Below are positions 1 through 36,353 of a stretch of 36,353 nt of DNA, piece by piece. The translations under genes were made by a program, and so were the position numbers. This stretch comes from Rhodothermales bacterium (GTDB lineage: Bacteria; Bacteroidota; Rhodothermia; Rhodothermales; JABDKH01): contig JANQRN010000079.1 of assembly GCA_028284545.1 (NCBI GenBank), positions 1 to 36,353 of the forward strand, in the 5' to 3' direction. The notes beneath the pieces are model-generated. The model saw only the letters and a program-made list of their open reading frames with translations, did no database searches and was not told the origin of the DNA. Positions within the stretch are counted from its first letter, which is position 1. Each line of letters opens with the position of its first letter.

Positions 1-1
1 T

Positions 2-781
2 GGGGGGGCACATCTTGCCGCCAAGGCCAAGGCAGAGGGGTGGGAGATCGTCGGCGTCTTGAACAACGACATGATCGGCAACATCGAGGGCATCGATGGT
101 GTGGTTGACAACAGCACGTTTCGCGTTTTCTCGGAGCCCATGCCAGTCATTGACGCCGGGGCGCTTCGATCCGTGCGTTTCTATGGAGGCGAGGTCGACG
201 GCCCGTCGCGTCAGATCGCGCGGTACGTCGACCGCCTGGCAGACGAATACTTCCCGAACCTCGACGCAATGATGATCTATCGGCTTGACAGGTTCGGGCG
301 GGGGGGCCACCACCGCCCGTTCAACGATGCCGGCTTCCCCGGCGTCCGCATCATGGAGACCCACGAGAACTACAACCGTCAGCACCAGAATATTCGCGAA
401 GAGGACGGAATTGCCTACGGGGATGTCGTTGAGGGAGTAAATTTCGCATACGCCCGAAAACTGACGGCGATGAATGCCGTCACGCTGGCCGCCCTGGCGT
501 GGGCGCCTCCCATCCCCCTGGAAGTGAAGATCGGAGGGGCGGTAAGGCCCTCCACGCGACTTGCCTGGGAGGCGGTCGAGCATCCGGAACTGGCCGGATA
601 CATCGTGCACTGGCGTAAGACAACCGACCCCCAGTGGACACAATCGCGGTTTGTCGGCGACGTTTCCAACTTCACGCTCGAGAACGTTGTCATCGACAAC
701 TACCTTTTTGGCGTCTCGTCGGTGGCGACAAACGGGAGCCAAAGCCCCGTAGCCTTTCCTGGGGGTCTTCTGAGGCGATAA
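2..781 (+). CDS. M28-family zinc peptidase, C-terminal part (5' end outside the window)
   Basis: Frame 2 is open from base 2 (GGAHLAAKAKAEGWEIVGVLNNDMIGN...). NDMIGN, the HxPFNDAGFPGVRIMETHENYNRQHQ segment and a C-terminal FN3-like segment fit M28 aminopeptidases. Confidence 0.82.
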   Translation, partial: GGAHLAAKAKAEGWEIVGVLNNDMIGNIEGIDGVVDNSTFRVFSEPMPVIDAGALRSVRFYGGEVDGPSRQIARYVDRLADEYFPNLDAMMIYRLDRFGRGGHHRPFNDAGFPGVRIMETHENYNRQHQNIREEDGIAYGDVVEGVNFAYARKLTAMNAVTLAALAWAPPIPLEVKIGGAVRPSTRLAWEAVEHPELAGYIVHWRKTTDPQWTQSRFVGDVSNFTLENVVIDNYLFGVSSVATNGSQSPVAFPGGLLRR

Positions 782-877
782 TCAAAAAAATCTCAAGGGA
801 GTTCCTGAAAGGAAATTGGGCATCCGTCATTATTAGGGTGCACATCCGCTACACAGCACTTCTCTTGTAGGGTGGAT

Positions 878-906
878 CTAAGTTTGGCCTGGGAAACCGA
901 GCTTAG
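878..906 (+). other. RNA-type hairpin just upstream of a terminator
   Basis: CTAAG t TTGG (cctgggaaa) CCGA g CTTAG, read directly. Confidence 0.4.
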
Positions 907-913
907 ACGTTCT

Positions 914-945
914 GGGCGCGAGTCGACGGACTCGCGCCCTTTTTT
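914..945 (+). terminator. Rho-independent terminator
   Basis: Perfect 11-bp stem GGGCGCGAGTC / GACTCGCGCCC, loop gacg, followed by TTTTTT. Confidence 0.88.
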
Positions 946-1067
946 GTTTGCCGGATGCCGTCCCGCAGAACCGAGCATGGCCCACACGCATCATTATCAA
1001 TGACATACTGAAAGTGTTGACGATATCCGTCCTTCAAGAAGGGCATATCTCATATCGCACTTCTGAG

Positions 1068-1110
1068 GAAGCTCGGGGCTTTTGGTGGGATCCCGGGCTT
1101 CTCTTTTTTT
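1068..1110 (+). terminator. Second Rho-independent terminator-like hairpin
   Basis: GAAGCTCGGG / CCCGGGCTTC (one G-T wobble) followed by TCTTTTTTT. Confidence 0.65.
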
Positions 1111-1258
1111 GCATACCTGTGACGACAACGGCGGCACCGGGCACGATCCCGACGAGCGCTGCCGTACTTTGGGCATACTGATTGATACGGTGATGGCCTG
1201 CAAGTCTTAAGCATGCCGCAATAATTGACGAACACCGTATTGAAACCACCACGCCAAA

Positions 1259-1768
1259 ATGAGTATTCGCAATAGGCGTCACCTGTTATCCGGACGTCTA
1301 CTCTTTTTCGGCCGTCGCCTCGTAGGCGGTCGCGCCCGACTATTCACCAATCACATCGAGATTCGCGGATGGTCTGCCACCGGCCGCGTTCGCCGGTCAA
1401 TTCCGCTCGAGTCGGTGAAAGAGGTGTCCATCGACGCAGCCATCGCTAACCAAAGACTCTACCTGAAACTCGCTGACGACGAGCACTTTACGCTCCTGCA
1501 GTTTGCGCGTGGTGCCTCTCTCTGGCATGTCAATATTCTGAACTGCAAGCCCGAGCTTCACAGGGTCGGTTCAATACCGGAGACGAGGGCGAGGAACAGC
1601 GAAACGCCCGAAAGGTTACCTGACGCTACAGACACCCGACCGGAGAGCCGACAGGTCCTGCGACGCGTAGATGACTTTTCTAAATCCCATCGTCCTACTG
1701 GGACTGGCGGCGGCGGGGATTCCGCTGATCATCCACCTCTTCAACTTCCGTCGGCCGCAGCGAATTGA
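1259..1768 (+). CDS. Hypothetical protein with a possible PH-like N-terminal domain
   Basis: 169-aa ORF, plausible soluble N-terminal half; its 3' end overlaps the next gene by 98 bp in another frame. Confidence 0.5.
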   Translation: MSIRNRRHLLSGRLLFFGRRLVGGRARLFTNHIEIRGWSATGRVRRSIPLESVKEVSIDAAIANQRLYLKLADDEHFTLLQFARGASLWHVNILNCKPELHRVGSIPETRARNSETPERLPDATDTRPESRQVLRRVDDFSKSHRPTGTGGGGDSADHPPLQLPSAAAN

Positions 1769-3875
1769 CTTTAGTTCGCTGGCGTTCGTAAAGGAACTCC
1801 AGCAAACGACGATGCGCCGGGTGCGCATCAAGCAGTGGCTGCTGCTACTCATGCGAACGCTTGCTCTTGCAGCGCTCGTTCTGGCCTTCGCCCGCCCCAC
1901 GCTCACGGGAGGACTTGCCGCCGGACTCACGGGAATCGTCGGCGGCGACGCCGCTGCCGCGATTGGTATTGTCCTGGACAACTCGCGATCGATGGACGTT
2001 CGCGACACCCGCGGATCGGTGTTCGCCCAGTCCGTGGAGGCCGCAAACGCTATTGTCAGGCAAGCTGACGACGACGACACTTTTATCTTGCTGACGACGG
2101 CTGGTCCGGCAAGCCGCCTGCCGATTTCCTTCAGTGGAAAGCAGGGGGCGATAGACTTTCTCGCGGGTGCTGCGCCGGCCGACGGCGCCGAGTTCATGGT
2201 CGAGTCGAGCCTCCGCATGGCGGCTGCACTCGGCGAGAGTCCGCTGCTAAATAAGGAGCTGTACGTTGTCGGCGACGGGCAATCCACGACGTTTGCGGGG
2301 GAGACACAGCTTGCAGATTCGGGTGCCGGCCGCGCGGCATCAGCTGCGGTGCCGACCGACCTCATAGCACGCTTCGTCAAGCTCAACGATCGCTCGGCCC
2401 CAAACGTTGGAATCACGAACGTCACGGTTGAGAGTCGGATTGTGGAACTGGGTCAGCCCGTGGTGATCACTGCTGACATCGCCAACTACGGCCCAAACGC
2501 CGTTCAGAACTACGTCGCCAGCGTGTTGCTGAACGACCAGCGCGTTGCGCAGGCAACAGTGAACCTCCCGGCCAACGACGGGGTTACCGCCCGCTTCACG
2601 GCCACCGCCCCAGCCCGCGGCTGGTTGCCAGGACTCGTGCGCGGAGAGGCCGACGACTTTGAAAGCGATGACCAGCGGCACTTCACGCTGCACGTCCCGC
2701 AGGAGCGGAGCCTGCTCTTGGTGCGGGGGGTAGGCGAGTCGGTCGAATACCTGTCACTTGCGCTATCACCGACGCTTGCACGCGAAGGCGTGTTCTTCCG
2801 AACAAAGACGATTGACGAACAGGACCTGCCAGCGGAGAGCATCTACGCCTACGACGCCGTCGTACTGGTTGGCCTCGAGAGCATCTCTTCGGGCGAAGTG
2901 TCGACACTCTCACAGTATGTGGAGCAGGGTGGCGGCCTGTTGGTGTTTCCAGGTAGCAGGTCCAACTTTGCGGACTATGATCGGCTGCTGCAGGCAATCG
3001 GCGGTGGGCGCATTACTGGTACGGTCGGCGCGCTTGGTGGCCGTACCAGCACGGCGAGCCTGGCCAATGTCGAGCTGGAGCACCCATTGTTCGATGGCGT
3101 TTTCGATGAGGAGAGTTTGCGACGCGGACGGAACGTCGAACAGTTGTCGGTCTTCTTCGCGGCGGCGTACGCGGCAAGCCGCGGTACCGAACAGACGCTA
3201 ATCGAGTTGTCTTCCGGAACGCCATTCATGCAGGAAATGCGACACGGCGCCGGTGCGACGCTTCTCGTAACAGTTGCGCCGGATCCGAGTTGGAGCGAGT
3301 TCCCATTGCGCGGCCTGTTCGTCCCGCTACTTTACCGATCGGTTTTCTATTTATCAGCCGGGGAGCAGTCTGGGGGTGAGCAACTGACCGTCGGGCGCCC
3401 AGCGGAGATTCGTCTGTCGGGCGTTGCGAGGGCGCAGCAGATCAGCCTCCGGAGTCCGGGAGGAGAGACCTTTACGCCCGAGCGCCGTGATCTGTTTGGG
3501 GGCGTTCTACTCCAGGTCGGAGAGCAGATCGGGGATGCCGGGGTCTACGACGTGCTCGAACAGTCCGCCAATAGCGCAGGCCCTTCGTCAGTGGGCGCTG
3601 AGGTCCTCAGGCGCGTCGCGTTCAATCTCAGCGCGGCGGAGTCCGATCTGTCGCTCTTGGAGGCACGAGAGGCGGCTGAGCGCCTCGAAGGCGCCCTGGG
3701 CGTGCCTGTTTCGGCTATCACGGGGTCCGACAGCAACGCCGAAGAACTCGGGGACGCCCTCCAGGCTGCCCGGACCGGAACGGAGCTTTGGAACGTCTTT
3801 TTGGTGCTCGCGTTATCCTTTCTGGCCGTGGAAATGCTGATCGAGAAGCACTGGCGTCCTGAGGCCACTAGTTAA
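1671..3875 (+). CDS. BatA / aerotolerance-regulator N-terminal domain protein with vWA-like domain
   Basis: MTFLNPIVLLGLAAAGIPLIIHLFNFRRPQRIDFSSLAFVKEL is a typical BatA N-terminus; VLDNSRSM resembles a MIDAS motif; C-terminal TM helix. Confidence 0.88.
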   Translation: MTFLNPIVLLGLAAAGIPLIIHLFNFRRPQRIDFSSLAFVKELQQTTMRRVRIKQWLLLLMRTLALAALVLAFARPTLTGGLAAGLTGIVGGDAAAAIGIVLDNSRSMDVRDTRGSVFAQSVEAANAIVRQADDDDTFILLTTAGPASRLPISFSGKQGAIDFLAGAAPADGAEFMVESSLRMAAALGESPLLNKELYVVGDGQSTTFAGETQLADSGAGRAASAAVPTDLIARFVKLNDRSAPNVGITNVTVESRIVELGQPVVITADIANYGPNAVQNYVASVLLNDQRVAQATVNLPANDGVTARFTATAPARGWLPGLVRGEADDFESDDQRHFTLHVPQERSLLLVRGVGESVEYLSLALSPTLAREGVFFRTKTIDEQDLPAESIYAYDAVVLVGLESISSGEVSTLSQYVEQGGGLLVFPGSRSNFADYDRLLQAIGGGRITGTVGALGGRTSTASLANVELEHPLFDGVFDEESLRRGRNVEQLSVFFAAAYAASRGTEQTLIELSSGTPFMQEMRHGAGATLLVTVAPDPSWSEFPLRGLFVPLLYRSVFYLSAGEQSGGEQLTVGRPAEIRLSGVARAQQISLRSPGGETFTPERRDLFGGVLLQVGEQIGDAGVYDVLEQSANSAGPSSVGAEVLRRVAFNLSAAESDLSLLEAREAAERLEGALGVPVSAITGSDSNAEELGDALQAARTGTELWNVFLVLALSFLAVEMLIEKHWRPEATS

Positions 3876-3884
3876 CGCGGAGCA

Positions 3885-4466
3885 ATGCCGATCGTCAGAG
3901 ACATTTTCCAGGTGCTGCAGATCCTACTGCTGTTCGGCTTCCTTGGGCTGACGTCGATGGTGTTTGTGGTGACGTTACTCAACCGCTCGAACGTCCGGAA
4001 CTTGCTCCTCGTCGTGCACCGCGGTCGCTTCGGTGGCCTGCCGCTGCTGCCGACACTCTTCTTTTTCGCCGTTACGGTTCTCTTTCTGGTCGCGTTGTTC
4101 AGAGGCCAGCCCTCCTTCGCCCTCCTGTACGTCGGGTACATGATCGGAGGTGCGCTCTGGCTTGCGAGTCAATACGTGTCACGCGCCACGTACATCACGC
4201 GCTATGGCCTGTTCAAGACGCTCGGATCTAACAGCCGGGTGTCGTGGTCGCAGATTCACGACTGCTTTGACGTCAAGACCCGCAGGGGGCGCACATTCGT
4301 CTTACTGTACTGCGACGCGCTCGGCGCCCGGAAGCGACACGAACTGTTCGTCCCGACGGCACGCGTAAAAGCTTTCGAACGCATCCTCGACCGTCATCTC
4401 TACTGGAACGGGGACTACGCGGCAACCACCGCGATCGACTACAAAGCCCTCGAGGGTGAAGAGTAA
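3885..4466 (+). CDS. Hypothetical membrane protein
   Basis: 193-aa ORF with several hydrophobic helices in its N-terminal half; its stop overlaps the hflX start. Confidence 0.72.
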   Translation: MPIVRDIFQVLQILLLFGFLGLTSMVFVVTLLNRSNVRNLLLVVHRGRFGGLPLLPTLFFFAVTVLFLVALFRGQPSFALLYVGYMIGGALWLASQYVSRATYITRYGLFKTLGSNSRVSWSQIHDCFDVKTRRGRTFVLLYCDALGARKRHELFVPTARVKAFERILDRHLYWNGDYAATTAIDYKALEGEE

Positions 4467-5769
4467 GAACGGCGCAAACGACCGTGAGAAGGCGATTCTG
4501 GTCGGAGTCCGCGTGCGAGACGACGATCAATGGCGCCTGGACAGTTCGCTTGACGAACTCGCGCTGCTCGCCGACACCGCGGGCGCCGTCGTTGTCGAGC
4601 GCATCACGCAGGCGCTTCCTCAGCTCAATGCCGCAACCTACATCGGGAGCGGCAAGGTCAATGAGATTGCCGCCGCGGCGAAGGAGAGCAAGGCGGATCT
4701 TGTCATTTTTGACGACGACCTGTCTCCCGTTCAAATCCGCAATCTGGAAAAAGCCGTAGGCTGCAAACTCGTAGACCGTTCTGCGCTGATACTGGACATT
4801 TTTGCGCAGCGCGCCAAGACAGCAACCGCCAAGACGCAGGTCGAGCTTGCACAACTGGAGTACCTCCGAACGCGCTTGACACGTCAGTGGACACACCTTT
4901 CCCGCCAACATGGCGGCATCGGCTCAAAGGGTCCCGGGGAAACGCAGATCGAAACGGATCGGCGATTGATTAGAGACCGCATCCGCGTACTCAAGGGTAA
5001 GCTGGAGAAGATCGACCAGCAACGGGCGACACAACGGAAGAACCGCGCCGAACACACGCGCGTGTCGCTGGTCGGTTACACCAACGCGGGCAAGTCTACG
5101 CTGATGAACGCGTTGGCAAACTCAAAGGTGCTTGCCGAAGATCGTCTGTTTGCTACGCTGGACGCGACGACTCGCGTTACGTACCTGGCATCCAACAAGC
5201 CCGTACTCGTGTCAGACACGGTGGGCTTCATCCGCAAGCTACCCCACCGCCTGATCGAGTCCTTCAAGAGTACCCTGGACGAGGTACGTGAAAGTGATCT
5301 GCTGGTGCACGTCGTGGATATTACCCATCCGGGCTTCGAGGACCAGATTCGCGTTGTAAACGAAACCCTCCACGAGTTGGACGCGCACACCAAACCCACC
5401 CTGATGGTGTTCAACAAGATCGATGTCGTCCACGACCAGTCGCTCATGAACGGACTACGGAACGCGTTCGCTCCAGATGTCGCGTTTGTGTCGGCCGCGA
5501 GCGGTATCGGGCTCGCGTCGCTCAAGGAGCACCTTGTCGACCTTATGGAGCGAAACTTCGTCGAGGTGCACGTCGAGCTACCAGTCTCCCAGTCGCAACT
5601 CGTTAGCCACATCCACCGGGTCGCCGAGGTGTTGGAGGAGGAGTACGATTATGCTGACGACGATTCGGGGGCTGGAATTGTGAGGCTGCGCTTCAAAACA
5701 GCGCCGCACCACCATGAAGACCTCGTTCCAATGCTTGAACGCCACGGCAGGGAGGCCCGTGTGCAATAA
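4456..5769 (+). CDS. hflX: GTPase HflX
   Basis: GTG start. GGIGSKGPGETQIETDRR signature, G1 GYTNAGKST, DTVGFI, NKID. Confidence 0.96.
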   Translation: MKSKNGANDREKAILVGVRVRDDDQWRLDSSLDELALLADTAGAVVVERITQALPQLNAATYIGSGKVNEIAAAAKESKADLVIFDDDLSPVQIRNLEKAVGCKLVDRSALILDIFAQRAKTATAKTQVELAQLEYLRTRLTRQWTHLSRQHGGIGSKGPGETQIETDRRLIRDRIRVLKGKLEKIDQQRATQRKNRAEHTRVSLVGYTNAGKSTLMNALANSKVLAEDRLFATLDATTRVTYLASNKPVLVSDTVGFIRKLPHRLIESFKSTLDEVRESDLLVHVVDITHPGFEDQIRVVNETLHELDAHTKPTLMVFNKIDVVHDQSLMNGLRNAFAPDVAFVSAASGIGLASLKEHLVDLMERNFVEVHVELPVSQSQLVSHIHRVAEVLEEEYDYADDDSGAGIVRLRFKTAPHHHEDLVPMLERHGREARVQ

Positions 5770-5990
5770 CACGGCCACCTGTTCAGTTTTCAGCACAGGC
5801 CCCGATAGAATCGTTATTGGGAATCGACAAACGGGTCGACAGGCGCTTCAAAACGCCACCTTTTCGCGGAACGATTTGCGGGCACACGTATTGCAGACAT
5901 CTCCTGTAGCGTGTTCGCGTGGCGAAAAGGACGTTTTCGCAGGCCGACCTCGCCGTAGTTCTCAAGATGGTTCTCACGCCTGAACTCTGA

Positions 5991-6656
5991 ATGGTCATCC
6001 GGAATCTCATAAGTCCCAGCTTCATCCCGCTGAAACCCAGCGATACGGTTGAGTATGCGCTCGGCTTGCTTCTGGAGATGCGCGCTAGGCACCTGCCGGT
6101 TGTCGGAGCCCAGGGCGATTTGCTCGGGCTCGTTTCGGAAGAGATGCTGCTGAACGCGGGCGAGCCCGACCGGCGAGTTCAGGACCTGCTGCACTCAGAG
6201 TCAATTACCGTCGCCCCCGATCTGCACGTGTTTGAGGCGGCGCGAACGATCGTGAGTCACGGCCTCTCTGCGCTACCCGTCGTCGGTGACACGGGTAAGT
6301 ACCTTGGCGTCGTTCGCCGGCACGAAGTTTTTGATCAGCTCGCGCGGATGTTGTCGACGCAGGAGTCGGGGGCCATACTCGCGCTTGAGGTTGAGCCCAA
6401 AGACTATTCGCTGTCGAAGCTCGTCTTTGCAATAGAACAGAACGAAGCGAACGTTTTGTCGGTGGCTACCGAAACACCGGAGAACGGTGGACTGACGCGC
6501 GTAACGCTAAAGCTCGACACGCACGACACCTCTCGCGTTCGACATGTTCTCGAGCACAACGGCTACCAGGTAGTCGCAGCGTTCTCCGACACAGATGAAG
6601 ACGAAGACGCGCTCCGCGACCGCATCGAGGAGTTCATGCGCTACCTCGAGGTCTAG
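5991..6656 (+). CDS. CBS-domain pair protein
   Basis: Two CBS-like repeats (ARHLPVVGAQGDLLGLVSEE; LSALPVVGDTGKYLGVVRR) and an ACT-like C-terminus. Confidence 0.85.
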   Translation: MVIRNLISPSFIPLKPSDTVEYALGLLLEMRARHLPVVGAQGDLLGLVSEEMLLNAGEPDRRVQDLLHSESITVAPDLHVFEAARTIVSHGLSALPVVGDTGKYLGVVRRHEVFDQLARMLSTQESGAILALEVEPKDYSLSKLVFAIEQNEANVLSVATETPENGGLTRVTLKLDTHDTSRVRHVLEHNGYQVVAAFSDTDEDEDALRDRIEEFMRYLEV

Positions 6657-6689
6657 ACGCAGACGCGCTGCGTGAACGACGCCTACGGC

Positions 6690-8261
6690 CTACTCAAAGC
6701 GCTTCATCCACTCCGCTCGTTCCTCGCTGAAGAAGTACGCCTCCGACCGATACGGCGGAACGTGATGCTCCATGAGCGGGATTAGAGACTCCTCGGGAAG
6801 GTCAATCGGATCTTCAGGGATGAAGCCCGCCAACATGTCTTTGGTGTCCTCCATCCGGGTATCTGACGCCAGATTCTGCCACTCGTTGGGGTCCGCCTCC
6901 AGATCGTAGAGCTCTTCGGAGCCATCGATATAGCGTATGTAGTGCCAGTCTTCAAAGCGTATGGAATAACTGCCCCAATCATACGTGGACAAAACGGCGC
7001 GGGGCGACGACTCCAGCGGATTCTCAAGTACATCGACAAGCGATTCTCCGTCATACCGATCCCTCGCCGTCAGATTGCACAGTTCGGCAAGCGTGGGATA
7101 GATGTCGAGGAGGGAAGTCAGGTTTGACGTGGGTATGCCCGCAGCCGAGCCTTCCGGCATCGCTGCCAGACCGTTGGGCACCCGCATCATGAACACCGTC
7201 CGGATCACATTCTCCCAAAGGGCGAATTTGCGCCAGTGCCGTTTCTCTCCCAACTGCCAGCCATGATCTGACCAAATAACTACAATTGTGTTGTCGGCAT
7301 ACGGACTTGCCTCCAGCGCATCTAGAAGACGCCCCAGCATCGCGTCGGCGAAAGAAATGGAGGCGAGATATCCCTGAATGGCGGCCTCCCACTGACCGGC
7401 CTCCACGACGTGGTCATGATAATTGCCGCCGCGCTCGATCAACTCACGTGCGACAGGGCCGAGGTCGTCAACATCACCTTCGAGAAGGGGCGGTTTCTGT
7501 ATGTCCTTCAACGGAAAGCGGTCGAAGTACTTCTGCGGGACATACCAGGGTACGTGGGGACGGTAGATCCCGGCAGCCAGAAAGAACGGTTTGCCGTGGT
7601 CCTTTTGGAGCTGTTCCGAGATATAGCGTACGGTCTGATAGTCTGCCGTTTCTTCGTCGGCCAAGTCCAGCGGCGCCCAATCGAACATGTTGTACATGTA
7701 CCGGAATGGCGTCATGTTGACGGGTCTGTCCTCGGGCAGGAATTCCTGCGGCATCGGGTCGGTGATGCTCGGGTAATAATCATCCCAGCCAAGCGAGTCG
7801 ACCTGACTGTAGTGGAATATCTTCCCAGCCCCGGCCGTGTAGTACCCACTCTCGCGAAAGTGCTGGCCGATGGTCGGCACCTGTTGGAGCTCCGGTACGT
7901 TGCGCCAGTCTTGATAGTTGGAGTACATCCCTGACGAAATGGGGTGCAGCCCCGTCAGCATTGCCGACCGCGACGGATTGCATCCCGGGCTGGGGGCATA
8001 GTTGCGGGTGAAGTTCACCCCCGTTTGGGCAAAACGGTCCAGATGCGGAGTCAATGCCTGGGGATGGCCGGCCAACGGTTCCACCCAATCATTCATGTCA
8101 TCAAGCGCGATGAACAGAACGTTTGGGTGCTCAATCAGGCGGGGCCCATTTGACTCGCACCCGATACTGGTCAACAGCAACAGCAGGAGCCCAGCCCATG
8201 AAGCTCGGCGCACGATCAAACTCACAGGCATTACACTGGACACCGCTACTCTGGGGGGCAC
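6690..8261 (-). CDS. Sulfatase, iduronate-2-sulfatase-like, probable lipoprotein
   Basis: NVLFIALDDMNDW, Cys-type formylglycine motif C-N-P-S-R-S, WSDHGWQLGEKRHW; LLTSIGC lipobox. Confidence 0.92.
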   Translation of the reverse strand: MPPRVAVSSVMPVSLIVRRASWAGLLLLLLTSIGCESNGPRLIEHPNVLFIALDDMNDWVEPLAGHPQALTPHLDRFAQTGVNFTRNYAPSPGCNPSRSAMLTGLHPISSGMYSNYQDWRNVPELQQVPTIGQHFRESGYYTAGAGKIFHYSQVDSLGWDDYYPSITDPMPQEFLPEDRPVNMTPFRYMYNMFDWAPLDLADEETADYQTVRYISEQLQKDHGKPFFLAAGIYRPHVPWYVPQKYFDRFPLKDIQKPPLLEGDVDDLGPVARELIERGGNYHDHVVEAGQWEAAIQGYLASISFADAMLGRLLDALEASPYADNTIVVIWSDHGWQLGEKRHWRKFALWENVIRTVFMMRVPNGLAAMPEGSAAGIPTSNLTSLLDIYPTLAELCNLTARDRYDGESLVDVLENPLESSPRAVLSTYDWGSYSIRFEDWHYIRYIDGSEELYDLEADPNEWQNLASDTRMEDTKDMLAGFIPEDPIDLPEESLIPLMEHHVPPYRSEAYFFSEERAEWMKRFE

Positions 8262-8328
8262 GAACCTTATCTAAGGTACGAACCCAATCTACGGGTCTTA
8301 TACAATGCCATCAGGATTGCTCGCGTCT

Positions 8329-8574
8329 TTACGCGGCCCGGCTATTCTCGTCGTCGGAGGGGGAATCCTGCTCGTCGTCAATCCAGTAGGGATTCGGCCG
8401 CGTGTGCATGTCAGCGGCGAGGCGACACAGGCGCATGATTTCAGCCTGAATCTCGACATGCCGCGACCAACTTTCGCGGGTTCTCTTGAGCGCGTACGAC
8501 TCCTCCAGGAGGTCGTCGATCTGGCTCATTACTGTCCGAAGTTCGTCGTTGCTCGCATCCATGGGTAGAATCAT
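8329..8574 (-). CDS. Hypothetical small acidic protein
   Basis: MILPMDASNDELRTVMSQIDDLLEESYALKR... The ORF-track start (8727) lies inside tRNA-Cys, so an internal start is used here. Confidence 0.5.
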   Translation of the reverse strand: MILPMDASNDELRTVMSQIDDLLEESYALKRTRESWSRHVEIQAEIMRLCRLAADMHTRPNPYWIDDEQDSPSDDENSRAA

Positions 8575-8662
8575 CAATTGGAGCGAGTATCGACCGCGGT
8601 CGCCGCAAACTAAACGCGGCCCAGGACCCACGAGACCGGATTCGGGCACTTGAGCCGGAAAG

Positions 8663-8733
8663 AGGTGACGGGCGGAATCGAACCGCCGTACAAGGTTTTG
8701 CAGACCTTTGCCTAACCACTCGGCCACGTCACC
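8663..8733 (-). tRNA. tRNA-Cys (GCA)
   Basis: Acceptor GGTGACG/CGTCACC, anticodon loop ..CTGCAAA.., T-arm GGTTCGATTCC. Confidence 0.95.
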
Positions 8734-8767
8734 GAAGACGGCACCGATGTCCAGGAGTCCGCAGCTG

Positions 8768-8842
<75 letters not shown>

Positions 8843-8867
8843 AGATCCTGTTGACCGGAGGCCGTTG

Positions 8868-8942
8868 TCGGGGTGGCAGGATTCGAACCTGCGACCCTCT
8901 GCTCCCAAAGCAGATGCGCTAACCGGGCTGCGCCACACCCCG
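8868..8942 (-). tRNA. tRNA-Pro (TGG)
   Basis: Acceptor CGGGGTG/CACCCCG, anticodon loop CTTTGGGAG, T-arm GGTTCGAATCC. Confidence 0.95.
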
Positions 8943-8950
8943 AAATCTGT

Positions 8951-9121
8951 CTAGGCCTTTGCGGCCTTGAGTTCAGCCTGCACGTCAGACTGTTCTACCA
9001 TCTTCTGCGTGAAACAGTAGTGTCCGTTGTCCTTCTTGGTCGCGACGATGATCTTCGCCATCTTGCGAGCTTCCGCGCGCTGCTTGAGCACCTTGTCGCC
9101 GAACGATTGCTTCTTTGCCAT
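8951..9121 (-). CDS. DUF4295-family protein (reported, from memory, as Bacteroidota ribosomal protein bL38)
   Basis: Reverse-strand translation MAKKQSFGDKVLKQRAEARKMAKIIVATKKDNGHYCFTQKMVEQSDVQAELKAAKA (56 aa), next to rpmG and rpmB. Absent from the supplied ORF track. Confidence 0.85.
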   Translation of the reverse strand: MAKKQSFGDKVLKQRAEARKMAKIIVATKKDNGHYCFTQKMVEQSDVQAELKAAKA

Positions 9122-9138
9122 TGGAGTCGACCCTCAGC

Positions 9139-9309
9139 TTACTTGATCTCGCGATGAACGGTATGCTTACGGAGCTTCGCGTTGTACTTCTTAAGCTCCA
9201 ACCGCTCCGGAGTATTCCGTCGGTTTTTCTTCGTCGCGTAACGCGACGTCCCCGGTGCTTCGGTACACTCGAGGATGATGTTCAAGCGTGTGTCTTTCGA
9301 TTTCGCCAT
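9139..9309 (-). CDS. rpmG: 50S ribosomal protein bL33
   Basis: Reverse-strand translation [56 protein letters not shown]. Absent from the supplied ORF track. Confidence 0.95.
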
Positions 9310-9341
9310 CGTTGCTTCTAGTCTAAAACCCGCGCTGCGAT

Positions 9342-9578
9342 CTACAGTTTGACGCCCCGCTCGCGCGCTTCGTCGAGCACGGCCTTGATGCCCTTCTTGT
9401 TAATGGTCTTCAGCGTGCTAGCTGAAACCTTCAGAGTGACCCACCGGTCCTCCTCTGGAACATAGAAGCGCTTCTTCTGAAGGTTGACCTCGAAACGGCG
9501 CTTAACCTTGTTGTGCGCGTGCGACACATGGTTGCCGCTCATCGGTCCCTTGCCGGTAATCTGATCCTTGCGTGCCAT
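9342..9578 (-). CDS. rpmB: 50S ribosomal protein bL28
   Basis: [38 protein letters not shown]. Confidence 0.95.
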
Positions 9579-9600
9579 CGATATATAGGCGATGTATAGG
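9579..9600. repeat. Tandem 11-mer repeat directly upstream of rpmB
   Basis: CGATATATAGG followed immediately by CGATGTATAGG on + strand (10/11 identical). Confidence 0.7.
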
Positions 9601-9724
9601 CTGATTTCTAGGCCGTCACGTCGGCGCGTTCCACGATCGTCTCGGGAGCGTGGTCGCGCCTGTGGAGCCGTCTACTCGCCCGTCGAATAGGCCGAGAACG
9701 GATAATATACGGCGCCCCGTCAGT

Positions 9725-10537
9725 TTATGGAAACTCGGGAAGCTCCCCGGCCTCGCCCGCCGGCACACCGGGCTTGAAGAATTCGAAAAGTGTGTCCGCG
9801 CGCAGCCCGAGACGGAGTGTCTCCAGCGGCAGGACTTCCTCGGGGCTGATATTGCCCAGATTCACGTTTGGACCCAGATTCTGGATGAACCAGACCTGCT
9901 GCCCCTTCTGCGGCGCCTCGAACATCACGCGGTCGGCACCGACCATATCCACGATTTCGTCTACCAGCCCCGACCGGATTTCGCCGTTCGGACGGAAGAT
10001 CCCCGCGGTGCCACTCTCGCGCGCCTCACAAATAACCATCGCGCTTCCAGCTGCGAGCTCAGACCGGATCTTCTGCACCCACTTGTACGGAGGCAGGATC
10101 TTCTCCTGGTCTTTCGAGCCGACCTCACTCAGGACTGTAAAGTCTCGCGAAAGCTCCTCAATTAGTTCGAGCTTCTCATCGTGCGGAAGCGTGATCGAGC
10201 CGTCAGAGACTTCAAGGTGGCGAACGCCTACGTCGTCCAGGATGCGCTTGTACACATCGAGTTGATCCCGCAAGTACATCGCCTCGAACAACGTACCCCC
10301 GAAGTACACCGGAATGCCGTAGTCACCATATATGGCAAGCTTGCGGTCGAGCGTCGGTGTAACGACAGAAGTACCCCAGCCCAGCTTGACGATGTCAACG
10401 TAGTCTGCCGCGACATCAAGGACGTCCTCAACCTGTCGAGAGGAGAGCCCCTTGTCGAGCATCATTGTCCGCCCCGTCTTGCGAGGCTTGGCCGGCCGCT
10501 CCGGCATCCCAATCAGTTCGAACCGCTTCTGTATCAT
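9725..10537 (-). CDS. comA: Phosphosulfolactate synthase (ComA-like)
   Basis: RPAKPRKTGRTMMLDKGLS, DYVDIVKLGWGTS, FGGTLFE, LEVSDGSITLP, SEVGSKD, FEAPQKGQQVWFI. Confidence 0.9.
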   Translation of the reverse strand: MIQKRFELIGMPERPAKPRKTGRTMMLDKGLSSRQVEDVLDVAADYVDIVKLGWGTSVVTPTLDRKLAIYGDYGIPVYFGGTLFEAMYLRDQLDVYKRILDDVGVRHLEVSDGSITLPHDEKLELIEELSRDFTVLSEVGSKDQEKILPPYKWVQKIRSELAAGSAMVICEARESGTAGIFRPNGEIRSGLVDEIVDMVGADRVMFEAPQKGQQVWFIQNLGPNVNLGNISPEEVLPLETLRLGLRADTLFEFFKPGVPAGEAGELPEFP

Positions 10538-10548
10538 CGCTCTTCTCG

Positions 10549-11829
10549 TTACTCGCCTTGAACTGCTGTTGCCGGCTCAACTCTGGCCGCGCGCCACGCC
10601 GGGTACACTGAGGCCGCGATACATAGCGCCACGGCCACCGCTACCACCGCGACAACATCTGCGGCGCGAAGCGCAACGGGGTACGCATCGATCAAGAATG
10701 ACTCCGCGCGTGCAAGCGGTACAAGCGAGAACTGCGCCTGCAAGAACACGAGGAGCAATCCGAGTGCGAGCCCCACCACCGTGCCGAACACGCCTATGAG
10801 AACACCTTCGTTCAAAAAGATCCGTTGAATGTCCTTCCGCGACGCGCCCATCGCGCGAAGGACCCCTATGTCGCGACGTTTCTCAATAACTACCATGGTG
10901 AGCGAACCTACGATATTGAACGCCGCGACGACAATAATGAGTAGCAAGATGGCTGAGGCCGCCCATTTTTCAAGGGTCATCACTTCGTAGAGGGATCGTT
11001 GGATGTCGTACCACGTCTGTATTCGGTAGTCCTCGGCTGCCCCTCGCGACGCCAAGAGCCGCTCCATCTTGTCCTTGACCGCTCCGGCGGCGTCCACGTC
11101 ATCCAACCGCGCCTCCACCGACGAAACCGCTCCCGTCATTCGAAACAGGCGCTGCGCCTCCTGGACATCAACAAAGACCGTGCTTTCATCAGAGACCGAC
11201 TCCGCGTCGTACAAGCCGCGCACCTCGAAGTGCTGGGGGACCGTAGCAGCGCCCCATATCTGCGAGATCATGCGTTCGAGTGTCATCGCAGATAGCAGTG
11301 CCACTCGCGAACCCTCTCCCGTCAGCTGGCCTGGCATCAATCCGAGTCGTTCGGCAAGGTCAAGGCCAATAACGACTCCCGGCCGACCGTCTCGACGCGC
11401 TAAATCGAATTCGCCGAATCGCGTCTCCAGGACGGTCTCAGACTCGCCGCCCGACCGGTCGGGGTCCAGACCGCGCACAACCACAACTTTGTTGATGTCG
11501 GCACCACTACTTCCGTGCATTAGCAGCGCCTTGCCCTCAACAAAGCTTGACGCACCAAGGACATGATCAATCGACTCCAGCTCTGCAATCAACGCGTCGG
11601 GGGACGCAATGCCCCCGCTCTCCACGCTTTCGATCTTGATATGCGGGTCCAGGGACACCAACATGTCCCGCACAAAATCAAAGAACCCGTTCATCACAGA
11701 CAGCACTACGATGAGTGCGGCAGTGCCGATTGCAACGCCCGACACCGAGATGCCCGTGATAATGCTGATCATCGAAACGCGCTTTCGGCTGACGAGGTAC
11801 CGGCGCGATATGAACCAGCGATAATCCAC
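10549..11829 (-). CDS. LolC/E-like (FtsX family) ABC transporter permease
   Basis: N-terminal FISRRYLVSRKRVSMISIITGISVSGVAIGTAALIVVLSVMNGF; C-terminal FtsX segment RRDIGVLRAMGASRKDIQRIFLNEGVLIGVFG. Confidence 0.92.
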   Translation of the reverse strand: MDYRWFISRRYLVSRKRVSMISIITGISVSGVAIGTAALIVVLSVMNGFFDFVRDMLVSLDPHIKIESVESGGIASPDALIAELESIDHVLGASSFVEGKALLMHGSSGADINKVVVVRGLDPDRSGGESETVLETRFGEFDLARRDGRPGVVIGLDLAERLGLMPGQLTGEGSRVALLSAMTLERMISQIWGAATVPQHFEVRGLYDAESVSDESTVFVDVQEAQRLFRMTGAVSSVEARLDDVDAAGAVKDKMERLLASRGAAEDYRIQTWYDIQRSLYEVMTLEKWAASAILLLIIVVAAFNIVGSLTMVVIEKRRDIGVLRAMGASRKDIQRIFLNEGVLIGVFGTVVGLALGLLLVFLQAQFSLVPLARAESFLIDAYPVALRAADVVAVVAVAVALCIAASVYPAWRAARVEPATAVQGE

Positions 11830-12647
11830 TATTTCAGCATGGATGCCGCTGAAGTGAAGTGCGCAGCGTCGAAGTCTCCCGTAAGCACCAGGTTGTCCGT
11901 CAGAATGGCAAACCCACTCGCTTGTTTTCTTGACGCCAGCCGAACGGCACCCGCTTCGCTATCCATCTCCACGTAATCCACCCACCGGTACGTACGCGGC
12001 GTGTCTGAACGCTGGAGGAGGTAGCTCCATGTACGCACGATCCCATCGCTGTCAATACCGATCCAGTAGCGATCCCCGGGAGTGAGTCCAACTCCGTCGA
12101 ACGAGAGCGTGAGAAAGCTGAGATCCTGCCCGCGCTCCTTCGCGGCGGCCGCGGAGTCAGGGTCAACGCCGCGCATCACGCCTTCGTCGAACAGTTTCAT
12201 CGGCATCGCCAGCCAGTAAACATCGTTGAGGTGGCTGCCCCACGCCCGTTCCAGCGCGGCAGCTTCATCCTCGGCAGAAAGGCGACCCCCATTGATGTAG
12301 GCCTCACCCTGGCGCGTATTTGTGTTGAAGAGGACCACCTGCACGGAGTCTGCTCCAATCGGAACCTCGAGGCGATAGTCGCCCGTTCTCCGATCCCAGA
12401 GGTGGCGTCGGCGCAGCGTTCGCTCCCCGCCGCGTTCTACTGCAAAATCAAACCGCACATACGGTACCTTTCTCCACCCCTCACGGCCGGCAGCCGTTCC
12501 AGCCAGGTGGGCAAGTGTGTCAGCGGCCGATGTGAGTACCATCGTCTCGTCGGCACCGGTATCCTCTGCGGGCACGCAACCCGTCGCGATAATTAGGCAG
12601 CATACAAGTGCCGTTAGCACCACAGTCCAACTCTTGATTCGGTTCAA
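11829..12647 (-). CDS. Hypothetical lipoprotein, possibly LolA-like
   Basis: Lipobox LIIATGC; YVRFDFAVERGG...RRHLWDRRTGDYRLE; stop overlaps the permease start by 1 bp. Confidence 0.75.
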   Translation of the reverse strand: MNRIKSWTVVLTALVCCLIIATGCVPAEDTGADETMVLTSAADTLAHLAGTAAGREGWRKVPYVRFDFAVERGGERTLRRRHLWDRRTGDYRLEVPIGADSVQVVLFNTNTRQGEAYINGGRLSAEDEAAALERAWGSHLNDVYWLAMPMKLFDEGVMRGVDPDSAAAAKERGQDLSFLTLSFDGVGLTPGDRYWIGIDSDGIVRTWSYLLQRSDTPRTYRWVDYVEMDSEAGAVRLASRKQASGFAILTDNLVLTGDFDAAHFTSAASMLK

Positions 12648-12714
12648 CTATTTCCCTCGTTTGTTCTTGCGCCGCGCTGAAGATACCGCCCACAGGCTGA
12701 ACCCGTTCAGGGCG

Positions 12715-13437
12715 ATGGCGCTCGCAGTCTGTCTGATCGGGTCCGTTCTGGCGCCCAGGACCTGCGAAGGTCGTCAGGCTGAGCCCACGACGGACCGCGA
12801 CCGGCGCGTGATGACCGGATTCAAGCTCTCGATGACGAACTCGGGCCTCGGTCTTGGCGGTTACGCACGCGACTCGTTATCGGCGCACCTGGCCGGTCTC
12901 ATTGAGATTTCGGCAGAAGCGGGCAAAGACGAGCGAGAGGTCGCGTTCTTCAACAGATTCGGACAGCGGTCGGTCCCTGGCAAGGCAAACTACCTCTTCG
13001 TCGTCCCGGTGCGACTCGGATTGCAGCGAAGGCTCTTCAAAGACCAGATCGAGGACAACTTTCGTCCCTTCATACAGGTTGCCGTCGGGCCAACTCTCGC
13101 ATGGGAGTATCCGTACTTCTTTGACTGCAACGGGGACAATACGTTCGAGGCGCAGGCCGACTGCAACGGCGATGGCTTCGTCGGTCCCACAGAGGGCGAT
13201 GAGCGACTGAGCGTCTACCGCGCGCTTGGTCGGGGACGACTGCTCGGGGGGGTTGGCGCCTCATTCAGCATCGGCTCATATTTCGGCCGAGGCGATCGAG
13301 GCGCACGTGGATTCCGCGTCGGCTACAGCCTCAATTACTATCCAACCGGCGCGAGACTTCTCGAATCACAGCTCGACAACCCTCGGCGCTACTTCGGTAC
13401 ACCGCACGTCGTTGTCTACTTCGGACGACTATTGTGA
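12715..13437 (+). CDS. Outer-membrane beta-barrel-like protein with EF-hand-like insertion
   Basis: Signal-like MALAVCLIGSVLAPRTCEGRQAEP; alternating strand pattern; DCNGDNTFEAQADCNGDGFVGPTEGDE. ORF-track start 12517 is probably too far upstream. Confidence 0.65.
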   Translation: MALAVCLIGSVLAPRTCEGRQAEPTTDRDRRVMTGFKLSMTNSGLGLGGYARDSLSAHLAGLIEISAEAGKDEREVAFFNRFGQRSVPGKANYLFVVPVRLGLQRRLFKDQIEDNFRPFIQVAVGPTLAWEYPYFFDCNGDNTFEAQADCNGDGFVGPTEGDERLSVYRALGRGRLLGGVGASFSIGSYFGRGDRGARGFRVGYSLNYYPTGARLLESQLDNPRRYFGTPHVVVYFGRLL

Positions 13438-13466
13438 CGCCGAGGTCAATGCGTGCGTGCGCCCAA

Positions 13467-14564
13467 TTACACGTTGAAACGAAACAAGAGCACGTCGCCG
13501 TCTTTGACCTCGTACTGCTTGCCTTCTGAGCGCATCACCCCCGCTTCACGGGCAGCTGCCTCAGAGCCGTGCGTCTCGTAGTCGGCGAATGCGATCGTCT
13601 CGGCCCGGATGAAGCCACGCTCGAAGTCGGTGTGTATGACCGCCGCGGCTTGCGGAGCCAACGTGCCGCTCTTGATCGTCCATGCCCGCGCCTCCTTCGG
13701 CCCGGCCGTGAAATAGGTAATCAGGCCGAGGAGTTCGTATGCCGCCTGAACCAGGCGATCGAGGCCGGAAGACGTCACCCCAACATCCGCCAGAAATAGT
13801 CGCCGTTCGTCTTCGTCAAGCTCGGTGAGCTGCGCCTCCAGCTCGGCGGAGACGACTACAACTCCCGCACCTTCAGCAGATGCCCGGCGGCGCACTGTCT
13901 CCACGTACTCGTTGCCCTCCGCGAGGTCAGCCTCCGAGACATTTGCCGCGTACAGTACCGGCTTCGCTGTCAGCAGCGACAGCTCGCGCATCCAGTCTGC
14001 CTCCTCCGGTGCGGTGTCTATCTGCCTTGCGGGCAGCATGTTGTCACTGACCGACTGCAAGACGCGCTCGCAGAACGCCAGCTCCTCCCTGGTTCGTTTG
14101 TCACCGCTCTTGGCCTGACGACCAAGTCGGTCGATTCTACGCTCAAGCGTTTCAATGTCCTTGAGGAGGAGTTCGGTGTTGATTACGTCGATGTCATTAT
14201 CCGGGGCGACCTTTCCAGCAACATGAACGACGTTTTCATCTTCGAAGCACCGCACGACGTGGATGATCGCGTCCGTCTCACGAATGTGTGCGAGAAACTG
14301 GTTGCCGAGTCCCTCTCCTTTCGAGGCGCCCGCCACGAGTCCGGCGATGTCGACAAATTCGATCGTCGCAGGCACAGCGTCTGCGGACTTGGCCAGGAGC
14401 GCAAGGCGCTTCAGGCGCGCGTCTGGGACAGAGACGACTCCAACGTTGGGATCAATCGTACAGAACGGATAGTTTGCCGACTCCGCGCCGGCCTGGCTCA
14501 GCGCGTTAAAGAGCGTTGACTTTCCGACGTTGGGCAGGCCCACTATTCCACAGCGAAGCGACAT
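13467..14564 (-). CDS. ychF: Redox-regulated ATPase YchF / Obg-like
   Basis: MSLRCGIVGLPNVGKSTLFNALSQAGAESANYPFCTIDPNVGVV; TGS domain FTAGPKEARAWTIKSGTLAPQAAAVIHTDFERGFIRAE. Confidence 0.97.
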   Translation of the reverse strand: MSLRCGIVGLPNVGKSTLFNALSQAGAESANYPFCTIDPNVGVVSVPDARLKRLALLAKSADAVPATIEFVDIAGLVAGASKGEGLGNQFLAHIRETDAIIHVVRCFEDENVVHVAGKVAPDNDIDVINTELLLKDIETLERRIDRLGRQAKSGDKRTREELAFCERVLQSVSDNMLPARQIDTAPEEADWMRELSLLTAKPVLYAANVSEADLAEGNEYVETVRRRASAEGAGVVVVSAELEAQLTELDEDERRLFLADVGVTSSGLDRLVQAAYELLGLITYFTAGPKEARAWTIKSGTLAPQAAAVIHTDFERGFIRAETIAFADYETHGSEAAAREAGVMRSEGKQYEVKDGDVLLFRFNV

Positions 14565-14611
14565 CCGGTCTCAGTTTTTTTGGGGCTGGAAGCTACGATT
14601 TCTTATTCACA

Positions 14612-15151
14612 ATGGGCCTGGCAAGACCGTCCGTCTTTGCGATACCTGCCCCCACAGTTGTGTTCACAGCTGTCCTCGCGGCTGTTCTCACAGTCGGCAC
14701 GGCCGGGGCGCAAGACGACGGCCGGGGCTATCTCGTTCCCGACGCGAACAACGTGCTGGTCGCAATCGCGGCAGGGCCGGGAGTGGGGGTCGAGGCCAGC
14801 TACGTTGCACCCGGTCGCATGTACACCCGCGAGGCGACCCTGCTCGCAGACATCTCGCGATTTGACTCGGCCGGCAGCAGCCAGGTAGCTGTTACCATTG
14901 GCGGCTCCTGGCGGATAGTGGGGTCCCTGGAGACGCTCGGTATGGCGCGCCCGCGGCGCTTTGATGTTCACCTCGGAGTGCGAGTCGGTCCCGGCCTACT
15001 ATTCAGGTTCAACGAAGAACGCGCAGACCGCAATCAGCGATTCAATCTGGTGTTCGAACCGTTTATCCGCTACACGCTACGGGGAAGGCGCCTCCTCTTC
15101 GCGGAGGCCGGACTTTCCCGACCAAAACTGCGGATTGGCATCAAGCTCTAG
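14612..15151 (+). CDS. Hypothetical exported beta-rich protein
   Basis: Signal-like MGLARPSVFAIPAPTVVFTAVLAAVLTVGTAGAQ; alternating hydrophobic strands. Confidence 0.6.
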   Translation: MGLARPSVFAIPAPTVVFTAVLAAVLTVGTAGAQDDGRGYLVPDANNVLVAIAAGPGVGVEASYVAPGRMYTREATLLADISRFDSAGSSQVAVTIGGSWRIVGSLETLGMARPRRFDVHLGVRVGPGLLFRFNEERADRNQRFNLVFEPFIRYTLRGRRLLFAEAGLSRPKLRIGIKL

Positions 15152-15165
15152 GCACAGCTCGGGCG

Positions 15166-15822
15166 CTAGTCGCTGTACGGAATCGAAACGAATTCCCGGT
15201 CCGGCAAGCGAACGGCGGTCAGGAGGCCACGACCGGGGTGCATGAAGTAGACGCAGCCGGTATCGATGTTGATGAGCAGCGGGTCGTTCACGGGCGCCTC
15301 AACGGGCGTGTGTCCGCATACAATCGGCTTTTCCCACGCCAGCCGGCGTGCCCGAAGGTGGCTTCGTTCCCAGAGAAAGACTTCCTCGTCCGCCGCTGCT
15401 ACGTTCTCGGCAATCGTGAGACGCGGATCCGCGCCGGCGTGAACGAAAAAGAAATCGGGAGTGTCATAGAACAGCTTGGTCTCGCGGATGAACTCGATGT
15501 GCGTCATCGGTATCGCAAGCTTCCTTTCTTCGTCGAGATAGCTGTTCAACGTCATCACGCCACCGTTCATTGCCCACGCGTCGTACTCACCGTGGTCTAT
15601 GTAGGCGAGCATGAGTTGCTCGTGGTTGCCTCGCAGGAAAACGCAGTCAACCTCATCCTTCAGCGATATGAGCCGGTCAATAACGCCACGCGAGCACGGG
15701 CCGCGATCAACATAGTCGCCAACAAATACCAGCGTGTCGTCGTCACCAGGATCAAGCTCTTCGAGCAGCGCATTGAGTGTCTCGCAGCAGCCGTGAATGT
15801 CCCCAATCGCGATCAGTCCCAT
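15166..15822 (-). CDS. Metallophosphoesterase, Ser/Thr protein phosphatase type
   Basis: GDIHGC, GDYVDRG, RGNHE motifs; VCGHTPVE. Confidence 0.92.
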   Translation of the reverse strand: MGLIAIGDIHGCCETLNALLEELDPGDDDTLVFVGDYVDRGPCSRGVIDRLISLKDEVDCVFLRGNHEQLMLAYIDHGEYDAWAMNGGVMTLNSYLDEERKLAIPMTHIEFIRETKLFYDTPDFFFVHAGADPRLTIAENVAAADEEVFLWERSHLRARRLAWEKPIVCGHTPVEAPVNDPLLINIDTGCVYFMHPGRGLLTAVRLPDREFVSIPYSD

Positions 15823-15834
15823 CAGCTCCGGTTC

Positions 15835-16332
15835 CTATTGGTGGTTGGTTTTCCGGGTGGGTGATTTGTTCTCCAGCTGGTCCATGCCGACCAATCCGCG
15901 ACCGCTCTTACGCAGTTTGCCCGCATCAGCCATCTCAGCTACGACAGCATCGAGTATTCCGTTAACGAACTTTCCACTCTTTGCAGTGCTGTACTTCTTC
16001 GCGATGTCTATCGCCTCGTTGATAGACACTTTCGGGGGAATGTCCTCAAAGGCAGCAATCTCGCAGATCGCCATTCTTAAGATCAAGCGATCCAAAAGGG
16101 CTATCCGAGAGAGCTCCCAGTTGCGCGTGTGACGTCGGATCGTCTCCTCAGTGTCGCTGCGACGGTCGAGCGTTCGCAAAAACAGCGACTCCGCAAAACG
16201 AAAGGTTGTTTCGTCGTCTCCGCACTCTGATCGGATAAGCGTATTAATAATCGTGTCAGCGTCACCGCCGCCCAACTCAAACGCGTATAGCGCCTGCATC
16301 ACACTGACTCGGGCGTTTCGCCTGCTACTCAT
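15835..16332 (-). CDS. nusB: Transcription antitermination factor NusB
   Basis: MSSRRNARVSVMQALYAFELGG; ALLDRLILRMAICEI; PPKVSINEAIDIAKKYSTAKSGKFVNGILDAV. Confidence 0.95.
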   Translation of the reverse strand: MSSRRNARVSVMQALYAFELGGGDADTIINTLIRSECGDDETTFRFAESLFLRTLDRRSDTEETIRRHTRNWELSRIALLDRLILRMAICEIAAFEDIPPKVSINEAIDIAKKYSTAKSGKFVNGILDAVVAEMADAGKLRKSGRGLVGMDQLENKSPTRKTNHQ

Positions 16333-16466
16333 CCGCTCGCTCTCTCAAAGAACTCTTGAAGCCGCGCAAAATAGCCCAGCCTAACCCGATAAAACACCCT
16401 TGGGTGTCAAATCCGGAATGAATAATCCCGTCCTGAGCGTTATGCGCGCTGGTTGGGCCGGCCCAG

Positions 16467-18827
16467 TTGGGCATGGACGTGCTGTCTCGACCCGCAACCG
16501 CCGCCGCCGCGGCACTCGCATCTGGGATCGCCATTCGGGCGGTCGCCCAGCTTTCGTTCACATTCACAACGGCCATCCTCGGCGGGGCCGTCCTGGCGCT
16601 CGCGTTCGCACTACTGATGCGTTCGAATCAGCGGATTTCCAGCTTGGCCGCGGCAATCTGCCTGCTATTCGCTCTGGGTTTCATTCGGGCATCAGAGCGA
16701 TTTGAGGCTGCGGCAAAGCTGAGCGCCTACGCGGCCACCGCGACGTCGCTCCACGGCATCGCAAGAGACGTTTCTGTCAGCGATTTCGGAGCGCGGTTCC
16801 TGCTCGCATCTCCCCAGGGGAATATCCAGATTACCCTGCGTGGAAGGGCTGCCGCCGTGCATGGCAACGTGCTGCGCGATGGCATGAGGGCCACTTTCGT
16901 GGGACCAGTCGAGACCGTCGTTCGAAAGCGTAATCCAGGAGACTTCGACTATGAACGCTTTCTCTTTTCCAGGTCCGTCTGGGGGGCAGCAACACTCCGC
17001 GATCCCAACCGGTTGCGAGTGTTCGAAGCCGACCCCTCGCTGATCCGGCGAGGCATTGGGCGCGCACAACGGTACGTCGCTGATGTCGTTAGGCGACGCG
17101 CAGCAACAGAAGTTCACCCGGTTATCCACGCCCTGCTCCTGGGCGACAGAAGTTACCTGGACGACGAACTCCAACGCACGCTCTCGCGCACGGGGCTGAT
17201 GCACCTACTCGCAGTCTCAGGTCTGCACGTCGTGCTGGTGGGCCTGACCATTCATCGCATCTTATTCAGCATGCTTGTCCGGATGCGCATACCCTGGCGC
17301 GCGATGGAGGCTGTTCGCACCCCGACGACAGTACTACTGCTCGTCGCATACGCGGCTCTTACCGGTAACTCGCCATCCGTTGTGCGAGCCGTACTCATGG
17401 CCACCCTGATTATCTCAGGATCAGCTCTCAGGCGGCGTGCCGACACACTCAACTCGCTTGGCGTAGCTGCATTTCTCCTCCTGCTGGCACGACCTGAGCG
17501 ACTCTTTTCGGTAGGCTTTCAACTCAGCTTCTGCGCGGTAGGGGCGATCGTATCCCTTGGGCCCTCAATTGCACAGACACTCGCGCGCCGAGAACCCGCC
17601 GGCTTCTTTTCGCGCAGCCTCGCAACGTCCATCGCCGCAACCGCTGGGACAGCACCCGTTCTCCTGGTGACGTTTGGCTACGTCCCCCTTGCCGGCATAA
17701 TCCTGAACATTGCTGCAATCCCGCTTGCATCACTCACGCTGGCAGCAGGTTTCTTGATGGCTATCGTCGACGTTGCCGCACCGGACCTCGCTATACTTCT
17801 TCAGCTGACCGTATCACATTCCGCTGAGTTGCTCCTGTCAGTCGCCAAGTTCGCAGACACTTACCTGGACGCAACGGTGGTGACGTTCCCAACCAACACG
17901 AGTGCGCGCATACTGTTGGCTGCTTCCGTAACAATCATCACCGCACACTTGGCGCAACTCTCAGCTCGATGGAGACTCACCGTTTTCTGTATGCTGGCAA
18001 TCGTTACTTCGCTCCACCTACACTCTGCTCGCGCGGGCAACCAGCCGCTCGATATTGTCTTTCTCGACGTTGGGCAGGGAGATGCGGCCGTAATTCGGAC
18101 TCCCGATGCACACTTCATCGTCGTAGATACCGGTCCGCCTGGCCGAACGATGACCGCGGCAGAGCGCACGGTAATCCCTCAGCTCCGACTGATGCGCGCG
18201 AAGGCTATCGATTTGCTACTCGTGACGCACGCGCATGCCGATCACGATGGTGGCGTCAAAGACCTGGTCAGCGCCTTTGAAACAAAGAACTTTTTTTCAA
18301 GTGCCGAGGATCAGCGATACGCGCCGGCCAGCCACAGGCCACTGTTCGCCGGGCAGACACTGCGGGTGGGTAAACATGTTACGCTTTCAGTTTTAAATCC
18401 GTCGAGACAGCCGTCTGCGCTGAGCGGAGCGGTGAGGTCTGTCAATAACAATTCGATCGCGGTAAGGCTCGACTTCGGCAATTCCTGCGCACTACTCACG
18501 GGCGATATCGAGCAAGAAGCTGAAGCAGAAATCCTGTCTTCGTCGCAGAATCTCCAATGCGATATCGTGAAGGTCGCCCATCATGGATCTCGCACAAGCA
18601 GTTCCTGGGCCTTTTGGAAAGCCACGAACCACCCAGACACGAACAAAGACCAGGACTTCGCGATCATCAGCGTCGGCCGGAACAACCGCTTTGGCCTGCC
18701 AGATGAGGAGATTGTAGATAGATGGCGGCGTACACGAACGGTTTTCCAGACCATCGAGGGCGCCGTGTGGCTCAAGTCTGACGGTGAGCACATATACTTG
18801 CACGAATGGCGCAAGGACGCGAGATAG
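16467..18827 (+). CDS. comEC: ComEC/Rec2-family DNA internalization protein
   Basis: LLLGDRSYLDDELQRTLSRTGLMHLLAVSGLHVVLVG; metallo-beta-lactamase-like C-terminus LDVGQGDAAVI, HAHADHDGG, KVAHHGSRTSS. TTG at 16467 or ATG at 16473. Confidence 0.93.
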   Translation: MGMDVLSRPATAAAAALASGIAIRAVAQLSFTFTTAILGGAVLALAFALLMRSNQRISSLAAAICLLFALGFIRASERFEAAAKLSAYAATATSLHGIARDVSVSDFGARFLLASPQGNIQITLRGRAAAVHGNVLRDGMRATFVGPVETVVRKRNPGDFDYERFLFSRSVWGAATLRDPNRLRVFEADPSLIRRGIGRAQRYVADVVRRRAATEVHPVIHALLLGDRSYLDDELQRTLSRTGLMHLLAVSGLHVVLVGLTIHRILFSMLVRMRIPWRAMEAVRTPTTVLLLVAYAALTGNSPSVVRAVLMATLIISGSALRRRADTLNSLGVAAFLLLLARPERLFSVGFQLSFCAVGAIVSLGPSIAQTLARREPAGFFSRSLATSIAATAGTAPVLLVTFGYVPLAGIILNIAAIPLASLTLAAGFLMAIVDVAAPDLAILLQLTVSHSAELLLSVAKFADTYLDATVVTFPTNTSARILLAASVTIITAHLAQLSARWRLTVFCMLAIVTSLHLHSARAGNQPLDIVFLDVGQGDAAVIRTPDAHFIVVDTGPPGRTMTAAERTVIPQLRLMRAKAIDLLLVTHAHADHDGGVKDLVSAFETKNFFSSAEDQRYAPASHRPLFAGQTLRVGKHVTLSVLNPSRQPSALSGAVRSVNNNSIAVRLDFGNSCALLTGDIEQEAEAEILSSSQNLQCDIVKVAHHGSRTSSSWAFWKATNHPDTNKDQDFAIISVGRNNRFGLPDEEIVDRWRRTRTVFQTIEGAVWLKSDGEHIYLHEWRKDAR

Positions 18828-19990
18828 GACGGCCGGTTCGCCTCTGCTTTGTTGGAGACGGCGAGAACTACCACGTGAAGAAGTGGCTACCAGCATTGGC
18901 ACGTGCGGGTTTGCACGTGACCCTTATTTCGTTTGACGCACCTGCCAAAGCACTCGATGGAGTCGAAATACGGCTTCTCAAGAGACGATTCCCGCGCCGA
19001 TCGTATCTGAACTATGTGCAGCCCGCCTCGGAGCTGAATCAACTTCTTGCTCAAGAGCGGTGCGATGTGCTAATAGGATCCTACGCCACCCACTACGGCT
19101 GGCTGGCCGCACGCACGCGCTTCTCGCCGTTTGTCATGCAGACGTGGACCGGAGATCTCACGATCTACCCGGTAAGGTGGCCAAAGCGATTCGCCTTTTT
19201 GCCGGTCGTCCACTACGGACTCTCGCATGCCGATCTGATCACCACAGATGGTAGAGCCTTGCGAGATCTGGGTGCGAGGTATTTCCCTGAGTTTGCTCCA
19301 AAGATGATACCCATACGATGGGGAATAGAAGCCCCACTTGCGGACCCGCTCCCGCTTCGCGAAAGACAATCGTTGATGCGCCGCCTGCAGATAGACATTC
19401 CGGAGTCAAGCGTTGTGATCACGGCTCCTCGCGGACTGCAGCATTGGTATCAGCCCGAATCAGTAATCGAGGGTCTCCTGCACGCATTGGATAGCGCAGC
19501 TGATCTCTTCGTTGTCTTGCTCACCCTGGGGCATGACTACGGAGCCCCGCTGGATCAGCAATTGCGTACGCTGGGTGATCACCCTCGCGCGCATGTCATA
19601 GACCGTTTTCTAGATGGCGAGGAAATGACGGACGTCTGGAAAGCAACGGATATTGTTCTCTCTGTACCCCACGCGGATGGAGTATCAGAATCTGTCCTTG
19701 AAGCCGTCTATTGGGGAGCGTATCCAGTCCTATCTGACATCCCGAGCAACCAAAGCCTCATAGAGGATGGGATGAGAGCCACCTTAGTGCCGCCGGGATC
19801 GACGGAACTGCCGGTGGCAATTGGCGAGGCGATCAGCGCCCACGGACGTTATTCGACGGAGCGCGTTCGAGCGCTACGCGAAGAAAACTCGCAGTGGGTC
19901 ACGGAGAATGCGACTGTTGGTCAAACAGCGGCGCAGCTTGCCGAAATGGTTAGGGATCTGGTACGACAGCGTCCGCGCTCAGCGACTTAG
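18806..19990 (+). CDS. Glycosyltransferase (GT4-like)
   Basis: FVGDGENYHVKKWLPALARAGLHVTLISF; DIVLSVPHADGVSESVLEAVYWGAYPVLSDIPSNQSLIEDG. Confidence 0.85.
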   Translation: MAQGREIGRPVRLCFVGDGENYHVKKWLPALARAGLHVTLISFDAPAKALDGVEIRLLKRRFPRRSYLNYVQPASELNQLLAQERCDVLIGSYATHYGWLAARTRFSPFVMQTWTGDLTIYPVRWPKRFAFLPVVHYGLSHADLITTDGRALRDLGARYFPEFAPKMIPIRWGIEAPLADPLPLRERQSLMRRLQIDIPESSVVITAPRGLQHWYQPESVIEGLLHALDSAADLFVVLLTLGHDYGAPLDQQLRTLGDHPRAHVIDRFLDGEEMTDVWKATDIVLSVPHADGVSESVLEAVYWGAYPVLSDIPSNQSLIEDGMRATLVPPGSTELPVAIGEAISAHGRYSTERVRALREENSQWVTENATVGQTAAQLAEMVRDLVRQRPRSAT

Positions 19991-20826
19991 CTGTCAACGA
20001 ATAGCGGAATATTGCATTTAGACAGGAGGGTCGAGGTAGTGGACCCGAATGCAACCCGCTTGATGGATGAGACAGCATGGGCTCCAGCGACCAGGATATC
20101 ACCGCCAGTCTTCTCCAGGTACTTGAGGATTTCGTCGGCCGGTTTAGATCCTGAGAGACTGATAGCGTTGCAGGTGAACCCATGTGCCTCGACGAACTCA
20201 CGCAAAAGACGAAGCAGCAACTCGGCTTCCCCCTGATTCTTGTGGTGAACGTGCAGCAGGTCGAGTTGCACATCCTGACCAAAAGGCTTCAACTGCACAA
20301 ATCTTGAGACAGCCCGAGCGGCAGCATCGCTACCATCATAGGCAACCACCGCCCGTTTGACATCGAGATACTCGTAGTCAACGACAAGTGTAGGTGCGAC
20401 TGTCCGCTTAACCACACGGGCAACGGTGTTGGTGTCCTTCTTCGGTTGCGCATAGAAGAAGTGCGGATCTTTGCCCATGATCAAGAGATCGTGGACCTTC
20501 ATGTCTTCCACGATTCGCTGAAATGGCACACCTTCATGAATGAACTCGCCGTGGCGAACACCAGCATCCGACATGATGTCCTGGTACTCTGTCATCAGAT
20601 TGCGAGCGAGTTCTCGTGTCTCGTCAGTGAGTTGCTCCTGCAGTTTCTCAGCGTAGTAGAAGCTACCAATACCGCCACCACGGGTACTGGATTCAATCGA
20701 ATGCAGGTCGATAACCGCGAGACAATTCACAAGCGCATCGTGGCGACGGGCAATGCTGATCGCGTACTTCGCAGCGATACTCGTGTCTTCGTCCGAATCG
20801 ATGGCAAGGAGGATTCTCTTAATCAT
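19987..20826 (-). CDS. Universal stress protein, tandem UspA domains
   Basis: MIKRILLAIDSDEDTSIAAKYAISIARRHDA; second domain with KRAVVAYDGSDAAARAV; C-terminal GSTTSTLLSKCNIPLFV. Confidence 0.9.
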   Translation of the reverse strand: MIKRILLAIDSDEDTSIAAKYAISIARRHDALVNCLAVIDLHSIESSTRGGGIGSFYYAEKLQEQLTDETRELARNLMTEYQDIMSDAGVRHGEFIHEGVPFQRIVEDMKVHDLLIMGKDPHFFYAQPKKDTNTVARVVKRTVAPTLVVDYEYLDVKRAVVAYDGSDAAARAVSRFVQLKPFGQDVQLDLLHVHHKNQGEAELLLRLLREFVEAHGFTCNAISLSGSKPADEILKYLEKTGGDILVAGAHAVSSIKRVAFGSTTSTLLSKCNIPLFVDS

Positions 20827-20920
20827 GACGCAAGGATGGGTAAACGACCAGTCATCAAGCTACTTGACATCTGTACGGCGAACAAGACTGCGGAGAGTCT
20901 ACTGAGATGGACCCTCACCG

Positions 20921-21303
20921 CTATCCACAGACGCTTACTTCTTTTGTCTAATGAATGTCTATTTAGAGTTGTAGTAGTAGAGCGGGTGTATATGTGGATA
21001 ATCATGTTCTCCACAGTCGCCGCCACCACGAGTGGATAAGTGTGTGGTTTCTCTGGGCCAGGTTTTGCACGGATTGGTTCGGTATGGCGGCCATATAACC
21101 GCCAGCTCCTGGCAGCGTCAAGTTATCCACACCGCGCCCAATAACGGGCGATTTCGGCCCACAAACGACATGAGGTGGGTAACCGCCAGTAGGTGTTGGT
21201 GTGCTGTGGAGGGCACGCCAAGATGCCCACACGACTCATGGCCGTTGATAAGTCTTCACTGGGCGCGCACGCTCTTCCGTGGGTTATCAACGGGTTACAC
21301 ACA
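20921..21303. other. oriC: Candidate chromosomal replication origin (DnaA-box cluster with DnaA-trio)
   Basis: Perfect DnaA boxes at 20993-21001 (TGTGGATAA) and 21123-21131 (TTATCCACA). 8/9 boxes at 20921-20929 (CTATCCACA), 21007-21015 (TTCTCCACA), 21031-21039 (AGTGGATAA). 7/9 sites at 21243-21251, 21284-21292, 21295-21303. TAGTAGTAG at 20972-20980 beside an AT-rich tract. Confidence 0.72.
20972..21001. promoter_or_regulatory. DnaA-trio / GC spacer / DnaA box (BUS-like unwinding element)
   Basis: TAGTAGTAG-AGCGGGTGTATA-TGTGGATAA. Strand polarity matches the described BUS order. Confidence 0.6.
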
Positions 21304-21335
21304 TGTCCACGAGCCCCAGATTCATCAAATTCTGA

Positions 21336-22625
21336 TCATTCTGGTCGGCCGAGCAGGCGGAACATGGCCTTCTTGTAGGCCTCAACGCCAGGTTGGTCGA
21401 ATGGGTTGACGCCCAGGAGGTACCCGCTGACGGCCACTGCATGTTCGAAGAAGTAGATCAGCTCCCCGATCGCTGCCGGGGTCAACTGGTCGAGCCAGAT
21501 TGTCATATTTGGCAGACCGCCGTCCTCGTGGGCCTCTGACGTGCCCTCGTAGGCCCGCAGGTTGATCTCCGAGTAGGCCTTGCCGGCCAGGTAGTTGAGT
21601 CCGTCAAGATTGTCTGAGTCTTTTGCCACACGGATAGTCGACTTGTCCAGACGGACCATCAGAAAGGTCTCCAGGAGTTGTCGGCGACCGTCCTGCATGT
21701 ACTGCCCCAACGAGTGGAGGTCTGTCGAGTACTGGACGCCGACAGGAAAGATGCCCTTCTTGTCTTTCCCCTCGCTCTCTCCGTAAAGTTGCTGCCACCA
21801 GCCTGCAAAATCGGATAGCTTGGGCTCGAAGACGGCCAGTGCCTCGATCGTATATCCGCGCGCATACAATCGAGATCGCAACTCTGCGTACGCGAGTGCC
21901 GGATGGTATCCATCCGTCGAAACTGCTTCGAGATCAGTGCACATTGCGCGCGCGCCGTAGAAGAGACTGCGAATGTCAACCCCCGCAACGGCGATTGGCA
22001 ACAGCCCAACCGGCGTGAGTACCGAGAATCGTCCGCCGACGTCGGGTGGGATGACGTACTTCTTGTAGGGATGGTCGCTTCGGAGTGCGTTGAGCGCGCC
22101 CTTCTCTGGATCGGTGGTCACGATGACACGGTCATCCGCGTCCTCGAAGTTCCGCTCGAGCCAGTCCCGAAGAAACCGGAAAGCAAGGGCAGGCTCGAGT
22201 GTGGTGCCGCTCTTGGAGATGACGTTCACGAAAACGGATTTCCCTTCGAGATATGCCAGAAGCTCCTGCATATAGGCACCGCTCATATGGTGACCGGCAA
22301 ACAGAATCTCCGTTTTCTCGTCAGACTCTTCGAGGTAGGGTGTCAGGGCGCTAATTACCGCGCGGGCGCCGAGGTATGAGCCACCGATGCCAACGCATAC
22401 GAGCACGTCCGCATTCTGTCTGACGCGCGCAGCGGTTGACACGATGTCCTCGAGCAAGGCATCATTGGGGTCGAGGAGCAGGTCGCGCCATCCGAGAAAC
22501 GAGCTACCCGGACCAGAACCCGACTTGAGCTGCGCGTGCGCGCGCAGCACGGTCTCCCGATTCGGTTCGCCTGGCGCCGACTCGCCTAGAAAGCTATTGA
22601 TGCGGTCAGTGTCTAGCGTAATCAT
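21336..22625 (-). CDS. pgi: Glucose-6-phosphate isomerase
   Basis: VCVGIGGSYLGARAVI, VNVISKSGTTLEPALAFRFLRDWLE, GGRFSVLTPVGLLPIAVAG. Confidence 0.95.
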   Translation of the reverse strand: MITLDTDRINSFLGESAPGEPNRETVLRAHAQLKSGSGPGSSFLGWRDLLLDPNDALLEDIVSTAARVRQNADVLVCVGIGGSYLGARAVISALTPYLEESDEKTEILFAGHHMSGAYMQELLAYLEGKSVFVNVISKSGTTLEPALAFRFLRDWLERNFEDADDRVIVTTDPEKGALNALRSDHPYKKYVIPPDVGGRFSVLTPVGLLPIAVAGVDIRSLFYGARAMCTDLEAVSTDGYHPALAYAELRSRLYARGYTIEALAVFEPKLSDFAGWWQQLYGESEGKDKKGIFPVGVQYSTDLHSLGQYMQDGRRQLLETFLMVRLDKSTIRVAKDSDNLDGLNYLAGKAYSEINLRAYEGTSEAHEDGGLPNMTIWLDQLTPAAIGELIYFFEHAVAVSGYLLGVNPFDQPGVEAYKKAMFRLLGRPE

Positions 22626-22706
22626 GCTGGATGTGTCTGGTGCTAACGGTGCTGCGCCGGTAACAGTCGATTAGATACCTTTGCAAAAGGAAGATGCCAA
22701 CAGGAG

Positions 22707-23963
22707 ATGATAATGGTTGATCCTATTTCGGTTTTGGAGGCGCGTCGAATTATCCGTGGCGCCGTCGGGGTGCCCTCGTTCGAGTCGGTGCAGCGAGATG
22801 CGCTGTTGGGCCGCGTGCTTGCCCGCGACGTTGTAGCGCGGGAGGATACACCTCCGTTCGACAATTCAGCGATGGACGGGTTTGCCGTGCGTGCAGAAGA
22901 TCTGATGCAGGTTCCGAGGGAGCTTCGGCTTCAGTCGGCAGTGCGCGCGGGTGAACAGTCCCAAGAGCCACTCACTCCCGGTTCGTGCATCCAGGTAATG
23001 ACGGGCGCCCCCGTTCCCGATCAGGCGAACGCAGTCGTACCGGTGGAGTGGACGTCTGGATGGCCGCGCGGGGAGGACGCGAAAGTGCGCTTCGAGCGCG
23101 CTCCCGGGGTCGGCCAGCACATCAGGCGTGCGGGTCGCGACGTGAGGTCTGGGGACCGGGTGCTTGTTGCCGGCAGAGTCGTTACTCCTCCCGTGATCGG
23201 AATGCTTGCAGCGCTTGGCTGTGAATCGGCTGACGTTTATCGGCGACCGACCGTCGCCGTTCTCGCGACGGGCGACGAGCTCGTAAGCGACGGTTCGCCG
23301 CTCTCACCCGGCCAGATCAGAAACTCAAACGGACCAGGCTTGTCGGCGCAGTGCCGCGCCGCCGGTGCGGAGGTCGTATTTGAGGACGTTGCACGGGACA
23401 ACCAGGAAAGTGTCAGCGATGCGATCAGTCGTGGTCTGCAGGGTGATATTCTTCTCATCTCTGGCGGGGTCTCGGTAGGGGCCTACGACTATGTTCGTCC
23501 GGCACTCGAAGCGGCAGGCGTCGAGATCTTGTTTTGGCGAGTGCTACAACGCCCCGGTAAGCCCCTCGCGTTTGGCCAAGGCAACGGCTCGCTAGTTTTC
23601 GGACTACCAGGCAACCCGGTGTCGTCAGCCGTCTGCTTTGAGCAGTATGTACGCCCGGCACTTCGTCGTCTGGCAGGAGATGCATCTCCACCGGGCCGAC
23701 TGCGCGCCGTACTCACTGATGACGTCGAGAAAAAGCGTGATCTACACTACTTTGCCCGAGGTGTTGCCGGTCAGTCAGATGACGGTCAGATTTCGGTCGC
23801 GCTCGCTGGGGCCCAGGGCTCAAACATCTACAGCTCTATGGTCCAAGCCAACTGCATCGTTCACCTAGTGGCGGGCGACGAGGTCGTGGCTGCGGGCAGC
23901 CACGTTGAAATTGAACCCTTCTCGTGGGCACCGTGGTCTGCTTTTTGCAATAATGGGGCCTAG
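22707..23963 (+). CDS. moeA: Molybdopterin molybdenumtransferase MoeA
   Basis: PPFDNSAMDGFAVRAEDL; PTVAVLATGDELV; GQIRNSNG; ISGGVSVGAYDYV; FGLPGNPVSSAVCFEQYVRPALRRLAG. Confidence 0.96.
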   Translation: MIMVDPISVLEARRIIRGAVGVPSFESVQRDALLGRVLARDVVAREDTPPFDNSAMDGFAVRAEDLMQVPRELRLQSAVRAGEQSQEPLTPGSCIQVMTGAPVPDQANAVVPVEWTSGWPRGEDAKVRFERAPGVGQHIRRAGRDVRSGDRVLVAGRVVTPPVIGMLAALGCESADVYRRPTVAVLATGDELVSDGSPLSPGQIRNSNGPGLSAQCRAAGAEVVFEDVARDNQESVSDAISRGLQGDILLISGGVSVGAYDYVRPALEAAGVEILFWRVLQRPGKPLAFGQGNGSLVFGLPGNPVSSAVCFEQYVRPALRRLAGDASPPGRLRAVLTDDVEKKRDLHYFARGVAGQSDDGQISVALAGAQGSNIYSSMVQANCIVHLVAGDEVVAAGSHVEIEPFSWAPWSAFCNNGA

Positions 23964-23999
23964 AGTGCAAAAATCGCCTTTTGGTACCTAGAGGACACT

Positions 24000-24617
24000 A
24001 TGAAGACCCTGAGCATAGCCACAGCATTTTGGCCAATCGCGGCGGCCGTCGCGTTTGTTCTTGCGTCGGGACATGATCCGCTCGCAATTGGAGACGCGGC
24101 TCCCATGGCTGACCAGCCCGTGATGACGACAGCCGAGTCCACGACCACGATCAATGCGGAGCGTGGCGACAACGGGATCGTTGTTGTTTTCACCTGCAAC
24201 ACTTGTCCGTGGGTGGAAAAATGGGAAGATCGCTACGAGCCGCTTGTCGCGGCCGCAAGGGATGCCGGAATGGGTGTACTAATGTTGAACTCAAACGAGG
24301 CGATTCGCGACAAGGGTGAGTCTTTGTCTGACATGCAAGCGCGAGCAGCAGACAAGGGTTACACGTTTACGTACGCGGTCGATCAGGATTCCGAAATCGC
24401 GGACGCATTTGGAGCGAGGAGAACACCCGAGGTTTTCATTTTCAATGCGGACCTCCGATTGATATATCACGGCGCGATCGACGACAACGCCCGCGATGCG
24501 ACGAAGGTTGAGCAGGCGTTCGCATTCGATGCGATTGCGGCATACAGTGCTGGACAGCCGGTTCCCATGGAGGAAGCGAACTCCATTGGCTGCACGATCA
24601 AGCGGAAGCGGAAATAA
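24000..24617 (+). CDS. Thioredoxin-like / redoxin family protein
   Basis: VVVFTCNTCPWVEKWEDRY and TPEVFIFNADLRLIYHGAIDDN. Confidence 0.87.
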   Translation: MKTLSIATAFWPIAAAVAFVLASGHDPLAIGDAAPMADQPVMTTAESTTTINAERGDNGIVVVFTCNTCPWVEKWEDRYEPLVAAARDAGMGVLMLNSNEAIRDKGESLSDMQARAADKGYTFTYAVDQDSEIADAFGARRTPEVFIFNADLRLIYHGAIDDNARDATKVEQAFAFDAIAAYSAGQPVPMEEANSIGCTIKRKRK

Positions 24618-24621
24618 CCGA

Positions 24622-25287
24622 ATGCTATTCTTCTATTGCGCTCGACGGAAAGATGTGGGTCGAATCGAGGAGGAAGGATTGCCGCCTCGGAGGGACAAGG
24701 CGTACCTACTCCACGCAACGCTTCGAGAAGCACGGAGTACCGCAAAAGGTGCAATCATCGCCGTGCAGACTAACATAGACGGAACGTGGTTGTCTGAAGC
24801 GATCGTTTCTGATTCCATTGAGGTTGACCACGTGCCACGGCGCTGCCTCCTTAACGTTGAACCGTACCGTCAGCCGCGCGCAATCACTGCGGCCGGCGGC
24901 GTCTTTGCGAGGATTCGAAACGGCGAGATGCAAGTGCTCCTCATTCACCGACGCGGGAAGTGGGATCTGCCCAAGGGCAAGAAAGATCGTGGGGAGTCGA
25001 TTCGCGAATGTGCCGTGAGGGAGGTCAGCGAGGAGATCGGTATCGACCCGCCAAAAGTGCTCCGAGCGATCGGACGAACGACACACGGCTATCCAGACAA
25101 GAAGCGATACGCCATCAAGACTACCCACTGGTATGCGATGCATACCGAGGAAACGGGCTTCATCCCGCAGCGAAACGAAGGCATTGACGCCGTCAAATGG
25201 ATCCCGATTGAGGAGGCGATCGCAAAGATGGCGTTCCCTTCGTTGCGCACTCTCCTGCGCGAGCACAGGTCAGAGCTGACCGACTAA
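24622..25287 (+). CDS. NUDIX hydrolase with an additional ~90-aa N-terminal domain
   Basis: NUDIX box GKKDRGESIRECAVREVSEEIGI; N-terminal MLFFYCARRKDVGRIEEEGLPPRRDKAYLLHATLREAR... not part of the NUDIX fold. ORF-track start 24496 overlaps the upstream gene. Confidence 0.85.
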   Translation: MLFFYCARRKDVGRIEEEGLPPRRDKAYLLHATLREARSTAKGAIIAVQTNIDGTWLSEAIVSDSIEVDHVPRRCLLNVEPYRQPRAITAAGGVFARIRNGEMQVLLIHRRGKWDLPKGKKDRGESIRECAVREVSEEIGIDPPKVLRAIGRTTHGYPDKKRYAIKTTHWYAMHTEETGFIPQRNEGIDAVKWIPIEEAIAKMAFPSLRTLLREHRSELTD

Positions 25288-25333
25288 AGGTACCAGGCTC
25301 GAGAACCGCAGGAGGGCGCGTTCGGCGGTCGGC

Positions 25334-26086
25334 TTACTCGCCGATCACGCCACGGATCCAGTCCACGTACGTCGAGACACGCGTGTAATACTCGGTGACC
25401 CCGTAGACACCCTCCACGCCGCCGGTAGCCTCCGTGTCTTGACCGGAACTCACCCCCAGGATCCAATACTTGCTGCCCTCCTGGATGAGGGCGGGACCAG
25501 CGCTGTCGCCAGGACCGCTGATGCCTTCAAGCGGCTCGGCGCGCGCGTGTTTGGCGTTGGGCGCATCGAAGTCCCAGGTTAGAAACTCCGGCATTGCAAC
25601 GTCGACGCGATTCGTGGCTGCCCTGAACTTGCCGTCGTTCCGCACCGGCCCTGTTTTCCCCGTCCCCAAGTCACCGTTTCCGATAAGGATGACCGACATC
25701 CCTTCCTCGTCCCGTTCCTCATACAATTGCGCAAATACCGGGGCGTAGTGTGGGGTCGCGAGTCGGAGCAGCGCAATATCCTCCGGGAATCCGCTTTCCG
25801 CCCAGCCCGGATGCAGAATAACGTCGGCAACCTCCAGGTAATCACCATTTGCGGCCAGCAGGCGTTCGCCCGGGCCGATTTCCTGCGCCACATGTGCCGC
25901 GCTGAGCACCCACTCGGGACTGATGAGGGTGCCAGCCATGTCGGTGGTAGAGAACCGCACAAGGGCTTGCGTGATGGGCAGTGACTTGGCGAAATCCAGG
26001 TATTTCTGGTCATTGACATCGTGACGCACGATGATGGTATCCGCGGCCACGAGGGCGAGGGTCAACAAAACGGATAGGAGGCGCAT
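25334..26086 (-). CDS. Trypsin-like serine protease (S1), exported
   Basis: ISPEWVLSAAHVA, DIALLRLATP, SGPGDSAGPAL; N-terminal signal peptide. Confidence 0.88.
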   Translation of the reverse strand: MRLLSVLLTLALVAADTIIVRHDVNDQKYLDFAKSLPITQALVRFSTTDMAGTLISPEWVLSAAHVAQEIGPGERLLAANGDYLEVADVILHPGWAESGFPEDIALLRLATPHYAPVFAQLYEERDEEGMSVILIGNGDLGTGKTGPVRNDGKFRAATNRVDVAMPEFLTWDFDAPNAKHARAEPLEGISGPGDSAGPALIQEGSKYWILGVSSGQDTEATGGVEGVYGVTEYYTRVSTYVDWIRGVIGE

Positions 26087-26157
26087 CGGTCACCGAGCGG
26101 ATTGGTTTGAGGAGGTAGCGTCGTGCTTCTCTAGAACAACATGAGTACGACCAGTCT

Positions 26158-26193
26158 GGTTAACAGGCGACTATTTTCGGGTTCGTGTTAACC
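26158..26193. promoter_or_regulatory. Inverted repeat, candidate operator or hairpin upstream of the membrane protein/sigma pair
   Basis: GGTTAACA (26158-26165), 20 bp, TGTTAACC (26186-26193). Confidence 0.5.
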
Positions 26194-26241
26194 GAAACAG
26201 CCTCCCATTCGTTGTTTCCAGAAGCAAACGACTTGACCGCC

Positions 26242-26709
26242 ATGTCTGACGTCCTACTCTCTCTGCCCGTGGTTCTTGCTGAGGTTATCGCACTCGCAGC
26301 AGTATCCGTATACGCGATCCGCAGTCATCAGCACCGGAAGCTCGCGGCGCAATTGTCCAGACAGCGCTCTATTCGGGAATTCCTTCAGACAACCGAGAAG
26401 GAGCAGATCTCGGAGTTGCTGAAGACCGAAGAAGCAAAGGCCATTCTCTGGCGGATGCTTGAGGACCCCCGTCCGGCCAAGGTGGTGCAGGCTGAGCACC
26501 TTGGCAATGCCATTCGGAACGTTGTGACGGGCGTACTGCTGATCGGCCTGGCAATCACCCTGAAGATCGCCATCGCGGGAAGCCTCATGATGTTTGTTGC
26601 AGGTATTCCCTTTGAACTGATCCTCGGCGTCATCGGAATATGTATGCTGGGTGCCGGGACGGGGACGCTTGCACGTGTGCTGCTGATGGCCCGGATCGAG
26701 TCCGATTGA
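26242..26709 (+). CDS. Small three-TM membrane protein next to the sigma factor
   Basis: MSDVLLSLPVVLAEVIALAAVSVYAIRSHQHRK... with two further C-terminal hydrophobic helices; internal ATG chosen because 26185 lies at the inverted repeat. Confidence 0.7.
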   Translation: MSDVLLSLPVVLAEVIALAAVSVYAIRSHQHRKLAAQLSRQRSIREFLQTTEKEQISELLKTEEAKAILWRMLEDPRPAKVVQAEHLGNAIRNVVTGVLLIGLAITLKIAIAGSLMMFVAGIPFELILGVIGICMLGAGTGTLARVLLMARIESD

Positions 26710-26723
26710 CCAGGCAGACTGTG

Positions 26724-27326
26724 ATGCGGGACGACGGACGTTACGACGACACCCCCCGAGACGACGATCAGCGGGGGGGCCGATTCAGGGCGGAGTACGA
26801 GGCCCTCGTACCCAGGTTGATGGGATACATCCTGACCGCAACGGGGGAGCGCGAGACTGCGCTTGACCTGCTACAGGAAACCATGATCCGGTTCTGGAGG
26901 TCACCGTTCTATTCCTCAGAACAGCACCACTCTGCTGAAGATTCACGGCGCTATGCTTTCCGGATCGCGGCCAACCTCCTCAAAGATCATCGCAGGAGCC
27001 GTGCACGATACGCCGAAATCATCGCGCGATTCGAAGAGGAACATCGTGCTCGCCGCAGTCCGGAGGTTGACCCCGACCTTCCCATCGACTTGCAACGCGG
27101 CCTGCAGAGACTCAAGCCGCGGGAGAGGGAATTGCTCTGGTTAGCCCACGGGCTCAACTACACGCACACGGAAATCGCCGATTTGTTGGGATACCGCCCG
27201 CTCAGCGTACGGGTCCTGTTAAGCAGGGCCAGGAATCGATTGCGCCATGTAATGGTCGGGTTGGACGGCGCAACACCTTCAGATCACCCGCCCCCGCCCT
27301 CGGATCCCCTTCTGCCCGCGGACTGA
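26724..27326 (+). CDS. ECF-type RNA polymerase sigma factor
   Basis: Region 2 GERETALDLLQETMIRFWRSPF...YAFRIAANLLKDHRRSR; region 4 LQRLKPRERELLWLAHGLNYTHTEIADLLGYRPLSVRVLLSRARNRLR. Confidence 0.88.
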   Translation: MRDDGRYDDTPRDDDQRGGRFRAEYEALVPRLMGYILTATGERETALDLLQETMIRFWRSPFYSSEQHHSAEDSRRYAFRIAANLLKDHRRSRARYAEIIARFEEEHRARRSPEVDPDLPIDLQRGLQRLKPRERELLWLAHGLNYTHTEIADLLGYRPLSVRVLLSRARNRLRHVMVGLDGATPSDHPPPPSDPLLPAD

Positions 27327-28717
27327 GCGCCCAGGAGCAGCGGTGCGCTTAGCGCGGCCTCCAAATCCGCATCTATAGCATCTCGATAAGAAGCGAACTC
27401 CTTGGGCACCCGAAAATCCAGTGGAAGGAACGCGGCGTCCCCCAAATCAGGGTCCCGCTCGACAAACTGCGTCGATACCGTCATCCAGATCTTTGTCTTG
27501 GGGAGATCGATGTCCCTTCCCTCGCTGGGGCTGTTGGGTTTCCCGCGAGGGGGTTCGCCAACAAGGCGGGCGTTTGCTGACCGGCGCAACTCTGCGGCGT
27601 TGGTCAAGGCTGCCGAATAGGTGCGTCGACCCACGAGGACAAACAGGCGCCCTTGTGATGTGAAATCGGTTCGTGCCGCAAGTCCGTCGATCAGGGCGCG
27701 GGCGGTCAGCGGCTCGCCGCCGGTGTTCTGGCGCAAGTCAATGATCAGGCGTTCCACCGGATTCTGGTCCATGAACGCGAAGATTTCCTCAGCCATTCCC
27801 GCCACGGTGGGCCGATCCTTCTGGTCCCAGCAAGTGTTGTACTGGAAAAAGACGGTCTCGTCCTCTTCCAGATACTCCCACCAATAGTACTTCCTTTCGC
27901 TGAGGTGGGGGAGCGTAAGCGGCGTCGCAAACAGGTATTCCAGTCGGCGACTGACGGGCCGTCTGTCCGGATACACTGAGTTTGCCGTGAGCCAGCTGCC
28001 CTTCCGGTACGCCTTAAGGTTCTCGGAACGAAACGTTTCGGTGATACCCCCCTCGAATTCGAACCGGACACTATCCGCTGAGGGTGCCACGCCGAGCACG
28101 TGCAGCAATTCGGGCCGGAGAATGTGGAACGAAGACGTGTAGGCATATTCCATGTCATTGTCGGCGGAGATGGTCGAACTGATTACGCGCAACACTTCAC
28201 CAACTTCCATTCCCTCAATGCGCAGAAGCTCCTTTCCTATGAGGTGTTCATGCGTCGTTCGGGCGGCCGTCACGAACATCCCGTCATCAAACAACCAGAG
28301 GTGCAGCGGAATGAACCTGAACATCATCCCCCGCTGTTCACCCGGGTACATTGACGTGTGCCCGTCACCCACCATCGCAATCACCTCAGAAAGCCTGACC
28401 AGTGCCTGGTTGACGCTCAATGTGGGAAGGTCATCGTGTAGCGCGGCTACCGCGTTCTCGAACGTGTCTTGCGGAATCTCGTGGTAGAGATCCACGTGTC
28501 GTTCGAGCAATGCCGTGTGCATGGTCTGCAGGTCTTCCTGCCATTTCTTCGCCTTCCCGGGACTCATCACCTGTGCGTTGTTCGAGCACCCCGAAAACAA
28601 GGAAGACGCGGTCAGCAGCGCGACCAATCCGATTCCTACACAGCGCCGGGCAGTTACACTGGTTGTGTGAGCGGTGGGCTCTGGTCGCTGGACACGGGAA
28701 GCTAATTGGGTAGGCAT
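27284..28717 (-). CDS. S41-family peptidase-like lipoprotein
   Basis: ERLIIDLRQNTGGEPLTARALIDGL, LFVLVGRRTYSAALTNAAELRRSANARLVGEPPRGKPN; lipobox LFSGC. Confidence 0.8.
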   Translation of the reverse strand: MPTQLASRVQRPEPTAHTTSVTARRCVGIGLVALLTASSLFSGCSNNAQVMSPGKAKKWQEDLQTMHTALLERHVDLYHEIPQDTFENAVAALHDDLPTLSVNQALVRLSEVIAMVGDGHTSMYPGEQRGMMFRFIPLHLWLFDDGMFVTAARTTHEHLIGKELLRIEGMEVGEVLRVISSTISADNDMEYAYTSSFHILRPELLHVLGVAPSADSVRFEFEGGITETFRSENLKAYRKGSWLTANSVYPDRRPVSRRLEYLFATPLTLPHLSERKYYWWEYLEEDETVFFQYNTCWDQKDRPTVAGMAEEIFAFMDQNPVERLIIDLRQNTGGEPLTARALIDGLAARTDFTSQGRLFVLVGRRTYSAALTNAAELRRSANARLVGEPPRGKPNSPSEGRDIDLPKTKIWMTVSTQFVERDPDLGDAAFLPLDFRVPKEFASYRDAIDADLEAALSAPLLLGAQSAGRRGSEGGGG

Positions 28718-28802
28718 TGTTCAGGAAGGTGTTGGTGTCGAATGCGTGGTCATTCCACACCATACCAACCGTGCCTGGTCGGCCCTGGTTAACACACGGC
28801 CG

Positions 28803-31340
28803 TCAGTCCGTCCCAACTGCGAAGACGGCATTTCCGAAAAGCACCTCACCGGTGTACCACATCCCACGGAAAAGCAGGTCGTCCATCGCGTAGACAACGG
28901 TTCCGCGACCGACATCCTGCACGCCGAGGGCCAGCGAGCCGGCGATCCGTTTCCGGGTATTGTGCCCGGCAAAGCCGCTGATGGGTTCGCCGTCCTCGAC
29001 GACGGCAACGTTCCATCCCTGCTTCAGCAACTTCGCGGTGCTGCTGCTACGGCGCAGAACCGGCAGGCGGTCGCCAAGCCCGTAGGCGAGCGGGTGGGTT
29101 CGGTCAGCTGTGGCTAGGAAGATGGCCCCGGGGATTCCATCTGAAATGCGGCGTCGCACACGATCTGCGTATGGTTGTTCGACCGGGCCGACCGCTGCTG
29201 AGTCGGGCTCGGCGCCCCGATTCATCTCGAGCGCAAAGCCTGACTTGCCGGCGAAGAATCGTGCCGCGCCATCCAATGCAATGAGCTTTCCCCCTCCACG
29301 AATCCACGCGCGCAGGTCGCCCATAGCGTCCTCGTCAAGAACACTTCCGTAGGACCCGCTCGGCATGACAAGCACGTCGTACTGTCCCAGGTCGGTGCCG
29401 CCAAGGCGGTTGCCGTTGACGATCGTGACAGGGTAGGCAGCGCGTTCGTCGAAATAGTGCCAGATCTGCCCGAGGGAATAGGACGACACCGTCGAGCCAC
29501 CTACGACAGCCACTCGAGGAGCCTTGAGGTAGCCGACATCTCCAGATCCGAAATCCGGCCCACTGTCGACGAAGCCCGTTGAGGCCGGGAATAGTTCTCG
29601 ACCAAATTTAGCCGCAATAGACTGAACCTGCTCGTCGAAGCGCGCGCCGATTCGCGTATTGCCGGTTCGGGTGATAATGAGCGTGCCCCGCTCAAAAGTC
29701 TGGCCGGCAAGAGAGATCGGTTCGTGTGCCATTCGCACGAGGATTCCCGCCTTATGCAGTGCGGCCAGGAATCGGTGGTCCTCCAGGGAGCCGAATCGTG
29801 CCAGGTAGGCATAAGGTCTGATGCCGGCGGCTACAGCCGGGACTGTTGGCGTGCTGACATCGGTCAATTCCAGGCGCCGTGCGTCAGATGCAACTACGGC
29901 ATCGAGGCCGTAGAGCAAGGGAAGAGACCAGGTCGTGATGTCGTAGGTGACCGAGTCTGCAAGCAGCGGGTCGGGTTCCAGCAGGACGTCCGCAAGCACA
30001 CCCTTGGGCTGACTGGTTGAAACGACAATATCGCCTGGATCAACCGAGTGCCGACCGCTTCGCCCGTCTAGATAATTGCGCCCCGATACGGTCGTCGAAG
30101 TCGCGACGGTCTGGTACTCGATCCCTTGTATGTCCAGGAGGTGCATCAGCGCCGCCGCGCGCTCTCCGCGCGCGTCCCGCTTGATGACGAATGTGCGGGG
30201 TTCGCTGTCTGGTTCAAAGTATGCGGCAAACTCGGCTACTACGCGACCCGCGTTCTGTGCCGTGACTTCGATTGTAGATAATCCGGTGGTGTGATGGTGT
30301 GCGATGCGATCCGCCAGAGTCAGCGTGTCACTCTCCGCGGTCTTGATGGCAAGGCCAGCTCTCCCAGATCCCGCTTGCTCATACGTCATTCCGATGGACC
30401 CATTGAAAGTCGGCCACGTGTCACCGTATCCGGGGTACAACAAGTCGAAGCTCTGCCTGGTGAAGTAGAGCCACCCGTTCTCATCGAAGTATCTGGCGTG
30501 GTTGCGGCCAATCTGAGTCTGAAAGTCTCGTTGCCATTCGGTGACGGAAGCGTGGTAGGGTTCAGCAGCTGGTGCGAAATAGTAGGGGTTATTGACTCCC
30601 TGCTCGTGGAAGTCGACATGGACGTGTGGCATCCAGGCGTTGTACCTCTTGAGACGTGCGCGTGTCTCCTTCTGTGAGGCCCAGGCCCAGTCCCGATTCA
30701 GGTCAAAGTAGTAGTGGTTGGAGCGCCCACCGGGCCACGGTTCGTTGTGCGTCCGGTCATCGCTGTTGGGATTGACAAAGGCACCCGCCGTTCGATTGTA
30801 CCACTGTACGTAGCGCTCGCGACCATCGGGGTTGAGACACGGGTCAATGATGACAAGGGTATTCTCGAGCCACTCCTGGGTTCGCGCGTTGCCAGTGTCC
30901 GCCAGTTCGAAAAGCGTCAGCAAGGATGCCTCTGTCCCGACAGATTCGTTGCCGTGAACGTTGTAGCTGAGCCACACGATCGCGGTCGGACTGGCTGTCG
31001 GCGTGGCCGACCCCTTCGTCAATTCGATATTCTCCGCACGGATGTCGTCAAGCCGCGAGAGGTTGTCGGGCGTCGACACAAACAACAGGGTCAGCGGCCT
31101 GTGTTCATACGTCTGTCCGTAGGTCTCGATCGTGACGTTAGGGGAGGCTTGGGCCACGTGACTTACGTAGTCAACTACTCGATGATGCGGTGTGAAGCGG
31201 TCGCCCAGCTCGTAGCCGAGGAATTCTGCGGGCGACTGGATCTGCGCGTGTGCCTGCCGGGCGCTTGATGTACCGAGGAGGGTCAAGGTTACCAGCGCGG
31301 CAATCGCTACGCGCGACAACAGGTTGTTTGGTTGGGTCAT
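28803..31340 (-). CDS. M14-family zinc carboxypeptidase with C-terminal GATase1-like domain
   Basis: LSYNVHGNESVGTEA, DPCLNPDGRERYVQWYN, VDFHEQG; C-terminal YDVLVMPSGSYG..LRAWIRGGGKLIALDGAARF. Confidence 0.9.
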   Translation of the reverse strand: MTQPNNLLSRVAIAALVTLTLLGTSSARQAHAQIQSPAEFLGYELGDRFTPHHRVVDYVSHVAQASPNVTIETYGQTYEHRPLTLLFVSTPDNLSRLDDIRAENIELTKGSATPTASPTAIVWLSYNVHGNESVGTEASLLTLFELADTGNARTQEWLENTLVIIDPCLNPDGRERYVQWYNRTAGAFVNPNSDDRTHNEPWPGGRSNHYYFDLNRDWAWASQKETRARLKRYNAWMPHVHVDFHEQGVNNPYYFAPAAEPYHASVTEWQRDFQTQIGRNHARYFDENGWLYFTRQSFDLLYPGYGDTWPTFNGSIGMTYEQAGSGRAGLAIKTAESDTLTLADRIAHHHTTGLSTIEVTAQNAGRVVAEFAAYFEPDSEPRTFVIKRDARGERAAALMHLLDIQGIEYQTVATSTTVSGRNYLDGRSGRHSVDPGDIVVSTSQPKGVLADVLLEPDPLLADSVTYDITTWSLPLLYGLDAVVASDARRLELTDVSTPTVPAVAAGIRPYAYLARFGSLEDHRFLAALHKAGILVRMAHEPISLAGQTFERGTLIITRTGNTRIGARFDEQVQSIAAKFGRELFPASTGFVDSGPDFGSGDVGYLKAPRVAVVGGSTVSSYSLGQIWHYFDERAAYPVTIVNGNRLGGTDLGQYDVLVMPSGSYGSVLDEDAMGDLRAWIRGGGKLIALDGAARFFAGKSGFALEMNRGAEPDSAAVGPVEQPYADRVRRRISDGIPGAIFLATADRTHPLAYGLGDRLPVLRRSSSTAKLLKQGWNVAVVEDGEPISGFAGHNTRKRIAGSLALGVQDVGRGTVVYAMDDLLFRGMWYTGEVLFGNAVFAVGTD

Positions 31341-31430
31341 TTCCTGAGATGTGCACATGTTGGGCCCCAAAGTACGAGATCATGGTCTTGGGCGCCGTCA
31401 CAAGTCGGTTTAGCGGAGTATCCTTGGAAG

Positions 31431-32411
31431 GTGACAAAACGTAGACACAAATATCGTGTGCGATCGACCCTCTCGGCCGCGGCGCTCATGGGGTGCGGGT
31501 TCCTGTTTGCCGGATGTGGTGCCGTCTACTTCGTCGGAATGCCGTTTGTCTACGACACCATTCGTTCTGACAGCGTAACTGAGCACTCGAACGAGCGCTA
31601 CTACGACGGCCCGACCGAGGAGGACAAGAAGACGCGCCTTGACCTCTTCGTTCCCGAGGGACGGGATTGGCCTACGCTGGTCTTTGTTCATGGTGGCGGC
31701 TGGACAAACGGCGACAAGGACCTTCGAGTTGGCGGGAAGGACGTGTATCGCAATATCGGTCGCTTCTTCGCATCGCGCGGCGTCGCCGCAGCGGTAATCA
31801 ATTACCGGCTGTTACCCGGCGTGCATTGGACGACACAGATCAAAGATGTTGGCCGCGCTGTTCTCTACGCACGGGAACGCGCGCGGGAAGAAGGCGGTGA
31901 TCCGACGCGTCTGTTCCTTTCGGGACATTCGGCCGGTGCCCAGCTCGTCACGCGCATTGCTCTTGACGCCGAATATCTCGTCGGGCTTGGCTCGGATCGC
32001 GAGATCGTTTGCGGTGTGATTGCCGTCAGTGGTGCGGGCTACGACATGGAGGACGCAGAGACTTACGCCCTCGGCGCCGACTTTGACTACCTGGATAGTC
32101 GCTTCTCGGTAGTTGATCGTGGTGAGACATGGCCGGCGGACGCCTCCGTCATGCAGTTCATCGACGGCCGGGCGCCACCTTTCCTGGTTGTATATGGAGG
32201 TGCAGAACACCCGGCGCTGCAGCACCAGTCGATGTTGTTGTCGGATCAGCTCGAGGAATCGGGCGTGGCTGTCGATACCGTTGTCGAAGAAGGGACAGAC
32301 CACGCAAGAATGGTTTTGGCATTGAGTCGAAAGGGTAGCAGGTCAACCGATGAGGCACTCGACTTCATCGAGCGAAATGAATGCGGAACGCCACCCGCCA
32401 CCCGGCGTTGA
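31431..32411 (+). CDS. Alpha/beta hydrolase (esterase/lipase-like), probable lipoprotein
   Basis: FVHGGGWTNGDKD and FLSGHSAGAQLV; lipobox FLFAGC; GTG start at 31431 in frame. Confidence 0.87.
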   Translation: MTKRRHKYRVRSTLSAAALMGCGFLFAGCGAVYFVGMPFVYDTIRSDSVTEHSNERYYDGPTEEDKKTRLDLFVPEGRDWPTLVFVHGGGWTNGDKDLRVGGKDVYRNIGRFFASRGVAAAVINYRLLPGVHWTTQIKDVGRAVLYARERAREEGGDPTRLFLSGHSAGAQLVTRIALDAEYLVGLGSDREIVCGVIAVSGAGYDMEDAETYALGADFDYLDSRFSVVDRGETWPADASVMQFIDGRAPPFLVVYGGAEHPALQHQSMLLSDQLEESGVAVDTVVEEGTDHARMVLALSRKGSRSTDEALDFIERNECGTPPATRR

Positions 32412-32417
32412 GCGACC

Positions 32418-33479
32418 ATGCAGCCCCTCCTGTGCAACTACTACACGACTTATCGCTGCAACGCGAAGTGCGGCTTCTGTGACATTTGGGAGCAGCCGTC
32501 GCCGCTGGTGGACCTGGGCGACGCAGAACGAAACCTCGACGACCTGCAGCGTCTTGGCGTGCGAATCGTCGACTTCACCGGCGGTGAGCCACTGCTGCAT
32601 CCCGAACTCGATGTCCTGCTTGACATGGCGCGCGCCCGCGGAATGCGCACGTCTGTCACCACTAACGGACTCCTCTACCCCAAGCGCGCGGCCAGCCTCG
32701 CGGGCAAGGTTGATCTGCTGCACTTCTCCATTGATGCAGCTGACCCGGACAAGCATGATGCCTCGCGGGGCGTGCAGTGCTTCGACGCACTCATGCAGTC
32801 GGTTCGGGTAGCTCTGGAGATCGGTGAGCGCCCGGATCTTCTCTTCACAGTGACCAACGACAATCTCGAGGAGCTTGAGCGCATCTACACCGAGATCTCG
32901 TACCCCAACGGTCTCATCCTGATCATCAACCCGCTGTTCCAGTACAACGATCTGGGTAGCAGCTTGGACGACAAGGTGCTGGACCACATACTCGCGTTCG
33001 GTCGTCGTCCGTTCACGTATCTGAACCCGGCGTTCGTGACGTTTCGGCGCGCGGGTGGTAACGATCCGGAAGCTCCAGTTTGTCGCGCCGTGTCTACTAC
33101 CGTCGTGATCTCACCGTTCAACGAATTGGTCTTGCCATGTTATCACTTCGGGCTCGACCGAATTCCGATTGACGGCCAACTGTTCGGGTTGTGGAACTCC
33201 GACGTTGTCGCAGAACACAAGCGGATGGAGGGGCGCCACGAGGTCTGCCGTGGTTGTACGGTGAACTGCTATTTCGAACCGAGCTTCGCCACGTCCCCGA
33301 CCACACGGTATTTCTGGCAGAGTCTGCCTTCGAAAATGAACTATGCGTGGACGAAGTTCGTACTTCAACGGCTGGACAACCGGAACGGGCCTCGCGAGGC
33401 GATGCTTCCGGTACGTATTGCTGAGACGGATCATCGTACTGCGCCAGACCACTCTATTGAGGCCGTTCAACAGGCATGA
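32418..33479 (+). CDS. Radical SAM protein with SPASM/twitch-like C-terminus
   Basis: CNAKCGFC (CxxxCxxC), FTGGEPLLHPEL, TNGLLYP, HFSIDAADPDKHD; C-terminal Cys cluster CRGCTVNC. Confidence 0.9.
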   Translation: MQPLLCNYYTTYRCNAKCGFCDIWEQPSPLVDLGDAERNLDDLQRLGVRIVDFTGGEPLLHPELDVLLDMARARGMRTSVTTNGLLYPKRAASLAGKVDLLHFSIDAADPDKHDASRGVQCFDALMQSVRVALEIGERPDLLFTVTNDNLEELERIYTEISYPNGLILIINPLFQYNDLGSSLDDKVLDHILAFGRRPFTYLNPAFVTFRRAGGNDPEAPVCRAVSTTVVISPFNELVLPCYHFGLDRIPIDGQLFGLWNSDVVAEHKRMEGRHEVCRGCTVNCYFEPSFATSPTTRYFWQSLPSKMNYAWTKFVLQRLDNRNGPREAMLPVRIAETDHRTAPDHSIEAVQQA

Positions 33480-33997
33480 AAAAGATCCTCGTACTCGCCG
33501 GGGCCGCCCTCGCGATTCTACTCTGGGCACGATCTGGATGCTCACAGGACCTTTCGTGGTCGGCTGTTTTGAAGGGAGTGCGTGCTGAGTTTGGTGACGT
33601 AACGCAGATCTCCACAGACTCACTCGCCGCATGGATGGCAGACAGCAGTCGGGCGCAACCCGTGCTCATAGATGCGCGAACCCCAGAGGAGTACGCCGTC
33701 AGTCACATTGAGGGAGCCGTGCGAGTCGACCCGGATAACCCGGTTCTGGCGGCATCTGAGATCCGCACGGATGCACCGATTGTCGCCTATTGTTCAGTCG
33801 GATATCGGTCCTCGTCTGTAGCGCAGCAACTCGCTGAGCAGGGGTATACGAACGTGGTCAACCTGGAGGGGTCCATCTTCAAGTGGGCGAATGAAGGGCG
33901 GCCGCTTGTCGCGGAGGGGCAGCCAACCGACACCGTCCACCCGTTCAACGCGGTCTGGGGCAGGTTGCTCAGCCGAGATGTTCCGCGCGACCAGTAG
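33476..33997 (+). CDS. Exported rhodanese-domain protein
   Basis: VLIDARTPEEYAVSHIEGAVRV and VAYCSVGYRSS active-site loop; N-terminal hydrophobic leader; 4-bp overlap with the upstream gene. Confidence 0.9.
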   Translation: MKKILVLAGAALAILLWARSGCSQDLSWSAVLKGVRAEFGDVTQISTDSLAAWMADSSRAQPVLIDARTPEEYAVSHIEGAVRVDPDNPVLAASEIRTDAPIVAYCSVGYRSSSVAQQLAEQGYTNVVNLEGSIFKWANEGRPLVAEGQPTDTVHPFNAVWGRLLSRDVPRDQ

Positions 33998-34017
33998 AGG
34001 TACCGCCAGCAGTGCTG

Positions 34018-34848
34018 TCAGGGTTCGCGGCGGTCAGACGGTTCGTCGGCGAGCAGAGGCATCTTCAGCAGCTCGGCGAATCGCTCACCGTCGGGGCCGT
34101 CGATACCAAACTCGATGGCATCGGGGTCGTCGCGCATCCGGAAGGAACGGCCAATTCTGTCCCACACGGAGAACAACGAACTGTAGTTGGAGTCCGTCTC
34201 TACGCGGATGCGCGAATGGTGAACCTTGTGCATATAGGGCGTGACAATGATTGTGCGGAGCGCCCGATCGACAGCTGGTGGGACGGTGATATTGGCGTGG
34301 TGGAACTGAACAACCGCGAACATGACTGTCTCGTAAAGCACGAGCTCCCAGGCGTAAACACCAAAGAGCGCAATCAGCGGAATCCGGAGGGTAGAGGACA
34401 TCACGATCTCGCCTAGATGAAAACGGCCCGCGGTCGAAACGTCCATCTCCCGATCAGCGTGGTGCACGCGATGAAAGCGCCACAGAAACGGGATTCGATG
34501 ATTGAGTCGATGCCAGCAATACGTCCAGAAGTCGAGTAGAAGAATCGCGCCAATCGCGTGGACGACGGCGAGGTCTTCGTTGCCGCGCGTGAGCACGTTC
34601 ATTAGACCGAAGTCGCGTGCGGCCGCCCACTCTGCGGCAGCGACCCAGAGCGCAACAAATAGCAACGTTACAGCAAGAGAGTTGACGGCGCCAAGCGCAA
34701 GGTTGCGTACTATGTGTACTCCGCGTCGAGTGCGTTGTCGTGAAAAGGAAAAAAAGGGTCGTAGACTCTCCCACGATAACAGCACCGCAAGTCCGGCAAC
34801 CATCACAATGACTTGCCACTGTTGAAAGATGTTGACAACTGCTTGCAT
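34018..34848 (-). CDS. Sterol desaturase / fatty acid hydroxylase family protein
   Basis: Histidine boxes HRLNHR, HRVHHAD, HHANI, HKVHHSR; several TM helices. Confidence 0.9.
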   Translation of the reverse strand: MQAVVNIFQQWQVIVMVAGLAVLLSWESLRPFFSFSRQRTRRGVHIVRNLALGAVNSLAVTLLFVALWVAAAEWAAARDFGLMNVLTRGNEDLAVVHAIGAILLLDFWTYCWHRLNHRIPFLWRFHRVHHADREMDVSTAGRFHLGEIVMSSTLRIPLIALFGVYAWELVLYETVMFAVVQFHHANITVPPAVDRALRTIIVTPYMHKVHHSRIRVETDSNYSSLFSVWDRIGRSFRMRDDPDAIEFGIDGPDGERFAELLKMPLLADEPSDRREP

Positions 34849-34868
34849 CTACGGCAACCTGAGCTTGA

Positions 34869-35477
34869 ATGACTAGTAACCAACGCCTTGTCGGCGATGA
34901 GGTGCCCGGGCCTGAACCGCCGCTCACCGCAACGGGACTTGTGCTCGCCGGCGGTCGCTCGGAGCGTTTCGGATCAGACAAGTCTAAATACAAGTTTGAG
35001 GGTGTTGAACTTCGTACGCGCGTCGGAAAAATTCTGAAACTCGTGACAGGTCGCACCCTCCTGTCAACTGCGGAACCCGAGGTAGCACCCGAGCCTTTCG
35101 ATGCTGTTGTCGTCGACCGGTTTGTGCAGTGCGGACCACTTGCGGGCCTGCAGGCTGGGATGGTTGCCGCATACGCAGACTGGCTGGTTGTGGCCCCCTG
35201 CGACATGCCGTTCGTCACGCAGAGCGTACTCAGCAAAATGCTCGAAATGGCCCATAAAGGCTCGAATGAAGCGGTTGTGGCCGCGCATGGCGGTCGACTG
35301 ATTGGCGTCCTTGGCTGCTACTCTACGAAACTCCTCGGAGCGATCGAGCGCCGGCTGGAGTCACACAACACCTCGCGCAGTGTCGACGCGTTTCTCCGAT
35401 CGCTCGATCACGTCGAGACGCTGGATGTAAGCGTTGTCGTTGCGACCAACGTCAACTTCACCGACGACATCGGATGA
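34869..35477 (+). CDS. mobA: Molybdenum cofactor guanylyltransferase
   Basis: VLAGGRSERFGSDKSKYKFEG; CGPLAGLQAGMVAAYADWLVVAPCDMPFV. Confidence 0.87.
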   Translation: MTSNQRLVGDEVPGPEPPLTATGLVLAGGRSERFGSDKSKYKFEGVELRTRVGKILKLVTGRTLLSTAEPEVAPEPFDAVVVDRFVQCGPLAGLQAGMVAAYADWLVVAPCDMPFVTQSVLSKMLEMAHKGSNEAVVAAHGGRLIGVLGCYSTKLLGAIERRLESHNTSRSVDAFLRSLDHVETLDVSVVVATNVNFTDDIG

Positions 35478-35520
35478 AGCCGTCATTTGTTTTCATTGCG
35501 CTTCGGAATAGATTTGCTGC

Positions 35521-36353
35521 GTGAACTACGGCTTCGTAATAAACAACGACACCTGTATTGGTTGTCACGCCTGCTCCACTGCGTGCAAGAGCGAGAATGA
35601 AGTACCACTCGGTGTCCACCGAACGTGGGTAAAGAGCGTTGAGGTCGGCGCCTTTCCAGACGTCAAGCGGCACTTTCAGGTTACGCGCTGTAACCATTGC
35701 GCGAATCCGCCGTGCGTTGCCATCTGTCCCGTCACTGCCATGTACCAGCGCGACGATGGGATTGTTGAGTTTGACAAAGACCTTTGTATCGGATGCAAGG
35801 CGTGCCTGCAAGCGTGCCCGTATGACGCAATTCACGTTGACCCCGAGACAGGGACCGCAGCGAAGTGTCACTACTGCGCGCATCGCACGGACATCGGACT
35901 CGAACCAGCGTGCGTAGTTGTTTGCCCGGAGCATGCCATCATTGCCGGTGACCTGGATGATCCGGGCTCTGAAATAAGTCGCGTTCTCGCTGACAACAAG
36001 GTTACCGTCAGAAAGCCAGAGCGGGGCACGTCGCCTAAGCTGTTCTACGTCAGTGGCGCCGAGGCAACGCTTCACCCGACAGCGGTGAGCAGCACGCCGG
36101 CCACGTACGCATGGGCTGACTCGATATCTGACAGGCAGGCTGTGGGCGGTCCCATGACTCGGGTCGCAGGCCAAATGACGCAGGCCGCCTATAACGCCCA
36201 GCACAAGATGCCGTGGCACTGGCCCGTGCCGGCGTATCTCGTCACGAAGGCAATCAGCGCGGGCATTGCGCTCTGGCTTGCGGCGACCTACCTACTTGGC
36301 GTTTTTCGACTCGAAGCTGCGCCGAACGCCGTTCTGCTGGCGGTATCTGTCGT
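35521..36353 (+). CDS. 4Fe-4S ferredoxin (DmsB-like) fused to a DmsC/NrfD-like membrane segment; 3' end outside the window
   Basis: Frame open from GTG 35521 to the edge: CIGCHACSTAC, CNHCANPPCVAICP, CIGCKACLQACP, CHYCAHRTDIGLEPACVVVCP, then PWHWPVPAYLVTKAISAGIALWLAATYLLG. Not in the ORF track because no stop lies inside the window. Confidence 0.88.
   Translation, partial: MNYGFVINNDTCIGCHACSTACKSENEVPLGVHRTWVKSVEVGAFPDVKRHFQVTRCNHCANPPCVAICPVTAMYQRDDGIVEFDKDLCIGCKACLQACPYDAIHVDPETGTAAKCHYCAHRTDIGLEPACVVVCPEHAIIAGDLDDPGSEISRVLADNKVTVRKPERGTSPKLFYVSGAEATLHPTAVSSTPATYAWADSISDRQAVGGPMTRVAGQMTQAAYNAQHKMPWHWPVPAYLVTKAISAGIALWLAATYLLGVFRLEAAPNAVLLAVSV

Follow-up and report, generated by a model that had tools for sequence, protein, structure and literature searches.

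A candidate DnaA-dependent chromosomal origin with a Bacillus-type unwinding layout at the usp-pgi junction of Rhodothermales

Does the non-coding gap between the genes for a universal stress protein (usp) and glucose-6-phosphate isomerase (pgi) in a Rhodothermales genome serve as the chromosomal origin of replication (oriC), as a first-pass annotation had proposed, in a stretch of DNA that holds no dnaA? The stretch analysed, referred to here as the window, comprises 36,353 bp and is contig C196 of the draft genome G000 (3.85 Mb in 326 contigs, estimated 81% complete); the closest named relative of its pgi lies on the Rhodothermales chromosome OX638293.1 (Bacteroidota). The gap measures 509 bp (20827-21335) and is bordered on the left by usp (19987-20826, minus strand), the 5' end of which points towards it, and on the right by pgi (21336-22625, minus strand; NF010697, E 6e-158), which turns its 3' end to the gap. 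Profile searches confirmed the usp, pgi and moeA gene calls, ARAGORN recovered the tRNA-Pro, tRNA-Arg and tRNA-Cys genes placed left of the gap, and the reported absence of dnaA from the window was correct. Within 20827-21335 neither the list of open reading frames nor the profile search gave any family-supported gene, and no Rfam match pointed to an RNA gene in the gap region.

Two perfect DnaA boxes (TTATCCACA) are located in the gap, at 20993-21001 on the minus strand and at 21123-21131 on the plus strand, along with three boxes that match at eight of nine positions: CTATCCACA (20921-20929, plus), TTCTCCACA (21007-21015, plus) and TTATCCACT (21031-21039, minus). A box scan of the window found all five at the positions annotated earlier, and likewise the three 7/9 sites within 21243-21303 (21243-21251, minus; 21284-21292, plus; 21295-21303, plus), which are individually weak and possibly represent low-affinity DnaA sites; a fourth 7/9 site, absent from the earlier list, lies at 21174-21182 (minus). 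The clustering is far beyond chance, given that 1000 dinucleotide-preserving shuffles of the gap contained a mean of 0.13 and a maximum of 3 boxes with at most one mismatch, and none reached the five observed. Over the whole window there are ten such boxes against 3.7 expected, the five outside the gap being scattered, and two of the seven perfect boxes in the entire 3.85-Mb draft are inside the gap. The gap therefore holds a DnaA-box cluster in non-coding DNA, as is characteristic of an oriC.

The first-pass annotation overlooked what is the most telling part of the gap, an unwinding module anchored on the perfect box at 20993-21001. Read from 21001, the minus strand is TTATCCACA-TATACACCCGCT-CTACTACTACAA-CTCTAAATAGACATTCATTAGACAAAAG, that is, the box, a 12-bp spacer (TATACACCCGCT, 20981-20992, minus), and a DnaA-trio array CTA CTA CTA CAA (20969-20980, minus), which forms 3'-GAT-5' repeats on the plus strand and includes three perfect trios (CTACTACTA, 20972-20980, minus). 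The spacer occupies the place of a second DnaA box, recognisable in many relatives as TTTCCACA or TATCCACA and degenerate (TATACACCC) in the species of the window. No 50-mers in the window are richer in AT than those starting at 20931-20935, which overlap the trios, run past them and define a candidate DNA unwinding element of 68% AT at 20931-20984, beside the boxes, where an oriC is expected to have one. Under the published search rule for basal unwinding systems (PMC8287927), a box must be followed, after no more than 16 bp, by three or more trios that conform to NAN in the 3'-to-5' reading, and the spacer lengths peak at 10-13 bp; the gap offers a perfect box, a 12-bp spacer and three 3'-GAT-5' trios. 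Judged from its sequence, the minus strand of the gap carries a Bacillus-type basal unwinding layout. The pattern TTATCCACA-N10-14-CTACTACTA occurs only once in G000, inside 20827-21335, and across the class it was detected in 9 of 252 genomes, with no match to a reversed control pattern.

Conservation of the boxes among relatives, which the first-pass annotation had named as a check on its proposal, was borne out: pgi was followed on its 3' side, within 600 bp, by at least four boxes in 20 of 29 genomes from seven families, that of the window included. As a background for this test, only 12 of 6660 tiles reached at least four boxes, and 9 of these 12 were the pgi cluster itself. The module was also confined to the pgi cluster in four of five relatives from which 2 Mb were searched, the fifth (G048) having a variant array, and an AT-rich peak is present at the corresponding place in most relatives. 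The usual gene order is pgi-oriC-usp-comEC, with an usp orthologue adjoining the box cluster in most families of the order; further families likewise have usp next to the module. Family f9 has the module adjoining usp while pgi sits elsewhere. No box cluster was detected 3' of pgi in families f3 and f10, which counts against an origin at this place, or in Pgi relatives outside the order (Balneolales and similar, L011-L028). The position at the pgi junction is kept among relatives, as would be expected of an oriC.

In the sister order, the pgi genes of which have no such cluster, the same box-trio module adjoins purM (L289-L294; G115, G116, G119, G121, G141 and G160), a gene named by eye in these loci. 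No dnaA was present in the 3 kb fetched around the sister-order modules (L289-L294), and the purM module apparently represents a further origin away from dnaA, located at a junction other than that of pgi.

The position of usp raises a different explanation for the boxes. The minus-strand usp has its start codon at 20826, facing the gap, which must therefore contain the usp promoter; some promoters are regulated by DnaA, and the boxes might belong to a DnaA-responsive usp promoter region. However, families f7, f13 and f14 keep both the cluster and the module 3' of pgi, together with comEC, and have no usp alongside, which largely refutes this explanation, and a promoter would leave unexplained both the module of trios and AT-rich DNA and the GC-skew minima found at the cluster. 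We consider it extremely improbable.

The evidence from skew comes from the chromosomes of relatives and from the window, the window's own genome being a draft in 326 contigs. In G028, the cumulative GC skew computed over 400 kb has its minimum at 586,407 and the keto skew at 586,320; the boxes lie at 586,032-586,366 and dnaA at 416 kb, and the coarse chromosome-wide skew maximum lies at about 1.9-2.0 Mb, opposite the cluster. The GC-skew minimum of G037 (237,346) is 0.8 kb from its cluster (236,291-236,556; dnaA at 400 kb), and that of G048 (2,539,911) is 4.7 kb from its cluster (2,544,646-2,545,039; dnaA at 2,391 kb). The expectation of a GC-skew minimum near the site thus held in these three chromosome-scale relatives, in which the minimum lies 0.04-5 kb from the cluster and is separated from dnaA by 148-170 kb, but not in G011 and G015, where it is displaced from the pgi cluster by 120 kb and 100 kb, respectively. 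Inversions could account for both offsets. Two DnaA boxes (G011:C1:1033364-1033514 and 1034510) are present at the displaced G011 minimum, an arrangement that may reflect an inversion or a separate site. In the window, the minimum of the keto skew is at 20,932 and that of the GC skew at 18,700, in agreement with a switch near the gap, and a permutation test of the skew switch gave p = 1.5e-4, a value that is optimistic because neighbouring blocks are correlated.

A box cluster lying apart from dnaA is also the expected look of a DnaA titration or reactivation site (datA- or DARS-like) close to the true origin, and the displaced skew minima of G011 and G015 would fit such a site. It would be expected neither to carry trios and an AT-rich unwinding element nor to sit on the skew minimum, as the cluster does in three relatives. 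The datA and DARS loci are recognised as boxes without an unwinding element and off the skew switch, a description from which the gap departs. Moreover, a better DnaA-box cluster elsewhere, the existence of which the first-pass annotation had treated as a point against its proposal, was not found in the surrounding 400 kb of G028, G011, G037 and G048. It is most improbable that the gap is a titration or reactivation site.

Gene orientation was of little help. The first-pass annotation had argued that genes on the two sides are oriented as leading-strand genes around an origin, and this is true of the genes that it named, whereas comEC (16467-18827) and a glycosyltransferase gene (18806-19990), which read rightward on the left of the gap, and pgi and the long open reading frames at 27284-31370, which read leftward on its right, run the opposite way. 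Because large open reading frames read both ways on either side, the argument is weak and was rejected as strong evidence for an origin.

It remained to be asked whether the true origin lies at dnaA, the gap being a second or relict origin. G000 encodes two full-length DnaA proteins that are 53% identical (contigs C23, L001 and L126; C205, L002 and L136), both with the ATPase and DNA-binding domains and the DNA-binding signature GGRDHSTVIHA, and two matches to the DnaA C-terminal domain were likewise found in G028, G037, G048, G017, G027 and G058. An origin at dnaA is favoured by the order dnaA-dnaN on C23, by the dnaA promoters of relatives, which hold 2-4 boxes and in G015 form a four-box cluster, and by the parS sites of G015, which are nearer to dnaA (28-41 kb) than to the pgi cluster (98-110 kb). 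No box cluster was detected at the C23 dnaA in the part present, but the contig keeps only 163 bp upstream of the dnaA frame and a cluster may lie beyond it. Against an origin at dnaA stand the distance of 148-170 kb between dnaA and the skew minimum in G028, G037 and G048, the absence of the trio module near dnaA in the stretches scanned from five relatives, and the parS sites of G011, whose distance is 34-39 kb to the cluster as against about 265 kb to dnaA, so that they favour the pgi locus over dnaA. No parS-like site is present in the window, but in all seven relatives examined (genomes of 2.7-4.8 Mb) parS sites lie 34-110 kb from the pgi locus, the distance being 46-105 kb in the five other than G011 and G015, with the G006 and G020 contigs taken as circular. 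We regard an origin at dnaA as highly unlikely.

The contigs G006:C1 and G020:C1, from relatives assembled in one or two contigs, start at dnaA (at 1.2 kb in G006) and carry the conserved origin cluster about 30 kb further on, about 31-33 kb from the contig start, which suggests that numbering in these records begins at dnaA instead of the origin.

The proposal that the gap is a candidate chromosomal oriC is thus supported by several independent lines, namely the boxes, the module, their conservation, the skew minima of three relatives and parS, and 20827-21335 is, with high probability, a DnaA-dependent chromosomal oriC. This call is stronger than that of the first-pass annotation, whose own criteria for refutation turned out mostly in favour of an origin. 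By analogy with the mechanism described for Bacillus (PMC10721633, PMC6669920), we infer that DnaA binding, opening and helicase loading take place at the gap. DnaA made from a gene elsewhere would fill the box cluster, and the platform would be DnaA on the perfect box at 20993-21001 and probably also on the degenerate second box alongside. A DnaA-ATP filament would then grow leftward from this platform onto the plus-strand trios at 20972-20980, the AT-rich DNA at 20931-20984, on the usp side, would open, and the helicase would be loaded at the opened stretch, from which two forks would depart in opposite directions.

While the origin junction is constant, the trio array varies within the order. 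In genera g17 and g39 the array behind the box reads CAACAACAACAA instead of CTACTACTA at the matching position, that is, 3'-GTT-5' as against the 3'-GAT-5' of the window and of many families. In g17 this variant was located at the pgi origin of G048 (G048:C4:2544701-2544722) and G054 (G054:C21:10457-10478) and was also found in G036, G084, G085, G087, G089 and G091, and in g39 it was found in G074. In one genus the array reads CAACAACAA, the central adenine being gone. In CAACAACAACAA the base that matches the central adenine of the trio is therefore thymine. The residue that we take to correspond to Asn187, as matched by eye against the B. subtilis sequence, is threonine both in the DnaA of g17 and in DnaA1 of the window's genome, and so it does not explain the change of array. 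A working GTT array would imply a DnaA that reads thymine in place of the central adenine, a tentative proposal that we consider rather unlikely. In B. subtilis, replacing the central adenine of trios 1-3 with thymine or guanine gives less initiation than replacing it with cytosine (PMC10721633). If the proposal were true, it would represent a naturally altered specificity of origin opening, as against the adenine on which B. subtilis depends. The natural variation of the module inside a single order provides a means of testing how DnaA recognises single-stranded DNA.

These results provide a precise and testable oriC for an order with environmental lineages known mainly from draft genomes. 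The motif box-N12-CTACTACTA beside pgi, usp or comEC could be used for finding origins and for coverage-based estimates of growth. The Bacillus-type unwinding module has been described as broadly conserved (PMC8287927), and the gap, a clear example distant from dnaA, strengthens the view that it is widespread.

The type of element is well known, and dnaA-distant origins have already been reported for Bacteroidetes, in which an oriC far from dnaA is considered common (DoriC, Ori-Finder; Prevotella intermedia, PMC4755523), whereas a partial literature search, with DoriC outside it, found no description of a pgi/usp origin in Rhodothermales, Salinibacter or Rhodothermus. Like those Bacteroidetes origins (PMC4755523), the gap was predicted away from dnaA on the basis of boxes and skew, and unlike them it lies at a gene junction kept in Rhodothermales and has an identified unwinding module. 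Another origin predicted from DnaA boxes within the wider Bacteroidetes/Chlorobi group, that of Melioribacter roseus, was placed between dnaA and dnaN (PMC3534657), whereas in G000 dnaA and dnaN are on a different contig, the available part of which shows no cluster. The closest resemblance in layout is to the basal unwinding system of B. subtilis, which consists of DnaA-boxes 6 and 7, a GC-rich spacer, DnaA-trios and an AT-rich unwinding element (PMC6669920, PMC8287927, PMC10721633). The gap has its parts in the same order and the same box consensus; its spacer falls inside the published length peak, and its three 3'-GAT-5' trios are likewise followed by AT-rich DNA. It differs from the B. 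subtilis system in lying between usp and pgi instead of at dnaA, in its degenerate second box and in the higher GC content of its genome.

Follow-up and report, generated by a model that had tools for sequence, protein, structure and literature searches.

Does the gap between usp and gpi, two minus-strand genes of an uncultured Rhodothermales bacterium, hold the site at which the chromosome is opened for replication? The gap lies on the 3' side of gpi, in a window of 36,353 nucleotides (the whole stretch of DNA analyzed), and its minus strand reads TTATCCACA, 12 nt, CTACTACTA, and then AT-rich DNA. An initial annotation had taken this order and polarity for the bacterial basal unwinding system (BUS) and the place for a probable melting site. 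A BUS is recognized by at least three consecutive 3'-NAN-5' trios, with GAT preferred next to the box. The DnaA box stands no more than 16 bp from the trios, with a published peak at 10-13 nt (PMC8287927). Tandem boxes occur in 57% of predicted cases and are not obligatory. Further marks of a BUS are the right orientation of the box, easily melted AT-rich DNA past the trios, a DnaA whose single-strand-binding motif is of the BUS type, and strand separation by DnaA that depends on both box and trios. From comparison of sequences we consider it very probable that the site is the DNA-unwinding core (BUS) of the chromosomal origin, oriC. The features on which the argument draws are the following.

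19987-20826, minus strand: usp, universal stress protein gene (PF00582), flank of the putative oriC, adjoining the module in relatives
20827-21335, no strand: putative oriC gap between usp and gpi, 509 bp (box cluster; module in the same gap of relatives, with a switch of GC skew at the corresponding site there)
20921-20929, plus strand: facing DnaA box CTATCCACA, past the AT-rich tract as seen from the trios; a conserved inverse box in relatives
20934-20971, no strand: predicted AT-rich DNA-unwinding element, within the least stable 60-bp duplex of the window
20972-20980, plus strand: three putative DnaA-trios, 3'-GAT-5' three times, TAGTAGTAG (from the sequence and the alignment of relatives)
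20981-20984, minus strand: GC-rich spacer CGCT, 4 nt (the same length in most relatives, 2-5 nt in a few)
20985-20993, minus strand: second tandem box ATATACACC, degenerate (6/9), sharing one base with the first, at the position of a good second box in relatives
20993-21001, minus strand: DnaA box TTATCCACA, the first in the unwinding module, exact consensus, register conserved
21007-21015, plus strand: DnaA box TTCTCCACA (scan for boxes with at most one mismatch)
21031-21039, minus strand: DnaA box TTATCCACT (same scan)
21123-21131, plus strand: DnaA box TTATCCACA (same scan)
21174-21182, minus strand: weak DnaA-box-like site TTACCCACC, two mismatches
21243-21251, minus strand: weak DnaA-box-like site TTATCAACG, two mismatches, arm of an inverted repeat
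21284-21292, plus strand: weak DnaA-box-like site TTATCAACG, two mismatches
21295-21303, plus strand: weak DnaA-box-like site TTACACACA, two mismatches
21336-22625, minus strand: gpi, glucose-6-phosphate isomerase gene (PF00342), flank of the putative oriC, adjoining the module in relatives

Several parts of a BUS are present at this site. Three GAT trios run from 20980 to 20972, the exact and correctly oriented box lies 12 nt from them, and the AT-rich DNA past the trios is easily melted by computed duplex stability. By nearest-neighbour stacking energies, duplex stability across the window is lowest at 20939-20979 for stretches of 40 bp, at 20934-20994 for 60 bp and at 20918-21018 for 100 bp, which supports the predicted melting site and locates it. 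The initial annotation had positioned TAGTAGTAG, AGCGGG (20981-20986) and the box, TGTGGATAA on the plus strand, exactly; the AT-rich string, begun there at 20931, in fact occupies 20934-20971. Its GC spacer holds for the 4 nt at 20981-20984, and the remainder is a degenerate second tandem box, since relatives show two boxes and then 4 nt, with a good box (ATATCCACA/ATTTCCACA) at this very position. The tandem box, the GTT that follows the three GAT trios as a fourth triplet, and the facing box had escaped that annotation. Two points count against a BUS: the GAT trios are no more than three, which is the lowest number reported, and the second box is a degenerate one.

Further evidence comes from relatives in many families of the order, which were compared in the DNA that follows gpi or precedes usp. 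Most families share one register beside gpi and/or usp: a box, a second box 8 bp on, a mostly-GC spacer of 4 nt, CTACTACTA, and AT-rich DNA. On the box strand the module reads TTGTCCACATATCCACA-GCCC-CTACTACTA in G018, CTATCCACATTTCCACA-GGCC-CTACTACTA in G011, and TTATCCACATATACACC-CGCT-CTACTACTA in the window. Conservation of the triplets and of their spacing to the box had been proposed as a check on the initial reading; both are kept in most families, in the same gene neighbourhood, and the shared register bears out the proposed order and polarity. A pattern scan covered 114 genomes, and 30 pattern loci were read. Boxes are found nearby at 18 loci; 17 of these adjoin usp and/or gpi, and the remaining one is where a contig ends. 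Of the 12 loci that have no boxes, 0 adjoin either gene. A DNA search with the whole gap matched a single relative, at the module itself; outside the module the gap changes too quickly. A scan of genome contigs with gpi gave hits mainly in unrelated phyla. In the assembly of the same genus, G001, a contig breaks at the oriC side of usp (C293, L339), which leaves the closest comparison out of the set. Some observations count against a BUS. The trio tracts of G002 and G003, of the own family, are degenerate, as are the trios of some Rhodothermus-type genomes. In families f3 and f10 the neighbourhood of gpi showed no module, and family f15 is without this gpi.

These data bear on the best of the rival explanations, in which oriC is indeed here, melting follows from general AT-rich instability beside a box cluster, as in E. 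coli, and the TAG repeats do not act as trios. As this explanation would have it, no DNA in the window is less stable than the AT-rich tract, and the trios of some relatives are degenerate. We nevertheless hold it to be unlikely: distant families retain the triplets at exactly 4 nt from the second box, in gaps that are otherwise unrecognizable.

That a triplet repeat and a box came together by chance is far less likely still. The triple repeat itself (TAGTAGTAG/CTACTACTA) occurs once in the window against 0.14 expected. For an exact box within 16 nt of the repeat and in the right polarity, base composition predicts 5e-6 occurrences in a window and 5e-4 in a genome. Dinucleotide shuffling of the gap, repeated 20,000 times, gave the repeat 38 times and the repeat beside a box 0 times. 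The looser pattern CCACA-N2-16-CTACTACTA has a single match in the own assembly (3.85 Mb), namely the site in the window, and its reversed control has none there. The loose pattern does match by chance in relatives (12 of the 30 loci), and chance juxtaposition is nonetheless refuted already by a register that is conserved across the order. That the AT-rich tract is mainly the usp promoter and the repeat incidental is no more credible: usp does start at 20826 and is transcribed away from the tract, but as sole explanation the promoter is unsupported, since a scan for promoters of the sigma-70 type gave no match, Salinibacter-type relatives have the module beside gpi with no usp match (L133, L134, L236, L237), and a skew switch occurs at the site. 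A coding explanation was dropped, as neither of the overlapping plus-strand ORFs (20446-21039 and 21032-21409) has a Pfam match.

The surroundings are those of an origin. The intergenic cluster of DnaA boxes looked for in a bacterial oriC is present, with five boxes of at most one mismatch in the 509-bp gap and five in the other 35.8 kb (Poisson P ~1e-8). The weak site at 21243-21251 is an arm of a perfect inverted repeat of 10 nt, which pairs with 21284-21293. In origins of the own family (L005, L015, L017, L341) the box variants drift to TTATCAACA/TTACCAACA and GTTGG-type sites, which suggests that the DnaA-box consensus of this family has shifted.

GC skew, the other mark of an oriC, switches at the equivalent site of relatives. 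It was sampled in twenty 20-kb stretches for each relative's chromosome, with the cumulative minimum interpolated. The minimum and the site fall at 585 and 586 kb in G028, at 1165 and 1155 kb in G011, at 35 and 32 kb in G020, and at 2345 and 2394 kb in G015, an offset near the sampling step. In G048 the skew passes from about -0.05 to +0.09 across the site, and in G017 the sole dense box cluster of the sampled DNA (12.7-13.1 kb) coincides with the skew change. With its 326 contigs and 81% completeness, the own assembly is too fragmented for skew to be followed past the window, within which the cumulative minimum lies at about 18.5-21 kb. The module is not adjacent to dnaA, which lies at 9 kb in G077, 25 kb in G028, 32 kb in G020, 33 kb in G075 and 35 kb in G032, and further away in G015 (70 kb), G048 (153 kb) and G011 (231 kb). 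We found nothing relevant in the literature on the oriC of Rhodothermus or Salinibacter. The location between gpi and usp is a simple landmark for oriC and its melting site in an order for which the literature searched gave us no published description, and the comparison yields an order-wide aligned set of unwinding modules. The match unique to its genome, the empty count in the shuffles, the least stable duplex, the recurrent register and the sign change of skew in relatives together lead us to an oriC with a BUS.

The initiator is present as well. The own genome carries two full-length DnaA genes (contigs C23 and C205; L001, L002), and many members of the order have two full-length paralogs, including G001, G003, G005, G017, G028, G032, G037 and G048. 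Tree groups suggest that the paralogs stem from old or repeated duplications. One contig of another genome (G074:C544; L276, L277) encodes two further, very divergent DnaA-like proteins on long tree branches. The DnaA of C23 was aligned to that of PDB entry 8btg, which by sequence and numbering we regard as the DnaA of the BUS structure from B. subtilis. With trio-contact residues taken from PMC10721633, six of nine are identical (E183, I193, N196, K222, E223 and E228). The changes are I190V, N187T and R202S, of which the latter two count against a BUS. The DnaA machinery is thus present by sequence, and the detail of base capture may differ.

From what is read directly (sequence, order, polarity, spacing, duplex instability, conservation, the coincidence with a skew switch in relatives and full-length DnaA genes), a course of opening can be proposed by analogy with B. 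subtilis. DnaA would bind TTATCCACA at 20993-21001 and the adjoining degenerate tandem box as double-stranded DNA. The oligomer would then grow across the 4-nt GC spacer onto the plus strand, where the 3'-GAT-5' trios would be taken up one per protomer, beginning at 20980 and ending at 20972. Stretching of the plus strand would open the duplex into the AT-rich tract (20934-20971), in which helicase would be loaded. The remaining boxes (21007-21303) may serve to gather DnaA, and the facing box at 20921-20929 may bound the far side of the bubble.

The facing box recurs in relatives. A box in opposite orientation past the AT-rich tract is found with at most one mismatch in 20 of 35 genomes against 1.3% in shuffles, and with at most two mismatches in 32 of 35 against 17%, both uncorrected for kinship; its distance from the trio start is mostly 42-62 nt. 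A mirror-image second BUS was considered here, as the plus strand reads CTATCCACA-GACGC-TTACTTCTT with four NAN triplets, and was rejected, there being no enrichment over shuffles: at least three NAN triplets stand beside the facing box in 8 of 33 relatives, with 20% expected. We therefore claim the facing box alone, with no trios beside it.

The trios themselves vary within the Salinibacter-type group. The trio table was hand-compiled from alignable modules, the degenerate cases (G002, G003 and several Rhodothermus-type) being left out. In the 34 aligned genomes outside this group, A is always the centre of trios one and two. Nine genomes of family f13 have a central T in trios at the usual register (3'-GTT-5'). 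In seven of these the box strand carries (CAA)n, and no frame gives a NAN trio near the box; G048 carries TAA(CAA)n and has a skew switch at this central-T module; G017 carries TAATAATAACAA, which is ambiguous and can also be read as NAN with a 3-nt spacer. (CAA)n or TAA(CAA)n replaces (CTA)n at the trio position of the Salinibacter-type loci L028, L029, L235-L237, L239-L241, L254 and L286. Those f13 genomes that have CTA trios (G077, G078, G079) branch outside the central-T ones in the DnaA tree, with weak support (81/79), which makes a single switch the simplest history. A tie between trio type and DnaA residue 187 was rejected for lack of correlation: users of GAT and of GTT in the Salinibacter family have the identical initiator-specific motif, FTTEFVQSIQ. 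Thr at position 187 can give as well as accept a hydrogen bond, and for this reason might possibly take A or T.

In B. subtilis, T at the trio centre weakens origin activity (PMC10721633). The authors of the 2021 BUS study suspected deviations in which the central adenine is absent (PMC8287927), for which the Salinibacter-type modules are concrete candidates. The Rhodothermales origin may accordingly be an extended BUS, in which the facing box bounds the unwinding element and the Salinibacter-type trios change their centre from A to T at unchanged register and with the same DnaA motif as GAT-keeping relatives, so that recognition of the trios would have no need of the adenine captured by DnaA in B. 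subtilis. We put this forward tentatively, as slightly more apt to be wrong than right. Within such a reading, the facing box would possibly load a second helicase or limit the bubble, and the fourth triplet of the window, GTT, would be a first step toward a central T. Both features lie outside the published descriptions of BUS that we found. The change of trio centre inside one family, with the DnaA motif unchanged, makes the base-capture model directly testable.

The site itself, by its sequence, is of a known kind, one more instance of a well-formed BUS at oriC. With the BUS of B. subtilis oriC (DnaA-box 6/7, GC spacer, DnaA-trios; PMC6669920, PMC8287927, PMC10721633) it shares the orientation and tandem placing of the boxes, a GC spacer of few nucleotides, the strand on which the 3'-GAT-5' trios lie, the AT-rich DNA that follows them, and a distance of 12 nt between the trios and the better box. 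It differs in having three GAT and then GTT, whereas six trios are engaged in the B. subtilis structure, in its degenerate second box, in the conserved facing box past the AT-rich tract, and in lying beside gpi and usp rather than dnaA. With E. coli oriC it has in common an array of boxes beside an AT-rich unwinding element and a location apart from dnaA; the BUS score of E. coli is reported to be weak (PMC8287927), whereas the trio register here is strict.
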